From contig CANRTU010000006.1 of the NCBI GenBank assembly GCA_947642745.1, positions 1 through 64,000 on the forward strand: a stretch of DNA of 64,000 nucleotides. Reading direction: 5' to 3'. Below, piece by piece: positions 1-64,000 of the stretch. The position numbers and the translations under genes were made by a program. Source of the DNA: an uncultured Eubacterium sp. GTDB lineage: Bacteria > Bacillota > Clostridia > Lachnospirales > Lachnospiraceae. Under the pieces are notes generated by a model. The model saw only the letters and a list, made by a program, of their open reading frames with translations. It was not told the origin of the DNA and did not search any database. Within the stretch, counting starts at the first letter, position 1. Each line of letters starts with the position of its first letter.

Positions 1-87
1 CAGGCTTTATGCGGCCTATAGATACTTTTTGCGTTATGGAACTGTCAAAGACCCGGGTGTTTGTCGTAACGAATAGGCCCGGTCTGC

Positions 88-116
88 TTTACAAAACAAT
101 CTTTTAGGATTATAAT
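88..116 (+). promoter_or_regulatory. Sigma-70/A-type promoter of glgX
   Basis: TTTACA at 88-93 and a perfect TATAAT at 111-116 are separated by exactly 17 nt, about 30 nt upstream of the glgX ribosome binding site. This is seen directly; promoter function is inferred. Nothing else was recognised in bases 1-87. Confidence 0.75.
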
Positions 117-148
117 TCCTATATAAATTCAACGAAATGAGGTGACCC

Positions 149-2257
149 ATGAATCCATTACCATTAAACAGAATCCACTTAATACCTTTTGACAATGTAT
201 CCGGCTATGATGTACGTCCCGGCTTTTATGACATCAACGGGGCAACCGCCATTCCGGGCGGCGTAAACTTTACTGTACATTCCAATCATGCCACATCCTG
301 CGAGCTGCTGCTGTTCCACCGTCAGGAAGACGAACCTTATGCGATCTTAAAGTTTCCGGATAATTACCGGATCGGTAACGTATATTCCATGATCGTATTC
401 AAACTTAATATCGAAGAATTTGAGTATGCCTACCGGATAGACGGCCCTTACGAACCAGACTGCGGCCTGATCTTTGATCCTACAAAAAATCTGCTTGACC
501 CATATGCCAAAGCTGTCACCGGCCAGAGTATCTGGGGCAATCGTGAAACACAGAACCGTTTTTACAAAGCCAGGGTAGTAAAAGACGATTTTGACTGGGG
601 CACATTAGTCCATCCAAAAATCCCGATGGAAGACCTGATTATCTATGAACTGCATGTCCGGGGATTTTCCATGGCAGATGGTTCACTTCAGGCAAAACCC
701 GGCACCTTTGCCGCACTGACAGAAAAAATACCGTACCTGAAAGAGCTCGGTGTAAATGCCGTGGAACTAATGCCTATATTTGAATTTGACGAAACCGGTT
801 CCCTGCGCACCTATAACGGACAGGACCTGATCGACTACTGGGGTTACAATACCGTCAGCTTCTTTTCCCCAAATACCAGCTACTGCGGCGGTATCGAGTA
901 CAATCGTGAAGGTACGGAGTTAAAGCAGCTGATCAAAGCGCTTCATGAAAATGAAATTGAAGTTATATTAGATGTCGTCTTTAACCATACTGCGGAAGGA
1001 AATGAAAACGGACCGTTTTTCTCCTTCAAAGGATTTGATAATAACATTTATTATATGCTGATGCCAAACGGCGAATACTATAATTACAGCGGCTGCGGCA
1101 ATACCTTAAACTGCAACCACCCGATCGTACAGGAAATGATTACAGAATGCCTCCGTTACTGGGTAACCTCCTACCGGGTAGACGGGTTCCGTTTCGATCT
1201 TGCTTCCATCCTTGGACGAAATGAAGATGGTTCTCCGATGAGCAAACCGCCGCTGATCCAGCGTCTGGCATTTGATCCGATTCTGGGCGACACAAAACTG
1301 ATCGCAGAGGCCTGGGATGCCGGCGGCCTTTATCAGGTGGGAAGTTTTCCTTCCTGGAAACGTTTTGCGGAATGGAACGGGCGCTACCGGGATGATATTC
1401 GCAGCTTCCTGAAAGGGGATTCTGATACGGCGGGAATTGCCGCAAGACGTATCACCGGTTCTGCCGATTTATACGATCCGCTTACCAGGGGACATAATGC
1501 TTCCGTGAATTTTATTACCTGCCATGACGGCTTTACCATGTATGATCTCTATGCTTATAACCAGAAACACAATGAGGCAAACGGCTGGAATAATACAGAT
1601 GGCAGCGATAACAATCTGAGCTGGAACTGCGGCGTGGAAGGCGACACAACCAGCCCGGAAATTCTTGATCTGCGGGAGCGGATGATCAAAAATGCCTGCG
1701 CGGTTTTACTATGCAGCCGTGGAACCCCGATGTTCCTTGCCGGAGACGAATTCGGAAATACCCAGTATGGAAATAACAACGCCTACTGTCAGGATAATAT
1801 GATCTCCTGGCTGGACTGGTCCTTATTGGAAAAAAATAAAAATCTGTTTTCATTTTTTAGCTATATGATCCAGTTCCGGAAATCCCATGCTGTTATCCGC
1901 CGGAATACGTCAGAAAGCTCCGTAGGATTTCCGTCTGTCAGTCTGCATGAAGCACAGGCCTGGAATTCTGATTACCAGTGGGATTCCCATGTGATCGGCG
2001 TCATGTTCGCCGGAAAGAATGAAAAAAACGGCTCTGACGATATTGTATTTCTGGCCATTAATTCCTACTGGGAAGATGTTACCCAGCATCTGCCGCAGCT
2101 ACCTCCAACCATGCGCTGGACGGTTGTCGTAGATACCTGGCAGAAACAGAGTGTACTGCCACAGCCACAAAAAGTCCAGAACCACACGATCGTATTAAAA
2201 CCACGGAGCGTACAGGTACTGGTTGCCACTAATGTATTCTTAAATGTATTTTCGTAA
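149..2257 (+). CDS. glgX: Glycogen debranching enzyme, GlgX/isoamylase type (GH13)
   Basis: This 702-residue protein should hydrolyse alpha-1,6 branches of glycogen in the cytosol. An N-terminal CBM48-like beta domain (about residues 15-130) precedes a GH13 barrel. The barrel carries the nucleophile motif GFRFDLAS, the acid/base motif IAEAWDAGG and the third acidic site in CHDGFTMYD. Length fits the family. The start is supported by GAGGTG 5 nt before the ATG and by a good promoter at 88-116. It is convergent with the methyltransferase gene and overlaps its 3' end by 18 nt. Glycogen phosphorylase lies 1 kb away on the other strand, so glycogen breakdown is clustered but split between transcripts. 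Confidence 0.93.
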   Translation: MNPLPLNRIHLIPFDNVSGYDVRPGFYDINGATAIPGGVNFTVHSNHATSCELLLFHRQEDEPYAILKFPDNYRIGNVYSMIVFKLNIEEFEYAYRIDGPYEPDCGLIFDPTKNLLDPYAKAVTGQSIWGNRETQNRFYKARVVKDDFDWGTLVHPKIPMEDLIIYELHVRGFSMADGSLQAKPGTFAALTEKIPYLKELGVNAVELMPIFEFDETGSLRTYNGQDLIDYWGYNTVSFFSPNTSYCGGIEYNREGTELKQLIKALHENEIEVILDVVFNHTAEGNENGPFFSFKGFDNNIYYMLMPNGEYYNYSGCGNTLNCNHPIVQEMITECLRYWVTSYRVDGFRFDLASILGRNEDGSPMSKPPLIQRLAFDPILGDTKLIAEAWDAGGLYQVGSFPSWKRFAEWNGRYRDDIRSFLKGDSDTAGIAARRITGSADLYDPLTRGHNASVNFITCHDGFTMYDLYAYNQKHNEANGWNNTDGSDNNLSWNCGVEGDTTSPEILDLRERMIKNACAVLLCSRGTPMFLAGDEFGNTQYGNNNAYCQDNMISWLDWSLLEKNKNLFSFFSYMIQFRKSHAVIRRNTSESSVGFPSVSLHEAQAWNSDYQWDSHVIGVMFAGKNEKNGSDDIVFLAINSYWEDVTQHLPQLPPTMRWTVVVDTWQKQSVLPQPQKVQNHTIVLKPRSVQVLVATNVFLNVFS

Positions 2258-3016
2258 TATATCTACTGTATGTCCACTGGCTCCAATCAGATCCTGTCGT
2301 TCGCATACACTCATCTGATACCGGATGAACAGTTCAAATGTTTCTTCATCCATCGTACGCAGCGCCTGGCGCATATAATTGGCCGGGCCGTCTGGTGCGA
2401 TGATCTGTATACGTTCCAGACCAGCAGTTTCATTAATCATATCAATATCTTCCATCCTGATATAATCATACAGATCTTCCGGCTGCGAGACACAGTGATA
2501 ATTCTCGTCCAGCCTTCCATCCGCCAGACATTCCTTTACATTCTGATCCCGGAATCCGTATATCAGTACACCATATTCATTCATACAGTAAGCTGCCAGA
2601 ACGTAACCTCCGGGCTTCGTCACACGTTTTGCTTCCCGTAGCGCCTGTACCTTATCTTCCATCTGATACAGATGATACATGGGACCCAATACCAGCGTCA
2701 TATCAAAACTATCTGCCCCGAAACGGGATAAATCCAGGGCATTACCCTGATATGCCCTGACTGCGCTGCCTTTAGATTTTAGTATACCCAGATTATATTT
2801 TACCAGCTCCACTGCGGTTACATCATATTCTTCATCTGCCAGCGCCACGCTGTAACGTCCGGTTCCCGCTCCCACATCCAGTATCTTTGGATGCTCCATT
2901 CCTTCCAGATATTTATGTATATATTTCATTGTAATAATATATTCCACCTGTCCGTGACGGCTCTTTAAGCGTTTATCCTCACAGAATTTATTATAATATT
3001 TTTCCAGCTCAGTCAT
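2240..3016 (-). CDS. Class I SAM-dependent methyltransferase
   Basis: This 258-residue cytosolic protein has a Rossmann-type SAM-binding motif (ILDVGAGTGRYS, about residues 41-52), an acidic residue after strand 2 (VTAVELV) and motif IV-like FDMTLVLGPMYHL. It belongs to the UbiE/Methyltransf_11 group; the substrate cannot be read from sequence. AAAGGAG lies 5 nt before the ATG. Its 3' end overlaps glgX by 18 nt in a convergent arrangement. Upstream it is separated from glgP by a terminator and by a copy of repeat family 1, so it is probably a separate transcript or is read through that structured leader. Confidence 0.85.
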   Translation of the reverse strand: MTELEKYYNKFCEDKRLKSRHGQVEYIITMKYIHKYLEGMEHPKILDVGAGTGRYSVALADEEYDVTAVELVKYNLGILKSKGSAVRAYQGNALDLSRFGADSFDMTLVLGPMYHLYQMEDKVQALREAKRVTKPGGYVLAAYCMNEYGVLIYGFRDQNVKECLADGRLDENYHCVSQPEDLYDYIRMEDIDMINETAGLERIQIIAPDGPANYMRQALRTMDEETFELFIRYQMSVCERQDLIGASGHTVDILRKYI

Positions 3017-3040
3017 TACTGCTCCTTTCTTAACAATATA

Positions 3041-3136
3041 AGATAAAAAAGTATCCGGCTGCAGTTTCCTTTTCAGCGCAGGCGATCCTCCCAGAGAGTT
3101 TTACTCTATCGGACGTTCTTTCCTATAGAGTAAAAA
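3041..3136 (-). repeat. Dispersed structured repeat, family 1, copy 1
   Basis: On the minus strand an 11-bp stem TTTTACTCTAT/ATAGAGTAAAA (3099-3135) encloses the loop AGGAAAGAACGTCCG. It is followed by a GGGAGGATCGCC box, a small CTGC/GCAG stem and GCCGGATAC with a T-run at 3046-3050. Copies 2-4 in this window (8965, 16751, 55699) share the loop and boxes while the stem arms change together. Copy 1 lies in the leader of the methyltransferase gene. It may be a structured RNA or a mobile palindromic repeat; its function is unknown. Confidence 0.7.
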
Positions 3137-3166
3137 GCAGGGCTGCTCCCCGGCTGCCCTGCTTTT
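3132..3166 (-). terminator. Rho-independent terminator after glgP
   Basis: A 7-bp GC stem GCAGGGC/GCCCTGC (3137-3143 with 3156-3162) is flanked by A/T runs on both sides, so it could work in both directions. It lies 36 nt past the glgP stop codon. Its T-tail merges with the start of the family-1 repeat hairpin. Confidence 0.75.
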
Positions 3167-3201
3167 ATCTGTTTTACATTATTATCTGTTTAATCCCTGC
3201 G

Positions 3202-5673
3202 TTATTTTTCCACCGGCATCTCCACATGCAGTTTTCTCAGATGCCAGATATCCCGCACATATTCTTCAATCGTACGGTCAGAAGAAAACTTCCCGACATT
3301 GGCCACATTGAGTATGGCGCTCCGTGCCCAGCGGCTTTCATCTTTATAAGCCTCCATGACACGCTCCTGTGCCTGTGCGTATGCACGGAAGTCTTTCAGT
3401 ACAAAATATCTGTCCGCATACTGGGTACAGTTTGTATTCAGCAGCGAATCATACAGACTGCGGAACTGCTCTGTATCATTGTGGGAATAAAATCCGTTAA
3501 TCAGCTGCATCAGTACCTGACGGATTTCTGCGTCACTGTTAAATATTTCCATCGGATTATAATCACGGCGCTGTTCGTGTCCGATGACTTCATCTGAACT
3601 CATACCAAAGATAAAGGCATTTTCTTCGCCCATCTCTTCTACCATTTCCACATTCGCACCGTCCATCGTTCCAATTGTCAGGGCGCCATTTAACATAAAC
3701 TTCATGTTACCTGTACCTGAGGCTTCTTTGGAAGCGGTAGAAATCTGCTCAGACACATCCGCCGCCGCGAAAATCCATTCCGCATTGGATACCCGGTAAT
3801 CTTCAATAAATACAACTTTGATTTTATTATTGATACTCCGGTCATTATTAATCACGTCTGCCACGCTGTTGATTAACTTAATCGTAAGCTTTGCAGTTCT
3901 GTATCCGGCCGCTGCCTTGGCGCCAAAGATAAATGTCCGTGGAATAAATTCCATTTCCGGATGTTCTTTGATCTTGTTATACAGATACATAACATGCAGA
4001 ATGTTCATCAGCTGGCGTTTGTACTCATGCAGACGCTTCACCTGTACGTCAAAGATAGACCGTGGATCTACCTCAATTCCGTTATGTTCCAGAATATATT
4101 TTGCCAGACGCTGTTTATTCTGGTATTTTATATTCATAAATTCATGCTGCGCCTTTTCATCTGATGCGTAGATCGCAAGGCGTTTCATGTGTGAAAGATT
4201 AGTAATCCAGTCTGTGCCGATATGGGCGGTTACCCAGTCTGCCAGTAATGGATTGCCGTGGAGCAGAAATCTCCGCTGTGTGATCCCGTTTGTCTTGTTG
4301 TTGAACTTCTCCGGAAACATCTCATAGAAATCCTTTAATTCCTCATTCTTTAAGATTTCCGTATGAAGCCTTGCCACACCATTGACAGAATAACCTGCCG
4401 CAATTGCCAGATGAGCCATTTTTACCTGTCCGTCATAAATAATGGCCATTTTCTGGATTCTGTTATGATCATTTGGAAATTTAGCCTGGATCTGTAAAAT
4501 AAATCTGCGGTTAATTTCCTCAACGATCTGGTAAATTCTCGGAAGCAGTCTGGAGAAAATCTCAATCGGCCATTTTTCCAGCGCTTCCGCCATAATCGTA
4601 TGGTTGGTGTAGGCACAGGTCTTTGTGGTAATCTCCCAGGCTGTATCCCATCCCAGACCTTCCACATCCATCAGAAGACGCATCAGCTCTGCCACCGCCA
4701 GCGTCGGATGGGTATCGTTCAGCTGTACTGCCACTTTATCCGGCAGGGTGCGGATATCGTCGTGATTTTTCTTAAATTTGGATATAGCTCTCTGCAGGGA
4801 AGCAGACACAAAGAAATACTGCTGTTTTAACCTGAGCTCTTTGCCGGCGATATGATCGTCGCACGGATACAGCACGTCCACCAGGTTTCTGGCCAGATTT
4901 TCCTGCTCTACCGCTTTATGGTAATCTCCTTTGTCAAAGGAATTCAGCTCGAAGACCTCCATTGGTTCCGCATCCCAGATCATCAGCGTATTTACCATAT
5001 TGTTGTTATAACCCACAATCGGCATATCGTATGGAATCGCCTTAACAGACTGATAGCCTTCATGGACGAATCTGGTCCTGCCATCCGCATTATTTTCCGT
5101 ACGCACATAGCCGCCAAATTTTACTTCATAACTGTATTCCGGTCTGCGCAGTTCAAACGGATAACCGTCTTTCAGCCAGTTATCCGGCGCCTCAATCTGG
5201 TAGCCGTCCCGGATCTCCTGACGGAACATACCATAACGGTAACGGATTCCACAGCCATATGCCGGATAGCCAAGCGTGGTCAGGGATTCCAGAAAGCAGG
5301 CGGCAAGTCTTCCAAGGCCGCCGTTGCCCAGTGCCGGGTCTGGTTCCTGATCCTCAATCACATTTAAATCCAGTCCGATTTCTTTTAATGCCTCCATCAC
5401 TTCCTGATAAGCGGTTAAATTAATCAGGTTGTTGCCCAGCGCACGGCCCATCAGAAATTCCATCGACATATAATAAACAATCTTTGGATCTTCTTTATCA
5501 AAAGTTTTCTGGGACGCCAGCCAGTTATCTATGATTACATCCTTAACGGTATGAGCCACAGCCTGGTAAATTTCCTGCTGGCTGGCCTCATCAAGAGTCT
5601 TGCGGTACAGATTTTTTACATCGTCTTTTACACTCCTGATAAATGCCTCTTTTTCGAATATTTGATTTTTCAT
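3202..5673 (-). CDS. glgP: Glycogen/starch phosphorylase (GT35)
   Basis: This 823-residue, PLP-dependent, cytosolic enzyme releases glucose-1-phosphate from alpha-1,4-glucan. Family signatures include EDPALGNGGLGRLAAC-like sequence near residue 110 and the PLP-lysine motif EASGTGNMKFMLNGAL near residue 655. Length is typical of the family. AAGGAGG precedes the ATG. The gene starts only 20 nt after the ileS stop with no terminator visible between them, so it is probably cotranscribed with ileS and sits downstream of the ileS T-box. That linkage of a glycogen enzyme to an isoleucine sensor is unusual. A terminator follows at 3132-3166. Confidence 0.95.
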   Translation of the reverse strand: MKNQIFEKEAFIRSVKDDVKNLYRKTLDEASQQEIYQAVAHTVKDVIIDNWLASQKTFDKEDPKIVYYMSMEFLMGRALGNNLINLTAYQEVMEALKEIGLDLNVIEDQEPDPALGNGGLGRLAACFLESLTTLGYPAYGCGIRYRYGMFRQEIRDGYQIEAPDNWLKDGYPFELRRPEYSYEVKFGGYVRTENNADGRTRFVHEGYQSVKAIPYDMPIVGYNNNMVNTLMIWDAEPMEVFELNSFDKGDYHKAVEQENLARNLVDVLYPCDDHIAGKELRLKQQYFFVSASLQRAISKFKKNHDDIRTLPDKVAVQLNDTHPTLAVAELMRLLMDVEGLGWDTAWEITTKTCAYTNHTIMAEALEKWPIEIFSRLLPRIYQIVEEINRRFILQIQAKFPNDHNRIQKMAIIYDGQVKMAHLAIAAGYSVNGVARLHTEILKNEELKDFYEMFPEKFNNKTNGITQRRFLLHGNPLLADWVTAHIGTDWITNLSHMKRLAIYASDEKAQHEFMNIKYQNKQRLAKYILEHNGIEVDPRSIFDVQVKRLHEYKRQLMNILHVMYLYNKIKEHPEMEFIPRTFIFGAKAAAGYRTAKLTIKLINSVADVINNDRSINNKIKVVFIEDYRVSNAEWIFAAADVSEQISTASKEASGTGNMKFMLNGALTIGTMDGANVEMVEEMGEENAFIFGMSSDEVIGHEQRRDYNPMEIFNSDAEIRQVLMQLINGFYSHNDTEQFRSLYDSLLNTNCTQYADRYFVLKDFRAYAQAQERVMEAYKDESRWARSAILNVANVGKFSSDRTIEEYVRDIWHLRKLHVEMPVEK

Positions 5674-5693
5674 TGGTGTCCTCCTTCTGGTTG

Positions 5694-8600
5694 TTATTGC
5701 TTTTCGACACTTAGAGTTACTTTTTCACCATTGATATTCCACTCTTTGATATACCCGCAAAGTGCGTCCGCCTCCAGGCGTACGCCAAGTACATCCGACT
5801 GGATTATATTTCCATTTTTTGCGAAAATATCTGCAATCTTTTCATTTGCGGTGTAAGAAACCGCAATCTGATCCATAACCTCAAATCCAGCTTCTTTCCT
5901 CATGGTCTGGAGTTTGCTGATAATCTCCCGCACAAAACCCTCTTCCAAAAGCTCCGGTGTCAGTCTGGTATCCAGTACAACAGTAATGTTATGGTCGTTC
6001 ACTGCCATGTATCCTTCCTGCTGCGTCATCGTAATCAGCAAATCCTCTTCTGATAATACGATGTTCTCACCAATACTGTCAAGTGTGATTATACCTTTTT
6101 CCCTTAATTGTGTCATTGCGGCGTTTCCATCCAGTCCGGAAAGCGCCTGTTGAATCTGCTTTAAATATTTTCCATACTTAGGGCCTACTGTACGAAGCTG
6201 TGGTTTAAACGTATAATCTGTATAAGAGCTGACATCATCAGAAAATGTAATCTTCTTTATATTTAATTCTTCTTCAATGATTTTTACGAAATACTCTGGC
6301 AGCTCAAACGGCGCCCTCACAAATAAATTTCCCACTGGCTGACGGTTTTTAATATTTGCCGAATTACGGCAGGAGCGTCCCATAACAACGATCCGGAGCA
6401 CCTCGTCCATATTTGTCTCCAGCCCGGCATCTATCCAGGATTCATTAACTGCTGGAAAATCACACAGATGAACGCTCTCCGGCGCTGTAGCGTCAATGCC
6501 GCATACCAGATTGCGGTAAATATCCTCTGTCATAAACGGAATCAGTGGCGCGGCTGTCTTCGTAACTGTTACCAGTGCGGTATACAGCGTCATGTAAGCA
6601 TTGATCTTATCCTGCTCCATGCCCTTTGCCCAGAAACGCTCCCTGCTTCTTCTTACATACCAGTTGGACATTTCATCCACAAAGCCATCCAGTGCCCTGG
6701 CAGCTTCCGGAATCCGGTAACTGCCCAGATTTCCATCCACGGATTTTACAACTGTATTCAGCCTTGATAACAGCCATTTATCCATAACGCCCAGTTTATC
6801 ATATTCCAGCTCGTATTTTGTAGCGTCAAATTCATCAATATTAGCGTATAAAACGAAAAACGCATAGGTATTCCACAATGTGCCCAGGAATTTCCGCTGT
6901 CCTTCCAGCACGGCCTTATCATGGAAACGGTTTGGCAGCCATGGCGCACTGTTGATATAGAAGTACCAGCGGATTGCGTCCGCTCCGTATTTTTTCAGCG
7001 CTTCAAACGGATCGACAGCGTTGCCTTTGGACTTGCTCATTTTCTGTCCTTTTTCATCCTGGACATGCCCCAGCACAATGACATTTTCATACGGCGCCTG
7101 ATTAAAAAGCAGGGTAGATTCCGCCATCAGTGAATAAAACCATCCTCTGGTCTGGTCCACGCCTTCAGAAATAAATTTTGCCGGAAACTGCTGCTGGAAC
7201 AGTTCTTTATTTTCAAACGGATAATGATGCTGGGCAAACGGCATGGCCCCGGAATCAAACCAGCAGTCGATTACCTCTGGTACTCTGCGCATCGTACCGC
7301 CGCATTCCGGACAAGGTAACGTTACGTCGTCAATATATGGCCTGTGCAGCTCCACGTCCGCCGCTTCCGGCCGGCCGCTTTTTTCCGCCAGCTGCGCCCT
7401 GCTGCCAATACATTCCTGGTGTCCGCAGTCACACTCCCAGACCGGAAGCGGTGTTCCCCAGTAACGGTTACGGGATATTCCCCAGTCCTGGATATTTTCC
7501 AGCCAGTCGCCAAAGCGTCCTTTTCCAATAGAATCCGGAATCCAGTTGACTGTATTGTTATTGCGGATCAGATCATCTTTTACCGCCGTCATTTTAATAA
7601 ACCAGGATTCTCTCGCATAATAAATTAACGGTGTGTCGCATCTCCAGCAATGAGGATAATCATGTTCAAATTTCGGCGCATCAAAGAGCAGCCCTTTCTG
7701 TTCCAGATCATTCAGAATCTTAGGATCTGCTTTTTTGACAAAAATTCCCGCATATGCGGTCTCTTCTGTCATTTCGCCCTTGCTGTTGACCAGCTGTACA
7801 AACGGAAGGTCATATTTTCTGCCTACCTTTGCGTCATCTTCACCAAATGCCGGCGCTATGTGTACAATACCGGTACCGTCTGTCATGGTGACGTATTCAT
7901 CACAGGTAATATAATGCGCCTTTTTATTCTGTTTTGCTATGATATCCGCCGCAAAGTCAAACAACGGCTCATACGCTTTATGCTCCAGACCGGTACCGGA
8001 ACATGTTTCCAGCACTTCGTACGCCGCCACGCCTGCGTCTTTATCGCCCAGCCTGCCCAGAACCTGGCCCAGCAGCGCCTGCGCCATATAATAAATATAG
8101 CCGTCCGCCGCTTTTACTTTACAGTAAGTCTCCTGTGGATTCACGCACAGCGCCACATTGGACGGCAGCGTCCATGGCGTGGTGGTCCATGCCAGAAAAT
8201 ACGCCTCTTCCCCGATTACTTTAAAACGGACCACCGCAGAACGTTCCTTTACGGTTTTATAACCCTGCGCCACCTCCTGTGAGGAAAGGGGCGTACCGCA
8301 GCGTGGACAGTAAGGAACAATTTTAAAGCCTTTGTATAGCAGCTTTTTATCCCAGATCTGCTTTAACGCCCACCATTCGGACTCTATAAAATCATCTTCA
8401 TAGGTGACATAAGGTTGTTCCATATCCGCCCAGAAAGCCACCTGGTCTGACAGGTCTTCCCACATGCCTTTATACTGCCAGACAGATTCCTTACACTGTC
8501 TGATAAAAGGCTCCATGCCATATTCTTCAATCTGCTCTTTTCCATTCAGCCCCAGGTGTTTTTCCACTTCCAGTTCTACTGGCAGTCCGTGGGTATCCCA

Positions 8601-8852
8601 GCCCGCTTTGCGGGGTACGTATCTGCCTTTCATCGTCTGGTATCTCGGAATCAGATCTTTAATGGAACGTGTGAGTACATGGCCGATATGGGGTTTACCA
8701 TTGGCAGTCGGCGGTCCGTCATAGAAAGTGTATGTTTCTCCTTCTTTTCTGGAATCCAGGGATTTTTGGAAAATTCCCCGCTCTTTCCAGAAGGCCGCAA
8801 CTTTTTGCTCTCTTTCCGCAAAATTCATGTTCGTATCTACTTTGTTATACAT
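5694..8852 (-). CDS. ileS: Isoleucyl-tRNA synthetase
   Basis: This class I synthetase of 1052 residues charges tRNA-Ile. The HIGH motif (KPHIGHVLTR, near residue 55) and KMSKS motif (KMSKSKGN, near residue 600) are intact. A CxxC/CPECGG zinc-like region and an editing (CP1) domain lie between them. The length and the sequence around HIGH suggest the longer, eukaryote-like type-2 IleRS, a type often associated with mupirocin tolerance; that subtype call is inference. AAAGGAG supports the start. A T-box leader with an isoleucine specifier lies upstream (9098-9362), with a family-1 repeat between leader and gene. Confidence 0.96.
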   Translation of the reverse strand: MYNKVDTNMNFAEREQKVAAFWKERGIFQKSLDSRKEGETYTFYDGPPTANGKPHIGHVLTRSIKDLIPRYQTMKGRYVPRKAGWDTHGLPVELEVEKHLGLNGKEQIEEYGMEPFIRQCKESVWQYKGMWEDLSDQVAFWADMEQPYVTYEDDFIESEWWALKQIWDKKLLYKGFKIVPYCPRCGTPLSSQEVAQGYKTVKERSAVVRFKVIGEEAYFLAWTTTPWTLPSNVALCVNPQETYCKVKAADGYIYYMAQALLGQVLGRLGDKDAGVAAYEVLETCSGTGLEHKAYEPLFDFAADIIAKQNKKAHYITCDEYVTMTDGTGIVHIAPAFGEDDAKVGRKYDLPFVQLVNSKGEMTEETAYAGIFVKKADPKILNDLEQKGLLFDAPKFEHDYPHCWRCDTPLIYYARESWFIKMTAVKDDLIRNNNTVNWIPDSIGKGRFGDWLENIQDWGISRNRYWGTPLPVWECDCGHQECIGSRAQLAEKSGRPEAADVELHRPYIDDVTLPCPECGGTMRRVPEVIDCWFDSGAMPFAQHHYPFENKELFQQQFPAKFISEGVDQTRGWFYSLMAESTLLFNQAPYENVIVLGHVQDEKGQKMSKSKGNAVDPFEALKKYGADAIRWYFYINSAPWLPNRFHDKAVLEGQRKFLGTLWNTYAFFVLYANIDEFDATKYELEYDKLGVMDKWLLSRLNTVVKSVDGNLGSYRIPEAARALDGFVDEMSNWYVRRSRERFWAKGMEQDKINAYMTLYTALVTVTKTAAPLIPFMTEDIYRNLVCGIDATAPESVHLCDFPAVNESWIDAGLETNMDEVLRIVVMGRSCRNSANIKNRQPVGNLFVRAPFELPEYFVKIIEEELNIKKITFSDDVSSYTDYTFKPQLRTVGPKYGKYLKQIQQALSGLDGNAAMTQLREKGIITLDSIGENIVLSEEDLLITMTQQEGYMAVNDHNITVVLDTRLTPELLEEGFVREIISKLQTMRKEAGFEVMDQIAVSYTANEKIADIFAKNGNIIQSDVLGVRLEADALCGYIKEWNINGEKVTLSVEKQ

Positions 8853-8964
8853 GCCGCAACTCCTTTTTTATTTAAATATCCCGCCCTTTCCGGCCCTGTG
8901 CCCGTCATACCGCTTTTCTGGTATGCTGGTCAGAACCGTTTCATAATGGGATTTTCATAGAAAT

Positions 8965-9098
8965 TAAAAAAATATCCGGCAAAGCCGGATACTCCGCCTG
9001 CGGCGGGCTGCCCCCGGCAGCATCTTCCTCTCCGCCGCAGGGCGATCCTGCCCGGAGGACTTTTATCTTACAGGACGCTCTTTCCTATAAGATAAAAA
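8965..9098 (-). repeat. Dispersed structured repeat, family 1, copy 2, ending in a terminator-like hairpin
   Basis: On the minus strand the hairpin TTTTATCTTA/TAAGATAAAA (9061-9097) carries the loop TAGGAAAGAGCGTCC. It is followed by CCGGGCAGGATCGCC, a CTGCGGCGG/CCGCCGCAG stem, and ATCCGGC-TTT-GCCGGAT with seven T residues (8966-8990). That last hairpin is a convincing intrinsic terminator between the T-box and ileS. The copy begins inside the T-run of the T-box terminator. Confidence 0.75.
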
Positions 9099-9362
9099 AA
9101 CCCCGTCCTGTTATAGGACGGGGTCTGACCCGCTTTTATACCACCTGTAACACGATACTTATGGCACAACGCCATGCATATCTGTTCCCTGTAACGCAGG
9201 AAATACGTCAGTGCTTACTGGCCTCCGGATAACTCCAGACTGCTGTTTTTCCGGAAACTGTTCAGACTGCTGCTCAGAAGTGATCTTCAGAAATTCCGTG
9301 ACTCATACCGGCTTTCACCCTCCCGGCTCGCTGTCATTTTTGCGGAACTCTTACTGTCTTCG
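9098..9362 (-). promoter_or_regulatory. T-box leader of ileS, isoleucine specifier
   Basis: Read on the minus strand, the leader starts near GACAGTAAGAG. An ATC specifier triplet (plus-strand 9282-9284) sits in the Stem I context TGAAGATCACTTCTGAG. The T-box sequence AGGTGGTATAAAAGCGGGTC (about 9127-9147) follows. A terminator stem CCCCGTCC/GGACGGGG with a T-run (9098-9123) closes it. This matches the tRNA-Ile-sensing T-box family, in which uncharged tRNA stabilises the antiterminator. Exact Stem I limits are approximate. Confidence 0.88.
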
Positions 9363-9392
9363 TCAATGCATTTAATTATTAATAGCAAGCAT

Positions 9393-9421
9393 AGTATATC
9401 CGCTAATGAAGCATCTGTCAA
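9393..9421 (-). promoter_or_regulatory. Promoter of the ileS-glgP transcript
   Basis: On the minus strand a consensus TTGACA (9416-9421) is followed after 17 nt by TATACT (9393-9398). It lies about 30 nt upstream of the T-box leader start. Confidence 0.85.
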
Positions 9422-9574
9422 GAAGTTCTTCACCGCTTAATATTATCCACGGCTGCGCCGTTTCAGTTCACATTTATGCCTGTAACCTTTAAACCGCAAA
9501 TCTGATGTAAACCGGACTCTGCCTGTCTGTTTAAAGCTGCCTGAAGACAGACAGGAGCGCACACCTGACACCAT

Positions 9575-10504
9575 TTATCTGCCAGGCGTACCATGCGGCG
9601 GCGTCCATGACATCGGTTTGAACGGTAACCCGTTTGGGTCATATCCGGAGTCATCCCGGAATGGAAAATCAAACAAATCATCGTAGTCAGACTCATAATC
9701 GTAATCACCGTCATATTCAGAAGAGTACGGCATCTCCTGCATGACTTCCCAGTAAAAGGACTGGAACGGTCCCCACAGCAGCACGAGCGTTACGATAAAG
9801 GCAATGACTGACAATATGGCTGATACAATTCCGGTAACAGCCATAGCCCTTCCTTCCGTACTCCGTCCCAGATGCAGTCCCCCGAAAATAACCGCCGCAA
9901 CAGACAGGGGAATATTCAGGCAGGTACAGAAAAGAACCAGTGACATTATGCCAAGAATCATGGACGCAATCCCAAATCCATTCCCACTGCTGCTTTTTTT
10001 CTGGAACTGATCCGGATGCAGGCCGCCGCCAGTCTGGTTCTCATAATATGGCCGCCCGTTCTGATTCTGTGTCTGCTGATACTGCTGGTATGGTCCTCCG
10101 GGCTGGTTATATGTCTGGTAATATCCGTTCCCCTGCTCTCCGCTCTGGTACTGCTGGCTGCCGCCCTCTGTATAGCCACCGCCGTATGACTGGTCAGAAC
10201 CGCCTGCGTCATTCCTGCCAGACGGCTGCTGGTAACCGCCTCCGGCCTGATATTGTCCATAAGGCTGCTGGTACGTGTTTCCGGTCTGGTTCTGTCCATA
10301 GGGCTGCTGGTACGTATTTCCGCCATAAAAAGACTGGCCGGAGCTGTCCGATCCGGACTGATCCCATCCGTAAGGCTGGCCGGAATTATCCGGCTGACTG
10401 TCCGGCTGACTGTCCGGCTGACGGCCGGAATCCGGCTGACCCATTTCATCTTTTGCATCCGCCGCATCCAGTCCGGAACCGTTATTCAGGTTATTATCTT
10501 CCAT
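9575..10504 (-). CDS. DUF4190-type membrane protein with a Gln/Gly/Tyr-rich N-terminal tail
   Basis: The start is set at the second methionine of the ORF (MEDNNLNN) because AAAGGAGAA lies just before it; the product is 309 residues. About 170 N-terminal residues are low complexity, with repeated YQQPYGQ-like units. Two closely spaced hydrophobic segments follow (GIASMILGIMSLVLF and VTGIVSAILSVIAFI), the arrangement of DUF4190 proteins. The C-terminal 50 residues are acidic and then proline-rich. It is a predicted membrane protein of unknown function with a disordered tail. The DNA of the tail contains imperfect direct repeats, so its length may vary between strains. Confidence 0.8.
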   Translation of the reverse strand: MEDNNLNNGSGLDAADAKDEMGQPDSGRQPDSQPDSQPDNSGQPYGWDQSGSDSSGQSFYGGNTYQQPYGQNQTGNTYQQPYGQYQAGGGYQQPSGRNDAGGSDQSYGGGYTEGGSQQYQSGEQGNGYYQTYNQPGGPYQQYQQTQNQNGRPYYENQTGGGLHPDQFQKKSSSGNGFGIASMILGIMSLVLFCTCLNIPLSVAAVIFGGLHLGRSTEGRAMAVTGIVSAILSVIAFIVTLVLLWGPFQSFYWEVMQEMPYSSEYDGDYDYESDYDDLFDFPFRDDSGYDPNGLPFKPMSWTPPHGTPGR

Positions 10505-10589
10505 CACTTCTCCTTTCGTCTTTGTCTGTATATATTTCGTCATTGCTATCCGGATAAAATACCAGTGTACCCCTGATCCGCAAAGAGGA

Positions 10590-10644
10590 ACATATCATGC
10601 CCTCCAGGGTACATCTGCCGGAAAACATGTTTCGGACACACTCC
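10590..10644 (-). repeat. Dispersed repeat, family 2, copy A
   Basis: On the minus strand the element opens GAGTGTGTCCGAAACATG and continues through GATGTACCCTGGAGGGCATG to ATATGT. It matches the copy at 28644-28698 almost base for base with transitions. A further terminal-like motif, AGAGCGTGTTTGGACA, lies at 10771-10786 immediately after the ugd stop. The 10505-10784 gap holds nothing else that I recognise. Confidence 0.65.
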
Positions 10645-10784
10645 GGGGTAAACCACGCATGATACTGCATGATTATCTGTCATTTCGTTCAACGGGTCAG
10701 CCGCAGATAAATGTATATTTCCCAGACGCCAGAATGCAAAAATGAGAGTTAACCATGCATAATCCAGTATTGTCCAAACACGCT

Positions 10785-12020
10785 CTAGTCCCTGCCATAC
10801 AAATCCCTGGTATACACTTTCTCTGACACATCCTCCAGCTCCGGCGCAAAGCGGTTTGCCACAATCACGTCTGCCCTGGACTTAAATTCCGCCAGATCCC
10901 TGACTACTTCACTTCCGAAAAACGCCTCTTCTTTCAGAACCGGTTCATAAATTATGACAACCGCACCCTTTGCCTTGATACGTTTCATAACGCCCTGAAT
11001 GGAACTCTGCCGGAAATTATCCGAATTGGTTTTCATCGTAAGACGATAGATTCCTACCACACAGGCATTTCCCGGCACTCCATTTCTGCCTTTTCTGCCG
11101 TTCACGTCAAAATAACCGCCTTTATCCAGTATCTGTTCAGCCACGAAATCTTTTCTCGTACTATTGGACGCCACGATTGCCTCTATCAGGTTTTCTGGCA
11201 CATCTTTGTAATTTGCCAGAAGCTGTTTCGTATCCTTCGGCAGACAGTAGCCGCCATAGCCAAAGGACGGATTGTTGTACTGGGTGCCGATACGGGGGTC
11301 CAGGCAGACCCCTTCGATAATATGCTTTGTGTTCAGTCCCCGGACTTCTGCGTAGGTATCCAGCTCATTAAAGTAAGAAACACGCAGCGCCAGGTACGTA
11401 TTGGCAAATAACTTGACAGCTTCCGCTTCTGTGGTTTCCATATGAAGCAGCGGTATGTCTTTCTTTTCCGCTCCTTCCTGCAACAGATCCGCAAAAACCA
11501 CGGCCGCCTTCCGCATTTCTTCATTTCCGGAAGGACTTCCTACAATGATTCTGGATGGATACAGATTATCATATAAGGCATGACCTTCCCGCAAAAATTC
11601 CGGTGAAAACAGAATCCGTTCTGTCCCGTATTTTTTGCGCACATCCTTTGTAAATCCAACGGGCACCGTGGATTTCACAACCATGACCGCCTTCTGGTTT
11701 ACTTCCAGCACTGTCTGAATGACTTCTTCCACAGAAGACGTATCAAAATAATTCAGCCTGGTTTCATAATTGGTGGGCGTGGAGATAATGACAAAATCAG
11801 CATCCACATAGGCGCTGCGCCCATCCGTTGTGGCACATAAATGTAACGTCCTGTGGGCAAAAAAGTCTATAATTTCTTTATCAATAATGGGAGACTGGCG
11901 CTGATTAATCAGTTCCACCTTTTCAGGCACAATATCCACTGCTGTTACTTCATGATGCCGCGCCAGCAGGACTGCCAGCGACAACCCCACATACCCGGTA
12001 CCTGCCACTGCTATTTTCAT
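10785..12020 (-). CDS. ugd: UDP-glucose 6-dehydrogenase family nucleotide-sugar dehydrogenase
   Basis: This 411-residue cytosolic enzyme is predicted to oxidise UDP-glucose to UDP-glucuronate with NAD. The N-terminal Rossmann motif is AGTGYVGLS. The catalytic cysteine motif is [12 protein letters not shown] near residue 260, and a C-terminal UDP-binding domain follows. The start is set at MKIAVAGTG because GAGAGGAAAC precedes it and the upstream extension would overlap the previous gene. It lies 65 nt behind a sugar-nucleotidyltransferase gene, probably in one operon. The stop TAG overlaps the first bases of a family-2 repeat terminal motif (AGAGCGTG). Confidence 0.92.
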
Positions 12021-12085
12021 AAATCTGTTTCCTCTCTGTCTTTTTTTACGGCCCCGCACTGTATCCGCTTTCCGCCCGTCATGGA

Positions 12086-12991
12086 TCAGGTCCACAGCTC
12101 AGGCCCATAGACTCCCTGTGCCACCAGGTTTTTAAACGCTTCCACCACACTGTCTTTATCCGCCGCATATGTAACGCCAAACCATTTATCCGCAGTAGGA
12201 AGTACTTTTACTGAAGCCTGACCGCTGCCGATCATCTGGTCAATCACCGACGGCAGCAGATATTCCGCCTTGATATCTCCCGGTTTTACCTGCTGTAAAA
12301 ACTCTGTAAATTTCTGCTCCAGTACCGGAAGGAAATCCGGTCCCAGTCCCCACAGGTTCATGGATACAAGTGTATCATCAGAAAGGACTCCTCCGTCCGC
12401 ATCTTTTACCTGTCCGGAATCCATCCGTTCCAGCCCGCCGGTTTCCACTACTTTCAGCAGGTTGTTTTCATCATCCATGGTGCAGATCCCCCGGGTAACG
12501 GCGCCGTTTTCACTTAATGTATTTCCAATCCGGAAGCCCGCCATACAGTACTGACGTTTATCCTCATAATGTTCTTCCAGATATTTATATATAATCTGAA
12601 ACGCCGTCTTTCCATAATAGTCATCCGCATTAATCACGGCAAATGGCACATGCAGTACTTCCCAGCACGCCAGCACGGCCTGGCCGGTTCCCCATGGTTT
12701 GACACGGTCCGGCGGACACTGAAATCCTTCCGGCAGGTCCTCTTTATCCTGGAATACATATGTAACCGGACAGATTTTTTCGATCCTGGAACCAATTGCT
12801 TCTTTAAACTCTGCTTCTATATCTTTGCGTATTATAAAGATTACTTTTGTAAATCCTGCCTCCAGCGCATCATGAATGGAATAATCAATAATGATTTCTC
12901 CCTGTGGCCCCACTTTCTGCAGCTGCTTGATGCCTGCGCCATAACGGGACCCGATGCCTGCCGCCATAATTACCAGTGCGATTTCTTTCAT
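12086..12991 (-). CDS. Sugar-phosphate nucleotidyltransferase-like protein
   Basis: This 301-residue protein has the NTP-transferase signature [14 protein letters not shown] (about residues 7-20). It also has metal/nucleotide-site sequence [11 protein letters not shown] and [11 protein letters not shown], as in glucose-1-phosphate uridylyltransferase-like enzymes. It probably makes an NDP-sugar. The downstream UDP-sugar dehydrogenase suggests UDP-glucose, but this subgroup is usually annotated only as nucleotidyltransferase. GGGGGA lies about 10 nt before the ATG, and a good promoter lies at 13031-13059. Confidence 0.8.
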
Positions 12992-13030
12992 ATGTTAATA
13001 TCCCCCTTGTATTTCTTTTATTTACCGTTT

Positions 13031-13059
13031 ATAATAACATCAATGTCCGTATAGTTCAA
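13031..13059 (-). promoter_or_regulatory. Promoter of the nucleotidyltransferase-ugd operon
   Basis: On the minus strand TTGAAC (13054-13059) is followed after 17 nt by TATTAT (13031-13036). It is about 40 nt upstream of the gene and 30 bp from a divergent promoter. Confidence 0.65.
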
Positions 13060-13089
13060 GCTTTCATTTTTTACCATAACGGGCAGAAA

Positions 13090-13118
13090 TTGCAGCGGTG
13101 CCAGAGCCAGGCTGTAAT
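13090..13118 (+). promoter_or_regulatory. Promoter of the PurH-like gene, with a structured leader downstream
   Basis: TTGCAG (13090-13095), 17 nt, then TGTAAT (13113-13118). The leader of about 140 nt to the start codon contains a hairpin ATTCC...CTGCG/CGCAG...GGAAT. A possible enclosing CCGGCTG/CAGCCGG pairing is also present. I could not assign it to a known riboswitch class. Confidence 0.55.
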
Positions 13119-13262
13119 GCTGATAGTTACAGGTCACATAAAACAAATCTATATACGCAGCCGGCTGTCAGGATGCGCCCCATAAATATTCCCGCCTGCG
13201 ATACGCAGTCAGGAATAAAATATTTTCAGGCCTCCGTCAGCCGGTTATCAGGAGAATCTGAC

Positions 13263-14441
13263 ATGAATGAATTAGAATTAAAATACGGATGCAACCCGAA
13301 CCAGAAACCTTCCAGAATTTTCATGAAGGACGGTTCCCCACTGCCGGTAAAAGTATTAAATGGAAAACCGGGCTATATTAATTTTCTGGATGCTTTTAAC
13401 GGCTGGCAGCTTGTTACAGAATTAAAACAGGCCACCGGACTTCCCGCTGCGGCTTCTTTTAAGCATGTATCCCCGGCCGGCGCAGCTGTGGGCCTGCCGC
13501 TGACCGCCATAGACCGTAAAATCTGTCACGCAGAGGACGAAACAGAATATTCACCGCTGGCCTGCGCTTATATCCGGGCAAGGGGCGCTGACCGCATGTC
13601 ATCTTTTGGCGATTACATTGCCCTGTCAGATGTGTGCGATACGTCTACAGCGGAATTTATTAAACATGAAGTGTCCGACGGTATTATCGCTCCCGGCTAT
13701 GAGCCGGAAGCCCTGGATATTCTGAAATCAAAAAAACGGGGCACTTATAACATTGTGGAAATGGACCCTTCCTACAAACCGGCTCCGCTGGAACAAAAAG
13801 ATGTGTATGGCATTACTTTCGAACAGGGCCGTAATGAGTTAAACATTGACAAAGATTTCTTCCAGAATATTGTAACGGAAAATAAAGACCTTCCGGAATC
13901 AGCCCGTATCGACCTGGCCATCGCAATGATTACCTTAAAATATACCCAGTCCAATTCTGTATGTTACGCAAAGGGCGGGCAGGCCATCGGTATCGGCGCC
14001 GGACAGCAGTCCCGTATTCACTGCACCAGACTGGCAGGTACAAAAGCCGACAACTGGTTTTTACGCCAGTCCCCGCAGGTACAGGATCTGCAGTTCCTGG
14101 ATACCATCAAACGGGCGGACCGGGACAACGCCATTGATCTGTACATTGGCGACGACTATATGGATGTGCTGGGAGACGATGTATGGCAGCATACATTTAA
14201 GGTAAAACCTCCGGTATTTACAGCTTCAGAAAAACGTGCGTGGCTGGACCGGAATACAGACGTAGCCCTGGGTTCTGACGCTTTCTTTCCATTTAGCGAT
14301 AATATCGAACGGGCTTTCCGAAGCGGCGTAAAATATGTGGCGCAGCCGGGCGGCTCGAAACGGGATCAGGATGTGATTGACGCATGTAACGCCCATCAGA
14401 TGGTAATGGCATTTACCGGTATCCGCCTGTTCCATCATTAA
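13263..14441 (+). CDS. AICAR transformylase (PurH-like, formyltransferase domain only)
   Basis: This 392-residue protein is predicted to formylate AICAR in purine synthesis. The start is set at MNELELKYG because CAGGAGA lies 7 nt upstream; the longer ORF extension is non-coding leader. The catalytic Lys-His pair of the transformylase family is present in ASFKHVSPAG (near residue 58). The C-terminal motif AQPGGSKRDQDVIDAC is typical. The N-terminal IMP-cyclohydrolase half of standard PurH is absent, as in the short clostridial homologues, so the cyclohydrolase step must be encoded elsewhere. A terminator follows. Confidence 0.9.
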   Translation: MNELELKYGCNPNQKPSRIFMKDGSPLPVKVLNGKPGYINFLDAFNGWQLVTELKQATGLPAAASFKHVSPAGAAVGLPLTAIDRKICHAEDETEYSPLACAYIRARGADRMSSFGDYIALSDVCDTSTAEFIKHEVSDGIIAPGYEPEALDILKSKKRGTYNIVEMDPSYKPAPLEQKDVYGITFEQGRNELNIDKDFFQNIVTENKDLPESARIDLAIAMITLKYTQSNSVCYAKGGQAIGIGAGQQSRIHCTRLAGTKADNWFLRQSPQVQDLQFLDTIKRADRDNAIDLYIGDDYMDVLGDDVWQHTFKVKPPVFTASEKRAWLDRNTDVALGSDAFFPFSDNIERAFRSGVKYVAQPGGSKRDQDVIDACNAHQMVMAFTGIRLFHH

Positions 14442-14486
14442 TTAACCAGACTTTTTTAAATCAGTCTCTTTCTCTGGCGGGCCGCC

Positions 14487-14533
14487 CCATACGGCAGGAA
14501 TCTTTCAGGCTGTATGGAGCGGTTTTCGTTTTT
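14487..14533 (+). terminator. Rho-independent terminator after the PurH-like gene
   Basis: A stem CCATACgGC/GCtGTATGG (14487-14517) is followed by AGCGGTTTTCGTTTTT. It lies 45 nt past the stop codon. Confidence 0.6.
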
Positions 14534-14651
14534 GACAGTCCTGTTTTTGTGTGGCAGACAGTTCAGTTTCTGAAAAAACGCCGGCCGCATCCCGCCCGCA
14601 AACCGCTTCTGACATGGAATGCCACACGGGATTGTCATTGCGGAAAGCCTG

Positions 14652-15605
14652 TCAGCGGCTCCCCGCTTCCAGATCTCTTCTGATATAACTCACATACGTA
14701 TCCACAATATTATCATCCGTCAGCGCATACAGCATACGTGCACCCACCACATCCTCAATTTCATTAAATACCGGCCTGCCATGATGAAATATAAAATCAA
14801 CGCCCGCCATTCCAATATCAAGTTCAGATATAATTTCTTTCACAAGTCTTGTCTCTTCGCTGTTTAGTTCATACATTACAGCCTCTCCTCCCAGACCTGT
14901 ATTACTGCGGAAATCCACCCTGCTGGTACGTAGTACACTGGCCACGATCTGACCGCCCACTACGTAGACACGCAGATCCCTGCCGGTATCAGAAGCAGCC
15001 TGCTGTACCACATATTTTGTGTCTTTCTGGTAACTGTCCTGTTTCCAGCGCCTCCATTCAGCTGCGTCACATATCAGAAAGACTTCTGTTCCGCCATGTC
15101 CGGCACAGGATTTTACCACTACCGGATAACAGTCCGGTTCAGCCTCTGCCCCGCAGACTATGGGCATAACCGGAATTCCCCGCCGCTGCATATAGCGGTA
15201 AGCCATATCCTTATCGTTGCCCAGTCTGGCAACCTGTGAATTGTTGTAAACACGCACGCCTGACGCTTCCAGCGCCAGGGCCAGCCGGTAATCCCTGGTC
15301 CGGTTTACCACAAAATCAGGCCGCTGCTGGCAAATCAGCTCACACAACCGTTCTTCCCGGCCGTCTGCATATGGTGAAACCGGAGATTCTGATCCGTTTA
15401 TACACAGCACCTCCGGCCGTTCCTGGTCATATATACCAAGGGTGACTGACATGCCATATTTCTGACATGCCTCGTGATACAGATCTATATAATGCCGGTT
15501 TCTGATACTTTCCGGACGGGTATAAAGAATCCATCCCTGATACGCATGATCCGCATTATTGTTATCATATTCTTTATTGTCATTGTTTTTCCGCTCTTGT
15601 TCCAT
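14652..15605 (-). CDS. RimK-like ATP-grasp ligase (first of a pair)
   Basis: This 317-residue protein has an N-terminal pre-ATP-grasp domain. The ATP-grasp fold then follows: the lysine strand in YPVVVKSCAGHGG (near residue 155), a VVQQAA hinge region, DLRVYVVGG, and the Mg-binding end motif VFNEIEDVVG. This resembles RimK/LysX-type amino acid or peptide ligases. A start 11 nt after AAAGGA is plausible. A second, divergent ATP-grasp gene lies 216 nt upstream on the same strand. The substrate is unknown; peptide or amino-acid tailing of a surface or protein substrate is a general possibility for the family only. Confidence 0.75.
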   Translation of the reverse strand: MEQERKNNDNKEYDNNNADHAYQGWILYTRPESIRNRHYIDLYHEACQKYGMSVTLGIYDQERPEVLCINGSESPVSPYADGREERLCELICQQRPDFVVNRTRDYRLALALEASGVRVYNNSQVARLGNDKDMAYRYMQRRGIPVMPIVCGAEAEPDCYPVVVKSCAGHGGTEVFLICDAAEWRRWKQDSYQKDTKYVVQQAASDTGRDLRVYVVGGQIVASVLRTSRVDFRSNTGLGGEAVMYELNSEETRLVKEIISELDIGMAGVDFIFHHGRPVFNEIEDVVGARMLYALTDDNIVDTYVSYIRRDLEAGSR

Positions 15606-15821
15606 TTCATTATATCCTTTTTATATATTTGCGCACTCTTTTTCACAGGGTTATCTGTCCGGATGTTTACGGGCAGACATTCCGGGGGGCTTTTCTTCTG
15701 TCCGCCATTCATAATTCATCCGCTTTTCTTTCTCTGAATGTCACTGTCTGGCCAGTCTGATGTTTGTAAACATCCATGATTCCTTATGATCCTTTGTACA
15801 GGGCACTTACCTGTCCACGTT

Positions 15822-16724
15822 TCATGGCTGTTCCTCTGCGGATTCCTGTATGCAATATCTGATAATATCATCTGCGGCATTGATTCCTGTACACTGATAC
15901 ATATTTATAAAATGTGCATTTGAATTTACTTCACACAGTACCGGCCCGCCGTCTTCTCCGGACAACAGGTCAATCCCGGCAAAATCCAGCCGCAACAGCC
16001 GCATGACTTTCCGGGACAATTCCGTCTGTTCCGCATCCGGCTCATAACGTTTCATGCTGCCTCCGTTTGTAATATTGGCCCGGAAATCCTTCTCATTGTA
16101 CCGGTGCATTGCGGCTACCGCCTTATCTCCCACCATCTGTATCCGTACATCGGATCCGGCGGAAGCTCGGATATATTTCTGAAACAGGCAGGGACGGTTC
16201 TGAATGCGCAAAAGACACTCCTCTGTCTGCTGTCTGTTGTATACCAGATATACCTGCTGGCCAAAAGAACCATAGCATTCTTTCACTACAAAAGGATATC
16301 CCAGCCCCTCTTCCACTTTCTTTAAAAATCCCAGATCCGCAAACCCTTCCGGCCGGAATGTTTTCGGGGCAACGACAGTCTCCGGCATCCGGATGCCACT
16401 GCCTTGTAGTTCTATAAATGTCCGTGCTTTATCGTCGCAGATACTGATGCTTTCCGCCCGGTTAAACAGCCGCAGACCGCATGATTCCAGAATCCGTGCC
16501 AGGCGTACATCTTTATCCCAGAAAAGAACAAACCGGGGCCTGCGTGTTGTCCGCAGCTTTACCTCCGGTCCCAGAACCAGCTCTGGCAGCAGCTGTGTAT
16601 TGGTCATTATTTCCAGCCTGCAGTTTTGCTTTGCGGCTGCTTTTACCAGCCATTGAAACAGCTGGCGGAATTTTTCCGAACAGATAAATCCGTTTACTAC
16701 AAGCCATGCATATATTTCATTCAT
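15822..16724 (-). CDS. RimK-like ATP-grasp ligase (second of a pair)
   Basis: This 300-residue protein has the RimK/ATP-grasp layout. Key segments are YPFVVKECYGSFGQQ (near residue 150), LFQKYIRASAG, DVRIQMVGDKAV, and the metal-binding end LCEVNSNAHFIN. The final EVNSN is the canonical Mg ligand motif. AGGAGG lies 8 nt before the ATG, inside the end of a possible small upstream ORF. It shares family and orientation with the downstream ATP-grasp gene but diverges clearly from it, so the two may act on different acceptors or in sequence. Confidence 0.78.
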   Translation of the reverse strand: MNEIYAWLVVNGFICSEKFRQLFQWLVKAAAKQNCRLEIMTNTQLLPELVLGPEVKLRTTRRPRFVLFWDKDVRLARILESCGLRLFNRAESISICDDKARTFIELQGSGIRMPETVVAPKTFRPEGFADLGFLKKVEEGLGYPFVVKECYGSFGQQVYLVYNRQQTEECLLRIQNRPCLFQKYIRASAGSDVRIQMVGDKAVAAMHRYNEKDFRANITNGGSMKRYEPDAEQTELSRKVMRLLRLDFAGIDLLSGEDGGPVLCEVNSNAHFINMYQCTGINAADDIIRYCIQESAEEQP

Positions 16725-16727
16725 TGA

Positions 16728-16970
16728 TTACTCCTCCTGTTTTGTCAGTCGTATCCGCAGGACCGGCTCCGGCGCTTTTCCGTCCCGGCACAGGCGTCCC
16801 CCGGATAGTTTCATCCTCTGGGAAATACAGTTTCCTACAGGATGAAAAAGGGGCTGCCGGAAAAGCACTGTCCCTGACAGGACAGCCTCTCTGGCAGCTT
16901 CAGCCAGTGTACTGTCTGAAACTGTCAGTTCCCGATAACCCCTTTCATACGTTATCAGCTGCCTTTTCAT
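16728..16970 (-). CDS. Possible 80-residue ORF spanning a family-1 repeat
   Basis: This small ORF ends 3 nt before the ATP-grasp start codon and contains that gene's AGGAGG, which is typical of translational coupling. Its C-terminal half is encoded by repeat copy 3, which happens to lack stop codons in this frame. The ribosome site (AAAGGTAGGG) is poor and no domain is recognised. It may be a real leader peptide or chance; I lean slightly to chance. Confidence 0.3.
   Translation of the reverse strand: MKRQLITYERGYRELTVSDSTLAEAAREAVLSGTVLFRQPLFHPVGNCISQRMKLSGGRLCRDGKAPEPVLRIRLTKQEE
16751..16848 (-). repeat. Dispersed structured repeat, family 1, copy 3
   Basis: On the minus strand TTTCATCCT/AGGATGAAA (16839-16847 with 16809-16817) encloses a loop starting GTAGGAAACTG. 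It is followed by CCGGGGGACGCCTG and a GC-rich hairpin ending GCGGATAC, the same order of boxes as copies 1 and 2. Arms differ from other copies but still pair. Confidence 0.6.
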
Positions 16971-17268
16971 TCAGCAGCCCTACCTTTCATTGAAAGATAT
17001 CATATTTTATTACTTATATAACCAGCGCCGGCGCCGGATCAGACATCATATCTGACCGCAGGATTCCGGAATATGTGAATCAGATACATTTTACCGGATT
17101 ATTACTGGTTTTCCTTTTCTTCCATTTTATTTCAGCTGCCGGATACAGCCCTGTCCACTACCGGGACAGACATATTTTATACATCATGATTGTAACAGCA
17201 CGTCGTTTGTAACTGTTACTCATTTTTCTCTTGTTTATATCTGTATAATCCTTCTCCTCTCTATTTGT
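16971..17268. other. Intergenic gap without a recognised gene
   Basis: This AT-rich gap of about 300 bp contains one inverted repeat, GTAACAG/CTGTTAC (near 17190-17217), followed by TCATTTTT. It could be a weak plus-strand terminator. Nothing else was recognised. Confidence 0.4.
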
Positions 17269-18039
17269 TTACCCCCACAGACCGTCTGCCTGTAACTGCT
17301 CCCAATCCACTTCCAATAATAAATGCGTATGCTCGTGATCTCTTCCTGCTTTTTTGGCACGAACCTCGATATACTTCTGGCTAATCATTCCATCTAATGC
17401 GGTTTTTACACGATTTTTCGGTACACGATTATAAGAAGCAACACTTTCAATTGTTTTCCAGTAAGATGGTTTTCTATCCGCATTTTTCTTACGCAAATGA
17501 TCCAGACTCGCAAGAATAAGGTCATTGTAATGATTTCGTTCCTGTTCCTGTCTGGGCATTTCCACATAACTGGTGGCAACGGATTTTAAAGCATTACTGA
17601 ACGCAAACCGCACACCGTATATGATTACTTTTTTGTCTTTTTCCTTAAGGTATTCCGCTACTTTTGTAAAATGTGCGTCTCCCGTGAAAAGAACGTATAT
17701 TTCGTCATCATTTCTATCGGCCATGCTGCGGTAAATCGTATCCAGCATAATAATGTCTGTAAAATCCTTGTCCACACCTTCCTTTGTGCTTGCCGTGTGA
17801 ACTACATATTCGGTAAGCGATTTCAGCTTTTCCAGTTCAGTGCCGATTTTCGGTTCTGAAAAATCCCCAAAAATATAGAGCCTATCCAATTCATACTCCT
17901 GTTTCAGTTCTTCCAGCCATTCTTCTACATTCGGTTTCATCTGCACTTTGTTGTGATATCCATAATACCAATGCTCATAGTCAACGAATACTGCGGCTTT
18001 CGGTTTACCGGAAGTCTTTTTTTTAAAAAAACTAAACAT
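17269..18039 (-). CDS. NYN/PIN-like domain protein (LabA/DUF88 family)
   Basis: This 256-residue cytosolic protein starts, after a short basic stretch, with AVFVDYEHWYYG (near residue 16). It continues with LYIFGDFSEP, KDFTDIIMLDTI and LFTGDAHFTKVAEYL. These are the acidic metal-site positions of NYN nuclease-like domains. The C-terminal 85 residues look like a winged-helix or LOTUS-like RNA-binding part (YWKTIESVASYNRVPKNRVK). It is probably a metal-dependent RNase; the target is unknown. GAAAGGAGG supports the start. A promoter lies at 18104-18132, just below a strong upstream terminator. Confidence 0.82.
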   Translation of the reverse strand: MFSFFKKKTSGKPKAAVFVDYEHWYYGYHNKVQMKPNVEEWLEELKQEYELDRLYIFGDFSEPKIGTELEKLKSLTEYVVHTASTKEGVDKDFTDIIMLDTIYRSMADRNDDEIYVLFTGDAHFTKVAEYLKEKDKKVIIYGVRFAFSNALKSVATSYVEMPRQEQERNHYNDLILASLDHLRKKNADRKPSYWKTIESVASYNRVPKNRVKTALDGMISQKYIEVRAKKAGRDHEHTHLLLEVDWEQLQADGLWG

Positions 18040-18103
18040 CAGTTCCTCCTTTCTTTATATTATTGTTCCAGAGCGTGGGCTGGCTGTTTTGGATAGTCTT
18101 TAT

Positions 18104-18132
18104 ATTATATACTATTTCTTCCATTTATTGAA
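18104..18132 (-). promoter_or_regulatory. Probable promoter of the NYN gene
   Basis: On the minus strand TTCAAT (weak -35, 18127-18132), 17 nt, then TATAAT (18104-18109). It is 65 nt upstream of the start codon and immediately downstream of a terminator hairpin. Confidence 0.5.
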
Positions 18133-18151
18133 GCTTTTTCTTTCAGGTTGG

Positions 18152-18206
18152 AAAAAAAAGCGTCCGGCAAAACCAGAAATACCAGAGGTTCTACAAATGC
18201 CGGACG
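18152..18206 (-). terminator. Strong minus-strand intrinsic terminator with no recognised gene upstream
   Basis: CGTCCGGCA/TGCCGGACG (18161-18169 with 18198-18206) contains an inner AACC/GGTT pairing and is followed on the minus strand by eight T residues. Between it and the divergent anSME gene at 18380 there is only 170 nt. It therefore ends either a short RNA made from that interval or a leader. Confidence 0.7.
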
Positions 18207-18379
18207 TCTGCGAATAATAATGAAACGGAAATCCAAAACAGATTGATTTTTTCCATCCCGGACAGTATGATATATCTGCACCAGAACACGCTGCTTACGC
18301 AAAATATGATCCACCACGCCCCAGACCGTCGCACGCAGCCGTTCACACAAACAGCCAGCTTAAAACAGGAGACGAAACT

Positions 18380-19519
18380 ATGCGGGAAATGAACCTTTTA
18401 ATCAAGCCAGCTTCCGGGCTGTGCAATATGAAATGTGATTATTGTTTTTATACGGATGAAATGCGCAGCAGAGAGCTGGCATCCTACGGAATTATGACAG
18501 ACGAAGTAATGGAACAGGTCATAAAAAAAGCCCTTGCAAAAGCTTCCGGCAAATGTACGTTTTTATTTCAGGGAGGGGAACCTGCCCTGGCCGGACTGCC
18601 TTTTTATGAGAGATGGCTGGACTATGAAAAAAAATATAATGTGAACCGGATAGAAACCGCACATGCCCTGCAGACCAACGGTTACCTGATAAATGAAGAC
18701 TGGTGCCGGTTTCTTGCAAAACATCACTTTCTGGCCGGACTGTCCATAGACGGCGTAAAGTCTACCCACAACGCTTACCGGAAAGACCCGCAGGGAGAAG
18801 GCACTTATTTCAGGGTACTGGATGCGGCAGACAGACTGCGCAGCGCCGGTGTGGAATTTAATATACTGACCGTGGTAACAAAGCAGACAGCGGCAAAAAT
18901 CCACCGTATATATGAAACTTACCGCCGCCAGGGTTTTGTCTGGCAGCAATATATCGCATGCCTCGATCCGCTGGAAGCAGCGCCCGGAAGCATGGATTAT
19001 TCCCTTACACCGGAAATTTATGGACAGTTTCTGACAGACCTGTTCCGGTTATGGAACATTGATCTGCAAAATGGCAGACAGCCCCATATCCGTCAGTTTG
19101 AAAACTACATTGGCATTCTGCTTGGCTATGAACCGGAATCCTGTGAACAGCGGGGCGTCTGCAGTTTCCAGAATGTTGTGGAAGCGGACGGAAGCGTATA
19201 TCCCTGTGATTTTTATGTACTGGATCAGTATAAACTGGGAAACCTCTTAACAGATGATTTCGACATAATAGAAGAAAGGCAGAAACAGAGCTCTTTTCTC
19301 CGCCGCTTTCAGGCCTCTTATGACGCATGCGCCGGCTGCCGGTACTATATGCTGTGCCGTGGCGGCTGCCCCAGACATAAAGAACAGCAGGGCGCTGCGA
19401 CAGGACAGAACTATTTCTGCAGATCATACCAGATGTTCTTCGATGCCTGCCTGCCCGAAATGGAAAGAATTGCCAATGCGATAAAAAGCAAAAAAATCCA
19501 TACGAAAGACATGATTTGA
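18380..19519 (+). CDS. Anaerobic sulfatase-maturating enzyme (radical SAM/SPASM)
   Basis: This 379-residue cytosolic enzyme should convert the active-site Cys or Ser of a sulfatase to formylglycine without oxygen. The radical-SAM cluster motif CNMKCDYC is at residues 15-22. SPASM-domain cysteines for two auxiliary 4Fe-4S clusters are visible in CSFQNVVEADGSVYPCDF and CAGCRYYMLCRGGCPRH. Length matches the family. ACAGGAGA supports the start. A Cys-type sulfatase is encoded 2 kb downstream, its likely client. The next gene is a TauE/SafE exporter 64 nt away, presumably in the same transcript. Confidence 0.94.
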   Translation: MREMNLLIKPASGLCNMKCDYCFYTDEMRSRELASYGIMTDEVMEQVIKKALAKASGKCTFLFQGGEPALAGLPFYERWLDYEKKYNVNRIETAHALQTNGYLINEDWCRFLAKHHFLAGLSIDGVKSTHNAYRKDPQGEGTYFRVLDAADRLRSAGVEFNILTVVTKQTAAKIHRIYETYRRQGFVWQQYIACLDPLEAAPGSMDYSLTPEIYGQFLTDLFRLWNIDLQNGRQPHIRQFENYIGILLGYEPESCEQRGVCSFQNVVEADGSVYPCDFYVLDQYKLGNLLTDDFDIIEERQKQSSFLRRFQASYDACAGCRYYMLCRGGCPRHKEQQGAATGQNYFCRSYQMFFDACLPEMERIANAIKSKKIHTKDMI

Positions 19520-19583
19520 AATAGTAATAAAAACTCCTTTTTTTATAATGACAGAATACCGGTATGAGGAAAGGAGAATTGAT

Positions 19584-20375
19584 ATGATAAAACTATTTAT
19601 GATTCTGCTTATTTGTTTCTTTTCATCCGCAGCAGGTTCCATCTGTGGAATAGGCGGGGGCGTCATTATCAAACCAGCGCTGGATGCGTCCGGTATTATG
19701 GATGCGGCGTCCGTGTCATTTCTGTCAGGCTGCACCGTGCTTTCCATGGCTGCCGTTTCTCTTTACAATAATCTGAAAAACAGAAAGAACAGTGATTTTG
19801 ACAAAATATCAGCCTCTATCCTGACTCTTGGAAGCATCGCCGGAGGTGTACTGGGAAAATCGGCGTTCCAGTATATCCTGCTCTTTCCGGCAATGAAACA
19901 CAGGGCCGGCGCCATACAGGCCGCCATTCTGCTGGTCATTACGGCCGCAACACTGGCCTGTGAGCTGAACAAAGATAAAATCGTTACCAGAACCATAACA
20001 AGTAAAGCGGTCATCTTTTTTACCGGATGTTTTTTAGGCGTGCTGTCCGCCTTTCTTGGAATCGGGGGCGGGCCGGTCAACCTGATTGTACTGTTCTGTC
20101 TCTTCTCCATGAAGACAAAAGAAGCCGCCTTGTATTCTATTTTCATCATTCTGTTTTCACAGGCAGCCAGCCTGCTTTACAACATACTGGCGGGTAATGT
20201 ACCCCACGTTTCCACAGATATTCTGGTCCTTATGAGCGGCTGCGGTATTCTGGGCGGCCTGGCAGGTTCCGCTGTCAGCCGGAAAACAGATAACAGAACG
20301 GTGGATCAGTTATTTACCGGACTTATGACTGTTATTATCGTAATCAGCATATACAATATTTTCCGGTACTATTAA
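19584..20375 (+). CDS. TauE/SafE family sulfite/organosulfonate exporter
   Basis: This 263-residue membrane protein has two homologous halves, each beginning with the family's glycine-rich motif (GSICGIGGGVIIKP and SAFLGIGGGPVNL). About eight hydrophobic segments are present. The start is set at MIKLFMIL because GGAAAGGAG precedes it; the longer ORF start lacks a site. Position behind the sulfatase maturase suggests export of sulfur oxyanions released from sulfated sugars, which is inference. Its stop overlaps the end of the convergent AraC regulator by 4 nt. Confidence 0.88.
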   Translation: MIKLFMILLICFFSSAAGSICGIGGGVIIKPALDASGIMDAASVSFLSGCTVLSMAAVSLYNNLKNRKNSDFDKISASILTLGSIAGGVLGKSAFQYILLFPAMKHRAGAIQAAILLVITAATLACELNKDKIVTRTITSKAVIFFTGCFLGVLSAFLGIGGGPVNLIVLFCLFSMKTKEAALYSIFIILFSQAASLLYNILAGNVPHVSTDILVLMSGCGILGGLAGSAVSRKTDNRTVDQLFTGLMTVIIVISIYNIFRYY

Positions 20376-21247
20376 TCCTCTTGTTTCTGAAACCAGGACG
20401 GCGTATTGCCGCCTGCGACACTATGGTAAAATTCATTGGGTGCTATACCAGTATATTTTTTGAACACACGGCTGAAATACAAAGGATCTTCAAACCCGGC
20501 AAGCTGTGCCGCCGTCGCAACCGGCATGGAATTGGTCATCAGAAAATCCTTCGCCTTTTCGATCCGCAGATTATTTAAAAACCGCATCGGGGACACACCC
20601 ATCCGCTGACGGAACGTATGGGAAAAATAGCTGTTACTTAATTTACAAAAATCAGCCATGTCAGATACGCTCCAGTTTTGCATGTATCTGGAATTCAGCT
20701 CACAGATCAGCCGGTCAATGGTGAAATCATTTTCACAGGAATGCGCCAGCTGCTCAAAAGACCGGTGGATCGTACTAAGCAATATAGAAAAATTAGCCAG
20801 AACCACATTTTCATAATGAGGTTTCTTTAACTGCAGTTCTGTAATAATATACTGAAAAAGCATCCTGACAGCCAGGCTCTCCCCGATATAGCAGTTTTCA
20901 ACTGCGTATCTGTTTAAAACCGCTTCGCACTGGCTGCCCGTAAAATGAATCCAGTAAATCTCCGGCCTGTCTTTCGCATAATAGGAATACTGCTGGTGTT
21001 CCAGCGGACGGTATAAGACCAGGTTACCCGCCGGCAGTACTTCCCATTTGTGATTCAGAAAATAATGCCCGGCTCCTTTATAAATATAAATCAGCTGATA
21101 ATCCAGGCGTCCCTTTTCACGGTTCAGAAAATAATCCTGTTCCACAAATGTCTGTTTTCCACAACAATTTACCATCAGATCCACGCTTTCATCGCAAAAT
21201 CCAAGGATATTCCTTCTGTCACGTAAGTGTCCGCTGATGTTTATCAT
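20372..21247 (-). CDS. AraC family transcriptional regulator
   Basis: This 291-residue protein has an N-terminal cupin-like sensing domain (GAGHYFLNHKWEVLPAGNLVLY) and a C-terminal pair of helix-turn-helix motifs (about residues 190-285). The signature there is AAQLAGFEDPLYFSRVFKKYTG, then the PNEF ending. AAAGGGG supports the start. It is divergent from the sulfatase/ABC operon across a 260-bp gap, so it probably activates that operon in response to a sugar. No clear operator was identified in the gap. Confidence 0.9.
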   Translation of the reverse strand: MINISGHLRDRRNILGFCDESVDLMVNCCGKQTFVEQDYFLNREKGRLDYQLIYIYKGAGHYFLNHKWEVLPAGNLVLYRPLEHQQYSYYAKDRPEIYWIHFTGSQCEAVLNRYAVENCYIGESLAVRMLFQYIITELQLKKPHYENVVLANFSILLSTIHRSFEQLAHSCENDFTIDRLICELNSRYMQNWSVSDMADFCKLSNSYFSHTFRQRMGVSPMRFLNNLRIEKAKDFLMTNSMPVATAAQLAGFEDPLYFSRVFKKYTGIAPNEFYHSVAGGNTPSWFQKQED

Positions 21248-21509
21248 ATTTCCCCTTTCTGTTGTATAGTCCGGCTGTCATGATTTATTCCATTTTTCCT
21301 CAGAATACCACATAAAAGCAGAAAAGTCCATATAAAAAACATATCTCCCAATGGTATCCGGACGGTTATTTTTGTAACATACTTTTACAGGGACAGTAAC
21401 CAGACCGCCGCCTGGCCAGAAAGGAGGAAGCGCAGGCATCACATGGTTTCTGCCTGTACATATCTGAATAGAAAGGAGAATAATATTGAAAAAATAGGTT
21501 ATTGTTATA

Positions 21510-23015
21510 ATGACAGATACCACCTGCAAAGAAATGCTTGGATGTTATGGAAACAAAAACATGCATACGCCAAACCTGGATTCACTTGCGGCTGAAGGAA
21601 TCCGTTATGAAAATGCGTATACCTGCCAGCCCGTGTGCGGCCCTGCCCGCAGTTCCATATTTACAGGACTGTTTCCCCATTCAAATGGAATGATTACCAA
21701 CGGCCTTCCACTGGGCGCAAACGTAAAGACCATTGGCCAGCGGCTGACAGACTGTGGTATTGAGTGCGGCTATATCGGCAAATGGCATCTGGACGGCGGT
21801 GATTATTTCGGGCTTGGAACATGTCCCCGGGGATGGAATGCGGACTACTGGTATGATATGAAAAATTACCTGGACGAACTGACCGCAGATGAACGGCTCC
21901 GTTCCAGACAGTCCGACGAAGCTTTCGCCCCCGGTTTTTCAGCGGAATTTACATACGCACACCGCTGCACCAACCGGGCTGTCCGGTTTCTGGAGCAATA
22001 CAGCGACGATGATTTTTTCCTTACGATATCTTATGACGAACCCCATGCGCCGTCTTTGTGCCCTGCTCCTTACAACCAGATGTATGCGGATTTCAGATTT
22101 GACCATTCACCCAGATTTCAGGATGATCTCAAAGACAAACCGCTGATGCAGCGGCTCTGGGCCGGCAGCCTTCTAACCGCTCCGGAAAGCCGCCTCAACA
22201 GACCTTCCCAGTCCCTCTCCCTGCTTTTGGGATGCAATTCCTTTGTGGATCATGAAATCGGACGTATTCTGGACCTGGTGCGCAAAAAAATTCCGGAAGC
22301 GCTTATTCTGTATACTTCCGATCATGGCGATATGCTGGGAGCCCACAGACTCTTTTCCAAAAATGCCGCCGTATACCGGGAAGTAGCCAATGTTCCCCTG
22401 ATTATCCGGGGAGGAGATAAGGGCAGGGTTGTAAACGCACCCGCATCTCATATTGATATTGCTCCTACCATTCTGGATTATTTTGGCCTGCCTGTACCAG
22501 ATCTGCTGGAAGGAAGGAGCATGCTGCCGCAGATTTACGATACAGACAAACGGATCAACGACGTGGTATTTACAGAATTCACCAGATACGAAGTAGATCA
22601 CGACGGATTTGGCGGGCTGCAGCTGATGCGGGCTGTCATCTCTGAAAACTACAAGCTTGCCATTCATCTGCTGGATAAGGATGAATTTTATGATCTAAGG
22701 GCAGATCCGGAGGAACTGGAAAACCGGATTGAAGACGACGGCTGCCTGGACATCATAAAATCTTATCATCAGCTTCTGATCCGCCACATGAACGATACGA
22801 GAGATCCATACCGGGGTTACCAGTGGTCGGCAAGACCCTGGAACAAAGGATTCATTCCCCAGTGGAACAACGAAGGATATACGAGACAACGGGAAGACGA
22901 CGGCTACGGGCACTGGCAGCTGGATTATGATACGGGACTTCCAATGGCCCGTGCAGTCCGTAAAAAAAATCTATATGAACTGGAGGAAAACGCGAATGAA
23001 CCGGACAAAACATAA
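21510..23015 (+). CDS. Cys-type sulfatase without signal peptide; in-frame amber codon just upstream
   Basis: This 501-residue type I sulfatase has the formylglycine motif CGPAR with Cys at residue 43, plus GKWHLDGG and the metal-binding TSDHGDMLGAH segment. No signal peptide is present, so it should act in the cytosol after import, where anSME can modify it. Only the metal ligand of MTD remains at the N-terminus from this ATG. A well-spaced AAAGGAGA instead points to TTG at 21486, and that frame reads L-K-K-TAG-V-I-V-I-M-T-D. The first beta strand VIVI is thus cut off by TAG at 21495-21497. The protein may be truncated or inactive, or translation may restart at 21510. Confidence 0.85.
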   Translation: MTDTTCKEMLGCYGNKNMHTPNLDSLAAEGIRYENAYTCQPVCGPARSSIFTGLFPHSNGMITNGLPLGANVKTIGQRLTDCGIECGYIGKWHLDGGDYFGLGTCPRGWNADYWYDMKNYLDELTADERLRSRQSDEAFAPGFSAEFTYAHRCTNRAVRFLEQYSDDDFFLTISYDEPHAPSLCPAPYNQMYADFRFDHSPRFQDDLKDKPLMQRLWAGSLLTAPESRLNRPSQSLSLLLGCNSFVDHEIGRILDLVRKKIPEALILYTSDHGDMLGAHRLFSKNAAVYREVANVPLIIRGGDKGRVVNAPASHIDIAPTILDYFGLPVPDLLEGRSMLPQIYDTDKRINDVVFTEFTRYEVDHDGFGGLQLMRAVISENYKLAIHLLDKDEFYDLRADPEELENRIEDDGCLDIIKSYHQLLIRHMNDTRDPYRGYQWSARPWNKGFIPQWNNEGYTRQREDDGYGHWQLDYDTGLPMARAVRKKNLYELEENANEPDKT

Positions 23016-23946
23016 ACCAGCGGCCGCAGTCACAAAAAGACAGCGGCAGGAACGCTTCAGAATGAATGCCTGGTGCTGGCTGTTTATGCTGCCAGCGGTA
23101 GGTTTTTATATCCTGTTCCAGGGATATCCTATTATATGCAGTATACAGTATTCCCTGCTGGACTGGTCCGGCATGACCTCGGATGCGGTTTTTACCGGAC
23201 TGGCTAATTATAAAGAACTGATTCAGGATGGCTTATTCTGGAATGCGTTCTTTAACAGTTTCAAATACATGCTTATGATTGTACCACTGGAACTGGCTGT
23301 TTCATTGTTTCTGGCTTATATGCTGAATAACGAACGGTTGAAAGGACGCTCTGTATACCGGACCATGTATTTTATTCCGGTCATTACAACCGCGTCTGTG
23401 GTGGGCATTATTATGATTTTTATACTAGGCGTCCAGGGCCCGGTCAACTATCTGCTTACTACCCTGCATATTCTTGACCAGCCGGTTAATTTTCTGGGAG
23501 ACGCAAAAGCAGCCCTGCCCACCCTGGTAATTATTTCCCTCTGGAAAGACTGCGGCACATACATGATTTACTGGCTCGCCGGCCTGCAGGGCGTGTCTAA
23601 AGATGTATATGAAGCCGCCACAATTGACGGCGCAGGCAGGGGAAAGACCTTTTTCTATATCGTGCTTCCCCTCATTGCGCCCACCGGCGGCATTATCGCA
23701 ATCTTATGTACCATCAATTCCCTGAAAGTATTTGATATTGTAAAAACAATGACAGAGGGCGGACCTTATTACGCAACCGATGTCATTGCTACTTATGTAT
23801 ACCGGAACGCATTTTCCAGTGAAACCGGAATGCCAAGGCTCGGTTATGCAAGTGCGGCCGCAATGTTTTTCGGAATAGTCATTATCATCATCGGACTTGT
23901 CCTGAATTCTGTCAAAAGCCGGCTGGGCAGGCATTCACAAATGTAA
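22996..23946 (+). CDS. ABC sugar transporter permease, MalF/UgpA type
   Basis: This 316-residue membrane protein has about six transmembrane segments. Its EAA loop (YEAATIDGAGRGKTFFYIVLP) contacts the ATPase. The start is set at MNRTKHKP because GGAGG lies 8 nt upstream; it overlaps the sulfatase 3' end by 20 nt, indicating one operon. With the next permease and the binding protein it forms a CUT1-type importer. The ATPase gene is not in the window, so a shared MsmX-like ATPase is likely. Confidence 0.92.
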   Translation: MNRTKHKPAAAVTKRQRQERFRMNAWCWLFMLPAVGFYILFQGYPIICSIQYSLLDWSGMTSDAVFTGLANYKELIQDGLFWNAFFNSFKYMLMIVPLELAVSLFLAYMLNNERLKGRSVYRTMYFIPVITTASVVGIIMIFILGVQGPVNYLLTTLHILDQPVNFLGDAKAALPTLVIISLWKDCGTYMIYWLAGLQGVSKDVYEAATIDGAGRGKTFFYIVLPLIAPTGGIIAILCTINSLKVFDIVKTMTEGGPYYATDVIATYVYRNAFSSETGMPRLGYASAAAMFFGIVIIIIGLVLNSVKSRLGRHSQM

Positions 23947-23957
23947 GGAGGAAATTT

Positions 23958-24800
23958 ATGAACGGAGAAAAAGCATTCCGCAAGGCAAAAACCACAATCA
24001 CGCATCTGCTGCTGGCAGGCATTGGCTTTATCTGGATCTATCCTTTCATCTGGATGATTTCGGCTTCTTTTAAAAGTCAGCCTGAGTTTTTTGATAACCG
24101 CCTCGGTCTGATTCCAAAATCTCCCACCATTGATAACATGATCCGCATCTGGAGCAAAGCAGATTTTGGCACGTATTTTATTAATACAATTATTGTCACC
24201 TTTTTTTCTGTAATAATCGTATGGATTATGACCATGATGGCCGGATATGCCATGGGACGCTTCCGGTTCCGTGGACGGAATCTGTGCATGGCCGTATTCC
24301 TGGCAAGTATCGCCATTCCCCTGGTAAGTACGATTATTCCGACTTATGAGGTGGTAAAAAGCATGAACCTGGTAGGTACGAAGACCGGCCTTATATTATC
24401 CCAGGCCGGCGGCGCACACGTTATTTTCCTGCTGCTGTTTACCAGCTTTTTTGAATCTGTGCCGGATGAACTGGAAGAAGCCGCAAAAATGGACGGCTGC
24501 AACTTTTTCCAGACATTTTTCTATATTATGATGCCATTATGTAAACCAGTTGCTACTACTGTCGTCATAATGGAGACTATCTGGGCCTGGAACGCATTTA
24601 TGCTTCCGCTTGTACTTACTCTGAATTCCCCTGCCTCCAGAACACTTGCTGTTGGGCTTTATGCCTTCAAGGGAGAAAATACTGTAGACTGGACAGGGAT
24701 TGCCGCTGGCGGAACAATTGCCGTTATCCCGGTAATCATACTCTTTATCTTTATGCAGCGTCACTTTGTTGAAGGTATCGCCGGCGCTGTTAAGAGCTGA
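23958..24800 (+). CDS. ABC sugar transporter permease, MalG/UgpE type
   Basis: This 280-residue membrane protein has six predicted transmembrane segments and the EAA loop ELEEAAKMDGCNFFQTFFYI. AAGGAGG precedes the start, 11 nt after the previous stop. It is the second permease of the CUT1 importer beside the sulfatase. Its C-terminal coding sequence has a degraded second copy just downstream (24868-24970). Confidence 0.93.
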   Translation: MNGEKAFRKAKTTITHLLLAGIGFIWIYPFIWMISASFKSQPEFFDNRLGLIPKSPTIDNMIRIWSKADFGTYFINTIIVTFFSVIIVWIMTMMAGYAMGRFRFRGRNLCMAVFLASIAIPLVSTIIPTYEVVKSMNLVGTKTGLILSQAGGAHVIFLLLFTSFFESVPDELEEAAKMDGCNFFQTFFYIMMPLCKPVATTVVIMETIWAWNAFMLPLVLTLNSPASRTLAVGLYAFKGENTVDWTGIAAGGTIAVIPVIILFIFMQRHFVEGIAGAVKS

Positions 24801-24867
24801 TACGTCCTGCCGGAAATATCCGTTCTGGGAAAAAACTGCCATCTGACCAAAAAGGAGCTTCCCCAGC

Positions 24868-24970
24868 GGAATGACTGCCGTCTTTATTGATTATTTATAT
24901 GCGGCGTTTCTTTGCGAAAGGCACCGCCCGGCTGTTAAGTACTGATACGCTCTGTCAGAAAGCCGCCAGA
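24868..24970 (+). pseudogene. Degenerate duplicate of a permease 3' end
   Basis: The stretch TTTATATGCGGCGTTTCTTT then GGCTGTTAAGTACTGATACG lines up with the end of the upstream permease gene (TTTATGCAGCGTCACTTTGT, then GCTGTTAAGAGCTGATACG), including bases beyond the stop codon. In one frame it reads IYMRRFFAKGTARLLS, like a MalG tail. I read this as the remnant of a tandem duplication or of a lost second permease. The surrounding gap to the binding-protein gene has no other gene. Confidence 0.55.
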
Positions 24971-25068
24971 GAGCAGCTGATCATAAAGAGTCTGACATAA
25001 AAAATCTGATATAAAACCTGATAAAACGCAAACTGCGATCAGAACTAACTATATATGGAGGAAAAAAC

Positions 25069-26580
25069 ATGAAAAAAAGAAAAACCTTAGCATTTCTGCT
25101 GACAGCCGCCCTGACGGTTACCATGCTGACAGGCTGTGGCGCAATGCCGTCTACCGGCGGAAAGAAAGACCGGGATACTGATACCAGCGCTGACAATACA
25201 GATACCACGTCGTCTGATGACAAAAAGTCCAAAGACGGCAAAGTCACACTGCGTGTGGTTGACTGGAGCGACGGCTCCGCCGGACAGAGAGAGGAGTTCC
25301 ATAAAAAATTTATGGAACAGCATCCGGATATTAATATCGAATATACCATGCTGACCGTTGACCAGTTCAAAAACACCATTGTAACAATGATTAAATCCGG
25401 CGAAGGCCCGGACCTCTTTCCGATCCCTGTAGGGCTCACACTAAACACAGCCGTTGCAGAAGACTGGTACCAGCCTATGAATGATTATGTCACTGAAGAT
25501 TTCGCAAAACAGTTTGACCCCCTTTCATTCGAAGAAGGTGTAACACATATCGGAGACGACTGGTACACCATTACAGAAGTAATGCCAACCATACAATGTC
25601 TGTTTTTTTACAACAAAGATGTTCTGGCCGCCGCAGGCGTGGATAAAGTTCCCGCCACATACTCCGAATTCCGGGAAGCCTGCAGAAAAGTAACTGAACA
25701 GGGCAAAGGCAGCACATACGGCCTGGCAGACGGCGGCAAGCAGACAAACCGCATGGATGTTCTGGCACGTTCGCTGGCTGCCGCTGCAGGCGGTAAAATC
25801 GCAGCCACCACAAAGGTACTGACAGATAATGGTACCGCTCCTTTTGATACCAGCCAGATGAAGCAGGCAATGGAACTGATTAAAGGCCTGACTGACGATG
25901 GAAGTATTCATCCGGACACGATCAATATCAGCGCTCCGGAAGCAAGAGAATTATTTGCCCATGGTCAGGCCGCTTTCCTCTGTCAGGGTATGTGGTGCAT
26001 TTCCCAATGGGATGTGGATTATCCGGATCTGAACTATGGCGTTATGGCTGTACCGGTGCCTGACGGGATATCTGACACTTATGTCCAGGCAGGCGGGCTG
26101 TCGCCCTGGATTGGCATTTACAAACAGTCAGAACATCCACAGGAAGCCGCAGAATATTTAATGGCATTGTACAGTGAGGAATACGGCTACCAGTCCGGCT
26201 GTGTCTCTGACGGCACGTTTGTATCAGTTATTCCATCTATTAATGAAAAATATATGACGAATGAAATTATGAAAGATTACTACACCATTGCGGAAGACAC
26301 CTCAAAGACTGTTCCCACACTTGTGAAAAGAGATCTTAAAGCCAATGATCTGTATGCCGAAATAAAAGATGTGCAGCCGGGCCTCGGAGCCATCGTACAG
26401 GGCATTATTTCAAAGAGCATTACCGATTATAATTCTGCCCTGAAGACACTGGCAGACGCATCCACCGCAGAATGGAAGCGGGCATGTGAAGCTGTCGGTA
26501 TGGATTTCAGTGAACTTGAATTTCCAAACTGGGACCCCAAAAAAGATTATACGAATAAAGATTATGAAGCACTAAAGTGA
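25069..26580 (+). CDS. Extracellular sugar-binding lipoprotein (ABC family 1)
   Basis: This 503-residue protein starts with a lipoprotein signal peptide and a lipobox LTGC with the lipidated Cys at residue 23. A Ser/Thr/Asp/Lys-rich linker follows, then a family-1 solute-binding fold (VTLRVVDWSDGSAG, then the MIKSGEGPDLFPI region). GGAGG supports the start. It should capture the sulfated sugar for the two upstream permeases. A strong terminator follows, which closes the sulfatase operon. Confidence 0.93.
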   Translation: MKKRKTLAFLLTAALTVTMLTGCGAMPSTGGKKDRDTDTSADNTDTTSSDDKKSKDGKVTLRVVDWSDGSAGQREEFHKKFMEQHPDINIEYTMLTVDQFKNTIVTMIKSGEGPDLFPIPVGLTLNTAVAEDWYQPMNDYVTEDFAKQFDPLSFEEGVTHIGDDWYTITEVMPTIQCLFFYNKDVLAAAGVDKVPATYSEFREACRKVTEQGKGSTYGLADGGKQTNRMDVLARSLAAAAGGKIAATTKVLTDNGTAPFDTSQMKQAMELIKGLTDDGSIHPDTINISAPEARELFAHGQAAFLCQGMWCISQWDVDYPDLNYGVMAVPVPDGISDTYVQAGGLSPWIGIYKQSEHPQEAAEYLMALYSEEYGYQSGCVSDGTFVSVIPSINEKYMTNEIMKDYYTIAEDTSKTVPTLVKRDLKANDLYAEIKDVQPGLGAIVQGIISKSITDYNSALKTLADASTAEWKRACEAVGMDFSELEFPNWDPKKDYTNKDYEALK

Positions 26581-26597
26581 GGAGTGAGGATCGTAAA

Positions 26598-26627
26598 AAC
26601 AAAAAGCGGGGGTTCCCGCTTTTTGTT
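26598..26627 (+). terminator. Rho-independent terminator closing the sulfatase operon
   Basis: AAAAAGCGGG-GGTT-CCCGCTTTTT followed by GTTCTT, 20 nt after the binding-protein stop. Confidence 0.85.
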
Positions 26628-26765
26628 CTTACATCAGGAATATAACCACATACTCCGGACGTGCGGAAAAGACGTGCTTCCCCAGCTGTTTCCGGCGTAT
26701 CTGTATCTTCATCCTGCCTGCCGGTATACCGTATCCCTGCAATAAAATATGGAGGAATCTGAATC

Positions 26766-27533
26766 ATGAAACAGAAAATACTGGTTATAGACGATGATAT
26801 TGATTTATGCAGACTGTTAAAAAATAATCTTGAGCAGGAGGGCTATGATGTCCACACCTGTCATGACGGAATAACAGGTCTTAAACATTTGTGGCATTAT
26901 GATTATCAGCTTGTGGTTCTGGACATAATGCTGCCTTTAAAAAACGGATATGAAGTATTGAAAAAAATCAGGGAAGAAAACGTTGTTCCTGTTTTAATGC
27001 TCACAGCCAGAGACAGTGAGGGCGACAAAGTATCCGGTCTTAGAATGGGAGCGGACGATTACTTAACAAAACCTTTTGCCAATAGTGAATTTCTGGCAAG
27101 GGTGTCGTCTCTTTTACAAAGATATACTGTTTTTAACACACCGGATGTTACCAGTAAGTTTATAACAGCCGGCAGACTGTCTATTGATAAACCGGGCCGT
27201 ATAGTCCGTAAGGATGATATTACGCTGGAGCTTACCGCAAAAGAATTTGATCTGCTTTTATTTGCGACGCTTACGCCATTTGTATCTCTTACCATTTATG
27301 TAAAAGGTACCCTTGCGCCATTTATCGTTATCGTTACAATCAGTCAGTTAAATGTAGTATTATCCGGTTCCCCAATAGCGGGATATTACCCGTGGACCGC
27401 CACGTATCTATTGCTGACCGGCCGGCTGGCACAATCCGCTTCTGCCCTGCCCGGGATATTAATTATATTATTTGTATGCCTGTCCGGAATATTCAGTAGT
27501 ATCCGCTGGTTTCAAAAAGAAGATGTTGTGTGA
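26766..27533 (+). pseudogene. In-frame chimera: OmpR-type response regulator fused to a BcrB-like ABC permease tail
   Basis: Residues 1-120 are an intact receiver domain with IDDDID, the phospho-acceptor in VVLDIMLP and LTKPF. Residues 125-160 begin a winged-helix domain (LELTAKEFDLLLF), but it stops after the first helix. From about residue 161 (near 27255-27270) the sequence is hydrophobic (FVSLTIYVKG, then SPIAGYYPWT). It ends like a BcrB/lantibiotic-immunity permease (SSIRWFQKEDVV). An internal deletion that removed the DNA-binding domain, a histidine kinase, an ATPase and most of a permease explains this. GGAGG precedes the start, so a chimeric membrane protein could still be made. Confidence 0.8.
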
Positions 27534-27655
27534 ATCCCGCAGATATTGCAGACAGATCTGCTCCTCCTTATAACGACAGTTTTATGTATCTGATTTACTT
27601 ATCTGTTCTGACTGTTACCGGAGGAGTATTGATTCTGGCTGCTTACAAACCATGA
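27530..27655 (+). pseudogene. Remnant C-terminus of a second ABC permease
   Basis: A GTG-started frame of 41 codons overlaps the chimera's stop and reads FMYLIYLSVLTVTGGV then LILAAYKP. This looks like the last transmembrane segment of an ABC-2 type permease. It fits the second permease of the same lost bacitracin/lantibiotic-type transporter, with its N-terminal part deleted. Confidence 0.55.
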
Positions 27656-27669
27656 AAGGGGATAACAGA

Positions 27670-27759
27670 ATGGAACGGAACTATTTCAGGGACAGGCTTT
27701 TTGATTGACTGAACGACAGCGGGGGGATGGGGATTGCTGGCCTTTCACAGGCAGATTGA
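27670..27759 (+). pseudogene. N-terminal gene stub with an in-frame TGA
   Basis: ATG with GGGGATAA upstream begins MERNYFRDRLFD, then TGA, then LNDSGGMGIAGLSQAD in the same frame. The pattern resembles the N-terminus of small Lachnospiraceae hypothetical proteins. No downstream continuation exists, so it is a broken gene start. Confidence 0.35.
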
Positions 27760-28216
27760 AGTGACTTGTGATGAGGGTGTTACAGCGGAGTATGCTGCCC
27801 GGTCCATTCGCTGGCTGGCGGAGGCAGATGAAACTCTGGTAAGGGAAATCTGCCAGTACGCTCTTTATTATCTTCAGGATGAGTCAGAATCCACAAGCAG
27901 GGGAGAACTGTCGGACGAAGATATGCGGCACATACAAGAGCCGTCAGAGGTTCTTCGCTATATGGAGTCTGGCAGCCTGGACATCAGGATTCCCAAAGAT
28001 CTGGAAATCCCTGTACTGGATCTGAGTGGTGGCTGTGACTGGCAGGAGGATGAGGGGCTGCACTGTCTGATAAAAAATGGCCATGTGGTCTACATGGGTT
28101 CCTGGAATGATGAGGATGTGTGGGATGAGCACTTGCTGAACGATGATAAATATTTATCCAATTATGTGCTTTATCCCAAACGTGAGGAGTTGCGGCAAAA
28201 GCTGCGGAGAGACTAA
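27734..28216 (+). CDS. Small acidic protein of unknown function, DUF6985-like
   Basis: This 160-residue ORF has a TTG start and a poor G-rich ribosome site. The C-terminal part, CDWQEDEGLHCLI then VVYMGSWNDEDVWDEH, has the acidic, tryptophan-rich look of DUF6985-type proteins. I cannot confirm the family. An in-frame stop lies 8 codons upstream, so the natural N-terminus may have been lost in the same deletions that shaped its neighbours. It sits between transporter and relaxase remnants. Confidence 0.5.
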   Translation: MLAFHRQIEVTCDEGVTAEYAARSIRWLAEADETLVREICQYALYYLQDESESTSRGELSDEDMRHIQEPSEVLRYMESGSLDIRIPKDLEIPVLDLSGGCDWQEDEGLHCLIKNGHVVYMGSWNDEDVWDEHLLNDDKYLSNYVLYPKREELRQKLRRD

Positions 28217-28669
28217 AACAGCATCCGCCAGAGAAAATCCCACACCTGAAGCTGCCATGAATACTCCGGTCAGAAAATTTGTGGAATTTCTTCCCGCAGG
28301 AGCGGAACACTGTACCCCCCCCCTGGGGGAATCATGGTCGAAACCGAAAGGAACCCGCCTGATGACTACCTTGCAAGAAGATTCTTCTCTGGCAGGGGAG
28401 GACGCTTCTTTGCTGTATCGCTGTTATTGCATGAAGCTGAATCAGCCTCCAAATGCCGTTGCATGGATAAAAGCCCGGGCAACGGCATTTCCTTATCTCC
28501 GCTTCATCCTGCTCAACGGGTATACCGGCCTTATCCGTGACTACTGCCGGGAGTTTTTTGTTTCCAAAGGCATGATAGCCGGCTTTGCCATCCACGACAA
28601 GAAGGACGCCATAGCTGTATTGTTCCTGCTAATTGGGGCTGACACATATCATGCCCTTCAGGATACATC
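28217..28669. other. Gene-poor scar between the transporter remnants and the surface operon
   Basis: A 246-codon ORF runs through here, but only a short piece of it resembles a protein family (the MobA/MobL fragment at 28539-28603). The rest has no recognisable domain. Together with the flanking remnants it looks like residue of lost mobile DNA. Confidence 0.5.
28539..28603 (+). pseudogene. Fragment of a MobA/MobL-type plasmid relaxase
   Basis: The frame reads DYCREFFVSKGMIAGFAIHD, a segment well known from the N-terminal region of MobA/MobL relaxases of Firmicute mobile elements. There it precedes GDGNPHAH, the metal-site histidines. Here the similarity stops immediately after IHDKKDA and the histidine motif is absent, so it is a relic. 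Confidence 0.55.
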
Positions 28670-28698
28670 TCACGAAAAGCATTTTTCAGACACGCTCT
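28644..28698 (-). repeat. Dispersed repeat, family 2, copy B
   Basis: On the minus strand AGAGCGTGTCTGAAAAATGC continues through GATGTATCCTGAAGGGCATG to ATATGT, matching the copy at 10590-10644. It overlaps the 3' end of the ligase-nitroreductase gene and encodes its last residues (SVSEKCFS). Confidence 0.65.
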
Positions 28699-30742
28699 GG
28701 ATAAAATGGATTACCTCTTCTTTTTTCTGTAACAATGCCCCTTCCGCAACCGGATATCCCAGCGCTATGGCTGCCCATACAATATCGTTTTGCGGAATGC
28801 CAAGGCTGTCCAGCTCACTCTTAACCGGCGGTGCGTCACGCAGTGTCTTCAGCGGATTTAACCATACCGAACCGATTCCATAAGAAGCGGCTGCCAGCAT
28901 GATATTCTCCGCTGCGCAGGAGGCGTCCTGACATCCATCGGCATTTCTCTTATCGTTTGACACCAGCACTAATGCCTGCGGATTCTCCCATCCATAGAAG
29001 TAAACCCGGTTCTGTTGTGCTGCCTCCTGCGTCTTTTCACGAAGCCGCCTGATATCTTCCTGAGACGTCAGGACAGTGAACCTCCAGCTTTGCATATTAT
29101 GGCCGCTCGGAGCATAACACCCTGCCCGCACAATCATTTCCAGGACAGGGCGCCTGATTTCCTGTTCTGTAAATTTCCGCACACTCCTCCTGGAAAAAAT
29201 GACCTGCATCACCGGATTCATCAGCTCCAGACTTTCCTTATCTTCCCAGAGCATACGCAGTTTTCCGCAGTCAGTCTTCTGCATCCGGTTACGTGGGATA
29301 CGCCGGACCACCACTGCCTGTCTGGGGATTTTATGCCGCTGCAGCCTTGTGGATAAAAACTTTAGCAGTCCTTCCTGCGTATAGCCGCTTTTTACAGCCA
29401 CAAAAAGAACCGGCACCTGCCCAAGGATGCCATCCGGATCATCCACACCGATACAGGCGCATTCCCGTACAGAATCGTATTGCCCGGCAGCCTCTTCCAC
29501 CTCAACCGGCGAAACTTTTTCCCCGCCCACGTTAATGATGTCATCTGCACGTCCCAGCATATAGAGATACCCTTCCTCATCCATATAAGCCATATCCCCG
29601 GTCAGAAGCCATCCTGCGGTCAGCGTCTTCTCCGTTAGCTGCGGCTGTTTCCAGTAACCTGTCATAAGCATATCACCCTTTAACGCCATGCGGCCCGGAT
29701 TCGTACTGCTGCTATCCATTTCCTTTCCGTCCGCATCCACAATCTTAACCTGCACATGCGGCAATGTCTTCCCCAGCATCCCGGCCCTGGCCGGATCACG
29801 GACAGCCTGCGCCACATCGCAAAAGACCGCTCCGCCGGACTCAGAGCTGCCCCATGTATTAAAAATCCGCACCCCCGGCAATAATTCCGTAATCTCTTTC
29901 CTCTGGCGGATACTAAGGGAGCCGGCGCCAAATTCAATAAACCGCATTCCGCCAAGTACCCGTGCAAACGCATCCTGCATCTGCGAACGCATAATCTCGT
30001 AAGCAGCCGGAACTGCCGCCATACAATTACATCCAAAAGCGGACACATTCTGCTCTGCTTCCCTGGCAAATGTAAAACCATTTTGCAACACGACCGTCCC
30101 GCCCTGATACAACACCGCACGCAGGACACGCAGCGCAAAGGAATGATGCAGCGGAAGCGGCAGCAACAGGCAGTCCTCCCTTTGAATCCCTATCCCCTGC
30201 GCCGTATCTGTCAGAATATGGTATACCGAACGGCAGGTCAGTATCACTCCTTTTGGTTTCCCCGTCGTACCCGTTGTAAATAACAGCTCCGCAATCTCCT
30301 CTTCTTCTGGTGAAACAGGCACAGCAGGCTCCAAAGGGCTGCCATTTCGCACCGCCTCCCCTGCACGGCGGTACATTTCCCGCAGTGAAAGGATACGGCA
30401 CAAAACTTTCCCTTTCACCGGCTTATCCGTCAGTAAAAGGGATGCGCCCGCTTCTGTACATATTGCCGCCATACTTTCCGGCGTGCCGTTTTTATCCAGA
30501 AAGACAGCAACTGCCCCGCTGGCCCGGACCGCCATATAAGCCGCCACCATCTCCGGCCCTGATACAGCGGAAAAACAGACCCTGTCCCCATGCCTGATCC
30601 CCTCCGCACGCAAAGCCCCTGCCATACAGACAGCCCTTTTCACTAATTCCTGATAGGTAAGCTGTTCCTTTTTAAAGATTACCGCCCGCCGCTCCGGCTG
30701 GGATTCTGCCAGCTCCAGCAGGCGGTTCCACAATGTATCCAT
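28670..30742 (-). CDS. Adenylate-forming ligase fused to a nitroreductase domain
   Basis: This 690-residue two-domain protein has an ANL-superfamily ligase at residues 1-510. Core motifs are LLFTTGTTGKPKGV near 155, NTWGSSESGG, TGDMAYMDEEGY and the catalytic lysine region KTDCGKLR. A complete FMN nitroreductase domain follows at about 520-680 (RRSVRKFT, APSGHNMQSWRF, GIGSVWLN). The start is taken at the second ATG, 9 nt after AAGGA. A carrier protein, an MBOAT acyltransferase and an SGNH protein precede it in one operon, so it likely loads an acyl or aminoacyl group onto the carrier, as DltA does. The flavin domain may oxidise or reduce that group (inference). The last residues are encoded by a repeat. 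Confidence 0.88.
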   Translation of the reverse strand: MDTLWNRLLELAESQPERRAVIFKKEQLTYQELVKRAVCMAGALRAEGIRHGDRVCFSAVSGPEMVAAYMAVRASGAVAVFLDKNGTPESMAAICTEAGASLLLTDKPVKGKVLCRILSLREMYRRAGEAVRNGSPLEPAVPVSPEEEEIAELLFTTGTTGKPKGVILTCRSVYHILTDTAQGIGIQREDCLLLPLPLHHSFALRVLRAVLYQGGTVVLQNGFTFAREAEQNVSAFGCNCMAAVPAAYEIMRSQMQDAFARVLGGMRFIEFGAGSLSIRQRKEITELLPGVRIFNTWGSSESGGAVFCDVAQAVRDPARAGMLGKTLPHVQVKIVDADGKEMDSSSTNPGRMALKGDMLMTGYWKQPQLTEKTLTAGWLLTGDMAYMDEEGYLYMLGRADDIINVGGEKVSPVEVEEAAGQYDSVRECACIGVDDPDGILGQVPVLFVAVKSGYTQEGLLKFLSTRLQRHKIPRQAVVVRRIPRNRMQKTDCGKLRMLWEDKESLELMNPVMQVIFSRRSVRKFTEQEIRRPVLEMIVRAGCYAPSGHNMQSWRFTVLTSQEDIRRLREKTQEAAQQNRVYFYGWENPQALVLVSNDKRNADGCQDASCAAENIMLAAASYGIGSVWLNPLKTLRDAPPVKSELDSLGIPQNDIVWAAIALGYPVAEGALLQKKEEVIHFIQSVSEKCFS

Positions 30743-30852
30743 ACGCATTTCCTTCTCTTTCTATTTGTTTACATATTTGAAAACAAGGCAGGCATTAACC
30801 GTCTGTCGCTTCTTTTCCGCCTGCTCTGGCGTTACATTTCAGAATTTTCCAG

Positions 30853-31080
30853 TTATGCCCGCAGCCGCCCGATCATCTTCGCCAGCCCGCTGACAGAATT
30901 AAAATTTTCCTCTATAATCTCTTCATATGGGATTGTGATGCCAAACTCCATGGTCAATGCCGCAATGATCCCTGTAATTGTCAGGGAATCCAGTATCCCG
31001 TCATCTACCAGCGCATCCGACGCCGTAAAATCAATCTCCGGATATTCCTCTGCCAGAAGCTCCAAAATCTTCTCTTCCAT
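30853..31080 (-). CDS. Acyl carrier protein (DltC-like)
   Basis: This 75-residue acidic protein has the phosphopantetheine attachment site GILDSLTITGII with Ser near residue 32, as in DltC and other carrier proteins. ATGGAGGAATT precedes the ATG. It lies 16 nt after the MBOAT gene and about 110 nt before the ligase gene. It presumably carries the activated acyl or aminoacyl group from the ligase to the membrane acyltransferase. Confidence 0.9.
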   Translation of the reverse strand: MEEKILELLAEEYPEIDFTASDALVDDGILDSLTITGIIAALTMEFGITIPYEEIIEENFNSVSGLAKMIGRLRA

Positions 31081-31096
31081 TAATTAATTCCTCCAT

Positions 31097-32650
31097 TTAA
31101 AATTGTATGTATACAAAATTGCTCCCACCCTGCTCCGGCCCATAAATGCCAAAAATTATAACAGCCATGATCGAAGCTACATAAAAAACACAGCGGACAG
31201 GCAGATACCAGCCGGCAATTTTCTCCCGTACGCACCCCTTTTCCTGCTGTATATCGACAAACCAGAGTATGCCGGCCGCAAAAAGCGCCAGCGCAAATTC
31301 TTTCCACTCCAGCCCCTGCTCATACAGCGTATTATCCACTAACTGCCATAATTTGGGCTGTGTCAGGATTCTTTTAAAAATCATTCCGGATACATGCAGA
31401 TCCCCCGGAACCGTAATGATCCTTCCGATACAAAACAGTAAAAACGTGCGTATTGTCCGGAATACTTTCCACCCTTTCTTTTCCAGATCCACATGCAGGA
31501 TCTTTGACATTTTTCTTATTTCCGGCGCAAACACTGTTGATAAAATAATCAGCGACCCCCAGTAAACGCCCCATACCAGATAACTGGCCCCTGTACCATG
31601 CCATAGCCCCGTTAACACCCAGACAACGGACAGAGGGACTACCGTCAGTACGGCACGGCCTGCCCTTTTACCAGCTTTCCTGCCTGCCATACCTGATAAA
31701 CGGATCAGGCGGGGTGAAATGACCAGAGGCATATAGACATAATCCCTGAACCATACGCCCAGTGTTATATGCCATCTGCGCCAGAATTCCGACGCTGATT
31801 CCGCAAAAAAAGGATGGTTAAAATTCTTTTCCAGAACAATACCAAACATCTGTGATACCCCGGCCGCAATGTCCATGCAGCCAGAAAAATCGCTGTAAAT
31901 CTGAACTGCTGATAAAATGACCGCTATACACAGTACCGCCCCGCCGGGCGCACCCTCATCTGAAAACACTGTGGCAGTAAACAAAGCAATGCGGTCAGCA
32001 ATAACCATTTTCTTAAAATATCCCCAGATGACAAGCTGTGCGCCAAAGCAAAAAGACCGGTAATCAAACCGATGCCCCTGATACAGATACCCTGCCAGTA
32101 TTCTGTGTTTTGCAACCGGCCCCTGCAATATTTTGGGAAAAAACAGGATAAACAGCAGCAGCTTAAAATAATTCCCTTCCGGCTGGTCCTTTTTCCAGTA
32201 TACATCCGCCAGATATCCAATTGATGAAAACGTATAATAAGAAATACCAAGCGGAACCACAAATCCGGACTTCCATTCCAGAAAGGAATGCAGCTTGCAA
32301 AATAACAGAATCACCAGCAGCACAATACTCCCTGCCATAAGATAAAACCGTGATTTTTTCTTCTGTTTATTACAATCTCCTTCCTGATCCATGCAGCCAG
32401 TACAAACGCCTGCACAATATACGATAAAAGACGTCATTAATACAAACACCAGCGTATTGACTCCGGCGGTACTGTAAAACGCAATACTGCCAGCCAGCAG
32501 CACCACCCACTGCACTCTGCCCGGTACAAGATAGTAAACAAACAGCAGGAGCAGTACAAACACTATAAAATAAAACGATAAAAACGACGGATTTAATGTA
32601 TGAAACCACTCGTCAAAGTGAAACTCTGTATATGGATTTGACGAAAACAT
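31097..32650 (-). CDS. MBOAT family membrane O-acyltransferase (DltB/AlgI-like)
   Basis: This 517-residue polytopic membrane protein has the family motifs FWRRWHITLGVWFRDYVYMP and the catalytic histidine in LTGLWHGTGASYL. The start is set at MFSSNPYTE because GGAAGGAG lies 6 nt upstream; the track's longer start would overlap the preceding gene. It should pass an acyl group from the carrier across the membrane to a surface acceptor. The context (ligase, carrier, SGNH protein) is that of a dlt-type or alginate-acetylation-type system. Confidence 0.92.
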   Translation of the reverse strand: MFSSNPYTEFHFDEWFHTLNPSFLSFYFIVFVLLLLFVYYLVPGRVQWVVLLAGSIAFYSTAGVNTLVFVLMTSFIVYCAGVCTGCMDQEGDCNKQKKKSRFYLMAGSIVLLVILLFCKLHSFLEWKSGFVVPLGISYYTFSSIGYLADVYWKKDQPEGNYFKLLLFILFFPKILQGPVAKHRILAGYLYQGHRFDYRSFCFGAQLVIWGYFKKMVIADRIALFTATVFSDEGAPGGAVLCIAVILSAVQIYSDFSGCMDIAAGVSQMFGIVLEKNFNHPFFAESASEFWRRWHITLGVWFRDYVYMPLVISPRLIRLSGMAGRKAGKRAGRAVLTVVPLSVVWVLTGLWHGTGASYLVWGVYWGSLIILSTVFAPEIRKMSKILHVDLEKKGWKVFRTIRTFLLFCIGRIITVPGDLHVSGMIFKRILTQPKLWQLVDNTLYEQGLEWKEFALALFAAGILWFVDIQQEKGCVREKIAGWYLPVRCVFYVASIMAVIIFGIYGPEQGGSNFVYIQF

Positions 32651-32724
32651 CTGATACTCCTTCCTGGCATATTTGATAAACGCTTTCCGTGAGATCTGTC
32701 CGACGGTATGATACATCCTGCGGG

Positions 32725-35700
32725 TCACAGGGCTGATTTTTCAGACAGATTTATATGTGTGATCTGATAGTCATCCATACGGCTAAAAACAATAATATCC
32801 ACAACCGTATCTGTCACTTTATTGTATACGACCAGGATAATCCCAACACCCGCAACTACTTTACTTTCTACTTTACTTTCCTCTTTTCCCTGTATCGTAA
32901 TTTCACATCCACTGTAGCCCCTCATAACTCCGATCTTTTTGGTGCCATGTATTACCTCTTCCGCCTTTTCCCTGTCACCGGCTGTCTCCTCTTCCATCCA
33001 TGTCAGCGTATCCAGCTGTTCCAGCGCATCCATAAGCTCTTCGTAGTTTTCTGAATCATCATCCTCTGTCCCATATGGTATAGCAAGGCAGGACACCTTT
33101 CCCTGTGCCAGTTCATCCAGATAGTCGTCCTTATCGCTGATACTCTGAAGCAGGCGGTCTGACAGCTTTGCCATTGCCACGTCCCATTCCCGGTAATCCT
33201 CATCTCCCCGGTGATCTGTGAGGGCGTAGCGCTCCCTGAGATAAGCGCCAAGGTATACACTGTCTTTCCTTACCCCATAAACATTCAAATGTGCGTTATC
33301 TTTATAAAAATCCCTGCGTGAAAAATTCAGTTCACGGTCTAAATCCGTAAAATTAATAAAAGGCACCTCATACGCTTCTGCGATCAGCGATACAGTATGA
33401 AAATAAGGCTGCTGCTGGTCCGCATTCATCGGCTGGGTCGATACAAACACCAGGGGGATATTGTTTTCCCTGCATAAACGGATGATCTTTTTCAGATAAT
33501 ATTCCTGCTTCTCACCAACCGCCAGATACTCTATGCAGTCGGCCCCTGTGTTCATCTGCGCATCCGCTCTCCCATATAAAGGGGCAGACCCTTTATCGAA
33601 TTCCAGCTCCCCGCTCCAGTTATAATGCATAAAATCGTTTTCTGACAATTCCCAATACCGGCCATGGAATAATGGAAATTGCAGAATAAAATCCAGCCTG
33701 TCTTCCATGCTGCAGGAAGCGGCTATGGCTTCTAATTTTATCAGGCCGTTTTTTAGCCCCGACGTATTGGTCATTTGCTGCTGATAGCCTGAAAACTCAT
33801 CCTGAAACCGCATGGAACTGACCTCAAAAACAACTACCTTTGGCGGATTTATTTTTAATGCCTCTTTCATAAAATAATAACTGTTCCATACCGGGCTGGT
33901 GTTTCCCCACAGGTTGTAAGCGCTGATTCCAAATTCATCCCATAAAATCCCCCCGTCGAGATTAATTCCTGTCCTGCTGCTGCCAACAAGCAGCACATCC
34001 ACACTTCCTTTTTCCTGCAGGTAATAGTTTTGCATCGTAGTAATACCATCGGTATTTTTATTCCTTAATGTATAGCAGGCCACATACATTGCTGTCAGCA
34101 GCAGGGCAGCACAAAGCATACATGATACCGCCCGCTTTGCGTATTCTGTCCGGTCATAAGTCAATGCTTCGTCAGACCGGTGGTTATTATACTCTTTTGC
34201 GCCTGCCTGTCTGTTCACCCATGAGCCGGGTAAAACAGCCAGCTTTCCCGAACGTAAGTATAAATTGCGCAGCGCTGCGGCTGCGGAAAGAACGCACAAT
34301 ATTACCAGGGCAAACCATGGCGCCCGCGAAAATAACTGATAATATTTTATGTATTCCGGTATGTAACCGGGGCCGAACCTGATCTGCCCATCCCCTGAAC
34401 CTGCGATATATATAAGCTCCCCAGTCTCTTTACCTGCCTCTCCTTCATAATCAGGGACTGTCCGGTAAATGCCCTTAACCGTATCAGCAGTCTCAGATTT
34501 GCTGATCAATTCTGATTCTGTAATTTCACCTGTAAATGTCCTGGGATTTACCAGCATGACGTCCCCGGTAGAAAAGCAGGATGTAATCATGCCAGACCCG
34601 TAAGATGATATGGATGCGGCAATCCCCTCTTTGCCGGAGACGGACACATCCCCCAGGTTAAGGCAGTATAGAATTTCCCCCGCAAAATTATCCGCCAGAC
34701 CCCCTGCCCGGTATTTCCCCCTTACCTTTGCCTTGTTATAACAGTTTATGATCCGTGCATTTCCACCTCCGTGGCTTGTAATGCTGCCTATGCATTCACC
34801 CCGGAACAAACCGCTTTCTATCCCCAGATTTCTTACTTCGCCTCCCAGTAAGGCAAAAATCCCGGCATACCTGTCCTCGCAGGACACATTATATATACAA
34901 TGCCCCTGCCCGTCATACGTTCCATTAAAAAATATCCCTTTTTTTACATCACCGATTGGTTTCCAGTTTTCCCCGTCCGGAAAATAAAGGTCCTGCGTCT
35001 GTTCAAAAAAATATCCGGCATAATTGACGCCTATATTTACACAATCCCTTAAACATGCCAGGTCTTCGCAGGAAGAAATTAAAAAGGGGTCTTCTTTCGT
35101 GCCCTTCCCGTCAAAACTGTATTTCTTCTCAGACAACGTAAGGAACTCCTGTTTCTTTTCTTCTCTTTCCTGCCGGAAAATATCCGGCTCATACGTGCTG
35201 TCAAAGCAGACGCCGCCTTCTTTCCATACCATAAAAACCGTATTGCCACGGGTAATCAGCTTTTCCTCTTTCTCTTTATCTGCTGTATACTGCTGAAAAA
35301 GGTTTTGATAAAACAGCTCCATGCATGACCCGGCCTCCCGCAGAGCTACAATACCGGAATCTGAGATAGTCCCTGAAAACGTACCATCATCCGTCAGCTT
35401 CTCTGCGTCCGCCGCATAACAGTAACGGATGTCCGCACTACCATATGAAGTAATCCCTGCCGTAACTACGCTCTCACCCGCACCTTCCACATGTCCGGAA
35501 TTCCAGCAGAACATAATAAGTCCCGGATAATTATCGGTAATCCCGCCAGCCCGGCTGTCCGCATATACATCCGCCTTATTATAACAATTAATAATCCTGG
35601 CTGTTCCTGTCCCATGGCTGGTAATACTTCCCGCACAGTTCCCCTGAAAATAGCCGCTTTCAATTCCCAGGTTCCTTACTTCCCCGCCTAAAAACGAAAA

Positions 35701-36057
35701 CAGTCCGGCATACTGGTTATTGCTGTAAATATTTGACAATGTATAGCCATCGCCGTTATACGTCCCCGCAAAAATATGACCCGACAGATCTCCAATCGGA
35801 ATCCAGTTTTCTCCGTCCGGAAAGAAAATATCCGCTGTCTGCTTAAAGAATACCCCTTCCAGACTATCCCCATCATTTACCATATCCCGGAGGCTGGATA
35901 GATCTTCGTACGAAGAAATGAGGTATGGGTCATCCGTTACCCCTCCCCCTTCCCAGACATCCTCCCGCCCTTCCGCTGATACTGGCGCTGCCCGGGCAAA
36001 TACCATTATGCACACCGCCATTAGCAGTATCCCCAAAAAACATATCTGCTTTTTCAT
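32725..36057 (-). CDS. Membrane-anchored SGNH (DltD/AlgJ-like) protein with two N-terminal GLUG modules
   Basis: This 1110-residue protein starts with a signal peptide (cleavage near VSAEG). Two GLUG-type beta-solenoid modules follow (about 40-240 and 315-520), each starting D-x-x-Y/F-L-I-S-S and carrying a YNGDGYTLSNIYS or YDGQGHCIYNVSC core. Two hydrophobic segments (near 580 and 655) flank a short loop. An SGNH-like domain (about 690-960) has block I VGSSRTG and block V DNAHLN. In DltD/AlgJ proteins this domain helps transfer the acyl group. The first gene of the acylation operon, it is preceded by AAGGAGG and the shared promoter at 36081-36128. GLUG fusion to DltD-like domains is unusual. 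Confidence 0.85.
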   Translation of the reverse strand: MKKQICFLGILLMAVCIMVFARAAPVSAEGREDVWEGGGVTDDPYLISSYEDLSSLRDMVNDGDSLEGVFFKQTADIFFPDGENWIPIGDLSGHIFAGTYNGDGYTLSNIYSNNQYAGLFSFLGGEVRNLGIESGYFQGNCAGSITSHGTGTARIINCYNKADVYADSRAGGITDNYPGLIMFCWNSGHVEGAGESVVTAGITSYGSADIRYCYAADAEKLTDDGTFSGTISDSGIVALREAGSCMELFYQNLFQQYTADKEKEEKLITRGNTVFMVWKEGGVCFDSTYEPDIFRQEREEKKQEFLTLSEKKYSFDGKGTKEDPFLISSCEDLACLRDCVNIGVNYAGYFFEQTQDLYFPDGENWKPIGDVKKGIFFNGTYDGQGHCIYNVSCEDRYAGIFALLGGEVRNLGIESGLFRGECIGSITSHGGGNARIINCYNKAKVRGKYRAGGLADNFAGEILYCLNLGDVSVSGKEGIAASISSYGSGMITSCFSTGDVMLVNPRTFTGEITESELISKSETADTVKGIYRTVPDYEGEAGKETGELIYIAGSGDGQIRFGPGYIPEYIKYYQLFSRAPWFALVILCVLSAAAALRNLYLRSGKLAVLPGSWVNRQAGAKEYNNHRSDEALTYDRTEYAKRAVSCMLCAALLLTAMYVACYTLRNKNTDGITTMQNYYLQEKGSVDVLLVGSSRTGINLDGGILWDEFGISAYNLWGNTSPVWNSYYFMKEALKINPPKVVVFEVSSMRFQDEFSGYQQQMTNTSGLKNGLIKLEAIAASCSMEDRLDFILQFPLFHGRYWELSENDFMHYNWSGELEFDKGSAPLYGRADAQMNTGADCIEYLAVGEKQEYYLKKIIRLCRENNIPLVFVSTQPMNADQQQPYFHTVSLIAEAYEVPFINFTDLDRELNFSRRDFYKDNAHLNVYGVRKDSVYLGAYLRERYALTDHRGDEDYREWDVAMAKLSDRLLQSISDKDDYLDELAQGKVSCLAIPYGTEDDDSENYEELMDALEQLDTLTWMEEETAGDREKAEEVIHGTKKIGVMRGYSGCEITIQGKEESKVESKVVAGVGIILVVYNKVTDTVVDIIVFSRMDDYQITHINLSEKSAL

Positions 36058-36080
36058 AAGCTCTGTCCTCCTTCATATTC

Positions 36081-36128
36081 AGTTTAATCTAATATAGTGC
36101 GATTATCAATCCATATTTCAAATTGCAG
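36081..36128 (-). promoter_or_regulatory. Promoter of the acylation operon with shared upstream box (copy 1)
   Basis: On the minus strand TTGATA (36104-36109), 17 nt, then TAAACT (36081-36086). Immediately upstream of the -35 is AATTTGAAATATGGA. The same box and spacing recur at 59235-59280 before the long polysaccharide operon, where the arms read AAATTTGAAATATAAATTGA. This suggests one regulator or sigma factor controls both. Confidence 0.75.
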
Positions 36129-36196
36129 ACGATAATATGTTGCCTGGGCGAAGTTTTGGAGACTATTTCCTGTTAAAAATTCACATATAATAGGAT

Positions 36197-36227
36197 TTTT
36201 ACTCTAAAACTGTATTTAATAGTAAAA
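36197..36227. promoter_or_regulatory. Inverted repeat upstream of the XRE regulator
   Basis: TTTTACT at 36197-36203 and AGTAAAA at 36221-36227 form a 7-bp inverted repeat with 17 nt between, ending 22 nt before the regulator's start codon. It may be an autoregulatory operator; AT-rich chance is possible. Confidence 0.4.
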
Positions 36228-36249
36228 TGGGACAAAAGGAGATCATTCT

Positions 36250-36663
36250 ATGAATCAGTTTGGAGACAGGTTACGGGAATTACGTGAAGAGCGGAATTTA
36301 AAACAACGGGATGTTGCACAGGCCCTTTCCATCAGCAATAAAGTCCTTTCCAGTTACGAACGCAACGTTGCGTTTCCTTCAATAGAAATGCTGAAAAGAA
36401 TCTGTGAATATTACAATGTATCTGCGGACTACCTGTTGCAGATTGATGTAAAAAAAGAAAAACCGGAAACCAGAAATTCTTTCCGGCTTGTCGCACTAAA
36501 CCCACATCAGATAAGGCTGCTTTCCTATTATGAACGGCTCAACACTGAAAACAAAGACGCTGTCCGTGGGGCAATGGTGCTTTATTATAAAGAACAGATG
36601 CGAAAAAAAAACGATACCCGGACGGATTCTGATGACGAAAAAAACAGCAGCCCACCACATTAA
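36250..36663 (+). CDS. XRE-family helix-turn-helix regulator
   Basis: This 137-residue protein has an N-terminal Cro/CI-type HTH (LRELREERNLKQRDVAQALS, then YERNVAFPSIEML) at about residues 8-62. A short hydrophilic C-terminal part of unknown function follows. AAAAGGAGA supports the start. It is divergent from the acylation operon across a 190-bp gap that contains the shared promoter box. It is therefore the most obvious local candidate to regulate the two surface operons, but this is inference. Confidence 0.88.
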   Translation: MNQFGDRLRELREERNLKQRDVAQALSISNKVLSSYERNVAFPSIEMLKRICEYYNVSADYLLQIDVKKEKPETRNSFRLVALNPHQIRLLSYYERLNTENKDAVRGAMVLYYKEQMRKKNDTRTDSDDEKNSSPPH

Positions 36664-36845
36664 AAGACTCATGCGCAGCCATTCCATGAATAAACAAGAA
36701 GATAGCAGATCCTGTTTTTTCCAGGTTCATACTCTTAGTATACGCTATACTGTAAATGTTGTCAATTTATTTTTTACTAATCTAGTTCTGTTCTATTTCT
36801 TTGCGATTTTCTTTTGTCATGCCAGAAAATGAATCTGTCCCCGTT

Positions 36846-36976
36846 CCTTAAAGCATATCTGAAAAATGCTTTAAGGCAGTTTTCCGCTCCCAGCTTTGTA
36901 CCTTCAAGGTATATCACACTTTTCAGGATACAAGGCAGGGAGCTCAGATGACGAATACAATTTTCAGACACGCTCC
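36846..36976 (-). repeat. Dispersed repeat, family 2, copy C (diverged), with terminal hairpin
   Basis: On the minus strand it opens GGAGCGTGTCTGAAAATTG and contains TTGTATCCTGAAAAGTGTGA, aligning to copies A and B with a 13-nt insertion. It ends in a perfect 11-bp hairpin CCTTAAAGCAT/ATGCTTTAAGG (36846-36876). The first bases supply the TGA stop of the flippase gene. The rest of the 36664-36963 gap holds no recognised gene. Confidence 0.55.
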
Positions 36977-38229
36977 CGTACAACGGGAACCAGAACAAGC
37001 AGAAAACATACGCTCACCAAAGCCATCAAAGCTGTGTACAATACCGCTGCGCCAGACATCTGATACGCTTCCACTACCACATTCGCACAGGCCATCGCCA
37101 GGACCGATATCCCGGCATAAATCCATACCAGGACTTTCTGGCGGCGGATAATTGTAATTACCGCATTCAGCAATCCTGAAAGTCCCAGGAAACCGCCTCC
37201 CAGCAGCAGGATCAGCAGTTCCCTTTTATACGGCTTCAAATCTGCATGATACAAAAACGAGAGAACAGGTATCCCGAATAAATCCGCCCCCAGGATACAT
37301 ACGCCCGTAATTCCGGCTACTGCCAGAACCTGAACTCCGACCTGCTTTAAAAATTCTTTCTTCCTGCCCTCACTCCACAACCGGGATATCTGATAAAGCA
37401 TAGGATTAAAAATAAAGTTATTCAAAAGTCCTATCACAAACACCGGCATCGAAACAAATCCATAGCAGGCCTGTAGTTCGTCCGATAGCAGTGCGTCAAT
37501 GGCATATTTGGGTATATTTCCAATATATACGGATAAAAAACTGCCGGCAAATAGTGGAAAACAGTTTTTGAGCAGCGCCAGCAAATGTTCTCTGTTAAAC
37601 TCCGGCTGTTCCCTGTATGGTACGCATGTCCACTTCAAAAAAACAACCATCACGACAACAGTCACCCCGGCTGCCGCAACAAGCGCCACCAGCTGTTTTT
37701 TTACCAGTATCAGCAAACCCGCATATACAGCAATTGTAATCAATAGCCGGATTGTCATTGCCTTAGACGCAATGTCCAGACGCCCCCGCCGCTGATACTC
37801 CCCAAAGTACACATCCTCGGCCGCATCAGGTATTTTTAACAGGCACATCCAGATAATCACCATACTCTTTTCAAAAGTATAATGCCTTGTAACGGACAAT
37901 ACCGCCACATACGTACAGGATGCCGCCAGCATGGCGGCTATTGACACATATCTTGTATGCAGGTAATCCCGGAAGGAAAACTGCCCCTCCACGTCAGAAA
38001 CCTGATAATTGCGCATACCATACTTCCCGATATTTAAAAACAAATTGGCGTTCACATTTGCGATTGTAAAAATCCCCGCTTCCGCAAGGCCTGCCGTCCT
38101 GGTTATTATCATCAGCAGAATCACCGACTGGAAGGCCATAATCATACTTCCCGCCATGTTCCAGACAAAACTGTCACGTGCGATATTGTTACTTTGCAAA
38201 AGAAATTTCTTTAATGTCATTGGCTTCAA
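36964..38229 (-). CDS. Polysaccharide flippase (Wzx/MOP superfamily)
   Basis: This 421-residue membrane protein has about 12 hydrophobic segments. Its N-terminus is typical of oligosaccharide-repeat flippases (VWNMAGSMIMAFQSVILLMI). It should move lipid-linked repeat units across the membrane. The start overlaps the previous gene's stop by 4 nt (ATGA), so it is the last gene of the long polysaccharide operon. Its stop codon lies within a family-2 repeat (GAGCGTGTCTGA). Confidence 0.88.
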   Translation of the reverse strand: MKPMTLKKFLLQSNNIARDSFVWNMAGSMIMAFQSVILLMIITRTAGLAEAGIFTIANVNANLFLNIGKYGMRNYQVSDVEGQFSFRDYLHTRYVSIAAMLAASCTYVAVLSVTRHYTFEKSMVIIWMCLLKIPDAAEDVYFGEYQRRGRLDIASKAMTIRLLITIAVYAGLLILVKKQLVALVAAAGVTVVVMVVFLKWTCVPYREQPEFNREHLLALLKNCFPLFAGSFLSVYIGNIPKYAIDALLSDELQACYGFVSMPVFVIGLLNNFIFNPMLYQISRLWSEGRKKEFLKQVGVQVLAVAGITGVCILGADLFGIPVLSFLYHADLKPYKRELLILLLGGGFLGLSGLLNAVITIIRRQKVLVWIYAGISVLAMACANVVVEAYQMSGAAVLYTALMALVSVCFLLVLVPVVRERV

Positions 38230-41021
38230 ATCTCTTTACATAAAACAGGATATGATCCGCCCTTTACAAATTCCCAGGGAACCAGATCAATTTCATACGT
38301 CAAAGAATTCTGAAGGTTTATTCTTCCGTCTGTATACATACTGCTATCCGGGCTATTCATATCTGTAACCAGCTGATTCAGCTTATTTAACAAAATAAAC
38401 GAAGACATATATTTTTTAGTACAGCGCATAACATTCAGATTTCCTACATTTCCTACGATCTGCGGATGTAACGCTCCGGATAATGAATACACATTTTCTA
38501 TACTGCCTGCATAATACGACACTCCGCCTGCTGTTTCCATGCCATAGATCTCCCCGGTACTAATACAATTGGCAATATTACCGCTGAAATTGTCAGCAAT
38601 GCCGCCTGCCCGCAGGCCGTTCACATCAGCATCTGTATAACAATTCACAATTGCGGCCTGATGGTCAACAGAATGGCTGGCTATAACACCCACGCAGCTG
38701 CCTGCAAATCTGCTATTAATAATACCTAAATTACATACAATTCCACCCAGCTGTCCAAACAATCCTATATTATCATTTTTCGTACAAACAATATTTGATA
38801 TCGTATGTCCCCGGCCATCATAAATACCTTTAAAATAAAATCCGCTGTTAAATTCTCCGATCGGGTTCCACGGCCTCATAAAGGGTGTATTTGACAAATC
38901 CAGATCGACAGTCTGCCTGAAATAAATTCCCGCACAATCATTTCCGTTTTTTACCCATTTTTGCAGGCGCATCAGATCACCTGTATTCTGGATCAGATAT
39001 GGCATATCCTTCGTACCGTGTCCATCAAAACTATCTTTTATTAATTCCTGATTTTTCTTATAATATAATAAAAAGCTGTTTCCCTGTGCGGATTGTACTC
39101 TTCCATAAAATGTATATCCATATATCTGTGTAAAACCCAGCAAAAAATTCCGCATTTTATGCGTCGCTGAAATATTTCCATTTCGAAACGCATGATCATG
39201 TGCCCGGTAAACATCCTGAGCTGTTTCATAAATTAAAACTGCTTTCGGCGGATTTTGTTCCAGCACATCCATATCCTGTATAATTGATTCATCTGAAACA
39301 ACATCCATCCACTGTACTTTTGCACGGACACCCGGATCTTTTCGATTACAGAGATTATAAAAAACTGGTATGTGCGGAAAACAATAAATTGCATCTCCAT
39401 CTTTTGTGTTTTCCTCCAGAACGCCGCATATTTCTTCATATGCCTGCCGTGTTTCAGCAGACATCCGTATTCCTTCTAACATATCTATACTGCTTAAATT
39501 ATCGTTGCTCCAAAATTCTGGTTCCGTCAGTCCCCACCAGTTATATGTACAAACCATTTTCTTTGCAGCGGATTGAATCGTAATCAAAAAAGCTGCCGTA
39601 ACTATGATAAGCTTTGCCGCTTTTGACAATATATTACATCCGGCCGTAAAACCGTCTGCTGTTTTTTCTAAACAAAAATTACAAACCTCCAATAATAAAG
39701 CCACTAACCATGCGACTCCGATAGTGGCCTGCCCTTCCGCTAACCCACCGCACATGATACAGCTGTAAGAAACCGCAAAATACGAACCTGCCACTGTCAT
39801 AAACAATAATTCCTGTTCCAAAAATTCTTTTTTAATTATAAACCGGCTAAGCGCATGAACGGAACAGCAAAAAAATAATGGTACTATCATTAAAAAAACC
39901 GCATATGGACTCAGATACGCATAACCAGCCATTCGCTCTGCAATTCCTTTCTTATTTACAGAAAGTATTAAAACTTCAACGATTACCATACAAAACAAAA
40001 AAGCCCACATTTGATCAAAATACGTGTTTTTACCCGCCGGCAAAAATAACTTTGACACAGCTCCTTCCGTGTTTCGCAATTCTGGAACCGTTCCCCTCTT
40101 TTTCAAATAAGAATATTTAAATACACAGAATAGCGCCAGGAACAGCAATACAAAAAGCGACAGATTCATAGCGCTTTTGAAATAACCCATGTTATTTATA
40201 AATCCTCCAAAAAGGATTGCGGAAACCCCTCCCTTCGCAGCAACAGCATTTGAACCAGCCAGTTTCAGGAACGGAAAAAAACTGCCATTTAACAGGAGGA
40301 TTACCAAAACTATAAAAACCGGAACGCAAAATCCACACAGAAAAAAACCAAGGCTTTTTAAAATTGCTTTCCATGGTTTAAATGCAAAAAGGCCGACTGT
40401 AAAAAGTAAAATCAACGCATATGCTGCATATACCAGACCGTTATTCTGCTTTGTCAAAACTATCCCCGCATTGGAAATTCCCGCAATCAACAGATACTGG
40501 TCATAACGGCTCTGACTTTCTACCCGCAATTGTTTTACTGCTTTTACCAGAAACAATACTGTCAGACACGTAAATATATCCATGAACCGCACATAATCAT
40601 AAAACACCTGCACAACTTCTGACTGCATATAAAATACAGATGCTATGGCGGCAATACAGGCAAAAGAATCCCGGAACAGTTCCCGCATAATAAAGAAAAC
40701 CAGGCATCCAATCAGGCAGTAAAAAATTATTCCAACCACACGTAATACAATAATTTTGTATCCAAAAACCCCCGTCACAAACGCAATGAAATAAAGGTAC
40801 AAAGGGGTGTATAAATAATCAAAATCCCTGTATGCAGCCTCTCCATTATGAATACATTCCGCATAATATGTATACCACCCTTCAGCAAAAGGCATCGTTT
40901 TATCAAACATAATAAACGCATATAACCCTGTAACAAGAAGGATTCCAAGCAGGTACCTGCATTTAAATATAACTTCCCGAACTGTAAGAACTGCCTTTCG
41001 GCCATTTATTCCCGGCATCAT
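38226..41021 (-). CDS. GT-C type membrane glycosyltransferase with C-terminal GLUG module (paralogue 1)
   Basis: This 931-residue protein has an N-terminal half with about 11 transmembrane segments. A first outer loop PFAEGWYTYYAECIHNGE is followed by YRDFDYLYTPLY, as in dolichyl/polyprenyl-phosphate-sugar-dependent GT-C enzymes. A soluble part (about 500-680) follows, then a GLUG beta-solenoid module (about 690-910) with GIYDGRGHTISNIVCT and GLFGQLGGIVCNLGI. Topology predicts the module outside the cell. GGAAAGGA supports the start. It is a paralogue of the 43190-45997 product and shares the module with the DltD-like protein. It is unlikely to be a known capsule polymerase. Confidence 0.78.
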   Translation of the reverse strand: MMPGINGRKAVLTVREVIFKCRYLLGILLVTGLYAFIMFDKTMPFAEGWYTYYAECIHNGEAAYRDFDYLYTPLYLYFIAFVTGVFGYKIIVLRVVGIIFYCLIGCLVFFIMRELFRDSFACIAAIASVFYMQSEVVQVFYDYVRFMDIFTCLTVLFLVKAVKQLRVESQSRYDQYLLIAGISNAGIVLTKQNNGLVYAAYALILLFTVGLFAFKPWKAILKSLGFFLCGFCVPVFIVLVILLLNGSFFPFLKLAGSNAVAAKGGVSAILFGGFINNMGYFKSAMNLSLFVLLFLALFCVFKYSYLKKRGTVPELRNTEGAVSKLFLPAGKNTYFDQMWAFLFCMVIVEVLILSVNKKGIAERMAGYAYLSPYAVFLMIVPLFFCCSVHALSRFIIKKEFLEQELLFMTVAGSYFAVSYSCIMCGGLAEGQATIGVAWLVALLLEVCNFCLEKTADGFTAGCNILSKAAKLIIVTAAFLITIQSAAKKMVCTYNWWGLTEPEFWSNDNLSSIDMLEGIRMSAETRQAYEEICGVLEENTKDGDAIYCFPHIPVFYNLCNRKDPGVRAKVQWMDVVSDESIIQDMDVLEQNPPKAVLIYETAQDVYRAHDHAFRNGNISATHKMRNFLLGFTQIYGYTFYGRVQSAQGNSFLLYYKKNQELIKDSFDGHGTKDMPYLIQNTGDLMRLQKWVKNGNDCAGIYFRQTVDLDLSNTPFMRPWNPIGEFNSGFYFKGIYDGRGHTISNIVCTKNDNIGLFGQLGGIVCNLGIINSRFAGSCVGVIASHSVDHQAAIVNCYTDADVNGLRAGGIADNFSGNIANCISTGEIYGMETAGGVSYYAGSIENVYSLSGALHPQIVGNVGNLNVMRCTKKYMSSFILLNKLNQLVTDMNSPDSSMYTDGRINLQNSLTYEIDLVPWEFVKGGSYPVLCKEI

Positions 41022-41119
41022 ACATCATCCTTTCCAGGTTATGAACAATTATGAATCGCAGCTATTCTAATTACAAATATAATAACAACTGAACTCATCC
41101 ATAAAAAACATTTTTATGT

Positions 41120-42142
41120 TCACTTTTCATCCATACCCTGTTCATTTAATTCCCTGACTTTCTCACTATGTAAAGAATCAATTCCAGAATTAATTTTATC
41201 CTGATCACCGAAATTAATCCTCTCCTGTTCAATCACTAAAGGTCTGTTAATGATACGCTGGTTCATGCTGCTAATATATTCCCCTAAAAAACCTAAAAAA
41301 AATAATTGTACGGATCCCAGAAAAAACATGCCGATCAGAATCGGGGCCATACCTGCCGCAAACTGTTCCCAGAAAAGCAATTTCAGCACCAGATATACAA
41401 TCGCTGCCACAGTGCTGACAAATCCGCAGGCAATACCGGAAAATGTCGCTATCCGCATCCCCACTTTTGTATAAGTCGTAACGCTCAGCATCGCCGCATC
41501 ATAAAGTGTATACCAGTTATTATGTGTTTTCCCTGCCCTCCGTGCCGGCTGCTCATAAGGTATTTTTTTTATACCATAACCAAACTCCGCTACAATCCCT
41601 CTTAAAAAAGGCATCGGATCTTTCAGCTGCCGCAGTACTTCTATAAATTCATGGTCATATAACCCAGAACCTGTAAAATGCTCGATCAGCTCAATGCTGG
41701 AAAATTTTTGTAGTAATTTATAGTACATGCTCCTCAGCCTGTATACAATCATATTCTCTTTGCTTCCTGTCTTAACACCAATCACAATTTTATATCCATT
41801 TTCCCACTCTTTTACATACTGTGGGATCAGCTCCACCGGATCCTGGAAATCACAGCACATACCAATTGTACAGTCACCGCTCGTTTGCAGCATACCATGG
41901 TAGGGGGAATTAAACTGTCCGAAATTCTTCGCATTAAATATAACCCTGACCCTGGGATTCTCAGCGCAGATCTGACGAAGCAGCGTCCTCGTCGCATCTC
42001 TGGAATCATTGTCTATAAATAAAAGCTCATAATCATATTCCGGAAGCTGTTCCCGGAAAATATCCGCTATTGCCCTGCTCATTGGAACAACATTTTCTTC
42101 TTCATTGTAACATGGAATCATAACGCTTATTTTTTTCATTTG
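41120..42142 (-). CDS. GT2 polyprenyl-phosphate glycosyltransferase (GtrB/DPM1-like)
   Basis: This 340-residue enzyme has a GT-A domain starting KKISVMIPCYNEEENV, with LLFIDNDSRDATR and CCDFQDPVELIP (D-x-D-like). Two C-terminal transmembrane segments follow (about 235-300), the GtrB arrangement. It should transfer a sugar from a nucleotide donor to undecaprenyl phosphate, making the donor used by the GT-C enzymes in this operon. The start is set at MQMKKIS because AGGGGTG precedes it, 4 nt after the upstream stop. Confidence 0.88.
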   Translation of the reverse strand, partial: QMKKISVMIPCYNEEENVVPMSRAIADIFREQLPEYDYELLFIDNDSRDATRTLLRQICAENPRVRVIFNAKNFGQFNSPYHGMLQTSGDCTIGMCCDFQDPVELIPQYVKEWENGYKIVIGVKTGSKENMIVYRLRSMYYKLLQKFSSIELIEHFTGSGLYDHEFIEVLRQLKDPMPFLRGIVAEFGYGIKKIPYEQPARRAGKTHNNWYTLYDAAMLSVTTYTKVGMRIATFSGIACGFVSTVAAIVYLVLKLLFWEQFAAGMAPILIGMFFLGSVQLFFLGFLGEYISSMNQRIINRPLVIEQERINFGDQDKINSGIDSLHSEKVRELNEQGMDEK

Positions 42143-42146
42143 CATT

Positions 42147-43067
42147 TTACACCCCTGATAGATCTGCTGTTTTTCTGATACCATCCGGAAAATGCACGGC
42201 AGGCCCGAATCCGGTATCTTTTTTCAACTCACTGATATCAGCCTGCAAGTGCATCACCTGCCCCGCAGCATATGGAACAGCGCCAAGCCTTACTTCTGCG
42301 CCGGGAGATATGATATCCCGAAGCTCTAAAATATATTCTGCCAGTGGCTTTGCTTTCCCACTGCCGAGAACATATATTTTTTTATCCGCCCCTTTCTCTC
42401 CGATCAGATAAAGCGCCCTTGCCGCATCCGCACTGTACAAATAGTCCCACATCTGCTCCCCTTTGGTAAATTCCGGCGTTTCCCCAGCCAGAAGTTTCCT
42501 TATGGCTGACATAATCATACTATTTTCACCATCACATGGGCCATATACACTTAACACCCTCACCCATATATGACGTAAACCAAGCTGTCCCGCCAGTTCA
42601 CGTGTCATCAGCCCCGCACACAGCTTTCCCATCCCATATCCATTTTCCGGAAAAGCAGGAGTATCCGGCCGTAAAACACCTTCAACGCACCCATATTCAG
42701 CCTGGGACCCTGTTCCGACAAATACAGAACACCCGAATCGTCTTGCTGCCCGCACCGCATCCAGGGCATATGCGACATTCTGGTTCTGCAAGTACAAATC
42801 ATTTCTTGCATTTCCAAACGTTCCCGCCCAGGCAAGATGATAAAAAACATCATACATGCTGCCTGTATCATTTTGTATCCCTGCAAGCTGTTCCAAAGAA
42901 CAAAATTTCTTTGTTACCAGAGAATGCCGCGGTATGTTCCTGTTCCGTAATGAATCTTTTCTGCATAATACAAGTACTTCTATGCCCTGTTGAATACATT
43001 CATTAACTAAGGCTGTTCCTATTGCGCCTGTAGCGCCAGTAATTACCACTCTTTTCATATCACACAT
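42147..43067 (-). CDS. NAD-dependent epimerase/dehydratase (extended SDR)
   Basis: This protein of about 306 residues has the Rossmann motif ITGATGAIGTAL, DVFYHLAWAGT and the YxxxK pair in NGYGMGKLCAG. The family acts on nucleotide sugars; the exact reaction is not readable. The start could be MCDMKRV (43067, GGAG 4 nt upstream) or MKRVVIT (43058). It lies in the long polysaccharide operon, directly before the GtrB-like gene, so it may finish the sugar that enzyme uses. Confidence 0.82.
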   Translation of the reverse strand: MCDMKRVVITGATGAIGTALVNECIQQGIEVLVLCRKDSLRNRNIPRHSLVTKKFCSLEQLAGIQNDTGSMYDVFYHLAWAGTFGNARNDLYLQNQNVAYALDAVRAARRFGCSVFVGTGSQAEYGCVEGVLRPDTPAFPENGYGMGKLCAGLMTRELAGQLGLRHIWVRVLSVYGPCDGENSMIMSAIRKLLAGETPEFTKGEQMWDYLYSADAARALYLIGEKGADKKIYVLGSGKAKPLAEYILELRDIISPGAEVRLGAVPYAAGQVMHLQADISELKKDTGFGPAVHFPDGIRKTADLSGV

Positions 43068-43189
43068 CCAGCTCCGGAAAGATAACAGAAACCAGCAATA
43101 CAAACCATACCTCCTGAATTCTGCCTTTCCAGCTATCTCAATAATTCTGAGTACAACTATAGTACTATGCCGCTATTTACTATAAGCTG

Positions 43190-45997
43190 CTATTTATGGA
43201 CAAGACGTATCTTACCGCCAATGATCTCCCAGAAACATAACATCTGTCCGCCATTCTTTGCCCTTTCCATATTTAAAGCGGTAACATAACCATTCAGATT
43301 ATCTGTCGTATCCGCATCGTAAAAATAACCGTCATCAATCGAAATATCATTTCCTGTATTACTATAACAATTTATTACAGAATTCGTATGATAACCAGAA
43401 ATACCGGAGGACAGTCCTCTTCCATTAAATGTACAGACCGCTAAACAGTTTATAATCTTTCCGCCAAAATTATCCGCAATACCTCCTGCCCTGCCACTTG
43501 CATGAAATTTCCCGCTTACAAAACAATTAATTATCGCAGAATTTCCATTCAGTCCATGCGATGTAATGCCGCCGATGTTGGTTCCCACAATTTTGCAGTC
43601 CACGACAGCAAGATTCTCCACCGTGCCTGCTAACTGTCCAAACAGCCCGACATTCCCTTCCGGATCATTGATATAAAGGTTAGAAACAGAATAGCCTCCT
43701 CCATCATAATAGCCTTCAAATAATCTGCCGCTGTTATATAATCCGACCGGTTTCCAGTTTCCAGAAGACTTTAGGTCGATGTCCGATACCTGACGGATAT
43801 ATTCGCCTGCAAAAGACCTTCCATGATTCACTAATTTGCGAAATAATTTCAAATCCTTTACATCAGAAATTAAATATGGGGATTCCATGGTACCTTCCCC
43901 CTTCAGGCCGCATGGTTCTGGTTCCGGTGCTGCTATATTGTATACCGCAGTCGTATTTTCCTTTGATTTTCGCTCAATACAGGTTGTAATACAGTCCTTC
44001 CCATCATCCAGTTTATACACAAATACATTATCCACCTGTCCAATCAGTATGTAATCTTTTTCTTTTGCTTGTGAAAACCACTTTTGTATCTCCCTTTGTC
44101 CGCAATATTCTCCATTACGGTAAACAGCTTCATGCACCTCCATACAATCCGGCACATCCATCCATACTACGATATCTGGTTCGTTTTTGGACAACAGCTC
44201 TGCTTCCGCAGCCGCAAAATCGTCCGCACAGACGTCATAGTAAGGGACTGGCACAAAACCGTTCATATTATAATTATCCAGCAGTACATTAAACACTTTA
44301 CAATGAGGAAAGCCCCAGATCGTCGCATTCTCATCTGTATTCGCTTTGATAACCTCATATAGCTTTTCATACTTTTTCTTTTCCTGCGGACTGAATTTAA
44401 AGCCTTTCACAGAATCTATGTCAATCGTTTCCGTCTTTTCCCAATACGATGCCATGGAATCTCCCCACCAGAAATAGGCACATACCAGTTTCTGGGAAAG
44501 GCAGACAACAAAAATACACGATACAATAACATGAAAAATATGAAAAGTGATGAAACCAGATCCATTTTGCGGCTTATTCTTAAATATAATATATGTCAGA
44601 CATGGAATGCTGATAAACGCCGCAACTGAAACAACCCCTGTTTCCCCGTTTGTCATAGCCCAGGCATAACTGCCTGCCACTCCTCCAAACGCCATAACAA
44701 GCCTGTCCTGTTCAGGCTCCTTTTGCTCAATTCTTCTGCTCCATATATGATAAGGAATCCACAAAATCAGAAAACAAAAAACCACAGTCAGCGCAACCGG
44801 CAAAAACTTAAATAAACCTGTCTGCTCATAAATCTGAAAAGCAATGCCATTGATATTTACAATCAGCAGTACTGTATATAGCGCACAAAAAAACAAATTT
44901 GTAAGCCATCCCTCCCGCATACTTTTCAGTACAAAAAACACTAAAAATATATCTGTCAGAAACAAAATAATAAGCCTCGTATTCCAAAGAATTTTCATTG
45001 TCTCAATGAATACCCAGCCATAACCATAACCAAGGAATAAACCGGCGCCTGTTGCCAGGGCAATTCCCGCAGTGATAAAATGCCTTTCCACTAATTCCCA
45101 CTTTTTTTTATGAATAGAAATATAGGAAAAACAAAGCAGGCAGGTACAGGCACAAATGCCACACCATTCCTGTTGAAAGATTCTTATCATTTTTTCAATG
45201 AGTACATGATAAAAACCGCCTTTTGAACTCATATCAATAAAAATCTGATAAAAGAAATCCCGGACCGCATGATGATAACCCAGATAACAAAGCGCTGCCA
45301 CAACAGGACACATAGCGCCCAGAATGACGCAAAGCGACATTTGAATCCAGTTTCTTTCCAATTTTAGAACAATCAATATTCCGAAAAACACCGCAAAAGA
45401 CATTGCGCTTGCCAGTACAACAGGCTGCTTCGATAACAGCATCACTCCTCCACATAAACCGGAAAGAAACATCCAGACTTTTCGTCTGCGGATACTGTTT
45501 TGTGCCGCAACATATCTGTTCATAAAAAAAATCAGGAAAACAATATGGATCAGATTCGTCTGATTATAGTCGCCTATAACATCATGTACAGTCGCCGCTC
45601 CCAGAACAGCAGCCGCAAAACAAGCCACAGACGCAATATACGGACTTACTTTGTGACAAATCATACAATAGAGGAATACCATCATTACAATCCGTTCCAG
45701 CAGCCTCCACAACCTGTATATTAAAAAACTTCCAAAAGACAATTTCAGTATTACGTGGTCAACAACCAGATTGAAAGGTGGGAGATAATAATAAAAATCC
45801 CTGTATGGTATTTTCCCCTGCGCAAGCAATGCATCGTAAAATCCGGCCCAGCCTTCAGCCATAATAAATGTCTTATCCAGCCAGACAAAATGATACAGGA
45901 TTACAGCCAGAACCAAAACAATGCCGCATATCCATTTTTCCAGATACGCAGTATCAGATTTCTGCTTTTTAAATTTCAGACATTCCATCACCTTCAA
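43190..45997 (-). CDS. GT-C type membrane glycosyltransferase with C-terminal GLUG module (paralogue 2)
   Basis: This 935-residue protein has the same layout as the 38226-41021 product. An outer loop IMAEGWAGFYDALLAQGK is followed by YRDFYYYLPPF, then about 11 transmembrane segments and a soluble part. The C-terminal GLUG module (about 700-920) has GYYDGGGYSVSNLYI and NVGLFGQLAGTVENLAV. The two paralogues are clearly diverged, so the duplication is not recent. A role in transferring a polyprenyl-linked sugar outside the membrane, with the solenoid binding glycan or wall, is inference. Confidence 0.78.
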   Translation of the reverse strand: MKVMECLKFKKQKSDTAYLEKWICGIVLVLAVILYHFVWLDKTFIMAEGWAGFYDALLAQGKIPYRDFYYYLPPFNLVVDHVILKLSFGSFLIYRLWRLLERIVMMVFLYCMICHKVSPYIASVACFAAAVLGAATVHDVIGDYNQTNLIHIVFLIFFMNRYVAAQNSIRRRKVWMFLSGLCGGVMLLSKQPVVLASAMSFAVFFGILIVLKLERNWIQMSLCVILGAMCPVVAALCYLGYHHAVRDFFYQIFIDMSSKGGFYHVLIEKMIRIFQQEWCGICACTCLLCFSYISIHKKKWELVERHFITAGIALATGAGLFLGYGYGWVFIETMKILWNTRLIILFLTDIFLVFFVLKSMREGWLTNLFFCALYTVLLIVNINGIAFQIYEQTGLFKFLPVALTVVFCFLILWIPYHIWSRRIEQKEPEQDRLVMAFGGVAGSYAWAMTNGETGVVSVAAFISIPCLTYIIFKNKPQNGSGFITFHIFHVIVSCIFVVCLSQKLVCAYFWWGDSMASYWEKTETIDIDSVKGFKFSPQEKKKYEKLYEVIKANTDENATIWGFPHCKVFNVLLDNYNMNGFVPVPYYDVCADDFAAAEAELLSKNEPDIVVWMDVPDCMEVHEAVYRNGEYCGQREIQKWFSQAKEKDYILIGQVDNVFVYKLDDGKDCITTCIERKSKENTTAVYNIAAPEPEPCGLKGEGTMESPYLISDVKDLKLFRKLVNHGRSFAGEYIRQVSDIDLKSSGNWKPVGLYNSGRLFEGYYDGGGYSVSNLYINDPEGNVGLFGQLAGTVENLAVVDCKIVGTNIGGITSHGLNGNSAIINCFVSGKFHASGRAGGIADNFGGKIINCLAVCTFNGRGLSSGISGYHTNSVINCYSNTGNDISIDDGYFYDADTTDNLNGYVTALNMERAKNGGQMLCFWEIIGGKIRLVHK

Positions 45998-46165
45998 AAA
46001 TTACTCCCCCTTATCCGGATGCTATACGTTTTGCATTTTTGCAGTACACTGACTGTATCCCGTTAACCGCCCTGTAATAAAAATCAGACATATCTTATCA
46101 GATTCAAAAATTCTCATAGAAGTAACGTATCGTCTTTACATATAAGCATTGAATTTGTATTTTTA

Positions 46166-47488
46166 CTAAAACGAACTATCTGCCCCGTATTTGTATAAGC
46201 CATGTAGTGTTTCGTCCGCTGCTATAACTACTTTTACATCCTTTGCATAATGTCCTAAAATATCTGCACGCAGCCTTTCAATTTTTTTTGCAATACCACC
46301 TGAAAAAATAACCGTATCCACCAGTTCCGGCTGTGGCCCGACCCGGTCTGCAGCCAATAAAATATTATGTTTCATCTCATCCAGAACACTATGCATTAAA
46401 TTCCCCAGTGTCAGCGTATATTCACTGATATTGTAAATACTCCCTCTTGTATGATCTGTAATTGCATTTTCAAAAAAACTCATATCACATAACAAATCAG
46501 ATGTCTTAACTTTTTTCTCTTCCTGTAATAAGATATCCCAAATATTATCATCTTCTCTATGCACTCCAAATTTATCCAGTACATCCTTTACAAACCGGAT
46601 ATACACATTTAATGCTCTTCCAGATGGTATAAACGGTATGGTTTTTAAATATGCACCATTGAAATATGGCCTTAGCTGACAACCAGGAACTTTAGAAAGC
46701 TTTCTGACAACTGTACTAACCTGTGCTCCTGTACCAAGATTAAAAGAAATTGTATTTTCAGTCAGCACCCCTGCGCCATACAACGCAGCCTGCTGATCTC
46801 CCAGAGCAGGCCTTGCAGTTACAAGTGTTTTTCCAGGCAGGCCAAAACAGACATTTTCCGTACCAATAGCCGGAAAAACAATTTCTCCACCGATTGTCTG
46901 TAAAAGTCTCTGATTCCATCTCCCTGATCTTAACTCATACAACCCTGTTGCCGCAGCATTCGTAGGATGACACACCGGCTCCTGTCCTGACAGTCTCTTT
47001 AATATATAATCCCCCAATGTATAAAAAAAAAGCTTACCAGATGTTGTATTCAGATACCCCTGCCGTGACAAATATAACAGATTGCAAACCGGAAGCCCGG
47101 CCCTCAATGGCATACCTGTGTCAGCTATCGTATCTGCATAAGCTTTCTCACCTAATATATCCATTGATGATTTTCCCGCTATTTTAACCGCACCATATTC
47201 TTTCTGCCAGGAAATATAATCCGTATATGGCTTTCCATCCTCATATGCCAGGAGAAAACCATGCATTTCATTTGAGATACATAACCGAAACCGCTCAAGC
47301 CCCTCTGATAATTTCATAACCATGTTATACACAGATGCGACCAGCTTTTCAATTTGTACAATTTCCGTCAATTCTCTTTCCAGACTGACCTGCGGTGCAT
47401 ATTCCTGTATTTTCTTTATTATTTGCTGGTTTTTCAGACGGGCTCCTTTTAAAAAACTTGCTCCACAATCAATCGCTATAATATTCAT
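46166..47488 (-). CDS. FGGY-family carbohydrate kinase
   Basis: This 440-residue protein has the ASKHA fold: phosphate-1 motif IAIDCGASFLKG, central GDQQAALYGAG, NLGTGAQVS and C-terminal VIFSGGIAKK. The substrate is unknown. Its start overlaps the cyclase gene's stop by 20 nt, so the two are translationally coupled. The kinase may therefore phosphorylate the substrate of the cyclase. Finding such a pair in a polysaccharide operon is unusual. Confidence 0.85.
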   Translation of the reverse strand: MNIIAIDCGASFLKGARLKNQQIIKKIQEYAPQVSLERELTEIVQIEKLVASVYNMVMKLSEGLERFRLCISNEMHGFLLAYEDGKPYTDYISWQKEYGAVKIAGKSSMDILGEKAYADTIADTGMPLRAGLPVCNLLYLSRQGYLNTTSGKLFFYTLGDYILKRLSGQEPVCHPTNAAATGLYELRSGRWNQRLLQTIGGEIVFPAIGTENVCFGLPGKTLVTARPALGDQQAALYGAGVLTENTISFNLGTGAQVSTVVRKLSKVPGCQLRPYFNGAYLKTIPFIPSGRALNVYIRFVKDVLDKFGVHREDDNIWDILLQEEKKVKTSDLLCDMSFFENAITDHTRGSIYNISEYTLTLGNLMHSVLDEMKHNILLAADRVGPQPELVDTVIFSGGIAKKIERLRADILGHYAKDVKVVIAADETLHGLYKYGADSSF

Positions 47489-48539
47489 GTGTTTCCTCTA
47501 TATAATTCAAAAAAATATTTTCAAGTGTTTGATTAATCTCTACAGGATACACTACTAAATGACTTCTTCTATCCAATAACGCAAAATGGAGTATATTTCC
47601 CCTTACTTTCTTATCTGTATGGATAATCGCAAATAATTCTTTTGGATTTTCAATGATTACCTCTTCTGTAATAAAAGCTTTTTTGATCAAAGATTTTATT
47701 TCCAGATAATAACTTCTATCTATTAATCCTTCTTTCCAGGCAATATAATTCGCTACATCAATTCCCCATATAACTCCTTTTCCATGCGGAACTACATTCT
47801 TAGTATACGCTTCAAGGGCATGGCCGAATGTATGTCCATAATTCAGCACCCGTCGCAAATCGGATTCAAATTCATCTATCTCAATAATCTTTTTTTTCAC
47901 CAATAATCCTTTTTTTATATACTCCTCCAGCTGCGTACAGGGAATAAACGTTTTCTCATTTTTTAACTCATTATAAAAAGTCTCACCATCTGTCAGAGAA
48001 AATTTTAGCAATTCTCCCCATCCGTTTAAGTAATCTTCCTCTGACAATGTATGTATAAAATGAGTATCAATAATAATTTCCCCGGGCGGATAAAAAACTC
48101 CAATCTGATTCTTATATGGTCCAAAATTTATCCCGCTCTTCCCTCCGATACAGGAATCACACATAGACAATAAAGTAGTTGGAAAAAATATCCAGTCCAC
48201 ATTCCGTAAAAATAAATTACTGGCAACCGCCACTACGTCCTGTGTAATTCCACCACCAAAACAAATAACCTTCCAGTTTTTTTTCATATTTAATTTTTGA
48301 AAAAAAGACAAAAGATCCATAACAGTGTCCATATTTTTGTGATTTTCAGTAGCATCAAAAAAATAAATCTTTTGCTTGTCTATAACCTGAAATTTTTCCT
48401 TATACAACCGATACACGTTTTTATCAATAACATAAACGGCTGTATCAGTCACAGCAGACAAATTTTCCACAAAATCTTCCGTAAAACAAACCTTATAATC
48501 GTGCAAACCTGAATTAATCTGAATTGTATCCATATCCAT
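47469..48539 (-). CDS. 3-dehydroquinate-synthase-like sugar-phosphate cyclase
   Basis: This 356-residue NAD/metal-dependent enzyme of the DHQS superfamily has the NAD loop ICFGGGITQDVVAV and the substrate/metal sites GKSGINFGPYKNQIG, RRVLNYGHTFGHALEA and HGKGVIWG. DKKVRGN follows near the C-terminus. The Lys, Arg and His positions of true dehydroquinate synthases appear conserved. That argues for a DAHP-like phosphorylated keto-acid substrate rather than an EEVS-type substrate. It could be a second DHQS or make a carbocyclic unit for the polysaccharide. GGAGA precedes the start. Confidence 0.85.
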   Translation of the reverse strand: MDMDTIQINSGLHDYKVCFTEDFVENLSAVTDTAVYVIDKNVYRLYKEKFQVIDKQKIYFFDATENHKNMDTVMDLLSFFQKLNMKKNWKVICFGGGITQDVVAVASNLFLRNVDWIFFPTTLLSMCDSCIGGKSGINFGPYKNQIGVFYPPGEIIIDTHFIHTLSEEDYLNGWGELLKFSLTDGETFYNELKNEKTFIPCTQLEEYIKKGLLVKKKIIEIDEFESDLRRVLNYGHTFGHALEAYTKNVVPHGKGVIWGIDVANYIAWKEGLIDRSYYLEIKSLIKKAFITEEVIIENPKELFAIIHTDKKVRGNILHFALLDRRSHLVVYPVEINQTLENIFLNYIEETHEYYSD

Positions 48540-48589
48540 ACATTTGTTCTCCTGTATTTTCTTGTAAAATCCTGATTTTCAATACCGTA

Positions 48590-49258
48590 TTATTGTGATG
48601 TATATCCTCCGTCTACTATTATCTTTTGTCCTGTCAGATATGTATTGCTCTCTCCTGCCAGATAGCAGATTACGCCTGCAATTTCGTCTGGCTGTGCCAT
48701 ACGCCCCAGCGGAATCTTTTTTTCAATTTCATGAATTTGTTCCTTTGTATTATTTTTATACGTTAATTCTGTAAGTGCAAATCCCGGACAAACTGTGTTT
48801 ACTAATATATTATACCCACCAAGCTCTACAGCCAGCGTTTTCGTAATGCCATGTATTCCATGCTTTGTCATGCTATATACGATACGGCCGTGTTTGGACA
48901 CAACCCCCCAGACTGATCCAATATTGATAATTCTTCCATACCTGTTTTTCTTCATAGATGGCACAAATGCACGTAAGAGCAATAATGGCGATATTAAATT
49001 AACACGCATGGAACGCTCTATCTCATCATCTGTCACATTTTCTATATCGTTAACTTCGTTGATCCCCGCATTATTGATTAAAATATCATAAGAATCATTT
49101 TTATGTAATTCCAAAAATTTTTCTACTGAAATAATGGATGATAAATCCATTTCTTCTCTGGTGGGGGCATATACGTCATAACCCATTTGCACAAATTTTT
49201 CCACAACTGCCTGTCCAATTCCTCTGCTCCCACCTGTTACAAATGCAGTTTTTTTCAT
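48590..49258 (-). CDS. Short-chain dehydrogenase/reductase
   Basis: This 222-residue classical SDR has the TGGSRGIG cofactor motif, LINNAG, the catalytic YSMTK pair and the PG motif in NTVCPGFALTE. AAAGGACAGG supports the start. It lies between the ThDP enzyme and the cyclase. It may reduce the keto group introduced by the ThDP enzyme, in the way YerF completes yersiniose, or act on the cyclised product. Substrate inference rests only on context. Confidence 0.88.
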   Translation of the reverse strand: MKKTAFVTGGSRGIGQAVVEKFVQMGYDVYAPTREEMDLSSIISVEKFLELHKNDSYDILINNAGINEVNDIENVTDDEIERSMRVNLISPLLLLRAFVPSMKKNRYGRIINIGSVWGVVSKHGRIVYSMTKHGIHGITKTLAVELGGYNILVNTVCPGFALTELTYKNNTKEQIHEIEKKIPLGRMAQPDEIAGVICYLAGESNTYLTGQKIIVDGGYTSQ

Positions 49259-49293
49259 TCCCTGTCCTTTCTCTGTTCATTTCCCGAAATCCT

Positions 49294-51105
49294 TTACACC
49301 TGTCTTTTCCATTCCGCACTCACTTGTATATACTCGTCTCTATCCAGAAATGGCGCCATGTCATCCATTGAAGGAGAAATAATTCTGCCATCCTGAAGTA
49401 CTTTGGAAGAAGCCTTCGGAGCAAATTCCTGCCGTTCATCCACGAACACTTCACAAACAGCCATCCCCTCTTCTTCCAAAACACGGTCTATGATTTCCTC
49501 TGCACTATCCTGCTTCCGAATATAAAAATATGGTATGTCAAATGCCCCCGCAAGTTTTTGATAATCCGGAATCGCTACGCCACTTTTCAAATCCACACCT
49601 GCTAAAGGTTCTCCAAAATTACGAAGCTGTGTCTGACGAATGGAATGATATCCATTATTATTATAGATAAATATTTTTACATTCAGGCCATAGTATTTCA
49701 TAGTTGGTAATTCCTGAATATTCATCATAATACTTCCATCGCCTTCCAGACAAATTACCCGCCTTCCCTTTAACGCTACCGCAGCACCCAGGGCTGCCGG
49801 TAACCCGTACCCCATAGCCGCACAACCAGAATTGCAAAGCATTCTCTGCCCCTGTTTCAGTTCGCTTACCTGTATTGGGACAACACAGGCGCTACCATTA
49901 CTACAGACGATTGTATCATCATATTCCAGGCTGCCATACAGATAATGTGTAAATACATAAGGGTTAATATTTGTTTCTGACTGGAAATAGGATTCTGCGA
50001 CAACCGGATACCTCATTTTAATATTCTGGCACCATTCCAGCCAGATATCATGCCGCCCAGGTCTTGTATATTTACACTCTAACATCGCACTAATGACATC
50101 CGAAACATCTGCGCATACCGGCCAGTCTGGCTGGTATGTAGGCTTATATAACTCCTCCTTCTCAATATCAACCATTATCTTATATGCATTTTTTGCAAAA
50201 TCTCCTTTTTCGTAACCTACCATTCTTACATTCATACGACATCCCAGCGACAACAGGCAGTCACACTGTTGTAATACAAAATTGCCCGCTCTGGTACCAA
50301 CGGTACCCGGAACACCGATATAATAATCACTAGTATAAGAAAGCAGATCATTTGCTGCCCATGCTGTTACAACCGGAATTTTTAATTTATCTGCCAATTT
50401 TAAAAATAAATCTCCAGAATGACTATATCGAATGCCATTTCCCGCAAGTATAAGCGGAGCTTTCGCCTGCGAAATCCTGTTTAAAATATACTCTGCCTGT
50501 GTACCGGCATACTTTTTCCTCTCCGGACAGCTTTCTTCTTCTGGATGAAAATGAACTAATTGTTCTGTCTCAATCCTGCTCCCCTGAATATCTAACGGTA
50601 TATCCAGCCAGCAAGGCCCGCCTTTTCCTTTTTTACTTAAATACAGCGCCTTTTCCAGATGATAAGCAATTTTATTTTTGTCCTTGACCATAACACAGTA
50701 TTTTGTAAAATTTCTGGCACACTGGACAATATTAAATTCCTGATCTCCTAACTGCCTGATGTGCAATTCAGGATGATTTTCCGTGGTCATTTCCAGTTTC
50801 ACCTGTCCGGAAATAACAAGCATTGGTATCGAATCCAGCCAGCCACCTGCCACCCCTGTAATCGCATTCGTACCCCCGGGACCACTGGTGACACATACGC
50901 ATGCCAGCTTTCCTGTCAGTCTGGTATATGCTTCCGCCGCAATCGCACTTGCCTGCTCGTGATGATTATAAATACATTCAAGATCTTCGTTATGTCCAAA
51001 AGCATCGTTTAAATGCATGGCGCCTCCACCAGTAACGGTAAAAACATGCTCTATTCCACATCTTACTAAAAAATCAGCAATGTAATCCGATATTTTTTGA
51101 ACCAT
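49294..51105 (-). CDS. ThDP-dependent enzyme, acetolactate-synthase-like (YerE-like candidate)
   Basis: This 603-residue enzyme has the three-domain layout of the acetolactate synthase family. The activating glutamate is in YNHHEQASAIAAEAY, GPGGTNAITG follows, and the ThDP-Mg motif is GDGSIMMNIQEL with NNNGYH. The start is set at MVQKISDYI with AAGGGG upstream; the track's longer start lacks a site. Adjacent rfbF/G/H genes make CDP-4-keto-3,6-dideoxyglucose, the acceptor of YerE, which adds a two-carbon branch from pyruvate. A branched dideoxysugar is the best-supported role, by context. A housekeeping acetolactate synthase is less likely here. Confidence 0.8.
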   Translation of the reverse strand: MVQKISDYIADFLVRCGIEHVFTVTGGGAMHLNDAFGHNEDLECIYNHHEQASAIAAEAYTRLTGKLACVCVTSGPGGTNAITGVAGGWLDSIPMLVISGQVKLEMTTENHPELHIRQLGDQEFNIVQCARNFTKYCVMVKDKNKIAYHLEKALYLSKKGKGGPCWLDIPLDIQGSRIETEQLVHFHPEEESCPERKKYAGTQAEYILNRISQAKAPLILAGNGIRYSHSGDLFLKLADKLKIPVVTAWAANDLLSYTSDYYIGVPGTVGTRAGNFVLQQCDCLLSLGCRMNVRMVGYEKGDFAKNAYKIMVDIEKEELYKPTYQPDWPVCADVSDVISAMLECKYTRPGRHDIWLEWCQNIKMRYPVVAESYFQSETNINPYVFTHYLYGSLEYDDTIVCSNGSACVVPIQVSELKQGQRMLCNSGCAAMGYGLPAALGAAVALKGRRVICLEGDGSIMMNIQELPTMKYYGLNVKIFIYNNNGYHSIRQTQLRNFGEPLAGVDLKSGVAIPDYQKLAGAFDIPYFYIRKQDSAEEIIDRVLEEEGMAVCEVFVDERQEFAPKASSKVLQDGRIISPSMDDMAPFLDRDEYIQVSAEWKRQV

Positions 51106-51150
51106 TTCTCTAATCCCCTTTAAAATTTCATACTTATCTGTCGTTATCAC

Positions 51151-51221
51151 AGAGCGTATTTGAAAAACGCTTCCCACAAAATGGAAAATTCAAATGGCTG
51201 GAATGAATTTTGTCACGCTCT
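51151..51221. repeat. Palindromic intergenic element related to family 2 by its ends
   Basis: AGAGCGTATTTGAAAAACGC at the left and TTTTGTCACGCTCT at the right form terminal inverted repeats (AGAGCGT/ACGCTCT, 51151-51157 and 51215-51221). An inner AAAATTCA/TGAATTTT pairing is also present. The ends resemble the start of family-2 repeats, but the interior differs. It fills the gap between the aldolase and ThDP genes inside the operon. Confidence 0.55.
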
Positions 51222-51229
51222 ACGGCCAC

Positions 51230-52855
51230 TTACAGCAATAATTCAGAAATATATTTACTCTCTGTCAAAAACATAATATCCATATCATTCTTTGTGGTCT
51301 TTCTAAAATCCACATACATATCACGGATTTCCTCATTCAGCTCCTGCCACTTTTTTCCGGGATTAATATATGGGAGCGCCGCATCCGCATAAGTATCCGC
51401 ATACACATCTCCAAAACCATCAAAACCAGCCACAGCCACATGTCTGATATGAAGCCTGTTCAAAAGACGCAAAAACATAATGCCCGCATTGTCAGAATGC
51501 TGCCATCCCCGTTTCACAAGAAAGTTATAATTCACAATCATTTCTAAAGGACCAGGCTGCGTCTTAATACTGGATGCCAGTATTTTCCAGCAGTTCTGAA
51601 AGACGTCTGTATATACTTCAGCTATATAATCATAACGGATCTGATTGCTGAAGAATAAATAATCATATGTATATTCCCGTAATACCGAATTAATCCCCAC
51701 AACGACCGGCTGATATTTATCTATATACGCCTTAATCTGTTCTTTTTTAGTCAGAACAGACTTTCCCGGGAATAAAAGCAGTATGATCCTGTCAGCAAAA
51801 GCTTTTTGCAGTTTTTCCATTGCCGCTTCGTCATCAATACTACTATTCAGATAATCCATCAGTTTTTGCTCCAGTAAATCATAGTCATATTTTTTCCGGT
51901 CAGCAGGAGGTAAGGATTCGATAATATTGCGCATCGCCCTTGCATTTGTCCGATGACTATCCAGCAGATACATAATATTATTCACATGCGCACCATACAT
52001 TCCCGCTATAAAATATGGCGTGGAATATCCCCATTTATAATTCTCCTGAAAATAAACCATATAAGTATCAATGGCATCCAGGATGACATTCATATCATAA
52101 TTGCAGTGATATTTGCGGTTTAAAAATGAAGCGACCAGTTCTGTTGTCGCATTTCCCGCTCCTCTTCCCATACCGCACAGACTCGCATCTACAACCATAT
52201 TTCTTCCTGTTTTCTCCAGCTGGCGGACAAACGCCATCGTAAGAGAAAAAGAAAGCTGCTGATTATTATGGGAATGGAATCCCAGCTTAATATCTTTATC
52301 CAGACTGCTGTCCAGGATCGATATAATATGCTCCAGGTCCTCCGCATACATAACGCCAAACGTATCTACAACAGACAGACATACCGGTTTTATCTGATTG
52401 ATCTCCTCCGCAAGCGCATACAGTTCCTCATCACAATAGCCTGATGTATTGGCTGCCTGAAAAAACACCTGATATCCTCTTTTTTTAATCTCTTTGCCTA
52501 CCGCTATACCTTCGGGGAACTTTTCCCTGGGGAACACTACCCGGATCGCATCCACTGACTGCCCGTCATTTTCCGGCAGATACTTCAGATCGTACCTGTC
52601 CCAGTCAATCATGGCCAGATATATCGTATGCTTACTCTTTTCTGAAATATATGATTTCAGGTCTGAAGGAACATGAAAAAAGGAAGATCCATCCTGATGC
52701 GGCGTATTTTTAAGCCACCCACATTCAATCATCTCAATATTCGCATCCTGCATTTTCCGGATAATACCCTTTATTGCCGGGACCCCGAATTTTGCGTCTA
52801 CGATATAAGCCCCATCTCTCAATGTACAATCCAGCATCTGAATTCTATTGTCCAT
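51230..52855 (-). CDS. DRE-TIM aldolase-domain protein with an extra C-terminal domain
   Basis: This 541-residue protein has an N-terminal HMGL-like barrel (about 1-300). The metal-binding signature is MLDCTLRDGAYI, followed by VDTFGVMYAEDLE and the histidine pair in LGFHSHNNQQ, as in 4-hydroxy-2-oxovalerate aldolase and homocitrate-synthase relatives. About 220 further residues form a second domain of unknown function. AAAGGAGAG supports the start. Next to a YerE-like enzyme it may build or cleave a 2-oxo-acid used as the branch donor (inference). The reaction cannot be assigned. Confidence 0.82.
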   Translation of the reverse strand: MDNRIQMLDCTLRDGAYIVDAKFGVPAIKGIIRKMQDANIEMIECGWLKNTPHQDGSSFFHVPSDLKSYISEKSKHTIYLAMIDWDRYDLKYLPENDGQSVDAIRVVFPREKFPEGIAVGKEIKKRGYQVFFQAANTSGYCDEELYALAEEINQIKPVCLSVVDTFGVMYAEDLEHIISILDSSLDKDIKLGFHSHNNQQLSFSLTMAFVRQLEKTGRNMVVDASLCGMGRGAGNATTELVASFLNRKYHCNYDMNVILDAIDTYMVYFQENYKWGYSTPYFIAGMYGAHVNNIMYLLDSHRTNARAMRNIIESLPPADRKKYDYDLLEQKLMDYLNSSIDDEAAMEKLQKAFADRIILLLFPGKSVLTKKEQIKAYIDKYQPVVVGINSVLREYTYDYLFFSNQIRYDYIAEVYTDVFQNCWKILASSIKTQPGPLEMIVNYNFLVKRGWQHSDNAGIMFLRLLNRLHIRHVAVAGFDGFGDVYADTYADAALPYINPGKKWQELNEEIRDMYVDFRKTTKNDMDIMFLTESKYISELLL

Positions 52856-52959
52856 TTGTATCTCTCCTTTTTGTCACCCACACTGCTTTACCAGATCTTT
52901 ATCCTTCCAGACTGCCCTTTGTTTTCACAATATTATATGGCCGGATAAAATATTTATCT

Positions 52960-54309
52960 TCAATTTCTTACCGCATCTGTCAGCGTCTGCGCCACATAAT
53001 CAATTTCCGCATCCGACATCCCCGGATACACACCGACCCAGAAACTGTTTTCCATGATATAATCGCTTACCGCAAGTCCGCCGGCAATCCGGTAAATACC
53101 TTCCTGCGGACTTCCCGCAAGACACGGCTGCTTTGTCAGGTTGCCCGCAAAAAGGAGCCGTGTCTGTATACCGTGCGTTTCCAGATAGTCCAGTATTTCA
53201 TCCCTTGTTCTTCCGCTTACGGGTTTCACACTGATTAAAAAACCAAACCAGGACGGATTGCTGTTTTCTGCCTCCTGCGGCAAGAGTAATACGTCTTCCA
53301 CGCATTCCAGCGCACGGCGCAGCCTCTGCCAGTTATACCTGCGTTTTTCTATGAAATCCGGCAGTTTCTTCAGCTGCTCTACTCCGATTGCAGCCTGCAA
53401 ATCCGTCATTTTCAAATTATATCCAAAATGGCTGTATACATATTTGTGATCGTAGCCCTTCGGGAGTTCTCCATGCTGTCCGTCATAACGGTGTCCGCAA
53501 CAATTATCCTCTCCGGGCGGACAGGCACAGTCCCTCCCCCAGTCACGGTAAGACAATATCAGCCGGTGCAGCAGCGGATTGTCTGTATATACGCAGCCAC
53601 CCTCTCCCATCGTCATATGGTGCGGCGGGTAAAAACTGCATGTCCCGATATCGCCCCATGTACCCGTATATTTGCAGACGCCGTCTACCGTGCAGACAGA
53701 GCCAAGTGCATCGCAGTTATCCTCAATCAGCCACAGATTATGCCTCCCGCAAAATTCCATGACTGCTTTTACATCAAAGGGGTTCCCAAGCGTATGCGCC
53801 ACCATGACTGCTTTTGTCTTTGACGAACAGGCCTCTTCCAGTTTCGATACGTCTATATTATATTGCGGAATTGTAAGATCTATAAAAACAGGGACCGCCC
53901 CGTATTGAACAATCGGCGCAACCGTCGTCGGAAATCCGCAGGCAGCCGTAATAACCTCATCACCTTTTTTTATCCGGCGCTCCCCAAGCTCCGGTGCTGT
54001 CAGCGCCATAAAAGCAATCAGGTTTGCAGACGAGCCGCTGTTTACCAGATGTACATATTTCGTGCCTATCCATTGCGCAAACTCCTGTTCAAACTGCCTG
54101 GTAAAACGCCCTGCCGTAAGCCAGAAATCCAGCACTGCGTCCGTAAGCCCGCACATCTCTTTTTCATCATACACACGAGCGGCGTAAACAATCCGCCTGC
54201 CCGGTGCAAATGCCTCTTTTTGCGCCGGCTGCTTAAAGGCATGGTAATATTCCTCTACCATTTTTTTTATTTCTAAACGTGCTTCCTGTTCGCTGCCCCA
54301 TCTTTCCAT
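52960..54309 (-). CDS. rfbH: CDP-6-deoxy-4-keto-hexulose 3-dehydrase, RfbH/DdhC (E1)
   Basis: This 449-residue PMP/2Fe-2S enzyme removes the C3 hydroxyl on the way to CDP-3,6-dideoxyhexoses. It has the DegT fold, but the usual PLP lysine is replaced by histidine in FYPPHHMTMGEGG, diagnostic of E1. A cysteine cluster (DCACPPGEDNCCG) fits the iron-sulfur site. The start is set at MERWGSE because GAGGTGG overlaps the track's GTG start. The partner reductase E3 (RfbI/DdhD) is not in the window and must be elsewhere. Confidence 0.94.
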   Translation of the reverse strand: MERWGSEQEARLEIKKMVEEYYHAFKQPAQKEAFAPGRRIVYAARVYDEKEMCGLTDAVLDFWLTAGRFTRQFEQEFAQWIGTKYVHLVNSGSSANLIAFMALTAPELGERRIKKGDEVITAACGFPTTVAPIVQYGAVPVFIDLTIPQYNIDVSKLEEACSSKTKAVMVAHTLGNPFDVKAVMEFCGRHNLWLIEDNCDALGSVCTVDGVCKYTGTWGDIGTCSFYPPHHMTMGEGGCVYTDNPLLHRLILSYRDWGRDCACPPGEDNCCGHRYDGQHGELPKGYDHKYVYSHFGYNLKMTDLQAAIGVEQLKKLPDFIEKRRYNWQRLRRALECVEDVLLLPQEAENSNPSWFGFLISVKPVSGRTRDEILDYLETHGIQTRLLFAGNLTKQPCLAGSPQEGIYRIAGGLAVSDYIMENSFWVGVYPGMSDAEIDYVAQTLTDAVRN

Positions 54310-54456
54310 TTCGTCCACCTCATTTAAACCTTTGTATAATACTCATGGGCGTTGAATCTGCCTTCTGGTCAGATTCCCGGCGATCCGGCACGCCTCTGCC
54401 CACAGCTTCTTAAACCGGCGTTATCCGGCGAACTTTCATGTCCGCCGGTATAAAAG

Positions 54457-55530
54457 CTAAAGTGTTCCATCCACATGTTCCGCCTGACTCCAATATTGTG
54501 TAATCTGCCGCCGCATACATGCCGCCGGGTCATCTCCAGCCATATAACACTTTACCCATTCCACAGTCCTGTCTACCGCAATGCGGATATCCCATACAGG
54601 TCTCCAGCCAGTCGCCGCCCTGATCTTCGAACAGTCAAGCTTTAGAAAGCCCGCTTCATGCGGTCCGTTATCCCCCTGCGCATGCCAGGAACATCCGTCC
54701 CCCCACGCCCTGCAAAAGTATTCTGCCAGTTCACCAGTCGTAATGCAGCTGCTATCCTCCGGCCCTACATTATATGCGCACGACAGGGAACTATCCCTGG
54801 CCTGTCCTTCCGCAATCAGAAGATATGCCGACAACGGTTCCAGCACATGCTGGTAGGGGCGTACCGACGCAGGATTGCGCACCACAATTTCTTTCCCGGA
54901 CATCGCCGCCCTGATGCAGTCCGGCACTATGCGGTCTTTGGAAAAATCCCCTCCGCCGATTACATTGCCTGCCCTTGCGGTAGACACGGCGACTCCCTGC
55001 TGCCGCAAAAAAGACTTCTGGTAGCTGTGGGTAACCATCTCCGCACATGATTTACTGTTCGAATACGGGTCATAACCATCCAGCGCATCTGTTTCACGGT
55101 ATCCCCAGGGCCATTCCCTGTTGTCATACACTTTGTCTGTCGTCACATTCAAAAAAGAGCATACCCGGCTGCCCTTTCGTATGCATTCACAAATATGTAC
55201 CGTACCAAGCACATTAGTTTCATATGTATATACCGGATTCTGATAAGATTCCCGTACAACAGGCTGCGCCGCAAGATGAAATACCACCTCAGGCCCGCTT
55301 TCTTCAAATGCCCGGTACAAAGCGTCAAAATCCCTGATATCCCCATAAACGGCGCGCATCCCATCTTCCACACCTGCCAGTGAAAACAACGACGGACTCC
55401 GGGGCGGCAGGGCATAACCCGTCACGTCCGCTCCCAGCTTTTTGAGGATCATGCACAGCCAGCTCCCTTTAAACCCGGTGCATCCGGTTACAAATACTTT
55501 TTTTCCTTTATACCAGGATGTCTTTTTCAT
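54457..55530 (-). CDS. rfbG: CDP-glucose 4,6-dehydratase
   Basis: This 357-residue extended SDR has the cofactor motif VTGCTGFKGSWL, FHLAAQPVVRESY, NVTTDKVYDN and the YSNSKSCAE active-site segment, all specific to the CDP-glucose 4,6-dehydratase branch. It makes CDP-4-keto-6-deoxyglucose for RfbH. AAAGGA precedes the start. Between it and the upstream glycosyltransferase gene is a 267-bp gap with a family-1 repeat in reverse orientation. Confidence 0.95.
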   Translation of the reverse strand: MKKTSWYKGKKVFVTGCTGFKGSWLCMILKKLGADVTGYALPPRSPSLFSLAGVEDGMRAVYGDIRDFDALYRAFEESGPEVVFHLAAQPVVRESYQNPVYTYETNVLGTVHICECIRKGSRVCSFLNVTTDKVYDNREWPWGYRETDALDGYDPYSNSKSCAEMVTHSYQKSFLRQQGVAVSTARAGNVIGGGDFSKDRIVPDCIRAAMSGKEIVVRNPASVRPYQHVLEPLSAYLLIAEGQARDSSLSCAYNVGPEDSSCITTGELAEYFCRAWGDGCSWHAQGDNGPHEAGFLKLDCSKIRAATGWRPVWDIRIAVDRTVEWVKCYMAGDDPAACMRRQITQYWSQAEHVDGTL

Positions 55531-55698
55531 CTGTTATCATTCCTTTCCAGGCTGTACACCGGTTCTTTCTTAAATTTTGGATATTTTGTATTTGCCAGTA
55601 ATTTAAATTTTGCCAGAAATATAATGTACCGGCAAAACTGCATCTGACAGCATTTCCAAACATGAGAAAGAACCTGTGTACCTTCTGTTATCCCTTTA

Positions 55699-55775
55699 TT
55701 ATCTTATAGGAAAGTGCGTGAAATCTGATAAAAAGCACTGCGGGCAGGATCGCAGGGTCTGCCCTGTTTTACCGG
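55699..55775 (+). repeat. Dispersed structured repeat, family 1, copy 4
   Basis: On the plus strand TTATCTTATAGGAAAGTGCG is followed by a partly paired arm (ATCTGATAA) and the box GCGGGCAGGATCGCAGG. This is the same order as the minus-strand copies. It is oriented against the surrounding operon, so it would be transcribed as its complement there. Confidence 0.6.
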
Positions 55776-55797
55776 GCACAGCGGCGTAAGCAGCCTT

Positions 55798-57105
55798 TCA
55801 TGTCCCTTCTTTCCACACCCAGACAAAAAAAAGGAAAAACGCAAGCACAGCCACTGCCGACACAAGATAAGGCTCTGCCAGCCCCCTGTGGTATTCTGTC
55901 CAGGGATATACAAGATAATCCATGCCCACGACCAGAATATACACAGCCGAATATAACAGCGCACACCAGAATCGCCCCTTTGTCTGCTTCAGTACGAAGG
56001 CAGACAGCAGCAGAAACACAACCGGATACAGGTACCGGGACATCATTTTGACTGCAAACGTATAAGTCCCGGCTACCAGAACTGCCGCCACAAGCGGATA
56101 TGCATCGTATACGCCCTTTCTGTGCCAGAATAGTACAATAACCGCCGCTACTAGTAATACAAGAAACAATGTCCCCCATGCATGACAGGATAATAACCCG
56201 AATTTTTCTTCCACCGGAACCTGGTTGAACCCTGCCAGCATCCAGAAGTTGCAGGCATTCTGGCTGCCTTTACCAAAGCTCTGGATACTGCTGGTAAAAT
56301 TATTCCAGAAGCCTCCCTGCCCTGTTCCGCCATTTTGCGGCAGCAACGGCAGATAGGAAACAAAAATAGCGGCAATTGCCAGCAGGCCGCCTGTCAGTTT
56401 TTTCCAGAAGTTTCTCCAGCAAAACCCGTTTCCAAAAACCTGCCAGGCTGTCGCAAGTAAGACAAGCGGCGTAAGGAATACCGCCTGCAATTTTAACAAT
56501 ACCGAAGCCGCAAAGCAAAAATAGGCGGCAATCAGCTTCTTTTTCGCAAGTAAAAAAACCGTAAACACCAGAAATCCAATATAAAGCATGTCCACCTGAC
56601 AGACAAAAGCCGTCGTAAATAACACGGCCGGATTCATCAGGGACAGATAACAAACAAGGCATTCTCTGCCCTGTTTTCCTTCCCCGTTTTCCATACAGCG
56701 GCAGCACAGCCATACAACCAGAAATTCCATCAGGATACAGGGAAATCTGATGGCAAACACAAACGCCCGCATCCCTGCATCTATCGGAATGCCAGTGAGC
56801 CGCATTACCAGATAAACGATATAATATATGAGCCAGAAAAGCGGCGGGTAGGAAATCCCGCCTCTGGCATAAAGCCCCCGTATGGATCCATCCGCAAATG
56901 CCTCCATCATATGCTGGAAATCTCCCGCATCTCCAAAAGATGAATAGGACGCCAGCTTCAGGCTGAAAAAAGACGCAAATAAAATCATGAGAAGCTCCGC
57001 TAAAAATAAACGTCCCTCATGCTTTTCCCTCTGTACATAGATATAAAATCCTGTCCCCCCTGCCACATAGATAACTGCCGCCATGCATACCCACACGAAC
57101 ATCAT
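55798..57105 (-). CDS. Polytopic membrane protein, probable GT-C glycosyltransferase
   Basis: This 435-residue protein has about 11 hydrophobic segments and an early outer loop FGDAGDFQHMMEAFADG followed by ISYPPLFWLIYY. That pattern is common in GT-C mannosyl/glycosyltransferases. It overlaps the rfbF stop by 4 nt (ATGA), so translation is coupled. It probably adds one sugar of the repeat unit outside the membrane; the sugar is unknown. It has no GLUG module, unlike the other two. Confidence 0.75.
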   Translation of the reverse strand: MMFVWVCMAAVIYVAGGTGFYIYVQREKHEGRLFLAELLMILFASFFSLKLASYSSFGDAGDFQHMMEAFADGSIRGLYARGGISYPPLFWLIYYIVYLVMRLTGIPIDAGMRAFVFAIRFPCILMEFLVVWLCCRCMENGEGKQGRECLVCYLSLMNPAVLFTTAFVCQVDMLYIGFLVFTVFLLAKKKLIAAYFCFAASVLLKLQAVFLTPLVLLATAWQVFGNGFCWRNFWKKLTGGLLAIAAIFVSYLPLLPQNGGTGQGGFWNNFTSSIQSFGKGSQNACNFWMLAGFNQVPVEEKFGLLSCHAWGTLFLVLLVAAVIVLFWHRKGVYDAYPLVAAVLVAGTYTFAVKMMSRYLYPVVFLLLSAFVLKQTKGRFWCALLYSAVYILVVGMDYLVYPWTEYHRGLAEPYLVSAVAVLAFFLFFVWVWKEGT

Positions 57106-57887
57106 GTCGATTTACTCCAGACCATCCAGGGCGCTTTTTTGCATTGGATCATTTCTTCCAGATTTTCTTTCTCCCGCTGGGTATCCATGCATTTCCAAAA
57201 GCCCGGATGTTCATATGCCATAAGCTGCCCGTCTGCGCACAGCCGTTCCAGCGGCTCTTTCTCTAATACGATACCATCCCCATCTATATAATCGAATACT
57301 TCCGGTCCGAATACCATATAGCCGATATTGATTAAAGGGCCATCTCCCTGGCTCTTCTCACGGAAAGAAGTAACCCGCTTATTTTCATCTACTTCCAGCA
57401 CACCAAATCGCTGTGCCACACTACACACGCTGACCGTCGCAATCTTTCCATGCGACTTGTGAAAGGACGCCAGTGCAGCCAGATCAATATCCGCAACCCC
57501 ATCCCCATAAGTAAGGAAAAAAGGCTCTTCGCCTACATAAGGCTGTATCCGCTTTACCCTTCCGCCTGTCATCGTTTCCAATCCAGTATCTACAACTGTA
57601 ACCTGCCAGGGTTCTGACACATTGCTGTGGATGACCCTGTTATCCCTGTCTGCGAAATCAAACGTCACATCACTGTTATGTAAATAATAATTTGCAAACC
57701 ATTCTTTAATTACCTGCTGTTTGTATCCCGCACATATGATAAATTCATAAAAACCATAATACGAAAACTCTTTCATAATGTGCCACAAAACTGGCTTTCC
57801 GCCAATTTCTATCATTGGCTTTGGCCGCAGATGGCTTTCTTCACTAATCCGTGTCCCAAATCCCCCAGCCAAAAGCACCACTTTCAT
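57102..57887 (-). CDS. rfbF: Glucose-1-phosphate cytidylyltransferase
   Basis: This 261-residue enzyme makes CDP-glucose, the entry to the CDP-3,6-dideoxyhexose pathway. Signature segments are VVLLAGGFGTRISEES, RPKPMIEIGGKPVLWHIM and FFLTYGDGVADI. The start is set at MKVVLLAGG because GAGGGAAG precedes it and the track's longer start would run through a hairpin. It is followed without a gap by a membrane glycosyltransferase and then rfbG and rfbH. Confidence 0.95.
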   Translation of the reverse strand: MKVVLLAGGFGTRISEESHLRPKPMIEIGGKPVLWHIMKEFSYYGFYEFIICAGYKQQVIKEWFANYYLHNSDVTFDFADRDNRVIHSNVSEPWQVTVVDTGLETMTGGRVKRIQPYVGEEPFFLTYGDGVADIDLAALASFHKSHGKIATVSVCSVAQRFGVLEVDENKRVTSFREKSQGDGPLINIGYMVFGPEVFDYIDGDGIVLEKEPLERLCADGQLMAYEHPGFWKCMDTQREKENLEEMIQCKKAPWMVWSKST

Positions 57888-57920
57888 AGTCTTCCCTCTT
57901 CTGTAAACCCATCCCTTCGT

Positions 57921-57966
57921 CTTTTGCGGCACGGGCTTTTCCGGGAAAGGCCCGTGCCGCAAATTT
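57921..57966. terminator. Strong GC-rich hairpin between the wall protein and rfbF
   Basis: GCGGCACGGGC/GCCCGTGCCGC, 11 bp (57926-57936 with 57950-57960), has only short A/T runs. It may attenuate transcription so that the first gene is expressed more than the rest of the operon. Confidence 0.6.
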
Positions 57967-58000
57967 ATAGAGGAGAAGATGGTTCTATTTCAAATAAACT

Positions 58001-59086
58001 TTATCTTTGTTTCTTTACTTTCTGCGTTTTTGTAATCTTTCCACTCTTGTCGCAATAATACCTCTTATTGCCAACAGTTACCCATTTGTTTGTAACAATA
58101 ACGCCGGACTTATTCGTATAATATTTCTTGCCCTTTACGTTCACTACTTTATTTGTGACAATAACGCCATTTTTGTTTGCATACAGCTTCTTTCCATTGG
58201 CGTTTGTAACCATCTGGTTCGTTGCGATTGCGCCGGACGCCTTTGCAAAATATTTCTTGCCATTTACACTTACTACTTTATTTGTAACAATGACACCATT
58301 TTTGTTTGCATACAGCTTCTTTCCATTTGCGTTTGTAACCATCTGGTTTGTTGCGATTGCGCCGGACGCCTTTGCAAAATATTTCTTGCCGCCTACGCTG
58401 ATCGTCTTGTTCGTAATAATCGAACCATCTGCAGAGGCATACATCTTAACGCCTTTTTCGTTCGTGACAAATTCCTGTTTTGCAATGGTGCCGTCTTCTT
58501 TGGCATAATATTTCCTGCCATCTACTGTAACAGTCTTATCCGCGACAATCCTGCCATTCTCGTCAGCATATACCAGATTGCCGTCTGCCGTCGTACATAA
58601 CTCGTTGCCTGCCCTTGTGCCGTCTTCTTTTACCGCAATCTTTTCACCGTTTTCTTCTTTGATTTCAACCGATGGTTTTTCCTCTTCCTGCCCCGGTGTC
58701 GTCGGCGTTGTTGTACTATCATCTCCCGTCGGCGTGGTTGGCGTTGTCGTACTGTCGTCTCCCGTCGGTGTCGTTGGCGTTGTCGTGCCGCCTCCCGACG
58801 GTGTCGTCGGCGTCGTCGTGCTGGCTGTTGGTTTAGTTGGTGTTGTCGGGTTTGTTACGTTTGATGAACCTCCTGAAGAGCCGCCTGAATTTGATGAGCC
58901 GCCCGAGCCTGTTGGTGGTGTCGTCGGCTTCTGGTTCGAACTGCCCTGATCACTCCCTCCACTCGCAAGGGAAATCCGTGCTGTTTCCTGGCCTGTAGAC
59001 GCTGCGGATACTGCAAAAGTACCGCCTGACAGACACAGGGTCAGTGCAACCACAATCCCTTTTTTTGTCAACCAATTACGTTTCAT
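58001..59086 (-). CDS. Secreted cell-wall protein with Ser/Thr/Pro linker and tandem aromatic repeats
   Basis: This 361-residue protein has a signal peptide ending near FAVSAAS. A low-complexity linker rich in TTPTTP and GGSSN units follows (about 40-140). The C-terminus has about eight 20-residue repeats of the type GKKYFAKASGAIATN, similar in design to choline/cell-wall-binding repeats. Two 43-residue blocks are almost identical at the DNA level, showing recent tandem duplication. It probably binds surface glycan. It is first in line behind the shared promoter at 59235-59280, separated from rfbF by a hairpin. Confidence 0.83.
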   Translation of the reverse strand: MKRNWLTKKGIVVALTLCLSGGTFAVSAASTGQETARISLASGGSDQGSSNQKPTTPPTGSGGSSNSGGSSGGSSNVTNPTTPTKPTASTTTPTTPSGGGTTTPTTPTGDDSTTTPTTPTGDDSTTTPTTPGQEEEKPSVEIKEENGEKIAVKEDGTRAGNELCTTADGNLVYADENGRIVADKTVTVDGRKYYAKEDGTIAKQEFVTNEKGVKMYASADGSIITNKTISVGGKKYFAKASGAIATNQMVTNANGKKLYANKNGVIVTNKVVSVNGKKYFAKASGAIATNQMVTNANGKKLYANKNGVIVTNKVVNVKGKKYYTNKSGVIVTNKWVTVGNKRYYCDKSGKITKTQKVKKQR

Positions 59087-59234
59087 TAAGTTTCCCCCTT
59101 TTCTTTTTGCGGCAGTAACGTATTGCGTACCTTAACAGATTACGTCAGCCTGCCAATTTTTTATATTATCAGAAAGGTAAAATTTCCCAATAAATACCCA
59201 AAATGATAAATGTTTTTAAATCAAATTTTATACT

Positions 59235-59280
59235 AGTATAGTCTCATTTTATACGATTATCAATTTATATTTCAAATTTA
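59235..59280 (-). promoter_or_regulatory. Promoter of the long polysaccharide operon with shared upstream box (copy 2)
   Basis: On the minus strand TTGATA (59258-59263), 17 nt, then TATACT (59235-59240), preceded by AAATTTGAAATATAAA. Both the box upstream of the -35 and the ATCG following it match the acylation-operon promoter at 36081-36128. The leader to the start codon is about 145 nt. Confidence 0.75.
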
Positions 59281-59570
59281 ATGCGATTTTCTATTGGTCA
59301 TGATTTATTTCAGACTGATAAAAAGGATACTAAGGGAATTTATAGGATGATAAACCCGAATTTCAGATTCATAACAAAACGGACATCTGACAGTCCGGGA
59401 ATCAGGAAACTGCCCGCCGTCAGGAGCCTGCGGACCGGGTACGCCCGGCTGTTGGAAGAAAAGAAAAAATTACTCTGGGTACAGGCGCTCCTGCCTCTGT
59501 CTGCAAAAACAAAGCTGCCTGTTAACAATTTTTCCATGTTAACAGGCAGCTTTGTTTTTAATAATATATT
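59281..59570. other. Intergenic stretch with a doubtful ORF and a long bidirectional terminator hairpin
   Basis: A 107-codon plus-strand ORF (59281-59604) lacks a ribosome site and any recognisable domain, and it runs through a hairpin, so I do not call it. The hairpin is a perfect 17-bp stem, AAAGCTGCCTGTTAACA paired with its complement (59511-59527 and 59537-59553). Poly-T/poly-A flanks suit termination from both sides. Confidence 0.6.
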
Positions 59571-59830
59571 AGCGGAACATCTTAATGTACTAATGTTCCG
59601 CTGACAAATGCATTCCTTATACTATTTTCATACATTCCGGAAATTCTCAAACATCTCATACAGATCCAGCTGCCCCCACCCCGATTGGGTCAGGTTAACG
59701 TCATAAAACATTTTCAGTTTTTTTGTGAAAATCGCTGTAACCTGCATAACTTCATTGGGGTTTAGGTAAATTAATGCTAAATTAGCAAAACATTGGTGTT
59801 AAATTACAAACATTCGTTCTGCAATAGCAC
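59571..59830 (-). pseudogene. Decayed 3' end of an S8 peptidase gene plus its terminator, copy 1
   Basis: On the minus strand the frame reads SGWGQLDLYEMFENFRNV and stop, nearly identical to the C-terminus of the intact peptidase at 62495. Upstream the frame (NEVMQVTAIFTKKLKMF) has no protease domain. A hairpin AGCGGAACAT/ATGTTCCGCT (59571-59602) follows the stop. The whole block is repeated at 62101-62360. Confidence 0.7.
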
Positions 59831-59981
59831 TATTACCATCCCTATTTTCATGATAATTCCTAACACATTGCTTTTTAAGCCATTTTCATTGGCACTATAT
59901 AGTTCCTAATATTTCTCTCCATTTTCACCTAAAAACCAGGTGATTTTTTCAACTGCCTGTCCAATTAATTTACGAAAAATC

Positions 59982-60389
59982 TCATAATAATGTAATAAAT
60001 TCATCCGGACTGTAAACCTTTGTTTTAGCCATCTTAAAATCTTTTAAATTACATGTCACCAGACAGTCTGCATTTACCATTCTTGCACATTTATCCTGCA
60101 GGCAATCCTCAAAATCTTTAAACTGTACATTTTCTATCGCCTCTAAAACCTGAGCGTGTGAAGCGCCCGCAACTGTCAACAGCCTGCAAATATCTTTTAA
60201 CCACATTCGCTTCCCCTCATTCGGAATCCGAAGCGAATACCATATAACAGACAACGAATGAAAAGCTATATATCCATCAACTTTTCCTTGAGAACACAAA
60301 TCCATAACCATCTTTGAAGAATCCCGAAACCGATCTTCACGGTCTGTAATATAGTTTAATATAACATTCGTGTCAATTAACGCAACCAT
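59982..60389 (-). CDS. PIN-domain toxin (VapC-like)
   Basis: This 135-residue protein has PIN-domain acidic positions: VALIDTNVILNYI at the N-terminus and NADCLVTCNLKDF near the C-terminus. It is a probable RNase toxin. The start is set at MVALIDTN because GGAAG lies just upstream; it overlaps the antitoxin gene by 17 nt, typical of type II pairs. No decay is visible, so the pair may be functional. Confidence 0.85.
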   Translation of the reverse strand: MVALIDTNVILNYITDREDRFRDSSKMVMDLCSQGKVDGYIAFHSLSVIWYSLRIPNEGKRMWLKDICRLLTVAGASHAQVLEAIENVQFKDFEDCLQDKCARMVNADCLVTCNLKDFKMAKTKVYSPDEFITLL

Positions 60390-60639
60390 ATTTTTCTTCC
60401 ATAGCCTCCCTTCTGATTTGTTCATAGTCATAATCTTTTGGGAACTGATACTTCTTTTTTAATTCTTCCATGTGTAAAAACGCCTCTCTTTTTTCCGAAA
60501 GTAAATTTTGATTCCCAGATATTTCTTCAGGTTTCCCTGCCACTATATTAAATCGCCGAATCATATCTATAAAAAACTGAACACTGTCATCATCAGGTAA
60601 AGAATCAATCATAGCATATGCTTCCTGACGCAAAGTCAT
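60373..60639 (-). CDS. Antitoxin of the PIN-domain pair
   Basis: This 88-residue protein, with start MTLRQEAYAMID, is preceded by TTGGAGGTGG. The N-terminal half is a short helical region resembling small antitoxins that precede PIN toxins in Firmicutes. The C-terminal half is charged (KYQFPKDYDYEQIRREAM) and would wrap the toxin. The assignment rests mainly on position and overlap with the toxin gene. Confidence 0.72.
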   Translation of the reverse strand: MTLRQEAYAMIDSLPDDDSVQFFIDMIRRFNIVAGKPEEISGNQNLLSEKREAFLHMEELKKKYQFPKDYDYEQIRREAMEEKYGCVN

Positions 60640-60681
60640 TTGTTCCACCTCCAATCGTTTCAATTTAGCAATCACAAATTT

Positions 60682-61662
60682 TCAACATCTATCATATATA
60701 TCACCACTTTTACAGCTTTTCTGTATAATAAATCTATCATTCTTACGGTTGCTTTCATGTATTAATAGCAGTAATCCACAGCATATTACGATATGTTTTT
60801 TCGTGGCATAGCTTTTTCCTGATCGTATATCATCCGGGATTCTCACTTCATCAACAGAAAGATCAACATATTCTGCAATCTTTTCAAGCGTTATTGTTCC
60901 ATCTTCCAGCATTTTCTTTGCAACATTAATCATTCCCTCTTTCAATGTCTGATTCCTCATATCTTCCATAGCCCGGCACATAATTTTGATTCCCGCCCTG
61001 CTCTCTTTAAAAAATCTCACTCTGTCTGCCAATATCCCATAGTACATATCCGCTGCGTCCGTACAAGAGAAGTCATGCATTAACTTTCCAATCGGCGTCT
61101 CTTCACCGTAAGAGCTATTTACATACAGTATGTGCGAACCTTCCTCAAATCTTTCTCCGGTTCCTAAAAAGCACCGCTCAACCGGATAGAGCGGCAGCCT
61201 GTCAAAATCCTCGCCTTTCTTCAAAAGGTTTGCGTCCATCATGCCCTTTATCAACTCAGGCGCCCTGTCATATCTTTTTATTATTTTTTCCTCCGGTACA
61301 TCATGGCCGCCTGATTCCACCCTGGATCTCACACGCCAGACATTAATCATGGGATCAGCAGTAAGAACATAATAGCAGCGTATAAAATATCCTTTCTCTT
61401 TTGCCCTTTTTAATAATCTTAAGTTTCTCTTTGTTGACAAAACCGTTTCAAAACAAAACTCATTCATCTGTCCGATATGCTTTTCACGCTGTTTTTCTGC
61501 CAGCTGTGCTGCTTCCAGATCTGAACATTTCATGTTTTTCTTAATTTCGTCAGCATTAATATAATCCATTGGCGGTTTTAGCTATTCAGTAATGGTACTC
61601 TTTCCGGAACCGTTCGGATCAGCAAAAACCACAACTTCAGGCTTTTTTTGCAGCACGCTCAC
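60682..61662 (-). pseudogene. Zeta-toxin family ATPase, interrupted by an amber codon after the P-loop
   Basis: The ORF track starts at MDYINADEIKK, but the frame continues upstream to a GTG near 61662. It reads VVVFADPNGSGKSTITE, then TAG (61582-61584), then LKPPMDYINADEI. That is the P-loop and following strand of zeta-toxin/predicted ABC-type ATPases. The Walker A first glycine is Asp (ADPNGSGKST instead of AGPNGSGKST). Later parts, including FETVLSTKRNL and YYVLTADP, are intact. The stop and the P-loop change suggest an inactivated toxin. Confidence 0.78.
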
Positions 61663-61919
61663 TATAACGCCCCTTTCTCATTCTTCTGCCCACTTCTACT
61701 CTTGAGCCATCACTGCTTTCCTTATATAATCTGCTTATCTCTGTCATATACAATTATTGGAACATCCATTGCCCTTTTCTTCTCTGGTTCAATCCTCACA
61801 GCCGCATTTACGCGCTTTACAACCATCTCATCTGAAATATACTCTTCCCGTCTCATATTTAACAACATCCTTTTCTTACTATCATACCTTAACCAGTTAA
61901 TTCTATCAATCATTTTCAT
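61637..61919 (-). pseudogene. Frameshifted small partner of the zeta-like toxin
   Basis: The frame from 61919 reads MKMIDRINWLRYDSKKRM to DRDKQII and then stops at 61722. The next frame continues ESSDGSRVEVGRRM then RYSERAAKKA and stop at 61637. That stop lies inside the start of the toxin frame, as expected for a coupled partner gene. Adding or removing a base or two in TTATATAAGG would restore one protein of about 95 residues. Confidence 0.6.
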
Positions 61920-62100
61920 CCAATAAATCTTTTCTAATATTCCCCACTGCGTAACATTCTGGACAAATTGACATATGAGAACAATTTATCCATAATCATA
62001 TATCTTTCTCTTATCAATATCTTATACCATCCTCTCAGCATCCAGCCGTTTACCAGACATTCCTGAATTTTACCTTCAACAGCCAAAGGCATCAAAAAAC

Positions 62101-62360
62101 AGCGGAACATCCTCATTACACGAATGTCCCGCTAAAACATTTTCTAACTACACAAACTCATTCATTTCAAAAATTCTCAAACATCTTATACAGATCCAGC
62201 TATCTCCAGCCCGATTGAGTCAGGTTAATGTCACAAAAAATTTGAGGCTTTTTTCTGCGAAAATCGCTGTAACCCGCATAACTTCGTTGGAGTTGAGGTA
62301 AATTAATGCTAAATCAGCGAAAAAATGGTGGTAAATTAATGTCACAAACAGTTGTTCCTC
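62101..62360 (-). pseudogene. Decayed 3' end of an S8 peptidase gene plus its terminator, copy 2
   Basis: On the minus strand it aligns over its length to 59571-59830. The frame NEVMRVTAIFAEKSLKFF runs to a stop, and the next frame reads LTQSGWR, stop, LDLYKMFENF. The hairpin AGCGGAACAT/AATGTCCCGCT (62101-62133) is imperfect. It is more decayed than copy 1. The 61934-62116 ORF shown in the track is not recognised. Confidence 0.65.
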
Positions 62361-62494
62361 TATTTCATATGCAACTTATACTTTTCCCATCTGCCCGGAA
62401 AAAATATATTTGATTTCAATTAATCATCAGAATATATCAACTTTTTATCAATATATCAACTATTTAAATTCTTTTACACTTTTTCTAAATAACT

Positions 62495-64000
62495 TCACAC
62501 ATTCCGGAAATTCTCAAACGTCTTATACAGATCCAGCTGCCCCCACCCCCATTCCCTGTTGGGATACGTCCGGAAATCATCTCTTGCGGCGCCACGGATT
62601 AAATAATTTTTGATCGTTACCGACGTAGCTGAAATATCATTGCGCCGTACGCCGGTCCATTCCAGCATCAGGGCGCCTGCGCCTGCCGTAATGGCTGCCG
62701 CTATGCTGGTGCCGCTGCGGGTACCGTACTGCCCGTTACCAGCCGGGCCTGAGACATCCACGGCTGGCGCCGCAAAGTCCGGTTTGATATTTCCGTTAAC
62801 GGCAAACCCACGGCCGGATTCAGCGTAAATGCTGTCATCCTTTGTGTTATAGCCTCCCACCGTAATCGGCTGTTCCGAGTCAGAAGGCACCGTAATCGTA
62901 GTATCCGGATTAGAACGCAGAAAAATCACTTCACCGGATACCATTTCAGACATAGGCAGCCAGATATGATAGCGTCCCTCCGCATAATTGCGTACATGTA
63001 CAATCAGTACCCATATTCCGGCGGCCGGCCTGTCAAACCGGATGCTCACCAGTTCATTGCTGTTAAACGCGCCTACGAGACGATAATCTACAGATACCAT
63101 CGTCCCCTCAAATAAAAAACGATACTCCGTGTGCTGAAATGGCGTGGAGGGCCGTGCGTTGAACCGTTCTCCGGTAGGAGACAGCACCGATATTTCATAC
63201 AGTTCCGGAGCCTGTGCCCATAGCTCTGCAATAAAGCCACTGACCCCTTCCGCAACGCTGATTTCCACCCGTTCTTCTTCGTTCTGCCCACGGACTCCGC
63301 CCAGAAAATGATGCCTTTTGTCCGCTTCATTGCCAGCCGCTATAACCACGCAGCGCTGCCTTCTGCTGGCCACCGTGGCCAGCGTGCCGGAGATCAGATT
63401 AGTTCCGCTGCGGTTGCCCATATTTGTTCCCAGCGCAATACAAAGCGCCAGGGGTTTACGCAATTTAATAGCCAGCAGATTCAGGTAATGGATGCCTGCC
63501 ATAATATCATTTTCCTGGAAGACCCTGGCCTGTTCCGGAATAAAATAATAATCCTTCAGATACTGCTTCGCACTTTTTAGTTGTACAAACGCTATATCGC
63601 AGCTGGGTGCCGCTCCGCTAAACTGGTTTGTATAATCCTGTGATCCTGCCGCCAGCGCTGCCAGAAATGTGCCGTGGCCACTTACATGTGAAATTCTTCT
63701 CTCCGTCTCATCTGCCAGCAGTTCCGCATTGATCTGCTCCCTCGTATATTCCGTTCCATAAATAAAGTCCAGAGGCGGCAGTCCGCTCCGGTCCTGCTGG
63801 TTCCAGATCGCTTCAATTCTGGTCGTCCCGTCCGAATGGCAGAACAGCGGATTCGTAAAATCAAAATCTGTGTCTATAAATCCCACCAGCACTCCCTCTC
63901 CTGTCAGCGCCAGGTTCGTCTGGTCCCTGACTTTCAGAATGCCGCTTTGTTCCAGCGCAATGTTATCCAGAAGTCCAAAACACTTGGGAACGGAGCCATA
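62495..64000 (-). CDS. S8 family serine peptidase, CspC-like, 5' end outside the window
   Basis: This subtilisin-type peptidase has an intact triad: Asp in VGFIDTDFDF, His in SGHGTFLAAL and Ser in GTSIAAAITAG, with the oxyanion Asn in IAAGNEAD. A beta-rich insertion (about 230-340 of the ORF) separates His and Ser regions, as in Clostridiales Csp-like proteases. The track starts at an internal GTG. The frame is open to base 64000 (YGSVPKCFGLLD, then LTGEGVLVGF), so the true start lies beyond the window. No signal peptide can be judged. It is the intact relative of the two 3' remnants nearby. Confidence 0.9.
   Translation of the reverse strand, partial: YGSVPKCFGLLDNIALEQSGILKVRDQTNLALTGEGVLVGFIDTDFDFTNPLFCHSDGTTRIEAIWNQQDRSGLPPLDFIYGTEYTREQINAELLADETERRISHVSGHGTFLAALAAGSQDYTNQFSGAAPSCDIAFVQLKSAKQYLKDYYFIPEQARVFQENDIMAGIHYLNLLAIKLRKPLALCIALGTNMGNRSGTNLISGTLATVASRRQRCVVIAAGNEADKRHHFLGGVRGQNEEERVEISVAEGVSGFIAELWAQAPELYEISVLSPTGERFNARPSTPFQHTEYRFLFEGTMVSVDYRLVGAFNSNELVSIRFDRPAAGIWVLIVHVRNYAEGRYHIWLPMSEMVSGEVIFLRSNPDTTITVPSDSEQPITVGGYNTKDDSIYAESGRGFAVNGNIKPDFAAPAVDVSGPAGNGQYGTRSGTSIAAAITAGAGALMLEWTGVRRNDISATSVTIKNYLIRGAARDDFRTYPNREWGWGQLDLYKTFENFRNV

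Follow-up and report, generated by a model that had tools for sequence, protein, structure and literature searches.

The window analysed here, i.e. the whole stretch of 64,000 nucleotides, belongs to a 4.1 Mb draft genome of an uncultured gut bacterium, a Eubacterium sp. of the family Lachnospiraceae. On its minus strand an IleRS-like gene (ileS, 5694-8852) is preceded by a T-box leader (9111-9375, 61.5 bits, E 7e-13, below the gathering score), upstream of which lies a promoter-like site TTGACA-17-TATACT (9421-9393, minus strand), the sole one on that strand in the scanned region. The leader ends in a terminator hairpin ACCCCGTCCTATAACAGGACGGGGT (9100..9124, minus strand; terminator scan), which is conserved in the two congeners G001 and G011. 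Both of them lack the repeat that is found in the window at this place. Between the T-box leader with its terminator and the coding region of ileS there is a full-length copy of this repeat, termed copy A, with a covariance-model span of 8966..9099 on the minus strand (152 bits and E 1.8e-35 for model R1, 134 bits for the broader model R2). Positions 9094-9099 of this span are the T-run of the host terminator, the hairpin of which is the target of the copy. A second copy, copy B (3045..3137, minus strand; R1 56 bits, E 5e-12), and the host terminator hairpin before it, recognised in the sequence as GCAGGGCAGCCGGGGAGCAGCCCTGC (3137..3162, minus strand), are located downstream of a gene encoding a carbohydrate phosphorylase (3202-5673, minus strand; Pfam). 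Copy B is internally deleted and comprises H1, H2, a partial H3 and a short GCCGGATAC + T6 end.

Read along the minus strand, copy A begins with H1, the left-end palindrome ATCTTATAGGAAAGAGCGTCCTGTAAGAT (9065..9093, placed by the fold of a closely related copy and by alignment), followed by AAAA (9061-9064), which can pair with the T-run of the host terminator. The aligned H2 box GTCCTCCGGGCAGGATCGC (9042..9060) leads to H3 (8999..9039; alignments and pair counts), in which the arms TGCGGCG..CGCCGCA enclose a further, inner hairpin as well as an internal loop rich in purines. At the right end (8966..8995) the terminator scan detected a terminator-like structure composed of a GGAG foot, the hairpin TATCCGGCTTTGCCGGATA and T7. 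The same architecture is seen at the right end of other copies.

In sequence, this right end fits a hairpin + T-run intrinsic terminator, as predicted by the terminator scan, and the promoter scan revealed no promoter-like site before copy A besides that of the T-box leader itself. Since an intact copy lies between the T-box of ileS and ileS, transcription must be able to pass through it or else start from another promoter. Copies following a T-box terminator upstream of an apparent valS gene were detected in different genera, too (L028, L218 and L143); the T-box reached the gathering score in L028 and L143, valS was assigned by visual inspection of the beginning of the reading frame, and the copy of L218 keeps an intact right-end hairpin and T-run. 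Genes encoding aminoacyl-tRNA synthetases are normally essential. If this applies to the genes concerned, transcription at the ileS and valS sites must leak through the right-end hairpin or bypass it.

A preliminary description of this DNA, made from its letters, had proposed a family of four hairpin copies in the window. The repeat is real and two of these copies, A and B, are certain: their arms had been quoted correctly, and the TAGGAAAG loop as well as the GCCGGATA + T-run ends are present in both. According to the covariance-model scores, the remaining two are one remnant and one doubtful copy. The remnant (55695..55771, plus strand, recognisable to about 55790; R1 14 bits, R2 17 bits, E 0.03-0.06) is degenerate and truncated and contains an imperfect H1, H2 and the beginning of an extra-hairpin subtype. 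Its GGGCAGGATCGCAGGGTCTGCCC string recurs exactly in another copy of the genome (L048). At 16726..16849 (minus strand; R1 15.9 bits, E 0.025; R2 21 bits, E 0.005) an H1-like palindrome follows CCCCTTTTT. This copy is doubtful because the core and its GGATCGC box are absent and because it is located within an 80-aa ORF (16728-16970) ending 3 nt before a RimK-like gene.

Further repeats of other kinds occur in the window. Four direct repeats of 129 bp (58077-58592) and four repeats of 33-36 bp (58694-58834) are located within or beside the ORF 58001-59086 (minus strand). A stretch of about 180 nt is present at 59628-59806 and 62158-62338 (82-88% identity), and a third, partial copy of it (62495-62594) starts at the end of the ORF 62495-63892 (minus strand). 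At 59505-59559 two perfectly complementary arms of 23 nt enclose a loop of 9 nt (AAAAACAAAGCTGCCTGTTAACA), an inverted repeat that resembles a bidirectional terminator.

The general anatomy of the unit was derived from 66 copies of the genome, each read on its own strand. The unit is non-coding and about 126 nt long. It opens with the palindrome H1 and an A-run, continues with the small box H2 and the long hairpin H3, and closes with a terminator-like hairpin and T-run, in fixed order. H1 (for example the palindrome ATCTTATAGGA..TCCTATAAGAT) stands immediately 3' of the host terminator's T-run, with which the A-run following H1 is able to pair. H2 reads CCCTCCGGGAGGATCGC. H3, the most conserved core of the repeat as judged from alignments and pair counts, reads TGCGGCGG..AGGAAAAT, a hairpin and CCGCCGCA, and is followed by GGCGGAG, a hairpin such as TATCCGGC..GCCGGATA and a T-run, so that every intact unit terminates in a hairpin and T-run of its own. 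GGAG or CGAG, not the GTAG type of tetranucleotide found at the 5' foot of REP palindromes, precedes the right hairpin in most copies, H1 having a T-run instead. Some units are arranged head to tail in tandem with a spacing of 125-128 bp. Folded as a single strand, one copy greatly exceeded shuffled sequences in stability (z -6.2 as RNA, -8.3 as DNA).

The string TAGGAAAGNNCGT occurs 66 times in the genome of the window compared to 3 times for the reversed control, and a strict pattern gave 43 matches. With the covariance model at least 149 copies with E<1e-8 were counted; 150 candidates were scored, and this copy number is therefore a lower bound. The strict pattern had no match in 60 relatives, including 12 congeners. 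Using the covariance model, one weak match each was found in two congeners, and other genera of the Lachnospiraceae are carriers, some of them with dozens of copies (e.g. 42 in G015, 39 in G027 and 46 in G061). By means of R2, with at most 8 candidates scored per genome, the repeat was detected in 192 of 396 Lachnospiraceae genomes and in 163 of 317 genera, its distribution being patchy; Diplocloster, Eisenbergiella and Anaerostipes are among the named carriers (MAGs or isolates). Outside the family but within the same order, 2 of 24 genomes showed one weak match each. A search of plasmids revealed one Roseburia plasmid carrying the repeat. Viral contigs contained no repeat by exact pattern, and matches in a phage collection were confined to faecal scaffolds labelled 'Bacteriophage sp.', which lack annotation and whose nature is uncertain.

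The preliminary description had named a match to a described repeat or RNA family as evidence against it, and no described family was found in Rfam: there was no match over the window at the gathering score, and at an E-value threshold nothing convincing appeared over the copies, only hairpin-like miRNA noise. Group II intron RNA had no match in Rfam either. In the surroundings of one copy (L105:1406-1501, minus strand) a sub-threshold match of the Clostridiales-1 RNA (RF01699, 33 bits) lies directly after the repeat. This RNA was rejected as the identity of the repeat, for only the final base of the copy is touched by the match, which otherwise lies outside it, the repeat itself being unmatched. 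No description of the repeat was found in the literature searched. It is abundant, real and apparently undescribed.

The copies are located directly 3' of intrinsic terminator T-runs in a fixed orientation. Of 66 copies, 83% are preceded by a hairpin below -8 kcal/mol; among 314 intergenic T5 runs taken as control the proportion was 17.5% (p=3e-23). The upstream gene is on the same strand in 48 of 61 copies. The site orthologous to that of copy B is empty in several congeners, the terminator being present and the repeat absent. Lineage-specific insertions at terminators and empty orthologous sites in congeners support the palindromic mobile element that had been among the options of the preliminary description. 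No clearly shared flanks were seen in the listed flanks of the best 15 copies each of G027 and G061, two species of one genus.

One insertion between these two species was resolved to the base. The empty site of G027 reads ..GTCCGAAAAATTTTTCATATAAC.. (AAATTTTTCATATAAC), the filled one of G061 ..GAAATTTTT, the element ending CTCTTTTT, and CATATAAC.. (AAATTTTTCATATAAC being changed to AAATTTTT, the element ending CTCTTTTT, and CATATAAC). At this one site insertion took place after T5 without target duplication except possibly that of T5 itself, low-complexity T-runs hiding the exact cut points. Terminator targeting is strong but not absolute, since the hairpin at this T5 run is only weak and the site lies between a promoter-like sequence and the start of a coding region. 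If the right T-run were a duplication of the target T-run, this could fit cut-and-paste transposition. Such a duplication is not favoured, imperfect left T-runs having no mirror on the right. At the site of L142 a decayed copy is present at the same place in G027, indicating that some insertions are old or recurrent.

An H1-like GGAAA follows the right T-run in 18 of 41 cases in the own genome (including true tandems) and in 22 of 60 cases elsewhere, compared to 5.9% of control T-runs. This excess points to what is left of former tandem copies, or to several insertions at one terminator. Cores without H1 were considered as an interrupted longer autonomous form; on inspection they proved to be decayed or truncated copies, some of them directly after stop codons.

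Other mobile elements were observed next to copies in the window's genome (G000). The 5' end of a group IIC-like intron (GTGCGCCCAGTATGGGCGCAATCT.., GTGCGCCC) begins directly after the TTTTTTAC T-run of the copy L045 (G000:C44), and the contig also carries a gene encoding a group II maturase. Furthermore, the two right ends of IS200-like elements found in this genome (CCACCGGCTAAGCCGGTGGTTCTGA; L043 and L065, at the ends of G000:C41 and C107) each border a repeat copy on its left side. The kind of site occupied by these IS200-like ends and by the group IIC-like intron end is the one used by the repeat.

The arms of H1 differ between genomes yet stay complementary. In alignments across genera, both-sided changes were found at 33 of 34 pairs (A2) and at 34 of 34 pairs (A3), with 94-95% of the cells paired in both, and these pair counts lean towards the structure, to which A2 and A3 were fitted. 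The covariation score was 0.29 in A2 (0.12 shuffled) and 0.42 in A3 (0.16 shuffled), slid controls giving 0.07 at most. The covariation reported in the preliminary description is accordingly real, being above shuffled and slid controls. It does not demonstrate selection on an RNA, because G-T pairs do not outnumber A-C mismatches and because arm-to-arm copying within palindromes is a known alternative source of compensatory change. An RNA helix under selection should favour G-U. At paired positions, the poorly aligned helix 2 being omitted, we counted 55 G-T versus 57 A-C mismatches in A2 and 35 versus 34 in A3. The own-genome alignment alone, likewise without helix 2, showed 17 G-T versus 5 A-C, partly due to one shared variant. 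For tRNAs from the same loci the values were 34 and 0, in a control biased by the preference of the tRNA finder for paired stems. There is no RNA wobble signature in the repeat, G-T and A-C being equally rare, and this points to DNA hairpins. Equal counts are compatible with DNA hairpins as well as with the decay of single copies and with copying from arm to arm.

No mobilising enzyme common to all carriers was found in searches for Y1 transposases and group II maturases, carried out in draft genomes in which absence is not proof. Y1_Tnp had no match in G014 (7 copies) and G023 (24 copies), and the draft genome of the window contains merely a broken fragment of it and no intact gene. G027 and G061 each have one copy of it, which is RAYT-like, and in G015 it is IS200-like; RAYT-like genes are present in G022 and G016, too. 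A group II maturase was detected neither in G027 nor in G061, drafts of 99% completeness with about 40 copies each. Both enzymes were dismissed as universal mobilisers, as each is absent from some carriers. The RAYT-like gene is syntenic in G061 (L291, contig C3) and G027 (L292, contig C46) and has spaced GGACATGTCC palindromes on both flanks, which are probably its own REP family. No copy of the repeat was detected within the 1.5 kb examined around these two loci, and owing to both observations RAYT was rejected as mobiliser. An autonomous relative with the same ends as the repeat was not seen, and the right end of the resident IS200-like element is unrelated in sequence to that of the repeat.

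The element is dispersed, partly tandem and lineage-specific, it stands directly 3' of terminator T-runs in fixed orientation and its arms change in a complementary manner. We consider it probable (about 0.6) that the hairpins are copies of a non-autonomous mobile element of the Lachnospiraceae, about 126 nt in length, which inserts 3' of terminators. Such an element probably moves as a folded single strand, most likely ssDNA, with H1 as the left end beside the T-run and the terminator-like hairpin as the right end beside a second T-run. The A-run of H1 would pair with the target T-run, where an enzyme acting in trans would cut and join. As each copy ends in a hairpin and T-run, it would itself offer a further target, and the tandem arrays would be accounted for in this way.

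Mobility at the DNA level is the best supported reading, and has to be weighed against a functional RNA class, e.g. a 3'-UTR small RNA or a regulatory element downstream of terminators, whose selection would have caused the covariation. The strong covariation across the whole structure, the very stable fold as RNA (z -6.2) and a unit ending like an intrinsic terminator would all be expected from such an RNA. We regard it as quite improbable, given that G-T is no commoner than A-C, unlike in the tRNAs of the (biased) control, that the copies stand behind a terminator and the best one, inside a T-box leader region, has no promoter-like site of its own, and that presence is patchy and lineage-specific with many copies truncated. 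The small-RNA class suggested in the preliminary description is likewise unsupported. Quasipalindrome template switching between arms is a mechanism known to yield compensatory change (PMC8794818). The right arm of the repeat mirrors peculiarities of the host flank in L003 (TTTTTAATC with GATTAAAAA), L127, L142, L144, L100 and L038, in the last of which the palindrome extends into the host terminator. This mirroring would be explained by template switching between the arms or by rebuilding of an arm at insertion. Template switching concerns the cause of the covariation and can be compatible with mobility. That it, and not selection, mainly keeps the arms perfect in an otherwise inert element appears unlikely to us, for conservation of the H3 core across genera and amplification require more than arm repair, and in a shuffle test within the own genome arm matching exceeded the shuffles at some positions only.

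A narrower form of the preferred DNA-level reading is a REP-like or IS200/IS605-derived ssDNA element moved by a Y1 (HUH) transposase such as RAYT. TnpAREP is a candidate mobiliser of REP elements (PMC8266576). Like the repeat, the elements of such REPtrons are high-copy, extragenic, palindromic and non-autonomous and are thought to move as ssDNA; the GGAG-like foot at the right hairpin of the repeat may correspond to the GTAG-type foot of their palindromes. Non-autonomous IS200/IS605 derivatives share with it hairpins near both ends, a T-rich flank resembling a cleavage site, a strand-specific orientation and insertion 3' of a short T-rich target without clear duplication (at one base-resolved site with an ambiguous T-run), and RAYT-like genes exist in four of the genomes mentioned above (G027, G061, G022 and G016). 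Unlike REP elements, the repeat measures about 126 nt, has a conserved multi-hairpin core in fixed order, follows terminators and has no RAYT adjoining its copies or in every carrier; the RAYT loci of G027 and G061 have palindromes of their own. Unlike IS200/IS605 derivatives, it has two palindromes of unlike sequence and ends differing from those of the resident IS200-like element, and no transposase was found in every carrier (none in G014 and G023, a broken fragment in G000). We therefore treat this form as possible but doubtful. Group IIC introns also have intrinsic terminators as their target, behind which they insert immediately and in one orientation (PMC4424553). The preference of the repeat for a hairpin + T-run and the intron-like 5' end behind the copy L045, on a contig with a maturase gene, would suit a passenger retroelement moved by their machinery. 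The repeat, however, has neither a ribozyme match in Rfam nor an encoded protein, and the maturase is absent from G027 and G061 despite their many copies, making such a passenger very improbable. With MITEs and MITE-like repeats such as BOX and RUP the repeat has in common that it is short, non-coding, high-copy and dispersed; it differs from MITEs in lacking long terminal inverted repeats, its ends being two unlike palindromes, and in having no duplication beyond a possible T5. A more far-reaching proposal, family-wide terminator-homing hairpin elements whose A-run recognises the target T-run, with one arm rebuilt from the target and an enzyme unrelated to Y1 and group II RT, is speculative and to our judgement not likely.

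About half of the sampled Lachnospiraceae genomes carry the repeat, yet there is neither an Rfam model nor a description in the literature searched. The combination of strong compensatory covariation with the lack of a wobble signature calls for caution, covariation alone not being proof of a functional RNA. The repeat causes breaks in assemblies and places additional hairpins behind many genes, among them attenuators of aminoacyl-tRNA synthetase genes. If the preferred reading of a mobile element is true, terminators would serve as safe landing sites not only for group IIC introns but also for a second type of small element.
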